Below are positions 1-49,697 of a stretch of 49,697 nt of DNA, in pieces (the first letter of the stretch is position 1; every line of letters begins with the position of its first letter). The position numbers and the translations under genes are program-made. This DNA is from an uncultured Bacillota bacterium (lineage in GTDB: Bacteria > Bacillota > Clostridia > Oscillospirales > Oscillospiraceae). The stretch is taken from assembly GCA_947573385.1 (NCBI GenBank), contig CANPFP010000006.1:1-49697 (forward strand), read 5' to 3'. Under the pieces are notes generated by a model that saw only the letters and a list, made by a program, of their open reading frames with translations, did not search any database and had not been told where the DNA came from.

Positions 1-71
1 CCTTCCTCTTTAAAAAGACCCAGGGCTGCACCCCCCGGGACTACCGGGCGGGAGGAGGGCGAAAACCATGA
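1..71 (+). CDS. AraC-type response regulator, C-terminal tail (partial)
   Basis: The frame open from base 3 ends with residues FKKTQGCTPRDYRAGG and stops at TGA 69-71. This is the typical end of an AraC-family helix-turn-helix domain (second helix, then FKK-x-G-x-(S/T)P-x-x-YR). It overlaps the ATG of the next gene as ATGA, so the two are translationally coupled. YesN-type regulators with AraC output domains are the usual partners of YesM-type kinases, so this is probably the cognate regulator. Only 22 codons lie in the window; the receiver domain is not visible and is assumed. Confidence 0.75.
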   Translation, partial: FLFKKTQGCTPRDYRAGGGRKP

Positions 72-1477
72 TGGGCTCTGTCCGCAGCCGTCTCCGGGGA
101 CTGATTTTCACCTTCGCCCTGCTGGCCTTCCTCATCCTGGCCGCCGCCTCCTCGCTGCTGGCTCGGTACAACAGCCGGTATAAGGGCCTGCTATACAATG
201 TCACCACCGCTTCTGAATTCAACCAGGACTTCAAGTCCAGCATTGACTTAAAGATGTATTACTACGTCATCGACAGCCAGTATTCCGAGGGCCTGCCCCT
301 GGATGAGGTCCACGCCGCCCAGCAGCTGGCCCGGGAGCTGTTGTCCACCACCACCGAAAAGGACAGCCGCACGGCTATCTCCAGTGTGCTCAGCCTGTGT
401 CAGAACCTGGAGGAAAAAATAACCCAGCTCCAGAGCACAGACAGCTATGACGAACGCCAGCGCCAGCTGGAGAACAACATCTATGTCCTCACCTCCCTCA
501 TCCAGGAGTATATGTACAACTACCTCTACTTCGAAGCGGCCCGGCTCCATGCCCTCCAGACTCAAATCGACCGCCAGCTGGTGATGGACTTTATGCTGAT
601 TGCCGCTGCTACCGGGCTGCTGGTGCTCTTCCTCACATGGCGGGCTCTCCGGCTGGGCCGGTCCATCACCGGGCCCATTGCCGCTCTGTGCGCCCGGGTG
701 GAGGGAATTGGCAGCGGCGACCTGGAGGAGCGGGAGCCCATCCGGGCCGAGGAGTATGAGCTGCGCACCCTCAGCGAGGGCTTTGAGCAGATGGTTGGCC
801 GGCTGAACCGTCAGATTCAGGAGACCGCCCACAATCAGGAGCGCCTGCGCCGCACCGAGCTGGCCCTGATTCAGGCTCAGGTCAACCCCCATTTTCTCTA
901 CAACACCATGGACACCATCATCTGGCTCATCGAAGCGGAAAAGACGGAGGAAGCGGTGGAGATGGTGTCCAATCTCTCCGCGTTCTTCCGCCACTCCCTG
1001 AGCCGGGGCCAGGATATCATCACCCTCCGCGAGGAGGAGGAGCACGTGTGCAGCTATCTGCAGATCCAACAGGCCCGGTATAAGGACATCATGCGCTACA
1101 CCGTCAACATCGCCCCTGAGCTGAGAAGTGCGATGATTCCCAAACTCACCCTCCAGCCCCTGGTGGAGAACGCCCTGTACCACGGCGTCAATCTGAAGCG
1201 GGGGCTGGGCCACATCTATGTCACCGGCAGGGGCGAGGGGGACGAGATTCTCCTCCAGGTCACCGACGACGGGGTGGGCATACCCCCGGAATGGCTGGCC
1301 CAGCTGACCCGGTCTATAGAACAGGGGGAGCGGGTAGGCTTTGGCCTGTCTACGGTCCACGAGCGAGTGCAGCTGTTCTTTGGTCCGTCCTACGGCCTGT
1401 CTATCTCCAGCCAGCCGGGGGCGGGCACTACCATCAGCATCCGTATTCCCTGGAGGAAGGAGACGACCGCCCCATGA
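68..1477 (+). CDS. YesM/LytS-type sensor histidine kinase
   Basis: Membrane sensor kinase of 469 aa, expected to phosphorylate the regulator encoded just upstream. A first membrane helix lies at about residues 12-32 and a second at 173-192, enclosing an extracytoplasmic helical sensor region. A HAMP-like linker follows. The His_kinase motif QVNPHFLYNTMD carries the phospho-acceptor H275. The ATPase domain has an N box with N368 and the glycine box DDGVGIP at about 400-406. The start ATG at 68 overlaps the preceding stop; a second ATG at 71 is an alternative. The gene ends in an ATGA overlap with the lipoprotein gene, so the three probably sense and respond to the same ligand, likely a sugar. 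Confidence 0.93.
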   Translation: MMGSVRSRLRGLIFTFALLAFLILAAASSLLARYNSRYKGLLYNVTTASEFNQDFKSSIDLKMYYYVIDSQYSEGLPLDEVHAAQQLARELLSTTTEKDSRTAISSVLSLCQNLEEKITQLQSTDSYDERQRQLENNIYVLTSLIQEYMYNYLYFEAARLHALQTQIDRQLVMDFMLIAAATGLLVLFLTWRALRLGRSITGPIAALCARVEGIGSGDLEEREPIRAEEYELRTLSEGFEQMVGRLNRQIQETAHNQERLRRTELALIQAQVNPHFLYNTMDTIIWLIEAEKTEEAVEMVSNLSAFFRHSLSRGQDIITLREEEEHVCSYLQIQQARYKDIMRYTVNIAPELRSAMIPKLTLQPLVENALYHGVNLKRGLGHIYVTGRGEGDEILLQVTDDGVGIPPEWLAQLTRSIEQGERVGFGLSTVHERVQLFFGPSYGLSISSQPGAGTTISIRIPWRKETTAP

Positions 1478-2454
1478 AAAAGCTGCTCGCCCTTCTGCTG
1501 GCCCTCTGTCTGCCGGCCGGCTGCGCCCCAAAACAGCTGCCCGAGGAGGAACTTCCCGCCCTCACTGTGATTGGCGTCAGTCAGATGGGGTCGGAGTCCG
1601 GCTTCCGGGTGGCCAACTCCCAGTCCATCCACACCACCTTCACCGAGGAAGCGGGCTACCGCCTGCTTTTTGAGGACGCCCAGCAGAAACAGGACAATCA
1701 AATTGCCGCCATACGCAAATTTATCCAGCAGCAGGTGGAGTGCATTGTCCTCATGCCCCTGTGCGTCACCGGCTGGGAATCGGTGCTTCAGGAAGCCAAA
1801 GCGGCGGGCATCCCCGTCATTCTGGTGGACCGGACCATCCAGGTGGAAGACGAAAGTCTCTACGCCGCTCACATCGGCTCTGACTTTCAATGGGAGGGGG
1901 AGCAGGCCGTCGGCTGGCTGGAGGAGACCTTTCGGGATACAGAGGGCCCGGTGAACATCCTCCACATACAGGGTACCTTAGGCTCCAGTGCCCAGCTGGG
2001 GCGCTCCGCCGCCCTGGAGAAGGCGATAGGCCGGCACGAAAACTGGAGCCTTCTGGCCCGGCTGAACGGCGACTTTATCCAGGCAAAGACCTATGAGGTA
2101 ACCGCCCAGTGGCTGGACAGCCAGCCCGCTCCCCCGGAAATCCATGCAGTATACTGCGAAAACGACAACACCGCCTTCGGCGCGATTCAGGCCCTGGAGG
2201 AGCGCGGCTATACCTGCGGCCCGGAGGGGGTACGCATCGTTTCCTTCGACGCCACCTACCAGGGACTGACCTACTGTTTGGAGGGCAAAATCTCCTTGGA
2301 GGTTGAGTGTAATCCTATGATGGCCCCCCTGGTGGAGGAGGTCTTTCAGCTTCTGAAAGAGGGCGGCACCCCGGACAAGCACTACTACACCCGGGAGCAG
2401 CTGTTTACCCCGGAGGATTTGACCCGGGAATTTATCGACCAGCGGGCATATTAA
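1474..2454 (+). CDS. Periplasmic-binding-protein-like lipoprotein (Peripla_BP_4/YtfQ type)
   Basis: A 326-aa secreted binding protein. The N-terminus is a lipoprotein signal (MKKLLALLLALCLPAGC) with the lipid-bearing cysteine at residue 20; proline at -3 makes the lipobox slightly unusual. The body has the two-lobe pattern of sugar-binding proteins of the RbsB/YtfQ class, with DNQIAAIRKFIQQQVECIVL, PVILVDRTI and ENDNTAFGAIQALEERGY. ATG 1474 overlaps the kinase stop (ATGA); a longer in-frame opening from 1291 runs inside the kinase gene and is rejected. No ABC permease or ATPase follows, so it may present ligand to the sensor kinase rather than serve transport. That role is inferred from context. 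Confidence 0.88.
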   Translation: MKKLLALLLALCLPAGCAPKQLPEEELPALTVIGVSQMGSESGFRVANSQSIHTTFTEEAGYRLLFEDAQQKQDNQIAAIRKFIQQQVECIVLMPLCVTGWESVLQEAKAAGIPVILVDRTIQVEDESLYAAHIGSDFQWEGEQAVGWLEETFRDTEGPVNILHIQGTLGSSAQLGRSAALEKAIGRHENWSLLARLNGDFIQAKTYEVTAQWLDSQPAPPEIHAVYCENDNTAFGAIQALEERGYTCGPEGVRIVSFDATYQGLTYCLEGKISLEVECNPMMAPLVEEVFQLLKEGGTPDKHYYTREQLFTPEDLTREFIDQRAY

Positions 2455-2512
2455 ACGGAAATCATGTCACGTTTACCCCCTGTGTTGACGGGTTTGAGGA
2501 GCTTGCATACTA

Positions 2513-2542
2513 AAAGGCAGTTGGTTTTATCCAACTGCCTTT
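2513..2542 (+). terminator. 12-bp perfect hairpin after the lipoprotein gene
   Basis: Arms at 2513-2524 and 2531-2542 (AAAGGCAGTTGG and its complement) enclose a 6-nt loop. The U tract is short, only the TTT of the arm, so termination is plausible but not certain. The rest of the gap to the tRNA promoter shows no further gene. Confidence 0.55.
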
Positions 2543-2662
2543 ACCGGTTGTATATGTAATTTAGCCGCCGTAACCGAATATTGTGTTTTTGATTACTTGG
2601 GGCATGCGGATGCCCTTTTTATAAAATTTTTATTTCGGCCCCCTTCATTTCGAGGAAAACCA

Positions 2663-2691
2663 TTGACAGACCGGCAAAAATGTGGTAATAT
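2663..2691 (+). promoter_or_regulatory. Sigma-A promoter of the tRNA cluster
   Basis: TTGACA at 2663-2668, a 17-bp spacer and TAATAT at 2686-2691, almost perfect consensus. The first tRNA begins 30 bp after the -10 box. Confidence 0.85.
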
Positions 2692-2720
2692 CCATTAGCT
2701 GATGTGAGAGGGAGCGCCAT

Positions 2721-2794
2721 GCGGGTGTAGTTCAATGGTAGAATCCCAGCCTTCCAAGCTGGTCGCGTGGGTTCGATTCCCATCACCCGCTCCA
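2721..2794 (+). tRNA. tRNA-Gly (TCC)
   Basis: The acceptor arm GCGGGTG pairs with CACCCGC at 2784-2790. The anticodon loop CTTCCAA gives TCC. The T arm contains GGTTCGATTCC, and CCA is encoded at 2792-2794. It is the first gene of the cluster. Confidence 0.97.
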
Positions 2795-2797
2795 GAT

Positions 2798-2874
<77 letters not shown>

Positions 2875-2910
2875 GCCGGCTTCAGGCGCAACCCCGGGCA
2901 TCAGTAATAT

Positions 2911-2988
2911 GGTGGGTATAGCTCAGTTGGTTAGAGCACCGGATTGTGGTTCCGGGTGTCGAGGGTTCGAATCCCTTTACCCACCCCA
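2911..2988 (+). tRNA. tRNA-His (GTG)
   Basis: The acceptor arm GTGGGTA (2912-2918) pairs with TACCCAC (2978-2984). The extra 5' G at 2911 faces C at 2985, the identity feature of tRNA-His. The anticodon GTG is at 2946-2948. CCA is encoded at 2986-2988. Confidence 0.97.
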
Positions 2989-3002
2989 TTATTAAGGCGG
3001 CA

Positions 3003-3026
3003 GGGCCGGAGCTTCTGCTCCGGCCC
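3003..3026 (+). terminator. 10-bp GC hairpin between tRNA-His and tRNA-Gln
   Basis: GGGCCGGAGC, loop TTCT, then the perfect complement. A pyrimidine-rich CCCTCCCTTCTTTA follows. It may be a weak terminator or a processing signal, because the same cluster continues with further tRNAs and no new promoter is obvious. Confidence 0.5.
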
Positions 3027-3045
3027 CCCTCCCTTCTTTACAGAT

Positions 3046-3120
3046 AGGGGTGTAGCCAAGTGGTAAGGCAAGGGACTTTGACTCCCTCATTCGCTGGTTC
3101 GAGTCCAGCCATCCCTGCCA
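3046..3120 (+). tRNA. tRNA-Gln (TTG)
   Basis: Acceptor 3046-3052 pairs with 3110-3116, including a G-U pair. The anticodon stem AGGGA/TCCCT encloses loop CTTTGAC with anticodon TTG at 3078-3080. CCA is encoded at 3118-3120. Confidence 0.96.
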
Positions 3121-3148
3121 GACCGCCGCAGGGCGGTCAGCCCTTTTT
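3121..3148 (+). terminator. Hairpin with T5 tract after tRNA-Gln
   Basis: GACCGCC (3121-3127), loop GCAG and GGCGGTC (3132-3138), followed after five bases by TTTTT. It begins at the base after the tRNA-Gln CCA. It may attenuate transcription into tRNA-Lys. Confidence 0.6.
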
Positions 3149-3169
3149 GGCAACACCCCGCCGCAATGT

Positions 3170-3245
3170 GACCCGTTAGCTCAGTTGGTAGAGCAACTGC
3201 CTTTTAAGCCGTGGGTCCGGGGTTCGAGTCCCCGACGGGTCACCA
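3170..3245 (+). tRNA. tRNA-Lys (TTT) with a mismatched anticodon stem
   Basis: Acceptor GACCCGT (3170-3176) pairs with ACGGGTC (3235-3241), the T arm CCGGGGTTCGAGTCCCCG is perfect, and CCA is encoded at 3243-3245. The loop CTTTTAA gives anticodon TTT at 3203-3205. The anticodon stem is ACTGC/GCCGT, which leaves a T-C mismatch between 3198 and 3210. The neighbouring tRNA-Arg has the perfect GCAGT arm, so a single A-to-C change could explain it. Confidence 0.92.
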
Positions 3246-3260
3246 GAACGCGCAGAGCTG

Positions 3261-3296
3261 AAAAATCCTGTCCGCATAAGCGGACAGGATTTTTTT
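3261..3296 (+). terminator. Strong terminator ending the tRNA cluster
   Basis: Fifteen-bp stem, arms 3261-3275 and 3280-3294, loop ATAA, T run 3291-3296. The A run on the opposite side means it can also end the convergent MATE gene transcript. Confidence 0.92.
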
Positions 3297-3301
3297 ATCT
3301 C

Positions 3302-4708
3302 TCAGCGGTGCGCCCCCGCCTTCAGGGGGACAGGCTGGCGCTCAGGCAGCTCCTCGGGCTGATTGGGGTAGAGCCTGCGCAGCTTGGCGATACACAGCAC
3401 GCTGGCGGGGATCAGGAACAGGTCGGCGCACACCCAGGCGGCGGGGGAAGCGAAGCAGGCGGCGGTATAGCCGAAGGCGGGCACCAGCAGCATCCCCACC
3501 CCGGTGCGGGCGGCCATCTCCAGCACCCCGGCCAGGATGGCAAAGGGGCTGAAGCCCATCCCCTGGATGGAGAACCGGACGATGTTCACCAGCGACAGAG
3601 GGAAGAAGAAAGCGGACTGAATCAGGATATACCGGGCGGCAAGCTGGGTGAGCAGGGCGGCGTCCAGTTCCCTGGAGTCCAAAAAGAGCAGGGCGCACTG
3701 GGGAGCGAAGCGGAGCATGGCGCAGAAGGCGATGACCGAGTAGCCCAGGCCCAGCAGAGCGCAGGAGCGGATGCCCCTGGACAGGCGGTCCAGCCGGCAG
3801 GCTCCCACGTTCTGGCCGCAGTAGGTGGCCATGGTTGCCCCCATAGCGTCGAAGGGGCAGGCCAGCAGCTGATACACCTTGGCCCCAGCCGCCACAGCAG
3901 CCACATAGAGACTGCCCAGGGCGTTTACCGAGGACTGGAGCACAATGGACCCGATGGCGGTGATGGAGTATTGCAGTCCCATGGGGATGCCCATGGCGCA
4001 CAGCACCCCGCAGGAGTGGAGGTCCAGCCGCCGCTCCTCCTTTGTCATGCGCAGGATGGGGTATTTCTTCATCATATAGAACAGACACGCCACGCCGGAT
4101 ACCCCCTGAGAGGCCACTGTGGCGATGGCCGCCCCGGCTACCCCGGCCTGGAAGCCCAGAATCAGGGCGAAGTCCAGCAGGATGTTCAGCACCGAGGACA
4201 GGGCCAGGAAGTAGACGGGGGTTTTGCTGTCCCCCAGGGAGCGGATGACCCCGGCCAGCAGGTTGTAGAGGAAGGTGGCGGGGATGCCCATGAAGATGAC
4301 AAAAATGTAGGTGTAGGCGTTGGCGAAGATATCCGCCGGGGTGAGCATCACGGTGAGAATCTGCCGGCACAGCAGGCCGGTGGCCACCGTGAGGACCACC
4401 GCAAAGAGCACCGACAGCCAGGCGGCGTTGGCCACGTAGCGGCGCATTTTAGAGGGCTCACCCGCCCCCATCCGCTGAGCCACCGGGATGGCAAAGCCGT
4501 TGCACACCCCCATGCAGAAGCCAATCACAAAGAAGTTGACGGAGCCGGTGGAGCCCACCGCCGCCAGGGCGGCGGAGCCCAGCAGCTTGCCCACAATCAT
4601 GGCGTCCACCATGTTGTAGAGCTGCTGGAACAGCATCCCGAACAGGGTGGGCAGGGCAAAACCGATAATCAGCCGCATGGGGCTGCCGGTGGTCAGGTCT
4701 CTGGTCAT
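3302..4708 (-). CDS. MATE family efflux transporter
   Basis: A 468-aa inner-membrane antiporter of the MATE superfamily (DinF/NorM-like), expected to export drugs or other organic compounds using Na+ or H+. The N-terminus MTRDLTTGSPMRLIIGFALP and the following LFQQLYNMVDAMIVGKLLG are the family hallmark (P..L.Q.Y...D..ivG). About twelve hydrophobic segments occur in two similar halves; the second starts near GIPMGLQYSITAIGSIVLQS. Length is normal. The start has an AAGGAAGG ribosome site. A TATAAT lies upstream at 4744-4749 (minus strand) with a weak -35. It is not obviously linked to the ABC genes, with a 153-bp gap. The substrate cannot be predicted. Confidence 0.95.
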   Translation of the reverse strand: MTRDLTTGSPMRLIIGFALPTLFGMLFQQLYNMVDAMIVGKLLGSAALAAVGSTGSVNFFVIGFCMGVCNGFAIPVAQRMGAGEPSKMRRYVANAAWLSVLFAVVLTVATGLLCRQILTVMLTPADIFANAYTYIFVIFMGIPATFLYNLLAGVIRSLGDSKTPVYFLALSSVLNILLDFALILGFQAGVAGAAIATVASQGVSGVACLFYMMKKYPILRMTKEERRLDLHSCGVLCAMGIPMGLQYSITAIGSIVLQSSVNALGSLYVAAVAAGAKVYQLLACPFDAMGATMATYCGQNVGACRLDRLSRGIRSCALLGLGYSVIAFCAMLRFAPQCALLFLDSRELDAALLTQLAARYILIQSAFFFPLSLVNIVRFSIQGMGFSPFAILAGVLEMAARTGVGMLLVPAFGYTAACFASPAAWVCADLFLIPASVLCIAKLRRLYPNQPEELPERQPVPLKAGAHR

Positions 4709-4861
4709 AACAGGCGTACCTTCCTTTTAAAAATCTCCGACCTATTATAGCCATCCCACCTCCGCCTGACTAGCGGCTTTTTGACGATTTTATCCCACCG
4801 GACCCGCAAAAATTTCATCAAAATCCCCCGTCCCGCAAAGCCGTGACGGATAAGGGGAGCT

Positions 4862-6709
4862 TTACGCGTTTTTCGCCATTCTCCGGCAGGCCAGGGCGGT
4901 GGCCAGGAAGTAGCCCCCGTAGACTGCCAGGAGTACCCCGGCGGTGACGAAGGAACTGGCGGCGCTGTCCACCCTGCCGGCGGTGGAGATGATGTCGTTG
5001 GCGGCCTTCATGCCCACCACCGAGTGGACCAGGGCCAGAGCCAGGGGAAGGAGGAAGGCCAGGGCCACCTGTTGGGTGGCGGACTTCTTCATCTGCTTCT
5101 CCTCCGCCCCCAGGCGGCGGAGAACGGTGTACCGGCCGGTGTTGTCGGCGGCCTGGCTCAGCTGCTGGAGGGCCAGCACCGCCGCCGCGGCCAGCAGGAA
5201 GGTAAAGCCCAGATACAGCCCCAGGAACAGGGCCAGGATCTTGTTGCCCATCATGTCGCCGTAGATGGACAGCCGGGACTCCAGCTGGATGGATACTTTC
5301 TCATTCAGCGGCCGGACCAGCTGGAGGAGCTGTTCCTCTGTCTCCGCCTTATCCTCTCCGGCGTAGTCGGCGGACCACACCTGACGGCGGGGCTGGAGCC
5401 GGTCGGCCATATCGTCCGGAATGACCACGCACCGCAGGTTTAGATTCCCGGTGGTGAGTTTGTCCTCCAACGTCTCCAGCAGGGCGGGCAGGGCGCCGGA
5501 ATAGGCGGGCTTGCCCTGGCGGGTCAGCAGAGCATCCAGGTCTGACACCTTAATAGCGCCGCTGGCATCCTCAATGCCGGTGATCTCTCCTTCGTTGTAG
5601 TAGAACATGGTATCATAGCTCCAGGCCAGCTCCTTGTTCGGGTCGAAGCCTCCCTCCCGGAGGACCGCGTCAAAGTCGATGCGCTCGGTGTCCCCGGACT
5701 GGTTCTGCACCGTGATGTCGAAGGGGGCCTCCCCGTCAGTCATGGCGGTGAGGGTGGAGTTGAGCCCCAGGGAGCTGGCGGTGATGCCGATGGCCAGCAG
5801 CAGGAGGATGCACACCACCGTCTGGGCCAGATAGGTGGTGTGGACCTTGCTGATCCACTGCCGCAGGGTAAAGACGTTCAGGTTTTTGAAGTACAGCCCC
5901 GGATGGCCCTGGACGAACTTCATCACAAAGCCGGACAGAGACCGGAAGATGAGCAGGGTGCCCAGAGTTCCCAGCCCCAGCATGGGGAAGCACAGGAAGG
6001 GGACGGCAATGGCCAGCGCCATGCCGAAGATGAGCAGGATGGCGTAGGCGGCAATCAGGCAGGCCACCCCCAGCACAAACTGAAATACGGCCACCCCCAG
6101 GGGCCGGGGCTTGAGGATCTCGTTTTTCCGCTCCCCGTGGATCAGGTCAATGAGCTTTGCCTTGGACACCTGCACCCCGCTGAGGACCATCACCAGCAGG
6201 AAGATGACGCCGAAGTACAGCACTGTCTTGCCCGCCGCCCCGGAGGAAAATTTCACAGCCAGCATGTCGGACACGTCTATCTCGAACATGGACAGGGTGA
6301 GGGCGGACATCCCAAAGCTGGCCGCCACCCCCAGGGCCAGTCCGGCGATGAGGGAGATGAGCCCGATGAGCCCCGTCTCCAGAAAGAGCAGGCGGGACAC
6401 CTGCCCCTGGCTCAGGCCCAGCAGCAGGTAGGTGCCCAGCTCCCGCTTCCGGCGGCGGAGGAGAAAGCGGTTGGCGTAGAGGATCAGGCAGGCCAGCACC
6501 ACCGCCACGAAGACGGAAAAAACGTCTATCAGCATGGTGATGGCCTCCACGATGGGGTTGCCCACATTGGACAGATAGACCAGCGCCCCCTGATCCTGAA
6601 TGGAGTTAAAGGTGTAGAACAGGCACACGCCGAAGGTGAGGGTGAGCAGATACACCCCGTAGTCCCGGAAGGACCGGCGCACGTTGCGCAGGGCCAGCTT
6701 AGAGAACAT
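4862..6709 (-). CDS. BceB/FtsX-type ABC transporter permease
   Basis: A 615-aa permease of the bacitracin-resistance type. Its plan matches BceB/VraG: one N-terminal helix, an FtsX-like core (residues about 60-300), a large extracytoplasmic domain at about 315-490, and a C-terminal group of helices after IYGDMMGNKILALFLGLY. The motif RRRKRELGTYLLLGLSQGQV in the first FtsX unit is typical. It overlaps the upstream ATPase gene by 11 bp, so the two form one unit. Known relatives detect or remove peptide antibiotics acting on the lipid II cycle and are usually partnered by a BceRS two-component system, which is not next to these genes. Confidence 0.93.
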   Translation of the reverse strand: MFSKLALRNVRRSFRDYGVYLLTLTFGVCLFYTFNSIQDQGALVYLSNVGNPIVEAITMLIDVFSVFVAVVLACLILYANRFLLRRRKRELGTYLLLGLSQGQVSRLLFLETGLIGLISLIAGLALGVAASFGMSALTLSMFEIDVSDMLAVKFSSGAAGKTVLYFGVIFLLVMVLSGVQVSKAKLIDLIHGERKNEILKPRPLGVAVFQFVLGVACLIAAYAILLIFGMALAIAVPFLCFPMLGLGTLGTLLIFRSLSGFVMKFVQGHPGLYFKNLNVFTLRQWISKVHTTYLAQTVVCILLLLAIGITASSLGLNSTLTAMTDGEAPFDITVQNQSGDTERIDFDAVLREGGFDPNKELAWSYDTMFYYNEGEITGIEDASGAIKVSDLDALLTRQGKPAYSGALPALLETLEDKLTTGNLNLRCVVIPDDMADRLQPRRQVWSADYAGEDKAETEEQLLQLVRPLNEKVSIQLESRLSIYGDMMGNKILALFLGLYLGFTFLLAAAAVLALQQLSQAADNTGRYTVLRRLGAEEKQMKKSATQQVALAFLLPLALALVHSVVGMKAANDIISTAGRVDSAASSFVTAGVLLAVYGGYFLATALACRRMAKNA

Positions 6710-7466
6710 CTGCCATCCCTCCCCCCATCTCGGTGACTACCTGTATGATCTTCTTGAAAAAGGCCTTGCGGCTGTCGCTCCCCCGGTGGAGCTCCAGGAA
6801 GATCTGCCCGTCCCGGAGAAAAACCACCCGGCGGCAGCAGCTGGCGGTAAACGCGTCGTGGGTGACCATGAGGATGGTGGCCCCCAGCTCCATGTTCAGC
6901 TCCTCCAGCCGGTCCAGCAGCATCTGGGAGGACTTGGAGTCCAGCGCCCCGGTGGGCTCGTCGGCCAGCACCAGGGCCGGGTGGGTCACCATGGCCCGGG
7001 CGGCGGCGCACCGCTGCTGCTGGCCTCCGGACATCTGGTAGGGGTACTTGTCCAGGCAGTCAGCAATGCCCAGAAGGTCCGCCATCTCCCGCACCCGCTT
7101 GTCGATCTTCTGGGCGGGCGCCCGGATAATGGACAGGGACAGGGCGATGTTCTCATAGGTGGTGAGGGTGTCCAGCAGGTTGCAGTCCTGGAAGATGAAT
7201 CCCAGCCGCTCCCGGCGGAATTTGGCCAGCTCCTTGCCCTTGAGACGGGTAAGCTCCTTCCCGTCGATGACGATGGAGCCGGCGGAGGGCCGGTCGATGG
7301 TGGACACGCAGTTTAACAGGGTGGTCTTGCCCGACCCGGAGGGCCCCATCACCCCCACGAACTCCCCTGCCTCTAGGGACAGGGACACACCGTCCAGCGC
7401 CCGGGTCAGCGACCCGCCCTTTCCATAGACCTTTTTCAGGTCGGTAACCGTTAAAATCTCAGACAT
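6699..7466 (-). CDS. BceA/LolD-type ABC transporter ATP-binding protein
   Basis: A 255-aa ATPase that powers the overlapping permease. Walker A GPSGSGKTT, signature MSGGQQQR, Walker B ALVLADEPTGALD and H-loop MVTHD are all intact. The EPTGALDSK form is characteristic of the LolD/MacB/BceA group. Start ATG 7466 follows AAGGGAG; a longer frame to 7508 would run through the promoter region and is not used. Confidence 0.95.
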   Translation of the reverse strand: MSEILTVTDLKKVYGKGGSLTRALDGVSLSLEAGEFVGVMGPSGSGKTTLLNCVSTIDRPSAGSIVIDGKELTRLKGKELAKFRRERLGFIFQDCNLLDTLTTYENIALSLSIIRAPAQKIDKRVREMADLLGIADCLDKYPYQMSGGQQQRCAAARAMVTHPALVLADEPTGALDSKSSQMLLDRLEELNMELGATILMVTHDAFTASCCRRVVFLRDGQIFLELHRGSDSRKAFFKKIIQVVTEMGGGMADVL

Positions 7467-7495
7467 AATGCGTTGCTCCCTTCGTTTAACTGTAC

Positions 7496-7531
7496 TAGAG
7501 CATATCATACAGTTATGAAAAATGCTCTAAA
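7496..7531 (-). promoter_or_regulatory. Promoter of the Bce-type operon with an 8-bp inverted repeat
   Basis: On the minus strand TTTAGA (7526-7531), 16 bp, then TATGAT (7504-7509). A perfect inverted repeat TAGAGCAT (7496-7503) and ATGCTCTA (7522-7529) flanks the -10 box and overlaps the -35 box. This is the layout of a repressor or activator operator. Which protein binds is unknown. Confidence 0.5.
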
Positions 7532-7676
7532 GGAACTATGAGGATTTTCTTAAGGTTTCTTTAAAATTGTCCGCCGGAGTCTTCTGCCCAAATTCCCGGC
7601 GCCATAGACTGAAACGTTACGGAAAAAGCGAAGTCAACACGGGAAACTGTCGATTTTGTGGAAAGGGCCTTGCATT

Positions 7677-7705
7677 TTGCCGTAAGGTGTGCCATACTAT
7701 ATAAA
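7677..7705 (+). promoter_or_regulatory. Promoter of the zinc-ribbon/ABC-2 operon
   Basis: TTGCCG (7677-7682), 17 bp, TATAAA (7700-7705). It is the best sigma-A match in the 307-bp divergent gap between 7467 and 7773, which holds no gene. Confidence 0.6.
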
Positions 7706-7722
7706 CTGGTTTTATCCATACA

Positions 7723-7747
7723 GTTCCACTATCTCCGGCAGTGGAAC
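7723..7747 (+). promoter_or_regulatory. Hairpin in the operon leader
   Basis: GTTCCACT (7723-7730) and AGTGGAAC (7740-7747) form a perfect 8-bp stem with a 9-nt loop. It lies just downstream of the predicted transcription start and 10 bp before the AAGGAGAG ribosome site. It could be an operator or a leader RNA element. Confidence 0.45.
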
Positions 7748-7773
7748 AAAAAACCGGAAGGAGAGAATAGATT

Positions 7774-10110
7774 GTGTTTTGTAGAAATTGTGGCAAGGAA
7801 CTATCCGACAGCGCAAAATTTTGCAGCGGCTGCGGCACCCCTGTAGCGCCTGCGGCGTCTCAGCCCGTGCCGGCTGGCGGGGAGACAGTTCGGGAGACCG
7901 CGGCGGAACACACGGCCTCCGTAGAGATTCCAGAGCCCCCCTTAGAGAACATTCCCGAGCCCCCGGTTCAGCCGGAGGAGACCCCGGTTATGGAGGCCCC
8001 CACTGTGTTCTTCCAGCCCACCGCCCCCGTTGCAGTGGACGCCCCCCCAGCGACGGATCCCCCTGTGGCAGAGGAAATCCCCGCCCCTGTCCAAAAGCGC
8101 CGGGGCAAGGCCGGTATAGCGGTAATCGGCCTGGGCGCTATTGCCGCCGTCGTTGTGGTCGTTGTACTGTTCAAGCTGTTCTCCGGCATGGCCGGCGGCA
8201 GTACACGAACCCCGGCTTTCGCCTATCTGACTGACGACAATGAGCTGATGTACTTAGCCAACCTGAAGGAGAAGACCGAAGCTATTAAGGTAAGGGCAAA
8301 GGGCGGAGTAGACGACAGCGTGCGGGTCGAGTTCACCGCCGATGGCAAGACCATGTACTTCTGGGACGACAGTCAGGACTTGTACCGGATCACCGTGTCC
8401 GATGTGAAGAAGGAGGAGCGGCCTAAAGACATCGCCGAGGATGTAACCAGCTTCATCGTGCTGAAAACCGGAAATGTGCTCTACACCAAGGACGGCAGCC
8501 GCGGTTCTGAGCTTTACTGTTTCACCGGCAAGGACGATTTCCGTGTGACCAAAAACCATAACACCTATCAGCTCAGTGAGGACCACAAGACAGTCTACTA
8601 CACTGAAAAGGACGATACCCTCACCCTCTATAAGGCGGCCCTGAAGGACGGCGCCGACCCTGAGGAGCTGCTCAGCGGCGCCACCGATATATACACCGAT
8701 TTTGACGCTGATATTCTGGTCTACGGCGAGGTTGATCGGGACGGCGATGTGTCCTCTTCCGACGCGGACCAGAACACCCTCACCGTTTACTCCTGCAAGC
8801 CCGGCGGCGAGCCCACCGAGCTTGTCAGCGGCATTTGCAGCGTCTACAGCGTAGACGTGGACGGCGGCAATGTGAGTTTCTACTATGATCGGGACGAGCG
8901 GCAGGAATACAAGCTCTACGATCTGGTCAGCGACGCCCAGCAGAGCGCCGACGCCGCCATCACTGCCCAGGACCTGGTATGGCCCGACTGGTACGGCACC
9001 TACTACCCCGACGAGGTCTATGAGCAAAACGGTGCCGCCTACTACCGGACCTCCCTGGGTGCGAGCTTCCCCATCGACACCAGCGCGCTTCAGGCGTCCA
9101 CCGGCTTGACCGTGGCGGAGCTGGTGGACTACTATGGCATCTTTGACCTCGCCTATGCCGACGCCCAGGAGCGCTACAACGCCGATGTGGAGGAGTACAA
9201 CAACAAATACGAGGAGTGGAACGCGGCCAACAACCGCAATCAGATGCGGGAGAGCCTGAAAAACGAGAGTTATACCCAGCACACCCGCGATATTTACCAC
9301 TACACCGGCAGCGCCGACGCTGCGCCCATTATCACCAGCATTGATGAAAACCAGTTTGCCGCTTCCTATGAGGATGGAATTTTTATCTACAAGAAGACCG
9401 CCGGTATTGCTGGCGGCAAGGTATGCGATCTCGCCGACCTGAACTACTACGGCGAAATCTACGACCACCTGAACAGCGGCAGCGGCGGCGGTGAGTGGTA
9501 TCAGAATGTGGGCGGCGTCGAGAGTGTTCTGGACCTGGACGAGGAGAGCAGTGTTAACGGCGTCATTGTCCTGAACGGCAAAGAGGCCGTGCTGCGTCTG
9601 AGCGAGGATGGCGACGCCTGGCTGGATGCCTACACCGTGGGCGATACGGCTCTGACCTTCTCTAATACCGTAGTTGACGATGAGTTTATCGGCCTGCGCA
9701 AGGCCCAGGACACCAAGGGCAGTGATGTGCTTTACTTCTTCACCAATGTGGAGAAAGAGGACTATGGAACATTGGGCGACTTCAACCGCTACAGCGGCGG
9801 CAAGACCGCAGTAGTGGCCGAGGAGGTCTACGCCGTCTGCGTTTTGGATGACAGTGGAACCATGTACGCGATTACCGACCGCGACCGCAAGGGTGCGGAG
9901 CTGTCTTTGATGAAAGAGGACAAACTGGTCACTGTCTCCGATGAGATCGACTCCAACGTTCTGATTTTTCTGGATTCCAAGCAGGTGCTCTACATTGCCA
10001 ATAACGACCTCTACCTGTGGAACGGCAAGGAGGAGCGGCGGATTGCCAGGGATGTAGAGTACGCTTGGGCTAACGCACAAGAACGGCATACTGATTATGG
10101 CCCATTTTAA
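7774..10110 (+). CDS. Zinc-ribbon membrane protein with a large extracytoplasmic (propeller-like) domain
   Basis: A 778-aa protein beginning at GTG 7774 behind AAGGAGAG. The N-terminus MFCRNCGKELSDSAKFCSGC is a zinc ribbon with C3, C6, C17 and C20. A proline/glutamate-rich linker follows, then one membrane helix at about residues 113-135. The long remainder shows many short repeated units of the kind D-x-x-x-MYFWDDSQDLYRI and KTVYYTEKDDTLTLYKA, which suggests a TolB/WD-like beta-propeller outside the cell. A charged segment around EERYNADVEEYNNKYEEW is probably helical. No enzyme motif is visible. It heads an operon with two more zinc-ribbon proteins and an ABC-2 exporter, so a role in assembling or sensing at that exporter is possible but unproven. 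Confidence 0.85.
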   Translation: MFCRNCGKELSDSAKFCSGCGTPVAPAASQPVPAGGETVRETAAEHTASVEIPEPPLENIPEPPVQPEETPVMEAPTVFFQPTAPVAVDAPPATDPPVAEEIPAPVQKRRGKAGIAVIGLGAIAAVVVVVVLFKLFSGMAGGSTRTPAFAYLTDDNELMYLANLKEKTEAIKVRAKGGVDDSVRVEFTADGKTMYFWDDSQDLYRITVSDVKKEERPKDIAEDVTSFIVLKTGNVLYTKDGSRGSELYCFTGKDDFRVTKNHNTYQLSEDHKTVYYTEKDDTLTLYKAALKDGADPEELLSGATDIYTDFDADILVYGEVDRDGDVSSSDADQNTLTVYSCKPGGEPTELVSGICSVYSVDVDGGNVSFYYDRDERQEYKLYDLVSDAQQSADAAITAQDLVWPDWYGTYYPDEVYEQNGAAYYRTSLGASFPIDTSALQASTGLTVAELVDYYGIFDLAYADAQERYNADVEEYNNKYEEWNAANNRNQMRESLKNESYTQHTRDIYHYTGSADAAPIITSIDENQFAASYEDGIFIYKKTAGIAGGKVCDLADLNYYGEIYDHLNSGSGGGEWYQNVGGVESVLDLDEESSVNGVIVLNGKEAVLRLSEDGDAWLDAYTVGDTALTFSNTVVDDEFIGLRKAQDTKGSDVLYFFTNVEKEDYGTLGDFNRYSGGKTAVVAEEVYAVCVLDDSGTMYAITDRDRKGAELSLMKEDKLVTVSDEIDSNVLIFLDSKQVLYIANNDLYLWNGKEERRIARDVEYAWANAQERHTDYGPF

Positions 10111-10135
10111 ATAATAGTAAAAGGAGAGATTATTT

Positions 10136-10549
10136 ATGGCAATGTTTGACAGTTTAAAGGACACTCTGAACAAGGGCGTGGCCGCTGTGAGCGTCAAGTC
10201 CGAGACCCTGGTGGAGAGCAGCCGCATCAAGTCCACCATCAGTAACGCCCAGAAGCGTATGATCGGCGAGATGAATGAGCTGGGCGCCAAGTTCTACAAC
10301 AGCTGGAAGGCAGGTCAGGCCAGCGTGGAAGCCTTTTCCGCCGAGTTTGCCAGCATCCAGAGCATCGAACAGGAGATTGCGGAGCTGAATGCCCGCCTGG
10401 AGCAGATCAAGGCGGAAGAGGACAAGATTCTGGGGGCCGCCCCAAAGCCCTCCGCCCCTGCGGCCGGCAGTGTATTCTGCTCCAACTGCGGCAAGGCTCT
10501 GCCCGCCGGCAGCCGCTTCTGCGACGGCTGTGGTTCTCCCGTCACCTGA
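10136..10549 (+). CDS. Small helical protein with C-terminal zinc ribbon
   Basis: A 137-aa soluble protein. Residues about 10-100 are helical and probably coiled-coil (IQSIEQEIAELNARLEQIKA). A short Ala/Pro linker leads to the zinc ribbon VFCSNCGKALPAGSRFCDGC near the C-terminus. The arrangement mirrors the first gene of the operon with the ribbon moved to the other end. The start ATG 10136 follows AAAGGAGAG; ATG 10142 is an alternative. It lies 25 bp after the first gene and 3 bp before the ATPase gene. Function is unknown; it could be a cytoplasmic adaptor that recognises the other ribbons. Confidence 0.85.
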   Translation: MAMFDSLKDTLNKGVAAVSVKSETLVESSRIKSTISNAQKRMIGEMNELGAKFYNSWKAGQASVEAFSAEFASIQSIEQEIAELNARLEQIKAEEDKILGAAPKPSAPAAGSVFCSNCGKALPAGSRFCDGCGSPVT

Positions 10550-10552
10550 TTT

Positions 10553-11179
10553 ATGCTGGAGGTACGTCAGCTCTGCAAGAGCTATGGCGGCCGGCAGGTG
10601 CTTGCGCCCATCTGCTTTATGCTCCCGCCCGGCCAGTGCCTGGGCCTGGCGGGAAGCAACGGCTCCGGGAAGTCCACTCTGCTCCGGCTGATTGCCCAGA
10701 TTCAGCGGCCGGACAGCGGAGATATCCTGTTTCAGGGCCGCAGCGTTATGGGCGACCGCTCCTTCCTGCGCCGCCAGCTGGGCTACGTCCCCCAGAGCAG
10801 CCAGCTGGCCCGGGAGCTGACGGTCCGTCAGCAGCTCGCCCTGTGGCAGAGCGCCTGTGACCTCTCCGGTCCCCTGTCTCCCGACATTCTGGAGCTGCTG
10901 GGGCTGGAGCCCCTTCTGCCCATGCCAGTTCGGGCTCTGTCCGGAGGGATGGCCCAGCGGGTGAGCATCGCCATGGCGCTGCTGTCCCGCCCCCGGGTGC
11001 TGCTGATGGACGAGGCCACCTCCGGCCTTGACCAGGAGTACGTCCCCCGGCTGCTGGACTGGCTGGAGCGCTATGTGGCCGGCGGCGGCAGCCTTGTGTG
11101 GTGCAGCCACCACCCGGCAGAGCTGGACCGGCTGTGCGGCGCAGTCCTACGATTGGCAGACGGGAAATTGATTTCATAA
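10553..11179 (+). CDS. ABC transporter ATP-binding protein
   Basis: A 208-aa ATPase of the ABC-2 exporter class. Walker A GSNGSGKST, signature LSGGMAQR, Walker B VLLMDEATSGLD and the H-loop histidine in WCSHHP are intact. It is the only ATPase in the operon and is presumed to drive the two permeases encoded downstream. It is shorter than drug-exporter ATPases (about 300 aa) because it lacks their C-terminal extension. Confidence 0.94.
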   Translation: MLEVRQLCKSYGGRQVLAPICFMLPPGQCLGLAGSNGSGKSTLLRLIAQIQRPDSGDILFQGRSVMGDRSFLRRQLGYVPQSSQLARELTVRQQLALWQSACDLSGPLSPDILELLGLEPLLPMPVRALSGGMAQRVSIAMALLSRPRVLLMDEATSGLDQEYVPRLLDWLERYVAGGGSLVWCSHHPAELDRLCGAVLRLADGKLIS

Positions 11180-11204
11180 TTTTTGGAAAAAATGGAGGAT
11201 GCAC

Positions 11205-12974
11205 ATGTTTTGTCGAAATTGTGGAAGTGAAATGCGGGATGACGCAAAGTTTTGTCCCAACTGCGGCACGCTGAACAGCTCTGCCGCCGGAGAGCCCGAC
11301 GGCACCTCCGGGCCGGTCTGGTCCAGCTCAGGCGGTCAGGGCTGGAACACCCCGCCCCAGTCCCAGACCAGCGGCGACAGTCCGGCTGACGGCGGCAAGC
11401 AAAGCCGGCGGGGCCTTGGCCTGATGATTGGCGGAGGTGTTGCCGCCGTGGCAGTAATCGCCCTGCTGGTGGTAACGGTCAGCGGCCTGTTTGCCTCTCC
11501 CAAAAGCCGGGTGGACAAGGCGGTCTCTAAAACCATGTCTGCATACAGCGATGTGAATAAGGGCCTGGAAATGCCCGACATGAAGCAGCTGTGGGAGGAT
11601 AAATCCGTCAGCGTGAGAGCCAGCGTGGAGCTCAAGGATATCAACAGCCAGCTGGTGGGTTATGACCTGTCTGACCTCTACGGCCTGGGCGTGCGGATGA
11701 GCACCAACTACGACGGCAGCGCTCGCAAAATGGATGCGCAGCTGTCCGCCTTCTGGGACGACGAGGACATCGCCGCCCTCCAGATGCTGGCCGACGGGGC
11801 CAAGCTGTATTTCGGCTCCCCCCAATTCACCGGCGACACCTTTATCGGCATGAACACCGAAACTCTGGGCGCCGACCTGGCCGAGATGACAGGAGACAGC
11901 TCGGTTGAAGACATCAGCTTCAATATCTTTGAGCTGATGGACATCATCATGAGCACAGAGAGCGGCGAGGACTTCGAGAAAGCCATTCACGATGCCAACA
12001 AGACCCTCATGGACCAGATCGAGGCGGAGAAGGACGGCACCGAGGAGATTGAGGTCAACGGCGCCGACATAAAAGCCACCCTCTACAACGTGACCATCCC
12101 CCAGGATGCCCTGGAGGACTATGTGGAAACCCTGGAGGACGCTCTGTCCGCAGTGGACTATGTGGACATGTATGAGAGACTGTTCAAGGCCATGGGCATC
12201 CCCCAGGATGATATCGACTATATGATGGCTGACCTGGAGGACCTGGATATCTATGGCGAGCTGTTCGACGGTATCCGGTATGCGCTGGACGAGCTGGGCG
12301 ACCTGGACCTGGAGGTCTATGTCAGCCAGGGCCATATCTCCGCCGTCATCTACAAGGAAACAATCCAGGGCACCGAGGTAGAGATCGGCCTGTACCTGGG
12401 CGGCGGCGAAAAGGGCGACCAGTATGTGGACAACCTGAGCCTGGAGATCGAAATTGAGGGTGACAAGCTGGTGGTAGCGTCCAGCGGCAACCACACCGGC
12501 AAGGGCGGCAGCTACACCGACGAAACCACCCTCAGCCTTTTGGAGGGCGGCAGCAAAAGCCCCATGTTCCGCCTGACCTCCGACATGGAGTATGAGCCCA
12601 AGGGCAAGGGCAAGGGTGACAATTTCCAGTGGACCATTGACGTGGACGCCCCCGGCGCCAACGGCGCTGTTAAAATGGAGGGCCGGCTGACCACCAGCAA
12701 AAACTCTCTGGACCTGAAGCTGGATGACGTGTCGGTACATGTCATGGGCCTGAAGGTACTGTCTCTGGGCGTAGAATACTATGTCGGTCCCTGTGACGGA
12801 ATGGATATCAAGGTAAAGTCTCCCATGATGATTGCCGATATGGATGAGTATGACGCGCTAGAGCTGATTAGCGATATTGAGGATAATGCCGAGGACTGGG
12901 CTTATGACATGCAGGATTTATTGGGTTCCCGTCTCTCTGAGGAGCTGCTGTGGCAGCTGATGTACGCCTTTTGA
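11205..12974 (+). CDS. Zinc-ribbon single-pass membrane protein, unknown extracytoplasmic domain
   Basis: A 589-aa protein. ATG 11205 is preferred because GGAGG at 11194-11198 is 6 nt upstream; ATG 11199 abuts that site. The N-terminus MFCRNCGSEMRDDAKFCPNC matches the ribbon of the operon's first gene. A Ser/Gly/Gln-rich linker is followed by one membrane helix at about residues 70-96. The extracytoplasmic part is acidic and alternates helical stretches (LEDYVETLEDALSAVDYVD) with probable beta strands near the end. No catalytic motif is visible. The same topology as the first gene suggests that both span the membrane with cytoplasmic ribbons. Confidence 0.85.
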   Translation: MFCRNCGSEMRDDAKFCPNCGTLNSSAAGEPDGTSGPVWSSSGGQGWNTPPQSQTSGDSPADGGKQSRRGLGLMIGGGVAAVAVIALLVVTVSGLFASPKSRVDKAVSKTMSAYSDVNKGLEMPDMKQLWEDKSVSVRASVELKDINSQLVGYDLSDLYGLGVRMSTNYDGSARKMDAQLSAFWDDEDIAALQMLADGAKLYFGSPQFTGDTFIGMNTETLGADLAEMTGDSSVEDISFNIFELMDIIMSTESGEDFEKAIHDANKTLMDQIEAEKDGTEEIEVNGADIKATLYNVTIPQDALEDYVETLEDALSAVDYVDMYERLFKAMGIPQDDIDYMMADLEDLDIYGELFDGIRYALDELGDLDLEVYVSQGHISAVIYKETIQGTEVEIGLYLGGGEKGDQYVDNLSLEIEIEGDKLVVASSGNHTGKGGSYTDETTLSLLEGGSKSPMFRLTSDMEYEPKGKGKGDNFQWTIDVDAPGANGAVKMEGRLTTSKNSLDLKLDDVSVHVMGLKVLSLGVEYYVGPCDGMDIKVKSPMMIADMDEYDALELISDIEDNAEDWAYDMQDLLGSRLSEELLWQLMYAF

Positions 12975-12983
12975 TAATGTGAG

Positions 12984-14192
12984 ATGAGCAGACTGCGCTT
13001 TTTTGGAAAATTTACCTGTCTGACTCTGGGGAAGCTCTGCCAACAGCGTTGGCTGTTGGCAGAGCTTGTCCTTTTGTGCCTTCTTTTGCCCCTGGGAGCG
13101 GGCCAGGCGGCCGGCCACCTGCTCTCCCGGGGGGTGGAGTTCTCCGGTGTGACGCTGGCTGTCACCGCGCCGGAGGGGGACAATGTGCCCCAGCTGCTGG
13201 AACAGTACATGGGGGAGATGGAGGATATTGCCCAGTACTGCAAAATCGTATCCATGGACGGGGAGACGGCACTGGACGCCCTGCGCCGGGGTGAGATTAC
13301 CGCCGTACTGATGCTGCCGGAGCACTTTATCCAAGGGGTGATGTGGGGGGAGAACCCGGACCTGCGGCTGGTGGTGGCCGGAGACCGGCCGCTGGAGTCC
13401 CTGCTGCTGCTGTGGGTGGGCCAGAGCGCCAGCGACATTCTGTCCGCCTTTCAGAGCGGGGTGTACGCTGTGCTGGACCTCTACGAGGAGAACCCGCCCC
13501 CCGGTCTCACCCGGGACCAGGTCGTCCTTGACATCAACCTGCGCTACATCTCCCTGGCCACCGGCCGGTCCCATATGTTCCGGCCCGAGACCGTTCTGGC
13601 CACCCAGACGCTGCCCATCTCTCTGCATTACACCCTGGCCCTGGCCGCCTACTTTGCCCTGGCCGCCGCCCCGGTGTTTGTCCCTGTTTACAGCGGGGAC
13701 TGGCTCCGCTTCCAGCGCAGGCTGCGCTGCGTGGGCCGCGGGGTATCCGCCGGCTACTTCAGCGGCGTGTTTGCCGGGATTCCGGCGCTGCTTCTGCTGC
13801 TCTACCCCGCCCTGCTGATAACCGGAGCGGGAAGGCCCCTTCCTCTGCTGGGCGCCGCGCTGCTGATGTCCATATTCTGCTCGGTATTCTGCTCTCTGTG
13901 CTGCCTGGCCACGGGGAGCGCCGCCGGGTGCGGCGTGGCGGCCTTCGCGGTCTCCCTCCTCTCCCTGGCCCTGGCAGGGGGAATCATCCCGGCCGTACTT
14001 CTGCCCGGACCGGTGCGGCAGCTGAGCGGACTGTCTCCGGTGACCTGGCTGCTCCGGCTTGCCGCCTGGCCCATGGGGTATGAACTGCCCCTGACGGCCT
14101 GGCTTTGCCCGGCACTCTCCACGGCGGGAATGGCCGCCCTGGCCCTGGCCCTCTACCGCCGGCGGGTGGATTGTCAGGAGGTGGCGGTATGA
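12984..14192 (+). CDS. ABC-2 type permease (first of two)
   Basis: A 402-aa membrane protein. One N-terminal helix (residues about 22-42) is followed by a 150-residue extracytoplasmic segment with the pattern seen in ABC2_membrane_3 permeases (FSGVTLAVTAPEGDNVPQLL, LRRGEITAVLMLPEHF). At least five helices follow from about residue 215. The ribosome site is weak (TGAG), and the gene starts 9 bp after the preceding stop. It ends in an ATGA overlap with a second permease of similar plan, so the transporter is probably a heterodimer served by the single ATPase. Confidence 0.85.
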   Translation: MSRLRFFGKFTCLTLGKLCQQRWLLAELVLLCLLLPLGAGQAAGHLLSRGVEFSGVTLAVTAPEGDNVPQLLEQYMGEMEDIAQYCKIVSMDGETALDALRRGEITAVLMLPEHFIQGVMWGENPDLRLVVAGDRPLESLLLLWVGQSASDILSAFQSGVYAVLDLYEENPPPGLTRDQVVLDINLRYISLATGRSHMFRPETVLATQTLPISLHYTLALAAYFALAAAPVFVPVYSGDWLRFQRRLRCVGRGVSAGYFSGVFAGIPALLLLLYPALLITGAGRPLPLLGAALLMSIFCSVFCSLCCLATGSAAGCGVAAFAVSLLSLALAGGIIPAVLLPGPVRQLSGLSPVTWLLRLAAWPMGYELPLTAWLCPALSTAGMAALALALYRRRVDCQEVAV

Positions 14193-15310
14193 GCTTTTTC
14201 CTTGCGCTGTTTCAAAGCGGCCTGCGCACCCAGGCGGGCCGCCTGCGTACCTGGGCCCTGCTGTTTCTCCTGCCCCTGATGATCTTCGGGACCCGGACCC
14301 TCCTCCCCGCTCAGGAGGTGTCCACCCCCGTCCAGGTGGGTGTGGTACTTCCGGAAACCGGCGGCGAGGAATTCTGGTCCCGCCTGAACAGCCGCAGCGG
14401 CCTTGTCGTCACGTTTTATGAGACCGGTCTCGATCAGGCCCGGCGGCAGGTGGCCACAGGCCAGTGGGACTGTGCTCTGGTCCTCCCCCAGGACTTTTCC
14501 CTGCGCCTGTCCCGGCAGGACACCTACCAGCTCTTTACCCTGCTTACCGGCCCCGGCTCCACCGTATACCCCATGGTGCGGGAGACGGTATCCGCCTGCG
14601 TGGCCGAGTGCATCTCCCCCGGCATAGCGGAGCGTTATTTGCTGGACAGCGGCATCGCCAGCGGGTCCGGCAGTATGCAGCCCTGGCTAAATGAGGTCCT
14701 GCCGGAACAGGACCGCGTGCTCATCTCCATGGAGACGGCAGACGGGAGCCCCCTGGACCCCCTCGTCCTGGCGGACAGCGGGGTATCCAGCCTGCTGTCC
14801 GGGCTGACGGCCATCCTGCTGCTGATTTGGACGCTGCTCACCGCCATGGATTTGGGGCGCTGGCTGGACTCCCCCTTCGCTCAACGGCTGGTCCCTCTCC
14901 GTGGAACGCTGTCCCTTCTCCTGCCCCGGCTGGGGGCGTCGCTGGTACCCATTTTGTGTTCCGGGGCCCTGGCCCTGCTGGCGGCGGGGATGGCGCCTGC
15001 CTGTATGCTGGCGCTGATTCCCTACCTGCTGTTCTGGGGGGCGGCGGTCCTGGCCCTTGCCCGGCTGCGCCCCCTGTGGAGCGCCCTGCCCGCTGTGCTC
15101 CCCTCCGTTCCGGTGCTGGCCCTGCTACTGTCCCCGGTACTGTTGGACCTCTCCCTGCTGTTCCCCGCTCTGGGGCCCCTGATCCGCTGGACGCCCATCA
15201 CCCTCTATCTCCGCGCCTGCGGCGGTTCCTGGGGGGACGGGCTGGTACTGGCTGCAGGAGGGGCGGCTATTCTGGCTGTCCTGCTGGCCGCGGAGCAAAA
15301 AAAGGCATAA
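14189..15310 (+). CDS. ABC-2 type permease (second of two)
   Basis: A 373-aa permease with the same plan as its neighbour: N-terminal helix, extracytoplasmic segment (TPVQVGVVLPETGGEEF, TGQWDCALVLPQDF) and C-terminal helices. Start ATG 14189 overlaps the previous stop and has AGGAGGTGG in front; a longer frame from 14105 lies within the upstream gene and is rejected. The shared motif (C)ALxLPxxF in both permeases indicates an old duplication. It closes the six-gene operon, and a GC-rich inverted repeat without a T run lies at 15315-15343. Confidence 0.85.
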   Translation: MSFFLALFQSGLRTQAGRLRTWALLFLLPLMIFGTRTLLPAQEVSTPVQVGVVLPETGGEEFWSRLNSRSGLVVTFYETGLDQARRQVATGQWDCALVLPQDFSLRLSRQDTYQLFTLLTGPGSTVYPMVRETVSACVAECISPGIAERYLLDSGIASGSGSMQPWLNEVLPEQDRVLISMETADGSPLDPLVLADSGVSSLLSGLTAILLLIWTLLTAMDLGRWLDSPFAQRLVPLRGTLSLLLPRLGASLVPILCSGALALLAAGMAPACMLALIPYLLFWGAAVLALARLRPLWSALPAVLPSVPVLALLLSPVLLDLSLLFPALGPLIRWTPITLYLRACGGSWGDGLVLAAGGAAILAVLLAAEQKKA

Positions 15311-15390
15311 CAAAGCGGCCCGGTGGACTTCCCGCCGGGCCGCCAGTGCTTCAGGAGGAAAAAGAAGAAAACCTCTTATCCTTGGTCAAA

Positions 15391-15404
15391 ACGCCGTCCG
15401 GCGT
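15391..15404 (-). terminator. Short hairpin with TTTT on the minus strand
   Basis: ACGCC, loop GTCC, GGCGT, followed on the minus strand by TTTTG. It lies downstream of the small minus-strand gene ending at 15465. A second GC hairpin is next to it. Confidence 0.35.
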
Positions 15405-15464
15405 CTGAGACGGGGACCCGCCGCCGGTCCCCTCAGTCCATACTATGTCTCCGGCGGAGGATGG

Positions 15465-15740
15465 TCACAGCAAAAACAGCCAGGCCGCCCAGCCCGCCGA
15501 AGCCACCGCCGCCCCCAGCGCCCCCCAGGCCAGGGAGGGAAGACGCTCCAGCCGCCGGTTCCATGCCTTTCCCTGCTTGAGGTAGCCGTCAGCGGCCTGA
15601 CGGGCCTCCCGCAGCACCCGGTCGGCGCTCACCCCCTCCCGGGCCAGGGCCTCCTCTTTGACAATAAAAATGGCCTCCTCAAAGAGCCGGGGATCGGGGG
15701 ATTTTACCAAAATCACCTGCCGGGTGATACCCTTCACCAT
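15465..15740 (-). CDS. Small membrane protein, function unknown
   Basis: A 91-aa protein starting MVKGITRQVILVKSPDPRLF, with a C-terminal membrane helix (LAWGALGAAVASAGWAAWLF). ATG 15740 is preferred because AAGGGA is 10 nt upstream; the GTG at 15749 abuts it. The soluble part has a basic beta-like start and the helical pattern EEAIFIVKEEALAREGV. It lies downstream of gpr on the same strand with a 60-bp gap, so it may be co-expressed during sporulation. I do not recognise a characterised family. Confidence 0.75.
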   Translation of the reverse strand: MVKGITRQVILVKSPDPRLFEEAIFIVKEEALAREGVSADRVLREARQAADGYLKQGKAWNRRLERLPSLAWGALGAAVASAGWAAWLFLL

Positions 15741-15800
15741 GATAACCACATCCCTTTTCCATGTTTTCCTCTAGTCTGCCCCAATTCTGGAACATTATTC

Positions 15801-16691
15801 CTAACTCAGCAGTAGCTCCAGCTCCTCCAGAGAAATGCCCGGCTGGAGGGCCATGCTGATGCCGTAGCCAATCACCTTAGACAGGTCGTCCACCTGACTG
15901 TCAATATCCTTGGGGGTGACAAGCAGGTCCCGTCCCTCGTTCAGGTCGGGGGGCTCGTCAGTACCCAGCAGGTCGGCGGCCAGGGTGGCCCCATCCACCA
16001 CAGTGGGCACTCCCAGGGCGATCACGGGCACCCCCAGGGTGTCCCGGGTGAGACCCATACGGTGATTTCCCACCCCGGAGCCGGGGGTGATGCCGGTGTC
16101 GGCAATCTGAACAGTTTTGCACAGCCGCTTCAGCGACCGGGATGCCAGGGCATCCACCGCCACCACACAGGCGGGCTTGATCTTCTCACACACCGCCCGC
16201 ACCAGCTCGCCGCTCTCCATCCCGGTGTTGCCCATTACCTCCGCCGTAACGGAAGCCACCGGCCGCAGGGCGCCGAAGTGCTCGGGCATCTGACGAATCA
16301 GGTGACGGGTGACCAGGGTGTTCTGGTGGACCTTGGGACCCACAGCGTCGGGGGTAATGGCCCGGTTGCCCAGGCCGGCCACCAGCACCAGACCGGCGGG
16401 GGGAACATCCCGGAGCAGCTGTCCGATTTCGCCGGCCACCGCCCGGACCGCGCGCTGGAAAATGCCTTCCTCCCGGCTGGCCAGCCCCTCAAGGGTGAGG
16501 GTGACGTAGCTGCCCCGGGGCTTGCCCAGGGCCGTCTCCCCCTGCCCGTCCAGCACACGTACGGTGTTTACCGGAATGCCCTCCCGAAGGCTGTCCCAGG
16601 CCTCTACCCCCGGCAGGGCGGAGGTGACCCCCGACCGCTCCTGCCACAGCTCTCTGGCCTCCAGCGCCAGGTCGGTCCGTCTCATGCGCAT
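15801..16691 (-). CDS. gpr: Germination protease GPR
   Basis: A 296-aa spore endopeptidase that degrades small acid-soluble spore proteins after germination. The start RRTDLALEA is typical, since the zymogen cleavage region of GPR lies at such a sequence. Family stretches include VLVAGLGNRAITPDAVGPK, VTAEVMGNTGMESGELV, VVAVDALASRSLKRLCKTVQ and TGITPGSGVGNHR. Length is slightly below Bacillus GPR (about 370 aa) because the C-terminal part is shorter. An AAGGGGG site precedes ATG 16691; ATG 16685 is possible. It is divergent from rpsT, a common gene order in Firmicutes. Its presence shows that the organism can form spores or descends from spore formers. Confidence 0.96.
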   Translation of the reverse strand: MRMRRTDLALEARELWQERSGVTSALPGVEAWDSLREGIPVNTVRVLDGQGETALGKPRGSYVTLTLEGLASREEGIFQRAVRAVAGEIGQLLRDVPPAGLVLVAGLGNRAITPDAVGPKVHQNTLVTRHLIRQMPEHFGALRPVASVTAEVMGNTGMESGELVRAVCEKIKPACVVAVDALASRSLKRLCKTVQIADTGITPGSGVGNHRMGLTRDTLGVPVIALGVPTVVDGATLAADLLGTDEPPDLNEGRDLLVTPKDIDSQVDDLSKVIGYGISMALQPGISLEELELLLS

Positions 16692-16801
16692 GACTGTTTT
16701 CCCCCTTATGCAATATGTTGTGGAATCATTTTCCTTGCCGCCCTAGTTTTTGCGGCTTTTGAAAAACTATCCCGCACCGGCAAAAAAAATCAAAAAAACA
16801 G

Positions 16802-16830
16802 TTGATTTTTTGCCTGAAGGATGGTACAAT
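16802..16830 (+). promoter_or_regulatory. Sigma-A promoter of rpsT
   Basis: TTGATT (16802-16807), 17 bp, TACAAT (16825-16830). The leader to the ribosome site is about 40 nt. Confidence 0.8.
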
Positions 16831-16892
16831 ACAAATCTGCATGGGTGTATTGCCGCCCAAATCAAGGATGAAAATCGGAGGAGGTGTTTGGT

Positions 16893-17156
16893 TTGCCGAA
16901 TATTAAGTCTGCTAAAAAGCGCGTTCTGGTGTCTCAGGCCAAGGCCGCTCAAAACAAAGCCGCGAAGTCCGCGCTGAAGACCGAGCTCAAGAAGTTTGAG
17001 GCCGCAGTGGCGGAAGGCAACCGCAGCGAGGCCGATGTCGCTTACAAGGTGGCCGTCAAGGCGGTGGACAGGGCCGCTGCCCGGGGCCTGCTGCACCGGA
17101 ACAACGCTGCCAACAAGAAGAGCAAAATGACGCTCAAGCTGAGCAAGCTGGGTTGA
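16893..17156 (+). CDS. rpsT: 30S ribosomal protein S20
   Basis: An 87-aa ribosomal protein binding 16S rRNA. The N-terminus PNIKSAKKRVLVSQAKAAQN and the end LHRNNAANKKSKMTLKLSKL are diagnostic. The start is TTG 16893, giving the canonical MPNIKSAKK, with GGAGGAGG at 16877-16884 and 8 nt spacing. The upstream in-frame GTG overlaps the ribosome site and is rejected. TTG starts on rpsT are known in other bacteria and may keep translation low for autoregulation. Confidence 0.97.
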   Translation: MPNIKSAKKRVLVSQAKAAQNKAAKSALKTELKKFEAAVAEGNRSEADVAYKVAVKAVDRAAARGLLHRNNAANKKSKMTLKLSKLG

Positions 17157-17170
17157 GTATGCACGAAAGC

Positions 17171-17200
17171 AAAGCCGTCTGATATGCAGGCGGCTTTTTT
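17171..17200 (+). terminator. Terminator of rpsT
   Basis: AAAGCCGTCTG (17171-17181) pairs with CAGGCGGCTTT (17187-17197) with one G-U pair, followed by a T run to 17200. Confidence 0.9.
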
Positions 17201-17256
17201 CGTATTTGTTTTTGCGGGGGTATGTGGTAGAATAACCGGCGGACCCCATCGTGTAG

Positions 17257-17320
17257 GGACCATCATGATGCATCCGCTTTCGTAGATTTTATGCAGGGGC
17301 GGACGCTTCGTGAAGCGTCC
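17257..17320 (+). repeat. Twin palindromic repeat, locus A
   Basis: Two GGAC...TCC palindromes lie 25 bp apart: a decayed ATC/GAT type at 17257-17275 and a near-perfect TTC/GAA type GGACGCTTCGTGAAGCGTCC at 17301-17320. GTAGGG lies at the left edge and CCCTAC at the right. Related pairs occur at 34717 and 44492. The unit ends 25 bp before the next start codon. Confidence 0.8.
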
Positions 17321-17345
17321 CTACTGGATGAAAGGAGACCCGACT

Positions 17346-18200
17346 ATGAAAAAATTTCTCTCTCTTCCCCCGGTCTCCTTTGCGGTGGAGACGGCGGAGC
17401 TCTACCTGCGGGTGGGGGCGGCCCGGGCGGCGGCGGCGCTGTCCTACTTTCTCATTTTGACCCTCTTCCCTCTGCTGGTATGCGTCAACTACTTCATCGG
17501 CCTGTTCCACCTGGACCTGGAAAACCTCCTCCAGTCGCTGGACCAGATTCTGCCCGCCGAAGCGCTGGCGGTAATACAGGACTATCTCAGCTATGTGGCG
17601 GGCAGTCAGTCGGACGCACTGCTGCTGGCCAGCCTGATTACCATATTTATCTCCGCCTCGGCGGGGCTGCGCACCCTGCTGGCCGCCATGGACGAGCTGC
17701 ACGGCGCTTCTGCCCCCCGGCCCTTCCGGCGGGCGGTGCTCAGTGTGGGCCTGTCCGCCCTGTTCCTCCTCACCGTCTACCTTTCGGTGGTGGTCATCTT
17801 CACCGGCGAGTGGTTTTTCTGGCTGCTGGAGGAGCATCTGCCCCGGTATATGATCGAGCACATCCCCCTGTCCGCCCTGTCCGGGCTGTGGCGGTGGATG
17901 CGCTACCTGCTGCTGTTCTGCTTTGTGCTGATGCTGGTGCTTATCGTCTACCGGGCGGGGACGCCCCGGGGCGCCATGCGCCGGCCGGTGGTGCTGCTGG
18001 CCTCCCTGCTGGCCGCCGTGGCCATTGTGGGGGCGTCGGTGCTGTTTTCCTGGTTTATCGGGATGTCCTCCCGCTATGCCCTGGTCTATGGGTCGCTGGC
18101 CTCCCTGATTATCCTGCTGGTGTGGCTCTACCTGTGCGGCAATCTGCTGCTGCTGGGGGCGGTGGTGGGCCGGGTGCTGGAGGACAGGCTGAAGGAATAA
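17346..18200 (+). CDS. YihY/BrkB family membrane protein
   Basis: A 284-aa protein with six predicted membrane helices. The features RVGAARAAAALSYFLILTLFPLLV near the start, SASAGLRTLLAAMDELHG and the end YGSLASLIILLVWLYLCGNLLLLGAVV are family signatures (formerly mis-named RNase BN). ATG 17346 follows AAAGGAG with good spacing; the longer frame from 17310 lies in the palindromic repeat. The biochemical role of the family is not settled. Confidence 0.92.
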   Translation: MKKFLSLPPVSFAVETAELYLRVGAARAAAALSYFLILTLFPLLVCVNYFIGLFHLDLENLLQSLDQILPAEALAVIQDYLSYVAGSQSDALLLASLITIFISASAGLRTLLAAMDELHGASAPRPFRRAVLSVGLSALFLLTVYLSVVVIFTGEWFFWLLEEHLPRYMIEHIPLSALSGLWRWMRYLLLFCFVLMLVLIVYRAGTPRGAMRRPVVLLASLLAAVAIVGASVLFSWFIGMSSRYALVYGSLASLIILLVWLYLCGNLLLLGAVVGRVLEDRLKE

Positions 18201-18205
18201 AAACA

Positions 18206-18223
18206 GCGCCGGAAAACCGGCGC
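18206..18223 (+). terminator. Hairpin between convergent genes
   Basis: GCGCCGG, loop AAAA, CCGGCGC, followed on the plus strand by CGCCTTTAT. It is short but well placed, 5 bp after the BrkB-type stop and before the stop of the convergent small ORF. Confidence 0.5.
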
Positions 18224-18235
18224 CGCCTTTATACG

Positions 18236-18376
18236 CTATTGGTCCGTCCCGGAGGACTCCGGCTCAGAGGCGTTGATGTACAGCTCCTCGCAGTCGCGCT
18301 GGGCTTTGATGAGAACGTTCATGGCCTCCTCGGTGGCACGGACCATGGTGCAGTACATCTCTTGGTAATCCGGCAT
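18236..18376 (-). CDS. 46-aa conserved-looking small protein
   Basis: ATG 18376 follows GAGGGTGG. The product MPDYQEMYCTMVRATEEAMN continues with NVLIKAQRDCEELYINA and an acidic Ser-rich tail. It reads as an amphipathic helix, not random sequence, and resembles short proteins I recall from clostridial genomes. A longer frame reaching back to 18661 crosses an RNA-like hairpin region and is Cys-rich and implausible there. Function is unknown. Confidence 0.6.
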   Translation of the reverse strand: MPDYQEMYCTMVRATEEAMNVLIKAQRDCEELYINASEPESSGTDQ

Positions 18377-18424
18377 AACGATAACCACCCTCAAGGGGCA
18401 GCCCTCAGGCTGCTTCCCTGTTTT

Positions 18425-18511
18425 CTCGACGGTTCCGCCCGCGGGGGGAGTGCACAGGGGGATAGGTGAGGAAAAAATTATGACTCCCCCCCCGCAGGTT
18501 TTCCCGTCGAG
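18425..18511 (-). other. Long two-part hairpin upstream of the small ORF
   Basis: An outer 8-bp stem CTCGACGG/CCGTCGAG (18425-18432, 18504-18511) and an inner 11-bp G/C stem (18441-18451 with 18483-18495) are separated by an 8-nt internal loop on each side, with a 31-nt AT-containing apical loop. On the minus strand it would be in the 5' leader of the 46-aa gene. It does not match a riboswitch that I recognise. Confidence 0.5.
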
Positions 18512-18583
18512 ACAAACAAAAGCGATGCAGAATTTAACAAATCCCACACCGCATATATCAGACACAAAACCCCAAAACCAGAC

Positions 18584-18612
18584 TTGTAAACGGGAGGAAA
18601 ATCTGGTATAAT
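18584..18612 (+). promoter_or_regulatory. Sigma-A promoter of a candidate small RNA
   Basis: TTGTAA (18584-18589), 17 bp, TATAAT (18607-18612). No open reading frame with a ribosome site follows for more than 400 bp. Confidence 0.75.
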
Positions 18613-18618
18613 AGGGAC

Positions 18619-18705
18619 TGGTGCAGCAATGCTGTTGTGTGGGTGCTGTTTTCACCCGCACAGGGGTACGGGGTGGTCTAGGCCCCGTGCCCTGCCCTTT
18701 TATTT
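18619..18705 (+). ncRNA. Candidate small RNA of about 85 nt
   Basis: Downstream of a consensus promoter lie a small CAGC/GCTG hairpin, a 10-bp hairpin TGTGTGGGTG/CACCCGCACA (18636-18645, 18653-18662) and a terminator-like hairpin GGGTACGGGG/CCCCGTGCCC (18664-18673, 18683-18692). TTTTATTT follows at 18698-18705. Start and end are estimates. It lacks the conserved GGAAG/GCAGCC core of SRP RNA and the tmRNA or RNase P motifs, so its class is unknown. Confidence 0.6.
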
Positions 18706-18777
18706 GTCTCTGGTTTCTATTGTAACATGGTTTGTCGAAAAATACAAGATTTATTTCGAATTATTTCATACTAAATT

Positions 18778-18807
18778 CGGGCGGCCTGTGGCCGCCCGCG
18801 TTTTTTT
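18778..18807 (+). terminator. Strong GC hairpin with T7
   Basis: CGGGCGGCC, loop TGT, GGCCGCCCG, then CG and seven T. The arms are perfect. It acts as a second stop for the small-RNA transcript or for read-through. The core GGCCTGTGGCC recurs at 26158-26168. Confidence 0.85.
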
Positions 18808-18825
18808 CCGGACCAGCCAGCGCCG

Positions 18826-18919
18826 AAAAGCCCCCCTTGCTAAAGGGGGGAGGGCCGCCGGACGCAGTCCGGTGGCGGGGGGATTCCGTTCACCTTCCCC
18901 TTTGGGGGAGGGCTTTTTT
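18826..18919 (+). repeat. MITE-like 94-bp inverted-repeat element
   Basis: The ends AAAAGCC (18826-18832) and GGCTTTT (18911-18917) are inverted, and the interior contains CCCCCC..GGGGGG stretches and a central hairpin GCCGGAC/GTCCGGTGGC. The whole can fold into one long imperfect hairpin. Its style matches the non-coding palindromic repeats common in gut Clostridia. It carries no ORF. The remaining sequence to 19037 shows only a weak promoter (TATGCT preceded by TTTCCA). Confidence 0.65.
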
Positions 18920-19037
18920 CGCTTTCGGGCGCTGCATTTTCTCTGCCCGCGCCCTTTCCAAACCCCTGAAAATGTGCTATGCTTATCCTGAGAAAATTTC
19001 GCCGCTCCACAGCTGGGGCGGCTGATGGGGTGACAGT

Positions 19038-22000
19038 ATGAACAAAATGATCCGTCAGCTGAACCGCGACATTCTTGATTCCCTGGCCGCCCGGTATCCA
19101 GGGGGGGGACTGACCAACCGGCGGACGCTCCAGGACCTGATGAAGGCTCCCGCCTGGGACGAGGGTCTGTCCGCCCTGTTCCCCATTCGGGAGCGGCTGA
19201 GCTGCGCCCATATCCTGGAGCTGTGCGCCCCCATGCTGGATCATCTGTGCCCCGCTCCCCCCAAAAAGGGCTGGGGGCCCTTCACTTACCAATATGTGTG
19301 CCACATCATGTTCCCGGAAGGCGGCTTTGCCCCCGAAGCGGACCGGTGCGGCGCCGGGGCGGAGTTCTACCTCACCGTGCTCCAGGTTCTGCTGGACCAC
19401 GAGCGGGCCGCCCTGCCCTTCGACCCCATGCTGGACTTCCGTTTCCTCTCTGAGGAGGAGTATGAACCGTGCGACAAGGCCCGGGAGTACCGCCGCTTTC
19501 TGGCCGCCTGGCGGGGAGAGTTCCTGTATGAGCTGATGCGGCTGGGGATGGAGTTTACCCCCTTCAAGACTTTGAGCCACATCGCCGGCGTCCACCACAT
19601 CGCCATGACCGCCGCCCGGGGACTGGCCCAGGCCGGGGTGGAGGTGGACCTGGCCCTGATCTCCGCCGCCGCCGCCGCCCACGACGTGGGCAAATTCGGC
19701 TGCCGCCCCGGGGAGCGGGTGCCCTACCTCCACTACTACTACACCGACCAGTGGCTGCTGGACCGGAAGATGGAGGACATCAGCCACATCGCCTCCAACC
19801 ACTCCACCTGGGACCTGGAGCTGGAGTCCCTGTCGGTGGAGTCCCTGCTGCTGATCTACGCCGACTTCCGCTCCAAGTCGGAGCGGGACAAAGAGGGCAA
19901 TGAGATTGTGGTCCTCTACCCCCTGGACCAGTCCTTCCAGGTGATCTTGTCCAAGCTGGACAACGTGGACCGAAAGAAGCGGCGGCGGTATGAGTTTGTT
20001 TACGGCAAGCTCCACGATTTTGAGGACTACATGCGCCGGCTGGGGGTAGACGTGGACCTCACCGGCCGGCAGCAGGAGACCGTCCCGGTGAAGGACCCCG
20101 CCCTTATCGGCCAGGAGGAGACGCTGAACGGGCTCATCCTCCTGTCGGTAGAGCACAATCTGCAATTGATGCACATGCTGTCTAACGAGCAGAAGTTCGG
20201 CAACATCATCGAAGCCGCCCGTTCCACCAAGAGCTGGCAGCAGCTGCGCGCCTATCTCAATGTCTTCGGCGAATACTTCACCTATCTGTCGGTGCGGCAG
20301 AAGACCCAGGCACTTTCCTTCCTCTATGAGCTGCTGATGCACCGCGAGGGCGATATCCGCCGTCAGGCCGGCGCCCTCATCGGCCAGATTATAGCCCGTT
20401 TCCACCTGGTCTACCGCAAGGAGGTGCCCAGCCACGCCCAGAACGACCCGGCGGAGGAGGTACCCTTTACCCTTTGGAGCCAGTACCTGGACATGATTAT
20501 CTTCCCCGACCACAAGACCACCCCCCAGCAGCGCTCCCACATCAGCTACACCCTCAAGCTGGTGGTGGAGTCCATGCTGAACCACGCCAGGCCGGGGGAT
20601 ATCCCCCGCTTTCTGGACGCCCTGCTGCGCTACTTCAACGACCCTGTCCACACCGACGACGACACCGCCTTCACCCTCCTCGATGCCGCCCGCTACCTGC
20701 CCCCCAAGCACTACGGGGAGGAGACCAGGGAGAAGCTGGTGGACTTCGCTGCCCACTTCGCCGTCTCGGCGGACCTGCGGCTGGTAACCGCCGCCCTCCA
20801 GTTCCTCCGGGAGACGGTGCGCAACATCCCCCGCAGCCACCCTCAGATGGCCCGCATCGCCGATTTGGCGGAGGGTGTCCCCTCCCCGCAGCTGACCACC
20901 GTATTCCTCAAGTGCCGCATCCTGCGCCGGGCGGGGCGGGATGTGTCCGCCCTGGAGCGTACCCTGTACCACACCGACATCACCAGCGAGGTTTTTCTGG
21001 ACAACCTGAAAATCGCCACCCCCTGGGTGGTGAAGGTGGCCGGTGTAGAGCTGCTCCGGGACCAGGTGGAGCACGGAGCTGAGACACATATTCTCCACAT
21101 CGCCACCCACTTCTCCAACCTGGTAAAGGTGTCAGAGCGGGTGGTGGTACGGCACACCGCCGGCTCCGCCCTGGTTCACACCCTGTCTCTCCTGCGCCGG
21201 GAACAGCGCAACGAGGTGGTGGTGGAACTGGGCAAGGGGCTGGAGATGGGCCAGTATGAGATTTCCAAATACATCCCCCAGTACCTGGGGGAGGCCGCTC
21301 TCTACCTCCACCCCAGCGAGCTGGACGAACAGGTGCTGTGGCTGAAAACCCTTCTCGGCTCCCCCAACGACTCCGCCGTGGCCGGGGCGCTGAACACCAT
21401 CGCCGTGCTGCTCCAGCACTACCCCGCCTACCAGCAGCGTTTTCCCGAGCGGCAGCACATCTACGAAGCGCGGCGGCAGGAGCTGCTGGGCCTGCTCCTC
21501 CAGGGGCTGGCCCACTACCGGGAGACGGTGCGCCAGGAGGCCCTGCTGGTCACCGGCAGGCTGCTCTTCGAGAGTCCCCTGCTGACCATGGAGGAGAAGT
21601 CCCGGCTGTTTTCCCTCAGCTACCGGAAACTGCTCTTCCTCACCCAGGAATCCTCTTCCCGGCAGGACGGCCTTACCTTTTTCTACCGGGCGGCCGCCCT
21701 GGCCCACATCAACCGCTTTATCTCCCTGCGGCGGCTGGACCACGGCCCCTTCACCTTTGAAAAGCCCCGGAAAATCGCCTTCTTCCCCGGCACCTTCGAC
21801 CCCTTCACCCTGTCCCACAAGGGTATCGTCCACGCCATCCGGGACCTGGGGTTCGAGGTCTATCTGGCAGTGGACGAGTTTTCCTGGTCCAAAAAGGCCC
21901 AGCCCCACCTGATCCGCCGGCAGATTGTCAACCTGTCCATCGCCGGGGACTTCCACGTCCATCTCTTCCCCGATGATATCCCGGTGAATATCGCCAACCC

Positions 22001-23834
22001 CGCCGACCTGCGGCGGCTGACCGAGCTGTTCCCCGGCCAGCAGGTATACATCGTGGCGGGGAGCGACGTGGTAGCCAACGCATCCTCCTACAAGGCGGAG
22101 CCCCGGCCCTTCTCCATCCACCAGATGAACCACGTCATCTTCCGTCGGGCAGGTGAGACCGAACTGCCCGCCCCTCTGCCCATCACCGGCCAGGTAATTC
22201 AGCTCCAGCTGCCCCCCCACCTGGAGGATATCAGCTCTACCCGCATCCGGGAGAACGTGGACCTGAACCGGGACATCTCCAACTTCATCGACCCGGTGAT
22301 TCAGGACTTTATCTATCAGAACGGCCTGTATCTCCGGGACAGCCAGGATAAGCCCATGCTGGGCGCCGGCGATTTGGAGTTCCAGTGGGTGGGGGAGCCC
22401 GACCCCCTGCTGCTGGACACCCTCACCGCCGGCCAGCCCGACCGGGAGACGGTGCGCTCCGCCATCACCGACCAGGGGGACCGGGTGCTCCTCCTCCGCC
22501 GGGCGGGGAGCGGGGACATTCTGGGCTACATCGCCTACCGCTCCCTCACCACCTCCCAGCTCTTCACCGCCCTGGGAGACACCGAGCTGGCCAACCGCAT
22601 CCGCCTGCGGGCGGCGGGCAAGACCCTGCTCATCACCGCCCTGGCCGCCGGCGGAAACCAGAGCTTTAAGGACTACCACCAGCTCCTTCTGTGCGAGCTG
22701 CTGGCCCGTGCCCTGGAGGAGGGCTGCATCTACGGGGTGTTCTGCCCTCATGACGGCCGGCTGGACAGCCAGCTGGAGGACGTGCTTCTGCGCACTGGCT
22801 TTCTGGCCCGGGAGGGGGACCTCCCCATCCGGGAGACCGACATGCACGCCCCCGCCACCCTGATCCAGAATCTGGAGACCACCATTCAAGAGCCCCTGGC
22901 CCAGAATTCCCGGGTGCTGGCCGCCATCCGCCGCAGCCACCGGAGCCTTCAGCGGGCCCTGGCCCGGCTCTACCCCGGCTCCCTGCTGCTCACCCTGTCG
23001 GCCGATATCATCCACCAGCGGCTGCTGGAGAAGATTACCGCCTATAACAACGTCCCCGCCGTCCCCACCACCCCCCGGGTGCTGGGTGAGAACATGTGCG
23101 TCCCCTATGGCAAGCTCCTCCGGGGCAAGACGGTGCCCAACACCGTCACCAAAACCATCCACACCGACCGGGTGTACTCCCCCGACCTGTCCGAGAGCGT
23201 GATGGAGCCCTTCCCCTACTACGCCCCCATCCCCAGCCAGATCAGAACCATCAAGTCCTTCGACCGGCCGGTGATTCTGGTGGACGACCTGATGCACCCC
23301 GGCTTCCGCTTCAAGGCCCTGGACCCCATCCTCCGGCAGGAGGGGGTGCCCATCCGCATGGTGCTGGTGGGGGTGCTCTCCGGCTACGGCAAGGACCTGA
23401 TGGACCACTGGGAGCGGCCGGTGGACGCGGTGTATTACCTGCCCACCCTGCGGCAGTGGTTCATCGAGGCCACTCTGTACCCCTTCATCGGGGGCAATAC
23501 CGTGCGGCGGCCAAGCTCGCCGGTGCCCGGCCTGCTGCCCGGCATCAACCACATCCTGCCCTATGCCCAACCCGTCTATCAGGAACCCTGCGCCCGGGAG
23601 GCGGTGTTCCACCTGTCCCGTACCTGCCTGGAGGGGGCGCTGGATGTGATCCGCACCCTGGAGCAGGAATACCGCATCCTCTACGGCCGCAACCTCACCC
23701 TGGCCCGGCTGCCCGAGGCGGTGATCCTCCCCCTGTGCCCCGACAAGGGCACCTGCCTGCACTACGACCCCACCCTGTCCGCCTCCGTCTACCTGGAGAA
23801 CGACCTGGAGCAGCTGCTGCGGCAGAATCCGTGA
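19038..23834 (+). CDS. 1598-aa multidomain protein: HD hydrolase, helical repeats, NadD-like transferase, PRTase-like domain
   Basis: A very large soluble fusion. Residues about 175-300 hold an HD domain: H181, H186, H187, then AAHDVGKFG with H215-D216, and H255. Residues about 330-900 are helical, HEAT-like repeats. At 912-1100 is a nicotinate-mononucleotide-adenylyltransferase-like domain with GTFDPFTLSHKG (918-929) and ISSTRIREN (1065-1073), both nucleotide-binding motifs intact. About 1110-1300 has a weak GNAT-like pattern. The C-terminal part has a phosphoribosyltransferase-like loop VILVDDLMHPG (1412-1422). The reading frame is open throughout with uniform codon use. ATG 19038 follows GGGGTGA. 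NAD or nucleotide metabolism or sensing is the likely theme, but the exact reaction cannot be derived. Confidence 0.85.
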   Translation: MNKMIRQLNRDILDSLAARYPGGGLTNRRTLQDLMKAPAWDEGLSALFPIRERLSCAHILELCAPMLDHLCPAPPKKGWGPFTYQYVCHIMFPEGGFAPEADRCGAGAEFYLTVLQVLLDHERAALPFDPMLDFRFLSEEEYEPCDKAREYRRFLAAWRGEFLYELMRLGMEFTPFKTLSHIAGVHHIAMTAARGLAQAGVEVDLALISAAAAAHDVGKFGCRPGERVPYLHYYYTDQWLLDRKMEDISHIASNHSTWDLELESLSVESLLLIYADFRSKSERDKEGNEIVVLYPLDQSFQVILSKLDNVDRKKRRRYEFVYGKLHDFEDYMRRLGVDVDLTGRQQETVPVKDPALIGQEETLNGLILLSVEHNLQLMHMLSNEQKFGNIIEAARSTKSWQQLRAYLNVFGEYFTYLSVRQKTQALSFLYELLMHREGDIRRQAGALIGQIIARFHLVYRKEVPSHAQNDPAEEVPFTLWSQYLDMIIFPDHKTTPQQRSHISYTLKLVVESMLNHARPGDIPRFLDALLRYFNDPVHTDDDTAFTLLDAARYLPPKHYGEETREKLVDFAAHFAVSADLRLVTAALQFLRETVRNIPRSHPQMARIADLAEGVPSPQLTTVFLKCRILRRAGRDVSALERTLYHTDITSEVFLDNLKIATPWVVKVAGVELLRDQVEHGAETHILHIATHFSNLVKVSERVVVRHTAGSALVHTLSLLRREQRNEVVVELGKGLEMGQYEISKYIPQYLGEAALYLHPSELDEQVLWLKTLLGSPNDSAVAGALNTIAVLLQHYPAYQQRFPERQHIYEARRQELLGLLLQGLAHYRETVRQEALLVTGRLLFESPLLTMEEKSRLFSLSYRKLLFLTQESSSRQDGLTFFYRAAALAHINRFISLRRLDHGPFTFEKPRKIAFFPGTFDPFTLSHKGIVHAIRDLGFEVYLAVDEFSWSKKAQPHLIRRQIVNLSIAGDFHVHLFPDDIPVNIANPADLRRLTELFPGQQVYIVAGSDVVANASSYKAEPRPFSIHQMNHVIFRRAGETELPAPLPITGQVIQLQLPPHLEDISSTRIRENVDLNRDISNFIDPVIQDFIYQNGLYLRDSQDKPMLGAGDLEFQWVGEPDPLLLDTLTAGQPDRETVRSAITDQGDRVLLLRRAGSGDILGYIAYRSLTTSQLFTALGDTELANRIRLRAAGKTLLITALAAGGNQSFKDYHQLLLCELLARALEEGCIYGVFCPHDGRLDSQLEDVLLRTGFLAREGDLPIRETDMHAPATLIQNLETTIQEPLAQNSRVLAAIRRSHRSLQRALARLYPGSLLLTLSADIIHQRLLEKITAYNNVPAVPTTPRVLGENMCVPYGKLLRGKTVPNTVTKTIHTDRVYSPDLSESVMEPFPYYAPIPSQIRTIKSFDRPVILVDDLMHPGFRFKALDPILRQEGVPIRMVLVGVLSGYGKDLMDHWERPVDAVYYLPTLRQWFIEATLYPFIGGNTVRRPSSPVPGLLPGINHILPYAQPVYQEPCAREAVFHLSRTCLEGALDVIRTLEQEYRILYGRNLTLARLPEAVILPLCPDKGTCLHYDPTLSASVYLENDLEQLLRQNP

Positions 23835-23842
23835 CAAACAAA

Positions 23843-23864
23843 GGGGCGGCCTGACAGCCGCCCC
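23843..23864 (-). terminator. Hairpin between convergent genes
   Basis: GGGGCGGC, 6-nt loop, GCCGCCCC. On the minus strand TTTGTTTG follows, so it mainly suits the regulator gene ending at 23878. Confidence 0.6.
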
Positions 23865-23877
23865 ACAGTGGATGATA

Positions 23878-24732
23878 TTAATAACCGGCCCTTTCACCGG
23901 TAAGGAAGGAATATTCCGCGTAATAGCCGTCCCCCCAGAAGAACACCACCGAGTACAGATATCCCGGTTCCAGACCTTCGATCATATATTCATGCCCATG
24001 GCCCCCGAGGTTCCACGGGCAGACAGCGACCGGCTCCCCCTCCTCAAAGCCCGCGTCTGTTCCCTTCATCCGCTCTGGCCAGCGCAGGACCTTCATCTCC
24101 ATCTCCCTTTTTGCCCCCTCTACACAAAAGCGGATGTGGCCGGGTACGGTATCCAGCTCCAGTTCAAAGAGGTAGGGCGGATAGGAAACGGAGCGGGAAA
24201 TGAGCGGGTCTGTGTGAAACAGTGAGCCGTCCGATTCGAAGGGCCCATACGCGCTCATAAGCGTGCCGTCAACCTTATAGGTCACCGAGGGGACAGAGGT
24301 CTGATAGCTGAACGCCACCTTCGGCCAGTGCTCATCCCGGTCGTAGAGCTTTTGCCGCTGACGCTCCTCCCAGGCGGGCCGGCCAATCAGTACCCCGGCC
24401 GCGGCCAGCAGGGCCAGCAGGACCAGAGCCGCCCGCCGGTACCGCTTTTTCTTCTGTTCCTGCGCCCCGGCCAGGGTCACCGCCTCGTCTACCGCCTGTT
24501 CCAGCGCGGGGATTGTGGCCGTTTCCCGCTCTCCACGAAGCAGTTCAGCCACGGTGATGCCCAGCGCCTGGCACAGGGGCTCAAACAGGGAGACCTCGGG
24601 CAGATTCAGTCCCCTCTCCCACTTGGACACCGCCCGGTCCGATATGTGGAGCCGCTCCGCCAGCTCCCGCTGGGTCAGCCCTTGTTCCTTCCGCGTCCGG
24701 GCAATCAGTCCTCCGATCTTTTGGATATCCAT
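23878..24732 (-). CDS. Membrane-anchored XRE-family regulator
   Basis: A 284-aa protein. Residues 7-65 form a Cro/C1-type helix-turn-helix (LTQRELAERLHISDRAVSKWERG). After an acidic linker and a basic KKKRYRR stop-transfer a membrane helix spans about 100-118. The C-terminal 165 residues would be outside the cell and are rich in aromatic beta-like sequence ending YSVVFFWGDGYYAEYSF. Such one-component membrane regulators bind DNA from the membrane and may sense an external signal. ATG 24732 has AGGAGGGG. It is divergent from the LDH-like gene cluster and could control it. Confidence 0.88.
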   Translation of the reverse strand: MDIQKIGGLIARTRKEQGLTQRELAERLHISDRAVSKWERGLNLPEVSLFEPLCQALGITVAELLRGERETATIPALEQAVDEAVTLAGAQEQKKKRYRRAALVLLALLAAAGVLIGRPAWEERQRQKLYDRDEHWPKVAFSYQTSVPSVTYKVDGTLMSAYGPFESDGSLFHTDPLISRSVSYPPYLFELELDTVPGHIRFCVEGAKREMEMKVLRWPERMKGTDAGFEEGEPVAVCPWNLGGHGHEYMIEGLEPGYLYSVVFFWGDGYYAEYSFLTGERAGY

Positions 24733-24754
24733 TGTACCCCTCCTCTCTTATCTC

Positions 24755-24782
24755 AGCATACTCCGTCCGTATTATTTGTCAA
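24755..24782 (-). promoter_or_regulatory. Promoter of the XRE regulator
   Basis: On the minus strand TTGACA (24777-24782), 16 bp, TATGCT (24755-24760). The -35 is perfect. Confidence 0.7.
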
Positions 24783-24863
24783 CAAACCTGTGGTTGAGCC
24801 GTAGATAAAGGCGACAGGTTTTCCTTCATCCCCCCTAAAGTTAATACAAGGAGCAATTTTATT

Positions 24864-26153
24864 ATGTATTATTACAATTATAACGGCGCTGCTCTGGTCT
24901 CCCTCGTCCCCCTTGAGGGCTTCGGCCCCGAGGTGGAGCCCGCCAACAGCTGGCGGCTGTATGCCGCCGTCCCCGGCGACCCGGTACTGGGCCGGGGGTC
25001 CTTCAAGGTAAATCACCCCGGCCAGCTGCTGGCCGGCCACGGCCTGGAGACGCTGGACACCTCCCGCCTGCCCTCCTTCGATGACGGCCCCACCAGTGTT
25101 ATGCTCAGTGACGGAACAACCGTCTCTCTGAAGCTGGACGAGAACATCCGCCGGGCCATCGCCGACGGCCGTCTCACCGCCGTCAACACCGCCCGCCCGG
25201 GCTGGGAGGAGCTTTTGAAGTGGTCCCCCAAACCGGGGAAGAAGCGGGTAAACATCCTGGCCATCGGCGACGTGGGTTCAACCCTCCTCACCGGGCTGAA
25301 GCTGCTGGGGGGAGATGTGATCTCCTCCATCGGCATCTGCGACCTGTCCGATCAGATCACCGCCCGGTGGGAGTTTGAGATGGGCCAGATCAGCCTGCCC
25401 TGGCAGTACGACCTCTTTCCCGAGGTGGAGGTGGTGGCCCCGGAAGACCTGTTCGACTGCGACATGTTCGTCTTTGTGGCCTCCAAGGGCATCCCGCCGG
25501 TGGGCTCCCAGGTGAAGGACGTGCGGATGTATCAGTTTGAGAACAACGCCAAAATCGTGGCCCACTACGCCAAAATGGCCCGGGAAAAGGGCTTCCAGGG
25601 CCTGTGGTGCGCCGTGTCCGACCCGGTGGACCCGCTGGCCAAGACCGCCTATCTGGAGAGCAACAAAGACGAAAACGGCGTGTTCGACGGCCGGGGCCTG
25701 CGGCCCGAGCAGGTACAGGGCTTCGGTCTGGGGGTGATGAACGCCCGGGCGGCCTACTTCGCCAAGCGGGACGCGCGCCTGGCTTCCTTCCTCACCGAGG
25801 GCCGGTCCTTCGGCCCCCATGGCACCGGGCTGTTTATCGCCAACTCCATTGAGCACTACGACGAGACCCTGTCCCAGGAGCTTACCCAGCTCACTGTCAC
25901 CGCCAACCTGAAGATGCGGGAGATCGGCTTTAAGCCCTACGTGGCCCCCGCCCTGTCCTCCGGGGCGCTGTCATTGCTGCTCACCCTCCGGGGGGAGTGG
26001 CACTGCGGATCGGTCTACCTGGATGGGGTGTATATGGGCGTGAAGAACCGCTACACCCCCGCCGGGGTGGAGACCGAGCTGCTGCCCCACGTCCCTGATG
26101 AGTTGTTCGGCCATATCAGGGAGGCGGCGGAACATCTGAAGACGATTCTTTGA
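24864..26153 (+). CDS. Lactate/malate-dehydrogenase-like Rossmann protein
   Basis: A 429-aa protein. After an unrelated N-terminal section of about 125 residues, VNILAIGDVGSTLLTGLKLL (G135-D136-V137-G138) starts a Rossmann fold ending the second strand at ICDLS, as in LDH/MDH proteins. FGPHGTG with H319 resembles the GEHG motif that carries the catalytic histidine in LDH. The typical arginine pairs are not clearly placed. A dehydrogenase acting on a 2-hydroxyacid is likely but the substrate is unknown. ATG 24864 has AAGGAG 10 nt upstream. It is followed 45 bp later by a flavoprotein gene, suggesting a shared redox pathway. Confidence 0.75.
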   Translation: MYYYNYNGAALVSLVPLEGFGPEVEPANSWRLYAAVPGDPVLGRGSFKVNHPGQLLAGHGLETLDTSRLPSFDDGPTSVMLSDGTTVSLKLDENIRRAIADGRLTAVNTARPGWEELLKWSPKPGKKRVNILAIGDVGSTLLTGLKLLGGDVISSIGICDLSDQITARWEFEMGQISLPWQYDLFPEVEVVAPEDLFDCDMFVFVASKGIPPVGSQVKDVRMYQFENNAKIVAHYAKMAREKGFQGLWCAVSDPVDPLAKTAYLESNKDENGVFDGRGLRPEQVQGFGLGVMNARAAYFAKRDARLASFLTEGRSFGPHGTGLFIANSIEHYDETLSQELTQLTVTANLKMREIGFKPYVAPALSSGALSLLLTLRGEWHCGSVYLDGVYMGVKNRYTPAGVETELLPHVPDELFGHIREAAEHLKTIL

Positions 26154-26155
26154 CC

Positions 26156-26176
26156 GTGGCCTGTGGCCGCCCCTAC
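26156..26176 (+). repeat. Partial palindromic repeat
   Basis: GTGGCCTGTGGCCGCCCCTAC ends with the same CCCCTAC edge as the twin palindromes, and shares GGCCTGTGGCC with the terminator at 18778. It starts 3 bp after a stop codon. Confidence 0.5.
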
Positions 26177-26198
26177 ATACGGAAAGAAGGTGGAAACC

Positions 26199-27257
26199 AT
26201 GTCCATTACCCTGATCTACCCCACCCCCGACGTGGGCTGGGCGGGCCAGCGGCTGAACGGCGTTCTAAAGCACGCCCTGGCGGGCCGGGAGGTCCGCACA
26301 GTGCGGAGGGCGGAGGAGCTGTCCGGGCTGGAAAACCAGCGGCTGATACTTGCCCTGCCCTTGGGTGACACGGGGGTCAATTTGGAATACATGCGCCTGC
26401 TGGCCCGTCTGCGGAAGGAGCCCGGCCTGCTGGCCGGCTGCACCGGCGGGCTGATTGTGGATGGAGCGGGGGAGCTGTACACCAAGTCCGCCGCTGCGGA
26501 GGGGGCCCTGGCCTTGAACCTGGCGGGGTGCGCCCTGGTGGGCCGGCCCCTGGTGGAGGGCACCGGGTCGCTGGCCAACTTCTCCGTCCAAGCCGGGAAT
26601 CTGGGGACGAGCCTGATGGGGGCCTACCGCGCCGCCGTCTCCGAGCTGGCGGAGCGGGTGGAGACGGAGGCCTTTCCCAAAAAGGAGCGGCCCCAGGTGC
26701 TGGTCCTCCACGCCTCCAGCCACCACACCTCCAACACCATCGACCTGTGGTCCCGGGTGCGGGAGCGGGTGGAGGGGCGTTGTGACCTCCGGGAGATCGG
26801 CCTTCGCAACGGTACCCTGTCCGACTGCTCCGGCTGCCCCTATACCATGTGCCTTCACTTCGGGGAGCAGGGGGGGTGCTTCTACGGCGGCGTGATGCAG
26901 GACGAGGTCTACCCCGCCGTCCGGGCGGCGGACGCCCTGGTGCTGCTGTGCCCCAACTACAACGACGCCCTGTCCGCCAACCTCACCGCCTTTATCAACC
27001 GCCTTACCGCCCTGTTCCGCCAGACCCGGTTCTATGACAAGGCGGTGTTTGCCATCGTGGTGTCCGGCTACTCCGGGGGGGACACGGTGGCCCGGCAGGT
27101 GGTGGCCGCCATGAATATGAACAAGTCCTTTTACCTTCCCCAAAACTTTGCCCTTATTGAGACGGCCAACCGCCCCGGCGAAGCCCTGGCCCTGCCTGGA
27201 ATTCAGGGGAGACTGGAAAACTTCGCCCAAAACATTCTGGATACCCTGTGTATGTGA
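26199..27257 (+). CDS. NADPH-dependent FMN reductase / flavodoxin-family protein
   Basis: A 352-aa flavoprotein. Residues 1-160 are a separate domain of unknown type. From about 170 the flavodoxin_2-like fold starts with QVLVLHASSHHTSNT, a phosphate-binding loop for FMN. A cysteine cluster CSGCPYTMC (C210, C213, C218) and C227 matches the C-GC--C----C signature of this reductase family and may hold an Fe-S centre or a catalytic pair. LLCPNYNDALSANLTAFINR is the second FMN loop. ATG 26199 follows AAGGTGG; the longer frame from 26163 is not used. A truncated copy of its 3' end lies at 28495-28581. Confidence 0.82.
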   Translation: MSITLIYPTPDVGWAGQRLNGVLKHALAGREVRTVRRAEELSGLENQRLILALPLGDTGVNLEYMRLLARLRKEPGLLAGCTGGLIVDGAGELYTKSAAAEGALALNLAGCALVGRPLVEGTGSLANFSVQAGNLGTSLMGAYRAAVSELAERVETEAFPKKERPQVLVLHASSHHTSNTIDLWSRVRERVEGRCDLREIGLRNGTLSDCSGCPYTMCLHFGEQGGCFYGGVMQDEVYPAVRAADALVLLCPNYNDALSANLTAFINRLTALFRQTRFYDKAVFAIVVSGYSGGDTVARQVVAAMNMNKSFYLPQNFALIETANRPGEALALPGIQGRLENFAQNILDTLCM

Positions 27258-27277
27258 TAGAAAGGCGGATGCTGATT

Positions 27278-28480
27278 ATGAGCGGCTCTTTTACCATATT
27301 GATCTATCCCCACCAGCGGCTCCGGCATCTCCGGCCCGCGGTGGACGGGCTGGCCGACGCTGTTATGCGGCTGTATGGGCAGGACATGTCCGCGCTGTGT
27401 TGGGCGGAGCGCCGGGAGGGGACGCTCGCCCGCTTTGAGGGGGGCGTCTGTCCCGAGATGGCGGCCCGCATTCCCTCCGCCAAGCTGGACTGTACCGCCC
27501 TGCTGCTCTACCTCCAGGAGGGAGGCGGCTGGGGCTATCAGCTGTGCTTCCGGGGTTCGGTGGAGGACACGTTTACAGCCGGAGAGACCTCGGACGCCGC
27601 CCCGCCGGAGCAGCACACCGCCCGGTTGATCCGGCGGTTTCGGGCCGACCGGGAGAAGCTGCTGCCCTGGCTGACACAGGGAACCGGGGTGGGCAGCGAA
27701 CCGCTGGAGGGCTTCCTCCGTGAGCTCGCCCCCTGGGCCTGGGAGACCCTTTCCGCCGGACAGCTGGCCCCCGCCCCTGTCCCGCCAGTACCCGACACCT
27801 CCTCCCCGAAGGTAAACGCCCCCGACTGGGAGATGCGACAGCACCCGCCGGAGAAGGAGCCCGGGCCGGAGACCTGTCTGCCCTTCCTTACCGGGGTAAA
27901 AGCCCTCCGCCGGGGCTGGCCCTTCCCCTTGTCCCTGCTGTATGCCCTCCTCCCGCAAAAGCGGCCCGCCCCGGAGACGGTCCCCTTTGAGGGCTGGACC
28001 ATCCGGGAGCTGGAGGAGACCCTGGAGAGATTTTACGCCGGAAAGCTGGAGCGGCTGGAGCTGGAGTTTTCCCTGAGCGGGGCGGGGACCTACATCCGCC
28101 GCCTGAAAAAGACGGTGTATCAACCCTTCCGTCTCACCCTGGAGCTGATTTGGGAGAAGGGGCGGTGCATGTGCCTGCTGCTGGACGGCCAGCAGCCCAC
28201 CCTCTACTACCTTGTGGCCGACCGGAACACCTATATGAATGTGGACATCAAGGATTTGGAAAAGACCGTCTTTCATGGACAGACTGTGGACAAATATACA
28301 GTTTTCTCAAAAAAAGACTCCCGGCTTCTCCGCCGGGAGGTCCCGCTCCTCCTGGCCCGGCTGGACCGGCGGGACGGAGTGCTCAGCGCCACCGCCCGGA
28401 TGGGGGTGTGGAGCTGTGAGGGCCTGCACTTCAGCCAGGAGCAGTACCAACAGCTTCTGGACATCTGGCAGCTGAACTAA
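27278..28480 (+). CDS. Unknown protein downstream of the flavoprotein
   Basis: A 400-aa soluble protein that I do not recognise. ATG 27278 lies 10 nt after GAAAGGCGG; GTG 27248 and ATG 27269 are in-frame alternatives. The start SFTILIYPHQRL resembles the start of the preceding gene (SITLIYPTPD), suggesting a shared N-terminal fold. A Pro-rich linker lies near residues 163-195. The C-terminal part holds LEETLERFYAGKLERLELEF and an alternating beta-like region (CMCLLLDGQQPTLYYLVADR). No membrane segments or catalytic motif are visible. It is probably co-transcribed with the flavoprotein. Confidence 0.7.
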   Translation: MSGSFTILIYPHQRLRHLRPAVDGLADAVMRLYGQDMSALCWAERREGTLARFEGGVCPEMAARIPSAKLDCTALLLYLQEGGGWGYQLCFRGSVEDTFTAGETSDAAPPEQHTARLIRRFRADREKLLPWLTQGTGVGSEPLEGFLRELAPWAWETLSAGQLAPAPVPPVPDTSSPKVNAPDWEMRQHPPEKEPGPETCLPFLTGVKALRRGWPFPLSLLYALLPQKRPAPETVPFEGWTIRELEETLERFYAGKLERLELEFSLSGAGTYIRRLKKTVYQPFRLTLELIWEKGRCMCLLLDGQQPTLYYLVADRNTYMNVDIKDLEKTVFHGQTVDKYTVFSKKDSRLLRREVPLLLARLDRRDGVLSATARMGVWSCEGLHFSQEQYQQLLDIWQLN

Positions 28481-28494
28481 GCCATAAAAGCGCG

Positions 28495-28581
28495 GACCCC
28501 CGGGAAACTCTGGCCCTCCCCGGCATCCAAGGGCGGCTGGAGGGCTTCGCCCAAAACATTCTGGATACCCTGTGTCTCTGA
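28495..28581 (+). pseudogene. Remnant: duplicated 3' end of the flavoprotein gene
   Basis: In frame it reads ETLALPGIQGRLEGFAQNIL then DTLCL and stop. The intact gene at 27170-27257 ends EALALPGIQGRLENFAQNIL then DTLCM. The match covers about 28 codons and extends at DNA level through CTTCGCCCAAAACATTCTGG. It begins abruptly after the stop of the unknown gene and has no start of its own. Confidence 0.9.
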
Positions 28582-28618
28582 AAAACCGCCGCAGAATTGC
28601 TTCTGCGGCGGTTTTTTT
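28581..28618 (+). terminator. Strong bidirectional terminator
   Basis: A 16-bp stem, arms 28581-28596 and 28601-28616, loop TTGC, T run 28612-28618, with A run at the other side. It serves the flavoprotein cluster and the convergent DUF4179 gene, whose stop codon it touches. Confidence 0.92.
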
Positions 28619-29693
28619 ACTCCAGAGGAACCGTATAGTCCCCCATGCGGAGGGCAGTAAACTCGCTGATGTCGGTGAGGAGCAGGAAGTGGACGGTGGC
28701 GCTGACCTCTTTGGCCTCTCCGGAACCAGCATCCACAAGGCCGCTGCCGCCGTTGGTATAGCCCATGAGACCGACCTTCTTCTCCCCGCCGTCTCTGGTG
28801 ACCAGACGGGCGTCCTTTACCATGTCCTCATAGCCGGGATAGCCCATGCCCTCGGTCTCCAGCGTCAGGGAGAAGGGGGACAGGGTGGCGGCAATCTTCA
28901 CATCCCCCTCGTCCAGCACGGCGCTGAGGGCCTGGGGGCCGTTATAGACGGGCTGGAAGGTGATGATGGCCGGGTGGTCGGTGACGGCAATCCGGGTTCC
29001 GTCCTCCCCCTCGAAGCAGGGGGGCGTTGCCAAGATGGTGAGGGGCTGGGCGGTCAGGTCCACGTCCGCCTGAAAATCGACGCTGAAGCAGAAGGTCAGT
29101 ACACCGTCCTCCGGCTCGCCGCTGAAGGAGCCGGAGCTGCTGTCTTTACTCAGCCGGGAGGGCCACAGGGGGTTTGCTTCACTCTGCATATAGTCTGAGC
29201 TAAATGACTGCCAGTTCGACCAGTCCTGTTTGTCCCAGTCCTCCCGGCAGGCGTCCCGCAGCTCCTCCCAGGTATAGCTCCCGGTGCCGTAGTAGTAGAG
29301 CAGAGGGAAGTCGTAGTGTTCTTGGGGGGCGCCCTCGGGCAGCTTGTACTCCAGAATAAAGTGGATATTCTTGTCGCTGCATAGGGCCTGGGTGACGGTG
29401 AGGGACACGTCGTCGCAGACGGAGGTGAGGTTTACCTCCTGGAACACCGCCCCACCCAGGGCGGACAGGGCCGCCTGGGGCCCGAAGCGGCGGACAAACA
29501 GGGGGTCCCAGATGGTAGTGGCGCTGGTGCCCAGCAGCAGCACCGCCGCCAGCAGCAGGGCCGCCCTCCGTTTTTTTCGGGGCCGGCAGATTCTGGCCCC
29601 TCCCGGCCGGGCGGACAGGACGTTTTCCTTCAGGCGCTCCCGCATACCCTCGGGCGGGGCGCAGTTTTCCATTGTGTCGTGATACAGATTCAT
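28617..29693 (-). CDS. DUF4179-type anti-sigma-like membrane protein
   Basis: A 358-aa protein. A 45-residue cytoplasmic N-terminus (MNLYHDTMENCAPPEGMRER) precedes a basic RKKRR and one membrane helix at about 48-63. A large extracytoplasmic domain follows, with the strand pattern of DUF4179 proteins (VNLTSVCDDVSLTVTQALCS). The gene overlaps the ECF sigma gene by ATGA, which is the standard arrangement for a sigma factor and the protein that holds it inactive at the membrane. The N-terminus is short for a classical anti-sigma domain. Confidence 0.82.
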   Translation of the reverse strand: MNLYHDTMENCAPPEGMRERLKENVLSARPGGARICRPRKKRRAALLLAAVLLLGTSATTIWDPLFVRRFGPQAALSALGGAVFQEVNLTSVCDDVSLTVTQALCSDKNIHFILEYKLPEGAPQEHYDFPLLYYYGTGSYTWEELRDACREDWDKQDWSNWQSFSSDYMQSEANPLWPSRLSKDSSSGSFSGEPEDGVLTFCFSVDFQADVDLTAQPLTILATPPCFEGEDGTRIAVTDHPAIITFQPVYNGPQALSAVLDEGDVKIAATLSPFSLTLETEGMGYPGYEDMVKDARLVTRDGGEKKVGLMGYTNGGSGLVDAGSGEAKEVSATVHFLLLTDISEFTALRMGDYTVPLE

Positions 29694-30157
29694 GGTTCCA
29701 CCCACTCTTTCCGCAGGGCCTCCCGGCCCCGCTTCAGTCGCATTTTTACCGTGGGCACCGTCACGCCCAGCAGCCGCGCGATCTCCCGGACGGGGTACCC
29801 CTCGTAGTAGTAGAGATGCAGGGCGGTGCGCTGTTTTTCGGGCAGGTTGGCGGTCTGCTCCAGCAGGGACAGCTCCTCCGGGGGCAGGGCCACCCCGGCC
29901 GCCGCCTCCAGGGGCAGCTCCGACCGCCTGTGCCGCCGCCACTCGTCCCGGCACAGGTTCAGGGCCACCTGAAACAGCCAGTTCCGCTCGTGCTCCGGCG
30001 ATTTGAACCTGGGGGCCTGATACAGGCGCTTGATCAGGACGTCCTGCAGCACGTCCTCCGCGTCCGCCGGGTTTTTCATTTGCAGCAGGCAGAACCGGTA
30101 CAGCGACGGACCGTAGGCATCATACACCTGCTCAAACAGGGCCTCAGTCGGGTCCAT
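29690..30157 (-). CDS. ECF-type RNA polymerase sigma factor
   Basis: A 155-aa sigma-70 family factor. Region 2 runs from FEQVYDAYGPSLYRFCLLQM through DAEDVLQDVLIKRLY. Region 4 contains LPEKQRTALHLYYYEGYPV, REIARLLGVTVPTVKMRLKR. ATG 30157 follows AAAGGAGG at 8 nt; GTG 30166 is too close. Its own promoter appears to be sigma-A-like. It is likely controlled by the overlapping DUF4179 protein. Confidence 0.94.
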   Translation of the reverse strand: MDPTEALFEQVYDAYGPSLYRFCLLQMKNPADAEDVLQDVLIKRLYQAPRFKSPEHERNWLFQVALNLCRDEWRRHRRSELPLEAAAGVALPPEELSLLEQTANLPEKQRTALHLYYYEGYPVREIARLLGVTVPTVKMRLKRGREALRKEWVEP

Positions 30158-30219
30158 CCGTGCCACCTCCTTTATCTCTCTGTCTTTAATTACGGCTGTG
30201 GGAGGGGATTGGTCACGCC

Positions 30220-30248
30220 AGTATAGCCCTTTTTTGGAAAAAAAGCAA
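30220..30248 (-). promoter_or_regulatory. Promoter of the ECF sigma operon
   Basis: On the minus strand TTGCTT (30243-30248), 17 bp, TATACT (30220-30225). The -35 box lies in the T-rich tail of the terminator of the upstream M23 gene. Confidence 0.65.
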
Positions 30249-30252
30249 AAGC

Positions 30253-30280
30253 CGGACCCCCGCCGGCCGGCAGGGGTCCG
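30253..30280 (-). terminator. Terminator of the M23 peptidase gene
   Basis: A 14-bp stem with one mismatch around CCGG/CCGG. On the minus strand GCTTTTGCTTTTTTT follows. Confidence 0.85.
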
Positions 30281-30286
30281 AAAGCT

Positions 30287-31039
30287 TTATTTCAAATACT
30301 CTCTGGGGTCCACGGGCTGGCCGTTGAGAAGGGTCTCCAGGTGGACGTGGGAGCCCACCCCCACCTCGGCAATGGCGGAGGAGCCCACAATGCCCAGCTC
30401 GCTGCCGATGTCCACGGTGTCGCCCGCCTCCACCAGCACCTCATCGGCCAGATTGCAGTACCAGGACTGTAATCCGCCGCCGTGGTCCACCACTACGGTG
30501 GTGCCCATGAGGCCGTCGGTGTACACCTGCTCCACGGTGCCGGCGCTGATGGACAGCACCTTCACCCCCTGAGCGGCCGCAATATCCAGGCCGCCGTGGG
30601 TGCGCCAGTCACCCAGGGTGGGGTCCAGGGACAGGGTTTCCACGCTGTAGTCCCGCAGCACAGTCCCCTGCACCGGCCAGGTGAACACCTTGGACAGGGT
30701 CTCCTTGCTGGGCTGGGTGTCCGGCTGGGGAGCGTCGTCCTTCACCGGCTCAGGGTCGTCCGGCTGGGCGGCGGGTTTGGTGTTGGGGACGCTGGGTTTG
30801 GCCGGTGCGGTCTCCGGCTGCTTGGACGTGGGAGTCGTGGGTCTGGCCGCGCTCTGGTCCGGGAGGGTCACCGAGGCGTCGCCCCCAACGGGCGCGGTGG
30901 CGCGGGTGTCGTTGACTACGGTTTTCAGCAGATAATAGCCCGAAATTCCTATGGTGGCGATGCACAGGAACAGGACTATGTAAAAGCCCTTTCCCATGGC
31001 AAAATCGCCCAGCTTATTTAAAAAGCTTCGGTTTTTCAA
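30287..31039 (-). CDS. M23 family metallopeptidase, possibly SpoIIQ-like
   Basis: A 250-aa protein with one membrane helix (about 18-38), a Pro/Thr-rich linker and a C-terminal LytM/M23 domain. The zinc ligands are present: H148 and D152 in THGGLDIA and H231/H233 in SHVHLE. The size and plan match SpoIIQ, the forespore partner of SpoIIIAH, and clostridial SpoIIQ keeps an active site as seen here. The assignment to SpoIIQ rests on plan only; it could be another cell-wall endopeptidase. Start is TTG 31039 behind GGAGG. Confidence 0.88.
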   Translation of the reverse strand: MKNRSFLNKLGDFAMGKGFYIVLFLCIATIGISGYYLLKTVVNDTRATAPVGGDASVTLPDQSAARPTTPTSKQPETAPAKPSVPNTKPAAQPDDPEPVKDDAPQPDTQPSKETLSKVFTWPVQGTVLRDYSVETLSLDPTLGDWRTHGGLDIAAAQGVKVLSISAGTVEQVYTDGLMGTTVVVDHGGGLQSWYCNLADEVLVEAGDTVDIGSELGIVGSSAIAEVGVGSHVHLETLLNGQPVDPREYLK

Positions 31040-31113
31040 AAAACCACCTCCGAAGCCTATTGTGGACAGGCAGAGGGACGGTTATACATGGAGGGAAAAA
31101 AATTTCCTCCCCC

Positions 31114-31142
31114 TTGCAAAATTACAGGAAAAGGGGTACAAT
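31114..31142 (+). promoter_or_regulatory. Sigma-A promoter of rpiB
   Basis: TTGCAA (31114-31119), 17 bp, TACAAT (31137-31142). Confidence 0.75.
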
Positions 31143-31187
31143 GGAACGGAAAATGGCCCCATCGGGCCTTTAGAGGAGGAACTGTTT

Positions 31188-31625
31188 ATGATCGCCATTG
31201 CGTCTGACCACGGCGGCTACCAGCTCAAGGAGCACCTCAAGGCCTATCTGGCCGCTAAGGGAGTTACCTGCCAGGACTTCGGCACCGACAGCATCGACAG
31301 CTGCGACTACCCCATCTTCGGCAAGGCCGCCGCCCAGGCGGTGGCGGAGGGCCGGTGCGAAAAGGGCATCGTTATCTGCACTACCGGAATCGGCATCTCC
31401 ATCACGGCCAACAAGGTGCACGGCATCCGCTGCGCCCTGTGCGGTGACGTGCTCTCCGCCGAGCTCACCCGCCGGCACAACAACGCCAATATGCTGGCCC
31501 TGGGGGCGGGCATCACCGGGCCCATGCTGGCCGAGCGGATTGTGGATGTCTTCCTGTCCACTGAATTTGAAGGCGGCCGCCACCAACGCCGGGTTGGCCT
31601 GATGATGGAAATTGAAAAGGAATGA
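31188..31625 (+). CDS. rpiB: Ribose-5-phosphate isomerase B
   Basis: A 145-aa enzyme interconverting ribose-5-phosphate and ribulose-5-phosphate in the pentose phosphate pathway. IAIASDHGGYQLKEHLKAYL with D7-H8 is the family start. CTTGIGISITANKVHGIRCA carries the active-site cysteine at 64 and the phosphate loop. RRHNNANMLALGAG is also typical. ATG 31188 follows GAGGAGGA at 7 nt; a longer frame from 30996 crosses the promoter and is rejected. Confidence 0.95.
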   Translation: MIAIASDHGGYQLKEHLKAYLAAKGVTCQDFGTDSIDSCDYPIFGKAAAQAVAEGRCEKGIVICTTGIGISITANKVHGIRCALCGDVLSAELTRRHNNANMLALGAGITGPMLAERIVDVFLSTEFEGGRHQRRVGLMMEIEKE

Positions 31626-31636
31626 GGAATGATTTT

Positions 31637-32709
31637 ATGAAAAAGAGAGCTCTGTCCCTGGCGATGGCCCTGGCGATGTGCCTGAGCCTTGCCGTCCCCG
31701 CGCTGGCCGCTGAGGAATCGCTGACCCGTCTCGGGTTTGCCAGGCTGCTGGTCCAGTACGCCAAGCCGGAGGGCGGAGCGGCGGGGGAGCTGCCCTCGAC
31801 TGTGCCGGCTTGAATCAGGAGGACAAGGACATTGTAACTACGGTGCTCGGCGCAGGCTGGATGTATGGAGACGGCGAGGGGAATTTCCTGCCGGACGAAA
31901 CCGTATCCTACAGCTCTGCGATCCCTGTAATTGCCCGTATATTGGACCCGGATCAGGAATCCTCCACCATACCCAGGCTGCCGGAAGACCGGCCGGCGAC
32001 CGATCAGGAAATGGAAGAGAATACCCGCCTGATGCTGGAGTGGATCGAAAAAATGCAGGCGCGCTTTCATGCCCCCGCCTGGATTTACGCGTATGTGGAG
32101 GTCCTGTACAATAAAGGGGTCATTCAGGCCGTCGACTTGGAAGATTGGGAAGTTGACATTAGCCAGAACGACACCGAGGACCTTCTAAAAGCGGCCTTTG
32201 CCGGCGGCAAAGCGGTAAATCTCCCCAACGAAGACTCTGAACCGGAGCAACCCACCGAACCCACACCCCCTCCCGCTGTTCCCGCCCCTGCCGCTCCCAC
32301 CAACGACACCCTGACCTGCAACGGCACGCTCCAAAGCCCCACCGTGTATAAGATTAACGGCAGCAACTATTTTAAAATCCGCGACCTGGCCGCCATCCTC
32401 AACGGCACGGAGAAACAGTTCTCTGTGGGCTACGACGCCGCTTTGAGCTCCGTCACCGCCACCACCGGCCAGGGTTATGAAAAGCAGCCCGGCGACCTGG
32501 CCGGCGCACCCGCCGGCGGCCAAAAAACCGGCGACCCCAGCAACGACGCCATCTATATCAACGGCGAGAAGATTACCGCCGAAGTCTACAAGATTGACGG
32601 CTCAAACTACTTTAAGCTCCGCGACCTGGGCAAGGCGCTGGACTTCTATGTGGGCTGGAGCCAGGACGCCGGCGTCTTTATCCAAACTGATAAGCCTTAC
32701 AGCGAATAA
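31637..32709 (+). pseudogene. Frameshifted SLH and stalk-domain surface protein
   Basis: ATG 31637 opens a secreted protein with signal peptide MKKRALSLAMALAMCLSLAV ending PALAA, then the first half of an SLH repeat (LTRLGFARLLVQYA). The frame stops at 31811-31813. The other half of the repeat (VLGAGWMYGDGEGNFLPDET) continues in the next frame, which is open from before 31800 to 32709. A one-base indel in the G-rich stretch 31770-31800 explains this. The rest has a second SLH-like part, a Pro-rich linker and two copies of a copper-amine-oxidase-N-like stalk unit (YKINGSNYFKIRDLA and YKIDGSNYFKLRDLG). It lies 11 bp after rpiB. Confidence 0.75.
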
Positions 32710-32768
32710 ACCATCCACAGCCCTCCGGTGTAATGCCGGGGGCTGTTTCTATACCGTTACAGAGCAGA

Positions 32769-32808
32769 CAGCGCCCGCTCCATCGAAACGGAGTGGGCGC
32801 TGTTTTTT
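32769..32808 (+). terminator. Terminator between convergent genes
   Basis: CAGCGCCCGCTC (32769-32780) pairs with GAGTGGGCGCTG (32791-32802) with one G-T pair; T6 at 32803-32808. A second, weaker hairpin lies at 32716-32746. Confidence 0.88.
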
Positions 32809-34466
32809 CACACCTCCATGATAACAGGCAGGATCATGGGGGAGCGCTTGGTCTTCTTATACAGGTAGCCGGACAGGTCGCCCTTGATAGCCCCCTTGAT
32901 AGCGGACCAGTCGGTGTTATACCGGGTATCCACGCTCTGGATGGCCTCCAGGGCCACCTGGCGCAGCTCCTCCAGCAGGCCCTCGGACTCCTTCACATAG
33001 ACAAAGCCCCGGGTGATGATATCCGGGCCGGACACCAGAGCACCGTCCTCCCCGGACATGGACAGGGCCACCACAATCATGCCGTCCTCGGCCAGGTGGC
33101 GGCGGTCCCGCAGCACCACGCTGCCCACGTCGCCCACGCCGTAGCCGTCCACAAAGACCTGCCCGGCGGTGACCGTCCCCGCCAGCTTGGCGGAGTTGGG
33201 GGTGAACTCCATCACCCGCCCGATGTCGCTGATGAGGATGTGGTTGGGGTCCATCCCCATCTGCCGGGCCAGCTTGCCATGGATTTGCAGCATCCGCTGC
33301 TCCCCGTGGACGGGGACGAAAAATTTGGGCTTCACCAGGGCGTGGACAATCTTCAGCTCCTCCTGGCAGGCGTGGCCCGACACATGGAGGGTCAGCTCCC
33401 GCTCGTTGAGCACCTCCACCCCCTTGCGGTACAGTTCGTTGACCACGTTGCCGATGGCGTTCTCGTTGCCCGGGATGGCGGAGGCGGAGATGATTACCCG
33501 GTCGCCGGGGAGCAGGTCCACCTGCCGGTGGGTGTTGAAGGCCATGCGGGTGAGGGCGGACATGGTCTCGCCCTGACTGCCGGTGGTGATGATGCAGACC
33601 TTGTGCTTGGGCAGGGATTTGATGTGATTCAGGTCCATCAGGATGCCGTCGGGGATATTCATATACCCCAGCTCGGCGGACACCTTCATCACATTCTCCA
33701 TGGACCGGCCGGTAACGGCCACCTTCCGCCCGTACCGGGCGGCCACGTCAATCACTTGCTGGATGCGGTCCACGTTGGAGGCGAAGGTGGTAACGATGAT
33801 GCGCTCCTCACAGCCCCGGAACAGTCCGTCAAAGGAGGCCCCCACACTGCGCTCGGAGCGGGTGTAGCCCGGGCGCTCCACGTTGGTGGAGTCGGCCAGC
33901 AGGGCGAGCACCCCCTCCTTGCCCAGCTCGCCCAGCCGGGCCAGGTCCATCATGCCCCCCTGGATGGGGGTGGCGTCGATTTTGAAGTCGCCGGTGTGGA
34001 CACAGGTGCCCACCGGGCACTTGATGGCGAAAGCCACCGCGTCGGCAATGGAGTGGTTCACGTGGATGAACTCCACGCTGAATTTTCCCGCCTTGACGAC
34101 CTGGCCTGCCTCGCAGGTGATGAGCCTGGTCCGGTCCAGCAGGCGGTGCTCCTCCAGCTTCAGCTTGATAAGCCCGGCGGACATGCGGGTGGCGTAGATG
34201 GGGGCGTTGAGGGACCGCAGCACATAGGGCAGAGCCCCGATGTGGTCCTCGTGGCCGTGGGTGATGAAAATGCCCCGGATTTTGCTCTGGTTTTTGATCA
34301 GGTAGCTTACATCGGGTATGACCACGTCGATGCCGTACATGTCATCGTCGGGGAAGCCCATGCCGCAGTCCACCACAATGATGTCGCCGCCGTACTCGTA
34401 AACGGTAAGGTTCTTGCCAATCTCGTTGAGACCGCCAAGGGAAATAATTTTCAGTTTTTCTGCCAT
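32808..34466 (-). CDS. rnj: Ribonuclease J
   Basis: A 552-aa metallo-beta-lactamase/beta-CASP ribonuclease with endo- and 5' exonuclease activity in RNA decay and processing. The metal site THGHEDHIG holds H70, H72, D74 and H75. KLKIISLGGLNEIGKNL is the standard start, and GFVYVKESEGLLEELRQ with the C-terminal domain completes the usual length. ATG 34466 follows AAGGAG; the longer frame to 34511 is not used. The 5' leader may be long, since no strong promoter lies close to the start. Confidence 0.96.
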   Translation of the reverse strand: MAEKLKIISLGGLNEIGKNLTVYEYGGDIIVVDCGMGFPDDDMYGIDVVIPDVSYLIKNQSKIRGIFITHGHEDHIGALPYVLRSLNAPIYATRMSAGLIKLKLEEHRLLDRTRLITCEAGQVVKAGKFSVEFIHVNHSIADAVAFAIKCPVGTCVHTGDFKIDATPIQGGMMDLARLGELGKEGVLALLADSTNVERPGYTRSERSVGASFDGLFRGCEERIIVTTFASNVDRIQQVIDVAARYGRKVAVTGRSMENVMKVSAELGYMNIPDGILMDLNHIKSLPKHKVCIITTGSQGETMSALTRMAFNTHRQVDLLPGDRVIISASAIPGNENAIGNVVNELYRKGVEVLNERELTLHVSGHACQEELKIVHALVKPKFFVPVHGEQRMLQIHGKLARQMGMDPNHILISDIGRVMEFTPNSAKLAGTVTAGQVFVDGYGVGDVGSVVLRDRRHLAEDGMIVVALSMSGEDGALVSGPDIITRGFVYVKESEGLLEELRQVALEAIQSVDTRYNTDWSAIKGAIKGDLSGYLYKKTKRSPMILPVIMEV

Positions 34467-34870
34467 GATAACTCCTTTTTCATTCAAAATTGATGTATCC
34501 TGACAGAACACTCCACAGCAACCGGACGAAGGACCGTCCCCTTCCGGCCCTGCCTCGCCGGTCGGGGTGCGCGATCCCTTCGCCTGATGATGGAGCTTCT
34601 GTCGTTTTTGCTCTTCAGTCCGTTCCCGCCTGTCCTACGGTTCGGGGCTGAGGAATATATTTAGACGCCGGGGCGGGTGGGTTCTCCCCGCCCCTGGGCG
34701 TTTAAATCAATGGTGGGGACGCATCACGATGCGTCCGTCCCGCATACCCGGACACTTCGTAAAGCATCCCTACAGGCGCCGCAAGGCGTTCGCAGGACAA
34801 AATAGACGTATTTAGTTTACCACACTTTCCCTGAAAAGTATACTATGCTTTCAGAAGAACAGATATGTGG
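34467..34870 (-). other. 404-bp non-coding gap upstream of RNase J
   Basis: No gene is visible. It contains a hairpin at 34660-34706 (inner stem GGGGCGGG/CCCGCCCC plus outer ACGCC/GGCGT and TTTA/TAAA), which would end the minus-strand gene stopping at 34871. It also holds a twin palindromic repeat at 34717-34769 and a short inverted repeat CTGAAA/TTTCAG at 34831-34854. Confidence 0.6.
34717..34769 (+). repeat. Twin palindromic repeat, locus B
   Basis: GGACGCATCACGATGCGTCC (34717-34736) is nearly perfect. The partner GGACACTTCGTAAAGCATCC (34750-34769) is decayed by what look like C-to-T changes and is followed by CTAC. Spacing between them is 13 bp and the order is the same as at locus A. Confidence 0.8.
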
Positions 34871-37240
34871 TTATTTGTCCTCCTCTTGTACACAATGCTC
34901 AGAAATGGACCGGTCCACCTCCGCCGCCCGGCCGGCGTAAAAGTCACACAGCTCGGCGGCCAGCTCCAGGTCGGGACCCTCAGCGATCACCCGCAGGGCG
35001 GAGCGCCGGGCGATGGGGGTGAGGTATACCCAGCCGCTGCCGGTGCGCATCCGCAGACCCTCCCCGGTGGGCTGGCGGGCGTGCTCCCGGGCCAGGGCCT
35101 GCATCACCTGGCCCCGGTCAGAGACGAGGGGCACCTCCCGCCGCCAGGAGGAGAACCTGGGCGTCTTGGCCACCAGGGTCTCCAGCTTCTGGCCGGAGAC
35201 AGCCATCCGGGAGCAGATGCGCACCGCCGCCGCCGGGGCCTGCCGTATCCAGGGCTGGGTTGCGTAGAGGGCGGCGGCCTGTTCTCCGTCCCGGTCCAGG
35301 CGAAGGACGGTCCCTCCATAGCCGGCGGCTACCAGCTCCACCGCCGCACTGGCCCCGGCGGGGACAGCCACCTTGCCCGAGCCATTCTCCATCTCAATCA
35401 GGGCAACCAGGGCGAGCAGCTGCCCCGAGTCCACCATAGCGCCCCGCTCGTCCTGGGCGGTAAGGGAAAATCCGCCCCGCTGGGCGCGGAAGGCCACGAT
35501 TCCGGGCCGCCACTCCTCCTCCAGCTTACAGCCCAGCGCAGTCAGCGCCGCCCTGACGGCGCGGTCCTCCGGGGTAGTGTTCCCCACCGCCGCAGTGACG
35601 CGGCGCAGCGCAGGCCGGCGGAGGCCGGCGTTCTCTACCACCCAGCGCCCCCACTGCTCCGGGGTAAAATCCAGCCGCTGGAGCTGGCCCACCCTGTCCC
35701 CTCTGGTCCGGCGCACCTCCCCCTGAAGCAGCGCGTGCTCCAGCTTTCGCTCCCGGGCCCGTCCCAGGGGCAGACCGTTCTGATCAAAGAGGTGGAGGTA
35801 GACAATATTTCCGCTCTCCTCCACAAAGAGGGAGACGGGTATTTGACGCAGGGCGGCCAGTCCTGACCCCTGAACGGGGCTGTGGAGGGTGTGGGTGAGC
35901 ACTTCGCTTCCCGCTGCCGCCGCCCCCACTGCCGCCGCCCGGGCCAGCATCCCGGCGCCGGGTGTGGGGGAGCAGCCCAGTCCTACCGGCCCCTCCGTCC
36001 CCAAAATACTGCCCAGCATGAGCAGGGCCTCCGGGCCTATGTCTTCCCCCAAAACACCCCGGATGGCACCGCTGTCCCCAAAGCGCAGCACCCCCTTCTG
36101 GCTTCCGCTGGTAATGGACCGGGCCAGACGGCAGCCGGCGGGGGCGGTCTGGCCCGGCCAGAGACATACCCGCTCCAGCAGGGCAGCCCCCTCCTCGGCC
36201 AGGGCATTCTCTCCCAGTACCACTCCCTCGTTAAGGACGGCGCCCCGCCGGGCGGAAGCGTCCCTGCACAAAATGGTCCCGTAGAGGGTAGTCCGGTCCC
36301 CGGCGGCGGCGTTTTCCAGCAGGATGGACCGCTGGACCATGCTCCGCTCCCCCACCACGGCCCCCTTGTCCAGAACGGTGTGGGGACCGATGAGACAGCC
36401 CTCCCCCAGGCGCACCCCAGGGCCGATCCAACAGGGAGGAACCAAGTTGAGCCCCTGGGGCAGGGGCTGGGCCGACCACACCCCCGCCTTCAGGCGGGGC
36501 AGGCCCATGTCCAGCTTCACCTTGCCGGACAGCGCGTCGCAGGTGCAGTCCAGATAGGCGCTGCATCCCCCCATGTCACACCAGTAGCCCGCCAGAGACA
36601 GGCCGTAGAGGGGCGCCCCCTCCCGGAGCAGGGCGGGAAACAGGTCCTTGCCGAAGTCCCACGCCGTATTTCGGGGCACCCGATCCATAGCGGCGGGGGA
36701 GAGGAGGTAAATTCCGGTGTTGACCTGGTCTGTAAACACCTGGCCCCAGGCCGGCTTTTCCACAAAGCGCTCAATCCGGCCCTCCTCATCGGTGAGGACC
36801 AGGCCGTACTCCAGGGGCGTCTTGTGGTGGTAGAGCCCTAGAGTGGCCGCCGCCCCCCGCTTCCGGTGGAAGTCCATCAGGGCGGTCAGGTCCAGATCGC
36901 ATACACAGTCCCCGCTGATGACCAGAAAGTCCTCCGCTCCGATGTGGTCCATGCAGTTTTTCACGCTGCCCGCCGTCCCCATAGGTTCGTCTTCAATGAA
37001 ATAGGTCAGCCGCACCCCCAGCCTGTCCCCGCCGCCAAAGTAATCCATCACCGCCTGGGGCTTATAGAACAGGGTGACGCAGATATCGTCTATCCCGTGG
37101 ACCTTTAGCAGATTGATGATGTGCTCCATCACCGGCCGGCCCAGCAGTGGGGTCATGGGTTTGGGACTGCCCAGCGACAGGGGCCGCAGACGGGTGCCCT
37201 CGCCCCCCGCCATAATGACTGCCTTCAAACGCTTCGCCAT
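34871..37240 (-). CDS. Sugar-phosphate nucleotidyltransferase fused to LbH repeats and a mutase-like domain
   Basis: A 789-aa three-part protein. Residues 1-240 are an NTP-transferase with AVIMAGGEGTRLRPLSLGSP and the metal-binding DCVCD region. Residues about 255-390 are left-handed beta-helix hexapeptides (IGPGVRLGEGCLIGPHTVLD). From about 395 a phosphomannomutase-like module begins (LRFGDSGAIRG), but the TASHNP active-serine loop is replaced by SLFVEESGN, so this domain is probably not catalytic. Similar fusions are annotated as mannose-1-phosphate guanylyltransferases. GGAAGG touches ATG 37240; TTG 37228, which gives the canonical MKAVIMAGG, may be the true start. Confidence 0.88.
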   Translation of the reverse strand: MAKRLKAVIMAGGEGTRLRPLSLGSPKPMTPLLGRPVMEHIINLLKVHGIDDICVTLFYKPQAVMDYFGGGDRLGVRLTYFIEDEPMGTAGSVKNCMDHIGAEDFLVISGDCVCDLDLTALMDFHRKRGAAATLGLYHHKTPLEYGLVLTDEEGRIERFVEKPAWGQVFTDQVNTGIYLLSPAAMDRVPRNTAWDFGKDLFPALLREGAPLYGLSLAGYWCDMGGCSAYLDCTCDALSGKVKLDMGLPRLKAGVWSAQPLPQGLNLVPPCWIGPGVRLGEGCLIGPHTVLDKGAVVGERSMVQRSILLENAAAGDRTTLYGTILCRDASARRGAVLNEGVVLGENALAEEGAALLERVCLWPGQTAPAGCRLARSITSGSQKGVLRFGDSGAIRGVLGEDIGPEALLMLGSILGTEGPVGLGCSPTPGAGMLARAAAVGAAAAGSEVLTHTLHSPVQGSGLAALRQIPVSLFVEESGNIVYLHLFDQNGLPLGRARERKLEHALLQGEVRRTRGDRVGQLQRLDFTPEQWGRWVVENAGLRRPALRRVTAAVGNTTPEDRAVRAALTALGCKLEEEWRPGIVAFRAQRGGFSLTAQDERGAMVDSGQLLALVALIEMENGSGKVAVPAGASAAVELVAAGYGGTVLRLDRDGEQAAALYATQPWIRQAPAAAVRICSRMAVSGQKLETLVAKTPRFSSWRREVPLVSDRGQVMQALAREHARQPTGEGLRMRTGSGWVYLTPIARRSALRVIAEGPDLELAAELCDFYAGRAAEVDRSISEHCVQEEDK

Positions 37241-37403
37241 CCTTCCGTCGATTAGTGATGGTTAGTATGGCTTGTATCCCGACATTTAAACTCGCCGCCC
37301 AAAAGGATTTTTATTAAATTGAGCCCTATTTTGTGACTTCCCTCCTTGCGCAAGCCACCGCTTTATGATAGGATAACGTGAGAAACAGAGAGGGGAAGAC
37401 AGA

Positions 37404-38465
37404 ATGCGGCATTTGATTGACTTTGGAGACCTGACACGTCAGGAGTGGGACGAGCTCTATGCCCGGGCCAGCAGCATAATGGACGACCCAAGCCGGTATA
37501 TCGACGCCTGCCGGGGCCGGGTGATGGCTTCCCTGTTTTATGAGCCCTCCACCCGCACCAACTTCTCCTTTCAAACTGCCATGCTCCGCCTGGGAGGAAC
37601 GGTATTCGGCTTTGCCGACCCCAATTCTTCTTCGGTGGCCAAGGGGGAGACCCTGAAAGACACCGTCAAAATGGTGTCCGGCTACGCCGACGTGGTGGTG
37701 ATGCGCACCCCCTGGGAGGGGGCGGCCAAGGCGGCGTCGCTGTACTCCCATGTGCCTGTAGTCAACGCCGGAGACGGCGGCCATATGCACCCCACCCAGA
37801 CCACCGCCGACTTGACCGCCATTACCCGCCTGTTGGGAAAGGTGGACGGTCTGTCGGTGGGTTTGTGCGGCGATTTGAAGAACGGCCGCACCGTCCACTC
37901 CCTCGTCAAGGCCCTGGCCAAGTTTAAAAACATCCGTTTTTTCCTCATCTCCCCCCGGGAACTGGCCATCCCCGACTATATGCGCACCTTCATGCTGGAG
38001 AAGGATATGCGCTTCACCGAGGTCACCGGCCTGGACGCGGTGATCCCCCAGTTGGATGTGCTGTACATGACCCGTATCCAGCGGGAGCGGTTTGTAGACC
38101 CCTTAGAGTATGAGCGGAACAAGGGGATTTACATCCTCACCCGCCGGAAGCTGGACCGGGCCAAGGAGCACATGCTGGTGATGCACCCCCTGCCCCGGGT
38201 GGACGAGATCACGGTGGATGTGGACGACGACCCTCGGGCGGCGTACTTTGAGCAGGCCCGCTACGGCATGTTTGCCCGAATGGCCCTGCTGGCCGACCTG
38301 GCCAACCAGCCCCGGCTGGACCGCACCGAGGCTGTGGAGATTGGGACAAAGCCGGTCTGCTGCAACCCCCGGTGCATCACCCAAACCCAGCCCTACCTGC
38401 CCCCTCTGGTAAAGAAGGTGGGTGGCGTGGACTGCTGCGCCTTCTGCGATTCCGCTCTGCACTGA
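37404..38465 (+). CDS. pyrB: Aspartate carbamoyltransferase with a PyrI-like zinc tail
   Basis: A 353-aa enzyme joining carbamoyl phosphate and aspartate in pyrimidine synthesis. FYEPSTRTNFSF (S49-T50-R51-T52), SVAKGET with K80, HPTQ (129-132) and HPLPRVDEI (261-269) are the catalytic signatures. After the catalytic fold an extra 36-residue tail carries C319, C324, C345 and C348 in a C-x4-C-x20-C-x2-C pattern, close to the zinc domain of the regulatory chain PyrI (C-x4-C-x22-C-x2-C). No pyrI lies next to it. The start follows GAGAGGGG. The tail may hold the trimer together or bind a partner. Confidence 0.95.
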   Translation: MRHLIDFGDLTRQEWDELYARASSIMDDPSRYIDACRGRVMASLFYEPSTRTNFSFQTAMLRLGGTVFGFADPNSSSVAKGETLKDTVKMVSGYADVVVMRTPWEGAAKAASLYSHVPVVNAGDGGHMHPTQTTADLTAITRLLGKVDGLSVGLCGDLKNGRTVHSLVKALAKFKNIRFFLISPRELAIPDYMRTFMLEKDMRFTEVTGLDAVIPQLDVLYMTRIQRERFVDPLEYERNKGIYILTRRKLDRAKEHMLVMHPLPRVDEITVDVDDDPRAAYFEQARYGMFARMALLADLANQPRLDRTEAVEIGTKPVCCNPRCITQTQPYLPPLVKKVGGVDCCAFCDSALH

Positions 38466-38481
38466 GAAGGGAGAACATATT

Positions 38482-39321
38482 ATGGGACTGTTTGACCGTT
38501 TCAAGAAGAAAACACCGGAGCCTGCCCCCAAAAGCGAGTGGCCCAAGCCGCCCAGAGAGGACACCATGGCTCTGCTGCTGATGGACCGGGTACTGGAGAA
38601 TATTGACCCGGCTCTGGCACTGCTGCAAAAGGCCTTTGGAGACAGCGCGGTGAGTGATATCGACCGCAGCCACCCCAGGGTGTCCGCCTTCATCGTCACG
38701 GTGGACGGGCTTGAGTTCTGGTGCTCCTACCTGCCCATGCCGGTGCCCCAGGAGGAGCAGGACATCGCCGCCAAGACTCAGTACAATATGCTGCTGAGAC
38801 CCGAGGAAGAAGCGGCTTTCGCCAGCCACAAGTCCTTCTGGGTCATCGCCCAGAAGGGGGGCGGAAAGGCGCTGGAGGACAAGCGCCGGGCCTGCTGGAA
38901 TTTCAGCCTGCTGTGTGCCGCCCTGCTGGAGCTGGAGGGAGCCGTGGGGGTGTCGGTGACCAACACCGCCCTGCTGGTGAGCCGAGAGCACTACCTGACC
39001 CATTGCGCCCGGATGAGAGAGATGGACTGGAGGGACCCGGATTACTTTCCGGTTACCCTGTGGATCTGGTTCTACCGGGGTCTTCAGGAGGAGAAGCCCA
39101 CCCTGCAGACCCAGGGGCTTGGCGAATTTGGTCTGCCTGAGCTGGGATTCTTCAACCCCGAACTGCCTGTACAGGATATTTTGAACTACCTGTGCACTAT
39201 GGCTTCCTGGCAGATCACCGGAAAGCAGCTGTACCGGAATATGGCCCTCATCCCCCTCACAGAGGAGGTAGAGGTGGTCAGCAAGCAGGACGGGGACACC
39301 ATCTTTTTTATTGGCGGCTGA
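38482..39321 (+). CDS. DUF4261-like protein
   Basis: A 279-aa soluble protein starting MGLFDRFKKKTPEPAPK behind GAAGGGAG. The central stretch KALEDKRRACWNFSLLCAAL then LELEGAVGVSVTNTALLVSR resembles the DUF4261 core (ALLELPGAIGV). It lies 16 bp after pyrB and may be transcribed with it. No function is known for the family. A longer frame from 38422 overlaps pyrB and is not used. Confidence 0.72.
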   Translation: MGLFDRFKKKTPEPAPKSEWPKPPREDTMALLLMDRVLENIDPALALLQKAFGDSAVSDIDRSHPRVSAFIVTVDGLEFWCSYLPMPVPQEEQDIAAKTQYNMLLRPEEEAAFASHKSFWVIAQKGGGKALEDKRRACWNFSLLCAALLELEGAVGVSVTNTALLVSREHYLTHCARMREMDWRDPDYFPVTLWIWFYRGLQEEKPTLQTQGLGEFGLPELGFFNPELPVQDILNYLCTMASWQITGKQLYRNMALIPLTEEVEVVSKQDGDTIFFIGG

Positions 39322-39431
39322 ACAAACGGAGCCGGCCCTGGCCGCGCCGTTTATGGCCGCTGCCCTCACCGTTGGCTCTGCGTTTTTTCATCAGCCCTTT
39401 CGTACCGAAATTTCCATTTATAAGCAGTAAC

Positions 39432-39463
39432 AGCCGGAGAGATTTTTACAAATCTCTCCGGCT
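39432..39463 (+). terminator. 14-bp perfect hairpin between convergent genes
   Basis: AGCCGGAGAGATTT, loop TTAC, then the complement. A T-rich stretch follows only weakly. It ends the pyrB-DUF4261 unit and lies 26 bp from the FIST gene stop. Confidence 0.6.
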
Positions 39464-39489
39464 ATGTCCACTTTCTTGTATAAAAGCGC

Positions 39490-40541
39490 TTACTTAATCA
39501 CCAAAACTGTGGACGTCTCGTTGATGTGTCCAAAAAACGCCTCGCCGTTGGTGGAAAATCCGATGCTGGGGTAACGGCCAAACAGCGCGCAATAGGGCTC
39601 TACCTGGTCTTTGTTCAAAATCTCCAGCGTCCGATACAGGCAGTTGAAGTTAATCACGCCGGCGGGCTCATAGGAGATGGCTTCGTCCAGGGCCTTGCGG
39701 GTGTCGTCCACAATGTCGCCAATTTTCAGAACGTTGATCTCCGTTCCCTCCGGTAAACCGCAGTGCAGGGTAATACCGCCGTCCTGAATCTGGTTAAAGG
39801 TGCGCACAAAAATCTCTTCTCCGGCCACAACCCCCAGAGGATTGCACACAAAGTAATTCTGAATCTCATCCTGCCCGACTCCCAGCACCTCTGCGTATAC
39901 TTCGCCGCAGGGACGGTGGTCAAATTCATAGAGGATGCGGTTGTGCAGGTCAGATTTTGTCACCGCCAGCTTGCGCTCCGAGAAGATATGGGCGCTTTGG
40001 GTCTTCAACACGTCGTATCCGTTGGTTGTCTTCAGGATGGCCAGTACCGCCGCGCCGGTGTAGCTCCTGCCGTTTGCATAGACCAGGGACTTGCCGCCGT
40101 CCGCCGCGGAGGAGGAGCCGCCCACAAAGAGAAGGTCGGTAGCGGTGCCCAGGCGGTCCATAAAGATTTCCTCTGCCTTTGCACTGGACTCGAAGAGGAC
40201 AATGCCGACATAACGTTCAAAATTCGCAAGAATCTCGTCCGCACCGCCGAAATGGGCGTGCATTCCGTTCAGAACATCCCGCAGCTCCAGCTCCGCACCG
40301 ATATTTTCCACGACCTGTACGCACACATCCTCCACACTGCCTGCATCCATCGCCATGATGCTGACCGAACCACTTGTATAACAGCCGGATCGTCCGGAGA
40401 CGCCGCCGTAAACTTATCCACTGCGACCCCCTTCAGATACAGCTTCGTCCGTATGGAGTTCGCAATAACTGCATTCCCCTTGGCCTTTTGTGTAATGACT
40501 GTCTCAATCATTCTCTGAACCTGTCCTGCCAACCCATTCAC
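39490..40541 (-). pseudogene. Frameshifted FIST-domain sensory protein
   Basis: Two overlapping frames make one protein. Frame one from ATG 40541 gives MNGLAGQVQRMIETVITQKA and TKLYLKGVAVDKFTAASPDD, ending in nonsense after VIQVVR. Frame two continues SGSVSIMAMDAGSVEDVC and is open to 39490 with a FIST-type domain (IVLFESSAKAEEIFMDR, FVGGSSSAADGGKSLVYANG) and a C-terminal FIST_C-like part (DEAISYEPAGVINFNCLYR). The switch lies near 40360-40385. FIST domains bind small ligands such as amino acids. The gene may be inactive, or the frame may be a sequencing error. Confidence 0.72.
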
Positions 40542-40584
40542 CTTCTTTCACAATATTATGGTTTATGCCCGCATCAAAACCATG

Positions 40585-40612
40585 GTCATATTCTACCATA
40601 TGTGCCTGTCAA
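40585..40612 (-). promoter_or_regulatory. Promoter of the FIST gene
   Basis: On the minus strand a perfect TTGACA (40607-40612), 16 bp, then TATGAC (40585-40590). Confidence 0.5.
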
Positions 40613-40680
40613 TGGCAATATTTTTTGCGCTGCCCGGTGTAAATGGATAAGCATCACAAAAATGGCCTACAACCTTTTCA

Positions 40681-40724
40681 AAGCAAAAACCGCCGGTTTC
40701 GTTTGAAACCGGCGGTTTTTGCTT
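40681..40724 (-). terminator. 20-bp perfect bidirectional terminator
   Basis: Arms 40681-40700 and 40705-40724, loop GTTT, with TTTTT in the 3' arm on either strand. It ends the lyase operon from the right and shields the FIST promoter. Confidence 0.92.
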
Positions 40725-40768
40725 ACGGGGACAGAGGGTTGCCCCCTTACCATAGCGCACAGCACAAA

Positions 40769-41035
40769 TCAATCTTTTACTTGCTGGCAGAACTCCGATT
40801 TGCGGAACAGAGACCGCAGCAGAACGATCCACCCCCAGGAGACCGACAGGGCGGGCAGGCAGGAGAGGAGGATGGCCTTCACCGGATGGATTTCGGTGAA
40901 GCAGATGGGGCCGAAGAACATGATAAAGAGGACCACCATCATCACCAGCAGGGTAATCTGCTCCCGGCGGGTGTTGGGAGGGGTAAGAAAAATTTTTTTC
41001 AGGTCCATCTCCACGCGGACAACTTCTTTTTTCAT
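40769..41035 (-). CDS. Small two-helix membrane protein of the lyase operon
   Basis: An 88-aa protein starting MKKEVVRVEMDLKKIF with two membrane helices (about 27-45 and 50-73), the first starting QITLLVMMVVLFIMFFGPIC. It starts directly at the lyase stop, so it is co-translated. It could help the transporter or be a membrane component of unknown role; I do not recognise the family. Confidence 0.75.
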   Translation of the reverse strand: MKKEVVRVEMDLKKIFLTPPNTRREQITLLVMMVVLFIMFFGPICFTEIHPVKAILLSCLPALSVSWGWIVLLRSLFRKSEFCQQVKD

Positions 41036-41036
41036 A

Positions 41037-42569
41037 TCAGCTCAGTGCTCCTGTCACCTGTTCGGCCACCCGGATCAGTCCGCCCGAGTGGATAAAGTCT
41101 TTCAAATACTCGATGTAGGGGTGGAGGAAGATGTCCTTCTCCATCACCGGCACCGTCCTGCCGATCTCGGCCAGCACCGCCGCTGTGGCGGGGGCGCGGG
41201 CCACGTCCGGGTCCACAAATTGCTGCACCTCATACACGCTGAGCAGCTCGATGGCCAGCATGTACTCCAGCTTCTCCGCCATGGGGCCCGCCTTTTTACA
41301 GGCGTTGTAGCCCATGGCCACGTAGTCCTCCTGGTTGCCGCAGGTGGGGGTGTTGTCAATGGTGGAGGGGGTGGCCAGCATCCGCATCTCGTTGAGGAGA
41401 CCGGCCTGGACGTACTGGGGGATCATCAGCCCGGAGTTCAGCCCCGGATTTTTGATGCAGAAGTAGGGGTAGCCCGACAGAGAGCCGTCCACAATGCGGT
41501 TGTTCCGCCGCTCGGACATCTTCGCCAACCCCACGGCGGCGATGCAGGCGCTGTCCATCTCCATGCCCACATAGGCGGAATCGGCGTTGCAGGCAGAGAT
41601 CACGTCCTCGTTGCCCGTCTCGGGCCAGATGATGGGGTTGTCGCAGCAGGAGTTCATCTCAATCTCGATGGTCTTCTTCGCGTCCTCCAGGGTCTTCCGG
41701 GCCGCGCCGTGGAGCTGGGGGATGCACCGCAGGGACAGGGCGTCCTGCACCCGGCTGCCCCGGTACTTCTCCATAATGCCCGACCCCTTGAGCATCCGGC
41801 GGACGTTCTCCGAAGCGTTGAGCTGGTCAGGGTGGGGCCGGACGGCCATCACCCGGGGGTCAAAGGCGTTGATAACCCCCTTCATGGCCTCCAGGGACAT
41901 GGCCCCCACGATATCGGCGGACTTGGCGGCGTTGAGCATGTCATAGAGTGCCAGGCCGGCCATAGCGGTGGCGGAGGTGGTACCGGACACCAGGGCCAGG
42001 CCCTCCTTGGAGCTGAGCTCCATGGGCTCCATCCCGGCCCGGGCCAACGCCTCGGCCCCCTCCAACAGCTCGCCGTTGTAGTAGGCCTTCCCCCGGCCCA
42101 GCAGCACCAGGGCCATATGGGCCTCGGGGGAGAGGTAGCCCACGCTGCCGTCTCCGGGGGCGTAGGGGGTCAGACCGGCGTTGAGGAAGTCCCGGTATTT
42201 TTCCAGCACGCACATCCGCACGCCGCTGTACCCCTGGCCGATGTTTTGCAGCACCATAAGCATGATGCCCCGTACCCGCTCCACGCTCAGGGGCTCGCCC
42301 ACCGAGACGGAGTGGGACAGGATGATGTTCTCCTGGAGCTGGGCGGTGGCCTCCTTGTCGATGGCCTTGGTACACAGGGCTCCGAAGCCGGTGGTGACGC
42401 CGTACATCACCCGCTCCTCCTCCACCCACTGCTCCACCAGAGCCCGGGAGCGGTTTACACGGGCTACGTATTCCGGGGAAAACGCCACCTTCCGCCCGAA
42501 CCGGGCCACGGAGACGAAGTCCTCCAGGGTGATGGGCTCACCCAGTACAAGCGTTTTCATCTCTTCCAT
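41037..42569 (-). CDS. Histidine ammonia-lyase homologue lacking the MIO triad; candidate ergothionase
   Basis: A 510-aa member of the HAL/PAL fold. YGVTTGFG (56-63), AVRPHPDQ (242-249), VQDALSLRC (274-282) and EMNSCCDNPII (304-314) align with histidine ammonia-lyase. In HAL the stretch GSVG-ASGD-LAPLAHM supplies the Ala-Ser-Gly that cyclises into MIO. Here it is GSVGYLSPEAHM (141-152): the four residues ASGD are missing. The Asn of the NGT motif is Ser195. MIO-free family members eliminate a better leaving group; ergothionase removes trimethylamine from ergothioneine. The transporter next door handles betaine-type compounds, which fits. The specific substrate is inferred. Confidence 0.85.
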   Translation of the reverse strand: MEEMKTLVLGEPITLEDFVSVARFGRKVAFSPEYVARVNRSRALVEQWVEEERVMYGVTTGFGALCTKAIDKEATAQLQENIILSHSVSVGEPLSVERVRGIMLMVLQNIGQGYSGVRMCVLEKYRDFLNAGLTPYAPGDGSVGYLSPEAHMALVLLGRGKAYYNGELLEGAEALARAGMEPMELSSKEGLALVSGTTSATAMAGLALYDMLNAAKSADIVGAMSLEAMKGVINAFDPRVMAVRPHPDQLNASENVRRMLKGSGIMEKYRGSRVQDALSLRCIPQLHGAARKTLEDAKKTIEIEMNSCCDNPIIWPETGNEDVISACNADSAYVGMEMDSACIAAVGLAKMSERRNNRIVDGSLSGYPYFCIKNPGLNSGLMIPQYVQAGLLNEMRMLATPSTIDNTPTCGNQEDYVAMGYNACKKAGPMAEKLEYMLAIELLSVYEVQQFVDPDVARAPATAAVLAEIGRTVPVMEKDIFLHPYIEYLKDFIHSGGLIRVAEQVTGALS

Positions 42570-42584
42570 CTCAAAATACCTCGT

Positions 42585-44162
42585 TTATGCTTCAATCTGG
42601 TCCACGCTGTCCACAATATCCTTTTTGGTCTCGGGGTCGAAGAAGAACACCTTAAAGGCGGCCGCCACCTGGAAGATGAACACCACCAGCACCACGAAGC
42701 CGCCGCAGGCCGCCAGGTACTTCACGCCGTCCACGCCCTGGGCGCCGCCGCCGAAGGCCACCATGACGCAGGCGATCACGCCGATGGACACGCCCCAGAT
42801 GATCTTCTGCCAGATGGCGGGTTCCTCGTCGTGGCGGGCCCCCTTGGTACACAGGGCGGCGATGGTGGTGGACATGGTATCCGCCGTGGTAGAGAAGGCG
42901 GCAATCAGAGCCAGGATGATAACAGGAATGATAATCATACCCAGGGGGACGTTCTTGAGGAACTCCCACAGGCCGGTGGTGGCCCCGCCCGCCTGAATGG
43001 CGGAGATGATGTCGGCGCTGCCGCTCTTTTGCCACTCCAGGGCGGTGGAGCCCCACACGGAGAACCACACAAAGCCGAAGGAGGCGGGCAAAATCCAGTT
43101 GACGATAAGGAACTGGCGCACGGTGCGGCCGTAGGCGATGATGGCGAAGAAAATTCCCATCAGGGGGGCGTAGGCAATCCAGATGGCCCAGTCATACATG
43201 GTCCACCAGGTGACCAGGGCGGAGCCGCCCACGGTGTAGGGGTCGAAGCCCCACATCCAGAACCGGTCCAGCCAGTAGCCCAGGCCCACATTGGCCATGT
43301 TCAGGATGTAGATGGTGGGACCGATCACAAACAGCAGGACCAGCAGCACATAGAAAATCTTGGAGGTCAGACCGGCCAGCCACTTGATGCCCTTGTCGAT
43401 GCCGGTGACCGAGGCGATGGTAAAGGTGATGGTGATGATTGCGGTGAGGGCGACCCAAACGATGGGGCCCTGCTCCACGCCGTAGGCGGAGTAAAGGCCG
43501 GAGCCGATAAGGGCCAGGCCGGCGCCCAGAGAGGAGGCCAGGCCCAGAGCGATGGCCAGCACGGACAGCACATCCACCAGCACCACCCAGATGCCCTGGG
43601 TCACCTTCTCCCCAAAGATGGGGGTGAGGGAGGCGGCCACAGACAGCTGCTTTTTGCGGTTGAAGTACATGTAGGCAATGAGCACGCCGGACAGGGCGTA
43701 CATGGCGTAGGGGATAAAGGTCCAGTTGTAGAAGCAGCGGCCCATGGCGAACAGCTCCGCCTCCTGGGTCAGGGGGGTGATGCCGTAGCCATCCAGTTCG
43801 CCGTAGATGTTGCCGTAGTAGATGAGCACCTCGTTGACGCCGTAGGTAATCAGGCCGGTGGCGATGCCGCCGGTGAGGGTCATGGCAAACCAGGAGCCGA
43901 AGGAGTGCTTGGCTTTGGCCTCCGGGCCGCCAAAGCGAATCTTGCCCACCTTGGTGAACAGCAGCAGGGCGGCCAGCAGCAGGGTGACCATGGCCACGAT
44001 CTGGTACAGCCATCCGAAGGTGCTCAGCGACCAGTCGAACATGGTGTAGGTCACGCTGGTCAGCCAGCTGTTGTTGACGATGCCCAGCAGGGCCGCGCCG
44101 CCGATAACCACAAAGCAGGGGATGAATACATCCCAGCGGATCGGCTTGTTCTCATGTTTCAT
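42585..44162 (-). CDS. BCCT family (betaine/carnitine/choline-type) transporter
   Basis: A 525-aa membrane protein with twelve predicted helices. Family marks include GGIATGLITYGVNEVL in the unwound helix, the tryptophan-rich WWTMYDWAIWIAYAPLMG, followed by the AYGRTVRQF motif, and the FSTTADTMSTT end region. The aromatic box is changed relative to BetP (YDWAIW), which suggests another substrate. BCCT proteins import compounds with a trimethylammonium group. ATG 44162 follows GGAGAG; the leader contains an 8-bp hairpin (44173-44196). The lyase gene starts 15 bp after its stop, so import and cleavage are coupled. The longer frame to 44381 covers the promoter and is not used. Confidence 0.93.
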   Translation of the reverse strand: MKHENKPIRWDVFIPCFVVIGGAALLGIVNNSWLTSVTYTMFDWSLSTFGWLYQIVAMVTLLLAALLLFTKVGKIRFGGPEAKAKHSFGSWFAMTLTGGIATGLITYGVNEVLIYYGNIYGELDGYGITPLTQEAELFAMGRCFYNWTFIPYAMYALSGVLIAYMYFNRKKQLSVAASLTPIFGEKVTQGIWVVLVDVLSVLAIALGLASSLGAGLALIGSGLYSAYGVEQGPIVWVALTAIITITFTIASVTGIDKGIKWLAGLTSKIFYVLLVLLFVIGPTIYILNMANVGLGYWLDRFWMWGFDPYTVGGSALVTWWTMYDWAIWIAYAPLMGIFFAIIAYGRTVRQFLIVNWILPASFGFVWFSVWGSTALEWQKSGSADIISAIQAGGATTGLWEFLKNVPLGMIIIPVIILALIAAFSTTADTMSTTIAALCTKGARHDEEPAIWQKIIWGVSIGVIACVMVAFGGGAQGVDGVKYLAACGGFVVLVVFIFQVAAAFKVFFFDPETKKDIVDSVDQIEA

Positions 44163-44226
44163 GTTTCTCTCCGTATGCGGCGAAAGGACCGCATACTCTC
44201 CTTTCTTTACAGTCTGGCTTTTTATG

Positions 44227-44243
44227 AAGCAACCGCCGGGCCA
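44227..44243 (-). promoter_or_regulatory. Sigma-54 (-24/-12) promoter of the transporter-lyase operon
   Basis: On the minus strand TGGCCCGGCGGTTGCTT: GG and GC are exactly 10 nt apart, and the site matches TGGCACG-N4-TTGC with one change. It points to the transporter, 65 bp upstream of its ATG, and a sigma-54 activator gene is divergent. Confidence 0.75.
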
Positions 44244-44384
44244 AAGAGAGGAAAATGAAGAAAGTTCCCGAAACTTTGTGTCACCTGCACGAATAAGCCG
44301 CGTCTGATTTATGCAAAACAACCGAGATATGCTTTGAAGCTTGGGGGAGACTTTGGGTGATAAGCGTGATTTTACCGGCACCGA

Positions 44385-44421
44385 CGCAAAATAATTTTGC
44401 GATCTGCAAATTATTATTGCA
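44385..44421 (+). promoter_or_regulatory. Tandem dyads, likely activator binding sites
   Basis: CGCAAAATAATTTTGCG (44385-44401) is a perfect 17-bp palindrome. TGCAAATTATTATTGCA (44405-44421) is a second 17-mer with 5-bp arms. Centres are 20 bp apart, two helical turns. They lie about 150 bp upstream of the -24/-12 promoter, the normal distance for an enhancer, and directly before the activator's own -35 box, so autoregulation is possible. Confidence 0.65.
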
Positions 44422-44427
44422 TATGGA

Positions 44428-44456
44428 TTGACAGCGGCCCGGGATTCCGGTACACT
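44428..44456 (+). promoter_or_regulatory. Sigma-A promoter of the sigma-54 activator gene
   Basis: TTGACA (44428-44433), 17 bp, TACACT (44451-44456). Confidence 0.75.
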
Positions 44457-44491
44457 GGCAGGGACACCTTGGAAATCGGCCTTGTCAATGC

Positions 44492-44570
44492 GGACGCTTC
44501 ATGAAGCGCCCTTACGGGTCTTCTGCTGCGGAGGTTTTGAGCTCTCTGCAGGGACGCATATGATGCGTCC
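44492..44570 (+). repeat. Twin palindromic repeat, locus C
   Basis: GGACGCTTCATGAAGCGCCC (44492-44511) and GGACGCATATGATGCGTCC (44552-44570). The order of the two types is reversed relative to loci A and B. It lies in the leader of the activator gene, 45 bp before the start codon. Confidence 0.8.
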
Positions 44571-44615
44571 CTCCCGCCCGGCGGGCGAAATCACAGCGAA
44601 AGGGGAGGACTTTCC

Positions 44616-46268
44616 ATGCTCTATGACATTCTGTTTACGCTGGACCCCTCAGACTGCTTCTGCGCGGTGGCCTGGGGCAGCCGGGAGACGGAGGACCTGT
44701 ACCGGGACCTCTTTGAGAGCTGGGCTGCCGCCCGGCGGCCGGTGCGCACCGCCTTTGCCCTCCCACAGGAGGGTGACAGCGGGGCGCTGGTCTGGGAGGA
44801 GAACACCTTTCATTTTCAGCTCCTCCCCGCTCCCGAGGGCGGGCGCTGGCTGCTCCTCAAGCGGGAGGACAACCGGCCCTATCTCCTGGCCCGGGCCCTG
44901 GACCAGGTCACCGACGGGGTGCAGATTTATGACAAAAACGCCTGCGCGGTCTACTTCAACCGGTCCAGCCGGGGCATCTCCCACATTCCCAGCGGGGTGA
45001 GCGTAGAGGGGCGGCACCTGCTGGACCTGTACAACCTGGACGAGACCATCAGCACCACCATGACCGCCCTCCAGACCCAGGCCCCGGTGATCGACCGGGT
45101 GGACAGCTTCCGGGCCAATGACTTCAGCACCGCCCCCATCGCCTCGGCCAACACCTCCTATCCCATCTTCCGAGAGGGGGAGCTGCTGGGGGCGGTGGTC
45201 TTTGAGCAGACGGCGGAGATTGTGGAGCGGAATATGAAAAAAATGGAGGCCACCGGGAAGGCGCTGTCCGCCTTCTCTCAGAGACCTCCAAAGATCAGTT
45301 TTTCCGGCTATACCTTTGACAATGTGATTGGCAGCTGCCCCAAGCTGCGGGAAGCGGTGGAGCTGGCCCGGCGGGTGGCCCCCCAGGACAGCCCCATTCT
45401 TCTGGTGGGGGAAACGGGGACGGGCAAGGAAATCTTCGCCCAGAGCATCCACCGCTCCAGCCGCCGCCGGAGTGGGAAGTTTCTGGCCATTAACTGCGCC
45501 GCCGTCCCGGAGACGCTGATCGAGAGCCTTCTGTTCGGCACCAAAAGGGGCAGCTTCACCGGCAGCGAGGACAAGGCGGGCTACCTGGAGGAGGCCGCCG
45601 GGGGCACCCTGTTTCTGGACGAGCTCAACTCCATGAGCCTGGCTATGCAGTCCAAAATTCTGCGGGTCCTCCAGGAAAAGACCTTCCGCCGGGTGGGGGG
45701 CAGTCAGGACCTGCGGCTGGATGTGCGGGTGATCTCCTCCTGCAACGAGGACCCCTTCAAGGCCGTGGCGGAAAACACCTTCCGCCGGGACCTGTTCTAC
45801 CGGCTGTCCACCGTGATGATCGAGCTGCCCCCCCTCCGGGAGCACCTGGAGGACCTGGAGGAGCTGATCCGCTACCACCTGGAGGCCACCGCCTACCAGT
45901 TTGTCCACGCCGTCACCCGGATCGACCCGGAGGTCATCGCCGTCCTGCGGGCCTACCACTGGCCTGGCAATGTGCGGGAGCTGTTCCACGTGCTGGACTA
46001 CGCCCAGAATGTTACCGACTCCCAGGTGATGGAGGTCCGGCATCTGCCCCCCTACCTGCTGAAACACCACAGCGAGCCCGCCGCCGCCCTCCCCGCGATT
46101 GACTTTTCCCGGGAAACCCTCCAGGGCCTGATGGACGAGTATGAGAAGCAGGTCATCGCCCAGGCGCTGGACCACTGCGGCTATAATATCTCCCGCACCG
46201 CCCAGACCCTGGGCGTCCTCCGTCAGAGCCTGCAATACCGGATTCGGAAATATGGATTGATTTTTTAG
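44616..46268 (+). CDS. Sigma-54-dependent transcriptional activator (PAS, AAA+, Fis HTH)
   Basis: A 550-aa enhancer-binding protein. The N-terminal 220 residues contain a PAS-like sensor (ALDQVTDGVQIYDKNACAVY). The AAA+ core has GETGTGKE (265-272), a GAFTGA loop in the variant form GSFTGS (312-317), and TLFLDELNSM (331-340). A Fis-type helix-turn-helix ends the protein (YNISRTAQTLGVLRQSLQYR). It is divergent from the BCCT-lyase operon and is the probable activator of its -24/-12 promoter; the PAS domain may sense the imported compound. GGGGAGG precedes ATG 44616. Confidence 0.94.
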   Translation: MLYDILFTLDPSDCFCAVAWGSRETEDLYRDLFESWAAARRPVRTAFALPQEGDSGALVWEENTFHFQLLPAPEGGRWLLLKREDNRPYLLARALDQVTDGVQIYDKNACAVYFNRSSRGISHIPSGVSVEGRHLLDLYNLDETISTTMTALQTQAPVIDRVDSFRANDFSTAPIASANTSYPIFREGELLGAVVFEQTAEIVERNMKKMEATGKALSAFSQRPPKISFSGYTFDNVIGSCPKLREAVELARRVAPQDSPILLVGETGTGKEIFAQSIHRSSRRRSGKFLAINCAAVPETLIESLLFGTKRGSFTGSEDKAGYLEEAAGGTLFLDELNSMSLAMQSKILRVLQEKTFRRVGGSQDLRLDVRVISSCNEDPFKAVAENTFRRDLFYRLSTVMIELPPLREHLEDLEELIRYHLEATAYQFVHAVTRIDPEVIAVLRAYHWPGNVRELFHVLDYAQNVTDSQVMEVRHLPPYLLKHHSEPAAALPAIDFSRETLQGLMDEYEKQVIAQALDHCGYNISRTAQTLGVLRQSLQYRIRKYGLIF

Positions 46269-46425
46269 GACGCCGTCCTTATGATATTGCCCCCGATCAT
46301 AAGTCTCCTGCGGTATTCCTTTGAAGCAAAGCAAATTCTTATCTTCAGTGCGTAAAACGCTGCTGCCGCCAGATGACCGAATATTTCCGCACCCGGGAAC
46401 CGGTTTGCTATCCTGCGCAGGCGAA

Positions 46426-46458
46426 AAAACCCCGTGTACCGTCTGTACACGGGGTTTT
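46426..46458 (-). terminator. Bidirectional terminator
   Basis: A 14-bp stem (46426-46439, 46445-46458), loop CGTCT, with T runs on both strands, stronger for the minus-strand SPFH gene. It separates it from the sigma-54 activator. Confidence 0.88.
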
Positions 46459-46467
46459 GCTTCCGCC

Positions 46468-47442
46468 TTACTGCTTGGGCACAGTTTTGGTAATGGTAGC
46501 CTTGGGGTCCTCGGTATCGAAGACGGTCTTGGCGGCGGCGGCCAGGCCGGCGATGCCCTGAATTTCGGAGGGAATAATAATCTTGGTGGCCTTGCCGTTG
46601 GCGGCGGCCATAAAGGCTTCCAGCGCCTTGATGGTGAGCACACCCTCGCCCGGAGCGGCCTCGTTAATGAGCCGGATGGCGTCGGCGGTGGCCTGCTGCA
46701 CCTTCATGATGGCCTCGGCTTCGGCCTCGGCCTCCAGAATCTTGGCCTGCTTGGCGCCCTCGGCCTGGAGGATGGCCGCCTGCTTGGCGGCGTCGGCTCT
46801 CAGAATCGCGGACTGCTTCTCGCCTTCAGCCACCAGAATCTGGGACTGCTTCTGGCCCTCAGCCTGGAGGATGGACTCCCGGCGCTCACGCTCGGCACGC
46901 ATCTGCTTCTCCATGGACTCCTGAATGTCCCGGGGGGGCATGATGTTTTTCAGCTCCACCCGGTTCACCTTGATGCCCCAGGGGTCGGTGGCCTCGTCCA
47001 GGAGAGCCCGCATCTTGGTGTTGATGTGGTCCCGGCTGGTGAGGGTCTGGTCCAGCTCCAGGTCGCCGATGATGTTCCGCAGGGTGGTGGCGGTGAGGTT
47101 CTCAATGGCGGACATGGGGTTTTCAATGCCGTAGGTATAGAGCTTGGGGTCGGTGATCTGGAAGTAGACCACCGAGTCGATCTGCATGGTGACGTTGTCC
47201 TTGGTGATCACGGGCTGGGGGGCAAAGTCCACCACCTGCTCCTTCAGAGACACGTTTTTTACAATGCGCTCCACAATGGGCACCTTGAAGTGGACGCCGG
47301 CCCCCCACACAGTGCGGAAGGTGCCCAGCCAGGTGATGACGTAGGCCCGGGACTGGGGCACGATGCGTACAATGCTGGCCAGCAGGGAAAAGACAACGAT
47401 GGCAATGACAACGACGATCAGGGTGGGGATAAGATATTCCAT
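46468..47442 (-). CDS. SPFH/Band 7 (QmcA/stomatin-type) membrane protein
   Basis: A 324-aa protein with one N-terminal membrane helix (about 5-27), a Band 7 domain (RIVPQSRAYVITWLGTFRTV through VNRVELKNIMPPRDIQESM) and a long coiled coil. The coiled coil has repeated units ILxAEGxKQ and ILRADAAKQ. Such proteins form cages or platforms in the membrane and affect protease and envelope functions. It follows the NfeD gene by 42 bp, a classic pair. GAAGGAGG precedes ATG 47442. Confidence 0.94.
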   Translation of the reverse strand: MEYLIPTLIVVVIAIVVFSLLASIVRIVPQSRAYVITWLGTFRTVWGAGVHFKVPIVERIVKNVSLKEQVVDFAPQPVITKDNVTMQIDSVVYFQITDPKLYTYGIENPMSAIENLTATTLRNIIGDLELDQTLTSRDHINTKMRALLDEATDPWGIKVNRVELKNIMPPRDIQESMEKQMRAERERRESILQAEGQKQSQILVAEGEKQSAILRADAAKQAAILQAEGAKQAKILEAEAEAEAIMKVQQATADAIRLINEAAPGEGVLTIKALEAFMAAANGKATKIIIPSEIQGIAGLAAAAKTVFDTEDPKATITKTVPKQ

Positions 47443-47484
47443 TTTGTTGATTCCTCCTTCACTTATTACAATGCGTACTTTCTC

Positions 47485-47907
47485 TTACGCGGTCTCCACA
47501 ATAACCTTTACGCCCTCAATGCGCAGCACCTTCACATCGGTCCCGGCGGGGATCACGATATCCTGGGCAGAGCGAGCCGACCAGACCTGCCCATTGACCT
47601 TCACTTGGCCTTTGGCCTGGGTGTTGTCGATGGTCTCAGTGACCAGAGCGGCAGAGCCGATCACCCGGTCGGCATTGGTGGCGGACACCCTGGGCTTGAG
47701 GAATTTGCTGCTCAGCGGCTTAAACAGAGCTAACGCCAGGGCCGACACCCCCAAAAACACTGTGATTTGCAGCCAGAGTCCCGCTCCAAGAGCGGTAGCA
47801 AACAGCGCTGCCAGTGCCCCCACAGCAAACCAGATGGAGACCAACCCCACTGTCACCGCCTCGCCGATGGCAAAGACAATGAATGCGGCCAGCCAAAAAA
47901 TCGTCAT
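47485..47907 (-). CDS. NfeD family protein
   Basis: A 140-aa protein with membrane helices in the first half and a C-terminal OB-fold domain (VIGSAALVTETIDNTQAKGQ, VKVLRIEGVKVIVE). NfeD and SPFH proteins act together in membrane microdomains. ATG 47907 follows AAGGAGG; the frame to 47925 is not used. An extended -10 (TGATATGAT) lies upstream near 47953-47961. Confidence 0.92.
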   Translation of the reverse strand: MTIFWLAAFIVFAIGEAVTVGLVSIWFAVGALAALFATALGAGLWLQITVFLGVSALALALFKPLSSKFLKPRVSATNADRVIGSAALVTETIDNTQAKGQVKVNGQVWSARSAQDIVIPAGTDVKVLRIEGVKVIVETA

Positions 47908-48020
47908 AGCAATTCCTCCTTTCAAATGGGTGGTTACAGTTCCTCACGCTTATCATATCACAGCATCGTGAAAATTACCACTATGTTGGCAGATTTTTTA
48001 AGCGGATTTTAATCTATATG

Positions 48021-49019
48021 TCAACAGGGGGGCTGAGACAGCTCCTCCAGGGTGGCGGACAGCCGGCGGCGGTAGGCAGCCACCGCCTCTTTCGGCCCGA
48101 CCAGCGTAATGCTGCCGTCCAGCCCCAGCAGCCAGCCGAAAAACTGAGGGCTGATGACCACCGGCAGGGTGACGGTAAAGTGCTCCGCCCCGTCGGGCAC
48201 CAAAATCACGTCCTGGCCAAACCGGTCCCACACCAGGCCGGCCTTGTCCCGCCGGCCCCGAAGGGTGACCTTCACCTCCTGGCCGCCGTACATGCCAAAG
48301 TGCTTCTGGCCGTACTCAGCCAGCTGAAAATCGGGATACTGCTCCCGCCCCTCCCGGTCCAGACTGGTGACGACAATCTCGGTCATCTTGTCCACCCGGT
48401 AGTGGCGCAGCTCCTGATGGCAGTGGTCAAAGGCCACCAGGTAGTAGTTCTCGCTGTTCCAGATCAGGCCGTAGGGCGAGACCACATACCGCTTTCCGTC
48501 GTGATGAAAGACCTTTTTCCGGCCGATATCATAGTCGAAATATTTAAAGGAAATCGCCTTCTGGCCGGCAATAGCGGCGTGAAGCTTGTCCACATTGTAG
48601 TAGATGCTCTCATTCATCACCTTGATGCGGCCCGACACATAGACCTGCCGCTGGAGCTGGCCCGCCTGGTGTATGCTGGCCAGCCCCTCCAGCTTGCGGA
48701 TCAGGGCGTCGCTCTTTTTCTGGGTGATGAAACGGGAGGACTGCACTGCATCCATGAGCAGCTTCACCTCGGGCAGCTCAAACTCCCGCCCCCCCACAAA
48801 CCAGCCGGGGGTCTTTCCCTTCCGGGACTGGATGTCCAGCCCGAACAGGCGCAGGGCCTCCAGGTCGTCATAGATGCTTTTGCGCTCGGCCTTGATGTCC
48901 TGCCGGGCCAGCTCCTCAATAAGCTGCGGAACGGTGAGGGGGTGTTCCTCATCGGTCCGCAGCAGAAGGATGCGGCACAAATGGAGCAGCTTGGTCTTCT
49001 GATTGGTGCTTTTTGACAC
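48021..49019 (-). CDS. WYL-domain transcriptional regulator
   Basis: A 332-aa regulator. The N-terminal winged helix has LTVPQLIEELARQDIKAERK and SIYDDLEALRLFGLDI. A middle WYL domain (AISFKYFDYDIGRKKVFHHD, YVVSPYGLIWNSENYYLVAF) follows, and the WCX-like C-terminal part ends near VVISPQFFGWLLGLDGSITL. WYL proteins respond to nucleotide or nucleic-acid ligands and often control stress or defence genes, but no defence genes are adjacent. Start is GTG 49019 behind GGAGGAG. It may control the NfeD-SPFH pair downstream, 114 bp away. Confidence 0.93.
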   Translation of the reverse strand: MSKSTNQKTKLLHLCRILLLRTDEEHPLTVPQLIEELARQDIKAERKSIYDDLEALRLFGLDIQSRKGKTPGWFVGGREFELPEVKLLMDAVQSSRFITQKKSDALIRKLEGLASIHQAGQLQRQVYVSGRIKVMNESIYYNVDKLHAAIAGQKAISFKYFDYDIGRKKVFHHDGKRYVVSPYGLIWNSENYYLVAFDHCHQELRHYRVDKMTEIVVTSLDREGREQYPDFQLAEYGQKHFGMYGGQEVKVTLRGRRDKAGLVWDRFGQDVILVPDGAEHFTVTLPVVISPQFFGWLLGLDGSITLVGPKEAVAAYRRRLSATLEELSQPPC

Positions 49020-49131
49020 AGGTGGTCTCCTCCTTTCCGGGTTTCACGCCCCAGTATAGCGGGGCTTATGTCCCATAAAACGGACTTTTCTCTTCCCCGG
49101 GCGTGCGGTGTTCCGCTTTATCTACGGCTTG

Positions 49132-49163
49132 AGGGCGCACCCCGATGATTTGGGATGCGCCCT
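49132..49163 (-). terminator. Terminator after glycogen phosphorylase
   Basis: Arms AGGGCGCA-CCC (49132-49142) and GGGATGCGCCCT (49152-49163) have one unpaired base. There is no T run, so only moderate strength is expected. Confidence 0.5.
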
Positions 49164-49176
49164 TTCAAACAGACCT

Positions 49177-49697
49177 CTATTTCAGTTTCCAGATATCCTG
49201 ATTGTACTGGGCAATCGTCCGGTCGGAGGAGAAATACCCCGACTTGGCGATATTAACCAGCATTCTCCTGGCCCAGGCGCGGCGGTCGCCGTAGTCCCGA
49301 AGACACCGGTCCTTGGCCGCGATGTAGTCCTCCACATCCAGCAGGGCCATAAACCAATCCTTGTTCTTCATATCCTTCCAGAGGGCGGACAGCTCCGCCG
49401 GGTCGCCGATGGCCAGCAGCTCGGGGGATACAATAAAGTCCACCAGCCGCTCCACTGCCGGACGGTGGTAGTAGTCCAGGGGACGGTAGGCCCGGCCGTC
49501 CGGCTCATTGCCCTTGTACAGGTCGATTACTGCATCGCTGTGGGCGCCGAAGGTGTAGATATTATCCTCTCCCACCAACTGGGCAATCTCCACATTGGCG
49601 CCGTCCAGGGTGCCCAACGTGACCGCGCCGTTGGCCATGAACTTCATGTTGCCGGTGCCGCTGGCCTCCTTGGAGGCCAGGGAGATCTGCTCGGAGA
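49177..49697 (-). CDS. glgP: Glycogen/starch phosphorylase, C-terminal part (partial)
   Basis: The frame runs off the window edge and gives the last 172 residues. [20 protein letters not shown], continuing LDGANVEI, is the pyridoxal-phosphate segment with the cofactor lysine in [24 protein letters not shown] is the standard end. The enzyme releases glucose-1-phosphate from storage glucans. The gene extends beyond base 49697 on this strand. Confidence 0.96.

Follow-up and report, generated by a model that had tools for sequence, protein, structure and literature searches.

The window analysed here, a 49,697-nucleotide stretch of DNA from an uncultured gut Bacillota bacterium, carries a gene module that is probably a hercynine catabolic unit, in which a histidine ammonia-lyase (HAL) homolog would act as a hercynine trimethylamine-lyase converting hercynine to urocanate and trimethylamine. 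Hercynine (Nα,Nα,Nα-trimethyl-L-histidine, or histidine betaine) is widespread among fungi, actinobacteria, and cyanobacteria. On sequence grounds it appears to fit the module better than ergothioneine, the substrate put forward in an earlier sequence-only reading. The trimethylammonium module of that reading is supported by comparison, as a MIO-free lyase, a trimethylammonium-class transporter, and a sigma-54 promoter and activator occur together. Its ergothioneine substrate and thiourocanate-type product, on the other hand, disagree with the trees, the pocket residues, co-occurring ergothionase-type genes, and urocanate-type hut neighbours.

Module organization and regulation

Genes for a BCCT-family transporter, the lyase, and an 88-residue membrane protein follow one another in that order on the reverse strand, and a sigma-54-dependent activator is encoded divergently on the forward strand, an arrangement noticed in the sequence-only reading and matched by the open reading frames. 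The transporter (525 residues; positions 42585–44162, reverse strand) lies in a frame that stays open to 44381, and the ATG at 44162, as in the close relatives L034 and L036, is its most likely start. Positions 42585–44309 score 361 bits to PF02028 (cut-off 27), and the best solved relatives of 42585–44162 are the trimethylamine transporter 8zw8 (205 bits) and BetP (194 bits); the protein scores below cut-off in each of the five NCBIfam models listed. It is 58–64% identical to BCCTs that adjoin Y-loop lyases of Bacillus, Alkalihalobacillus, and Clostridium mobile, and 33% identical to those of loci L040, L055, L070, and L077. The lyase (510 residues; 41037–42569, reverse strand) matches PF00221 (Lyase_aromatic) with 542 bits and falls in the Y-loop clade. 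No Pfam or NCBIfam match was found for the small membrane protein (40769–41035, reverse strand), which has two likely membrane spans by eye and whose homologs accompany 17 of 43 clade-A lyases, at a distance of at most 3 kb, but none of 81 MIO lyases.

The activator (550 residues; 44616–46268, forward strand) contains the Pfam domains Sigma54_activat (210 bits) and HTH_8. Its top NCBIfam score is to PrdR (344 bits, below the cut-off of 795), and its family is represented no more than 6 kb from 18 of 43 clade-A lyases, as opposed to 1 of 79 MIO-only lyases. A putative −24/−12 promoter, TGGCCCGGCGGTTGCT (44228–44243, reverse strand), is located 66 nt upstream of the transporter ATG; it is the sole match to TGGCMYN5TTGCT within the window, where 0.18 are expected and 16 of 100 shuffles yield at least one. 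Among ten BCCT genes scanned, eight have −24/−12-type sites near their start, the window's own site not being one of the eight, and in the same scan the ergothionase-side BCCT of L055 lacked such a site. By sequence, then, a sigma-54 interaction domain, a Fis-type helix-turn-helix, and a −24/−12 target promoter are all present.

Two unrelated betaine-class transporter families accompany clade-A lyases: BCCT and, in Paenibacillus, an OsmF/ProV-like ABC system. Of 43 clade-A lyases, 26 have a BCCT or OpuBC-type gene no more than 6 kb away, whereas none of 79 MIO-only lyases does (Fisher p 1.7e-15, uncorrected for kinship and with truncated loci included). Because a lyase without MIO, a trimethylammonium-class transporter, and a sigma-54 promoter and activator form one module, trimethylamine elimination is likely.

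A lyase pocket without MIO

In the window lyase, GSVGYLSPEAHM (residues 141–152; 42114–42149, reverse strand, calculated from residue numbers) stands at the place of the GSxGASGDLAP of MIO enzymes, and alignment leaves the A142-S143-G144 tripeptide of Pseudomonas putida HAL without a counterpart. The absence of the MIO-forming ASGD stretch, first noticed in the sequence-only reading, is thus confirmed. The loop is unlikely to be a chance feature, since 51 distinct sequences share it, 44 of them with Leu280 and seven with Tyr280 (pocket positions such as 280 follow P. putida HAL numbering). Residue 195, where Ser had been singled out as replacing the Asn of the NGT motif, is indeed Ser, but it lacks diagnostic value: Ser occurs in 33 and Asn in 11 of the 44 Y-loop/Leu280 sequences, and we dropped it as a hallmark.

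Two further changes escaped that earlier reading, Tyr280 to Leu and Phe329 to Ala. Both residues, which play a catalytic role in HAL, are present in 92 of 92 MIO enzymes; Phe329 is replaced in 42 of the 44 Y-loop/Leu280 sequences and kept by two Leu280 proteins, one of them hut-linked (L206). The window lyase retains the HutH imidazole and carboxylate residues Tyr53, His83, Gln277, Arg283, Met382, and Glu414, which are invariant in all 44, as is Tyr386. With these six pocket residues fixed and Tyr280 uniformly exchanged for Leu, the site does not appear to be decaying. Seven clade-B Y-loop enzymes retain both Tyr280 and Phe329, so that a trimethylammonium substrate cannot be deduced from MIO loss by itself.

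An AlphaFold model of the lyase built from eight sequences is mostly helical (mean pLDDT 77, pTM 0.83). Lyases of the HAL type share their active sites between subunits and loop residues 142–144 are modeled with low confidence, so nothing was drawn from it.

Relationship to ergothionase

The window lyase scores 181 bits to ergothionase 6s7j and 297 bits to an HAL. The sequence-only reading had proposed aligning it with ergothionase and HutH and had named placement in another MIO-free group as evidence against its own view; this is where the lyase falls. In trees, the Y-loop enzymes and the E-loop (ergothionase) enzymes form separate groups (support 100/96 and 100/99, respectively), which favors a likely independent loss of MIO in the two lines, although a single clade uniting both MIO-free types is compatible with an AU test (p 0.234). 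At HAL positions 382 and 386 the window lyase carries Met and Tyr. The Lys386 of ergothionase, which has a functional role there, is absent, and all six Lys386 E-loop enzymes have Gly, Ala, or Ser at 382. Five genomes, or six counting a divergent Polaromonas protein, have separate genes for the two enzyme types, Y-loop and Lys386 ergothionase-type, and C. mobile and Geosporobacter possess MIO-type, Lys386 ergothionase-type, and Y-loop enzymes within one genome.

An ergothionase function, with ergothioneine imported and trimethylamine and thiourocanate released, would agree with the missing MIO, with the Ser195 and Leu280 common to 6s7j, with the single clade that the AU test allows, and with the BCCT genes that also adjoin ergothionase-type genes in L055, L212, and L214. 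In L212 the BCCT gene has a Y-loop lyase gene on one side and a Lys386 ergothionase-type gene on the other, and PMC9732360 describes EgtU, of the OpuC-like ABC class, as binding ergothioneine specifically over hercynine; BCCT and OpuC-like classes are therefore compatible with ergothioneine too. Set against the separate tree group, Met382 and Tyr386, the distinct ergothionase-type genes of the same genomes, and hut neighbours of the urocanate rather than the thiourocanate type, this function is nevertheless unlikely, and we reject identity with ergothionase itself on the basis of tree, pocket residues, and gene neighbours.

Linkage to hut genes

Nine of 43 clade-A lyase genes have a HutU gene no more than 6 kb away, accompanied by HutI in eight and HutG in seven of these nine (genes in relatives' loci were chosen by codon usage). 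NCBIfam scoring took in eight of the nine. The seven full-length proteins score 988–1020 bits to hutU (cut-off 375) but stay below the thresholds of both thiourocanate hydratase (680–718, cut-off 930) and S-methyl thiourocanate hydratase (703–744, cut-off 880). In L099 HutU is split by reading frame, its larger piece scoring 559 bits to hutU versus 415–416 to both thiourocanate-type models; the ninth, in L205, is a Pfam urocanase. The linkage was seen only in loci of Bacillus, Alkalihalobacillus, Acinetobacter, Paenibacillus, and Polaromonas and in genomes found from them, whose lyases are 52–62% identical to the window lyase (40–42% in Paenibacillus and Polaromonas). No HutU was found within 6 kb of any of the other 30 clade-A genes, among them that of the window, and in L081 a HutU-like gene lies 6.7 kb away. 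The window's own lineage shows no Hut linkage, only the transporter being linked at the window locus, and no urocanase was found in the window genome (81% complete).

Two genomes illustrate the association. The sole PF00221 match found in Paenibacillus eucommiae is its Y-loop enzyme, which adjoins a betaine-type ABC transporter. In Acinetobacter ANC 4558 two lyases are encoded on different contigs: a MIO-type HutH, preceded by a urocanase end, and the Y-loop enzyme, which is found together with hutU-hutI-hutG and a glutamate-dehydrogenase-like gene.

These neighbours indicate the product and not the leaving group, which leaves room for another urocanate-yielding histidine derivative, such as Nα-mono- or dimethylhistidine, or imidazole-lactate by dehydration; in Polaromonas L099 and its relative L204, a HisQM-type amino-acid ABC system replaces the betaine-type transporter. 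We regard such substrates as improbable given the BCCT or OpuBC-type partners of 26 of the 43 lyases and the poorer departure of secondary and tertiary amines without MIO. Hercynine, moreover, is known to occur in nature and has been detected in the saliva and blood of humans (PMC6272924). A histidine ammonia-lyase independent of MIO, or a catalytically inactive HutH homolog, is very improbable even though the Paenibacillus and Polaromonas proteins score above the NCBIfam HutH cut-off, given Leu280 in 44 of 44 sequences against Tyr in 92 of 92 MIO enzymes, the six invariant pocket residues, the betaine-type transporter in Paenibacillus, and the separate MIO-type HutH in Acinetobacter.

Proposed function and significance

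For hercynine, the preferred substrate, the BCCT protein would import the betaine and the lyase would hold its imidazole in the manner of HutH. With trimethylamine already in place as leaving group, activation by MIO would be dispensable, and space for the three methyl groups may be freed by the loss of Tyr280 and Phe329. The products would be urocanate, passed to the usual Hut pathway in genomes that have one, and trimethylamine, which would leave the cell; the activator may turn the unit on upon sensing a ligand of the hercynine class.

More broadly, we lean slightly toward a scenario in which HAL became a trimethylamine-lyase twice, first as ergothionase and separately as an unnamed hercynine trimethylamine-lyase, the latter having lost MIO, feeding the ordinary histidine pathway, being in part mis-annotated as HutH, and providing gut Clostridia with a hercynine-to-trimethylamine route. 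The hercynine enzyme would constitute a natural experiment in how a lyase can do without a built-in electrophile once its substrate brings a good leaving group. It also poses an annotation problem, since two MIO-free proteins score above HutH cut-offs. If the proposal is true, a survey based on ergothionase similarity, such as that of PMC13405746, would leave this gut source of trimethylamine unnamed.

In PMC4595634 a cyanobacterium is reported as a source of histidine betaine, which is consumed by no isolate studied, yet is depleted in intact biocrust; as no consumer is named there, the Y-loop lyase is a testable candidate. A literature search that had most subscription journals outside its reach found no description of a hercynine lyase or a hercynine-to-urocanate lyase and no MIO-lacking histidine ammonia-lyase tied to ergothioneine; the ergothioneine papers in ACS Catal 2022, JACS 2025, and Cell Host Microbe 2025 may hold an earlier description of a hercynine lyase.

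Comparison with known systems

The window transporter has its family and length in common with BetP, CaiT, and the trimethylamine transporter 8zw8. Ergothionase from Treponema denticola (PDB 6s7j/6s7q) resembles the window lyase in belonging to the HAL family, in lacking the MIO tripeptide, in Leu280, and in Ser195, and the ergothionase-type loci L055, L212, and L214 likewise have an adjoining BCCT gene. The two differ in their loops (GEGD in ergothionase, GYL in the window lyase) and at the pocket positions, where ergothionase combines Lys386 with a small residue at 382 and the window lyase has Tyr386 and Met382; ergothionase-type loci (L055, L053, L212, L214, and L215) adjoin molybdenum-hydroxylase genes instead of hutU-hutI-hutG. 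HutH (P. putida, PDB 1gkm) is the nearest family by sequence, with the same imidazole and carboxylate residues, and its product, urocanate, is also the one expected of the window lyase. Relative to HutH, the window lyase has lost the MIO tripeptide, Tyr280, and Phe329, has betaine-type transporters as neighbours, and scores slightly under both NCBIfam HutH cut-offs (515.9 versus 524 and 497.3 versus 539.15).

Organization of the module

The sequence-only reading had described a BCCT transporter, a lyase and a small membrane protein flanked by a divergent sigma-54 activator, and this arrangement is borne out: the three genes follow in that order on the minus strand, the last encoding 88 residues, and ORF and domain results recover the activator. 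The window corresponds to contig C6; the whole genome spans 2.53 Mb in 244 contigs. Gaps of 15 nt (BCCT stop to lyase start) and 1 nt (lyase stop to small-protein start) separate the genes. A sigma-54 −24/−12 site (TGGCCCGGCGGTTGCT, 44228-44243, minus strand) lies 66 nt upstream of ATG 44162, which is probably the BCCT start codon, and is the sole motif match across the window (0.18 expected; at least one match in 16 of 100 shuffles). In a scan of 10 BCCT genes, similar sites occur near the start of 8 besides the window's own, which is placed by ATG 44162; the BCCT gene of locus L055 has none. Modules of seven relatives (L035, L037, L039, L040, L042, L068 and L070) have a sigma-54 factor gene nearby, named by Pfam in L035.

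A lyase class with an altered active site

The window lyase is nearest to HutH by sequence, yet falls slightly under both NCBIfam HutH cut-offs; against PDB entries it scores 297 bits to HAL (7tqr) versus 181 to ergothionase (6s7j). Alignment to P. putida HAL, whose numbering is used throughout, confirms two features noted earlier, the missing MIO stretch (A142-S143-G144) and Ser in place of Asn195, and adds Tyr280 to Leu and Phe329 to Ala. Tyr53, His83, Gln277, Arg283, Met382 and Glu414 are retained. In HAL these residues take part in binding or catalysis. Two other MIO-free proteins, L087 7106-8620 and L099 8980-10497, do clear the HutH thresholds, and annotation by these models would label them histidine ammonia-lyase.

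Sorted by the loop at the MIO position and by residues 280 and 386, 153 distinct sequences form five classes. Forty-four are Y-loop proteins with Leu280; all retain His83, Met382, Tyr386 and Glu414, and 42 lack Phe329, the exceptions being L180 and the hut-linked L206. Seven Y-loop proteins keep Tyr280 (clade B; the window type is clade A). Asn195, Tyr280 and Phe329 are invariant in the 92 MIO-type sequences. Six E-loop proteins carry Lys386, all with Gly, Ala or Ser at 382, the Polaromonas protein being divergent (loop GVAD, Arg83, Val280), and four E-loop proteins are without Lys386.

In a 67-protein tree, calculated without the loop and five active-site columns after removal of 24 near-duplicate or surplus rows, 31 Y-loop rows lie behind one branch (support 100/96) and nine E-loop rows, including T. 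denticola ergothionase, behind another (100/99). Each forms one group in 200 of 200 bootstrap trees. A second, quickly built tree with more rows (82) gives the same separation; 8 rows, sequences shorter than 450 aa and the majority of the MIO-type proteins of L105-L146 were excluded from it. Counting against the separation, the AU test does not reject a single joint MIO-free clade (p 0.234). The midpoint root serves drawing only. L180, whose gene is also the one in L213, is tallied as clade A and clusters with clade B.

The window genome encodes two further family members, one of MIO type that exceeds both HutH cut-offs (contig C130) and a second MIO-free protein on contig C74. The latter (L046, 4162-5724) belongs to clade B, which retains Asn195, Tyr280 and Phe329 and includes L044, L045, L070 7734-9290 and L077 12361-13929. 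An SSF symporter adjoins the clade-B lyase in L044 and L046, and a sigma-54 activator with a −24/−12 site in L044-L046; L070 and L077 combine it with a clade-A lyase and BCCT.

Distribution

Among 60 relatives, 10 genomes of the same genus carry close orthologs at 69-98% identity, one of them a partial match. A search of 391 genomes of the class (E 1e-150) gave matches in nine, of which four (L182-L185) are MIO type, leaving the Y-loop enzyme in 5 of 391, the window's included. Named holders among the best 80 of more than 584 matches include Clostridium mobile, Geosporobacter subterraneus, Bacillus sp. FJAT-14578, Alkalihalobacillus sp. BA299, Acinetobacter sp. ANC 4558, Paenibacillus eucommiae, Polaromonas sp. 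P2-4, animal-gut and rumen MAGs, and a Lawsonibacter MAG whose partial copy shares 96% identity with the window lyase. Close relatives are rare within the groups sampled: centre genomes counted, they occur in 3 of 16 genomes of the Bacillus family and 4 of 249 of the Acinetobacter family (E 1e-130), and in 2 of 349 of the Polaromonas order and 1 of 296 of the Paenibacillus order (E 1e-150).

Expected product and substrate

Neighbours were surveyed for 43 clade-A genes (Y-loop minus six clade-B genes, truncated loci included), with L056 and L207 (which duplicates L073) set aside. In L056 (6297-8532, minus strand) a Lyase_aromatic protein occupies two reading frames, its C-terminal half encoded upstream of its N-terminal half, and GSTGLSDLAP replaces the usual MIO stretch. 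HutU lies within 6 kb of nine of the 43 genes, accompanied by HutI in eight and HutG in seven; these loci come from Bacillus, Alkalihalobacillus, Acinetobacter, Paenibacillus, Polaromonas and genomes retrieved with these as starting points. In the same genome set, L199, L202, L203 and L204 have no HutU within 6 kb, nor do any of the 30 other clade-A genes, L081 having a HutU-like gene 6.7 kb away.

Seven of the HutU proteins (L076, L078, L079, L087, L200, L201 and L206) score 988-1020 bits on the hutU model (cut-off 375), 680-718 on the thiourocanate hydratase model (under its cut-off of 930) and 703-744 on the S-methyl thiourocanate hydratase model (under 880). The L099 hutU is broken across reading frames in its record, its larger piece scoring 559 on hutU versus 415-416 on the other two models, and the L205 urocanase is identified by Pfam alone. 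HutI was scored in six loci (L076, L078, L079, L087, L201 and L206) and exceeds its cut-off in each; HutG passes in L078 but not in L079 (222 versus 229), L206 (223) or L076 (184). These urocanate-type neighbours make urocanate the expected product of the clade-A lyase, the hut linkage being seen in relatives only.

No urocanase was found in the window genome (81% complete) or its 98% relative G016. Among genus genomes with completeness of 90% or more and contamination of 5% or less, urocanase is present in all five known to hold a clade-A lyase (G003, G007, G014, G020 and G022), compared with 12 of 26 others; the lyase search covered only those of the 26 numbered below G068, and the urocanase may serve histidine. 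The window organism might excrete urocanate, reduce it, or break it down with genes absent from the assembly.

Of the 43 clade-A lyases, 26 have a BCCT or OpuBC-type gene within 6 kb, versus 0 of 79 MIO-only genes (Fisher p 1.7e-15, kinship not corrected). The Paenibacillus transporter has no kinship with BCCT proteins, being a glycine-betaine-class ABC system (OsmF model 145 bits, cut-off 400; ProV model 315, cut-off 326.6). Polaromonas and its relative have a HisQM-type ABC system instead; in L206 the transporter is an MFS carrier, in L043 a symporter of SNF type. A trimethylated histidine is the simplest nameable compound that would suit a quaternary-amine transporter and also yield urocanate. 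The transporter class by itself is not decisive, since EgtU, an ABC transporter of a related class, is reported to bind with specificity for ergothioneine relative to hercynine (PMC9732360).

Relation to ergothionase

Ergothioneine, the substrate first proposed, is disfavoured by Lys386 E-loop genes encoded separately from the Y-loop lyase gene in Y-loop-holding genomes (L035/L055, L039/L053, L073/L214, L075/L215 and, within one locus, L212); the L099/L216 genome likewise has a separate one, but divergent. Molybdenum-hydroxylase (xanthine-dehydrogenase-type) genes, under the NCBIfam XdhA cut-offs where scored, adjoin the ergothionase-type gene in L055, L053, L212, L214 and L215, which suggests an oxidative step in the breakdown of ergothioneine or thiourocanate. 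Counting against a clean division of the two enzymes, a single cluster in L212 (9250-18925) combines a Y-loop lyase with a DcuC-type carrier, BCCT, the Lys386 gene and xanthine-dehydrogenase-type genes, and near the E-loop gene of L216 lie an OpuBC-type gene and fragments of HutH and HutU.

An ergothionase-like subgroup has Asn or Asp for the Lys and Leu at 195 (L053 4788-6305 and 6345-7880, L057 5781-7208, L071 802-2313); in L057 aconitase-X and 3-hydroxyacyl-CoA-dehydrogenase-type genes adjoin it. A further ergothionase-like match (G007:C1:3361771-3363090) contains one in-frame TGA.

The earlier reading stands for the module it observed, and its interpretation holds in part, losing support for ergothioneine as the substrate. 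Judged from sequence and gene context, the window most likely encodes a hercynine trimethylamine-lyase module, which would convert hercynine to urocanate and trimethylamine. Ergothionase has so far represented the MIO-free trimethylamine-lyases, and we propose the window module as a variant of the same kind.
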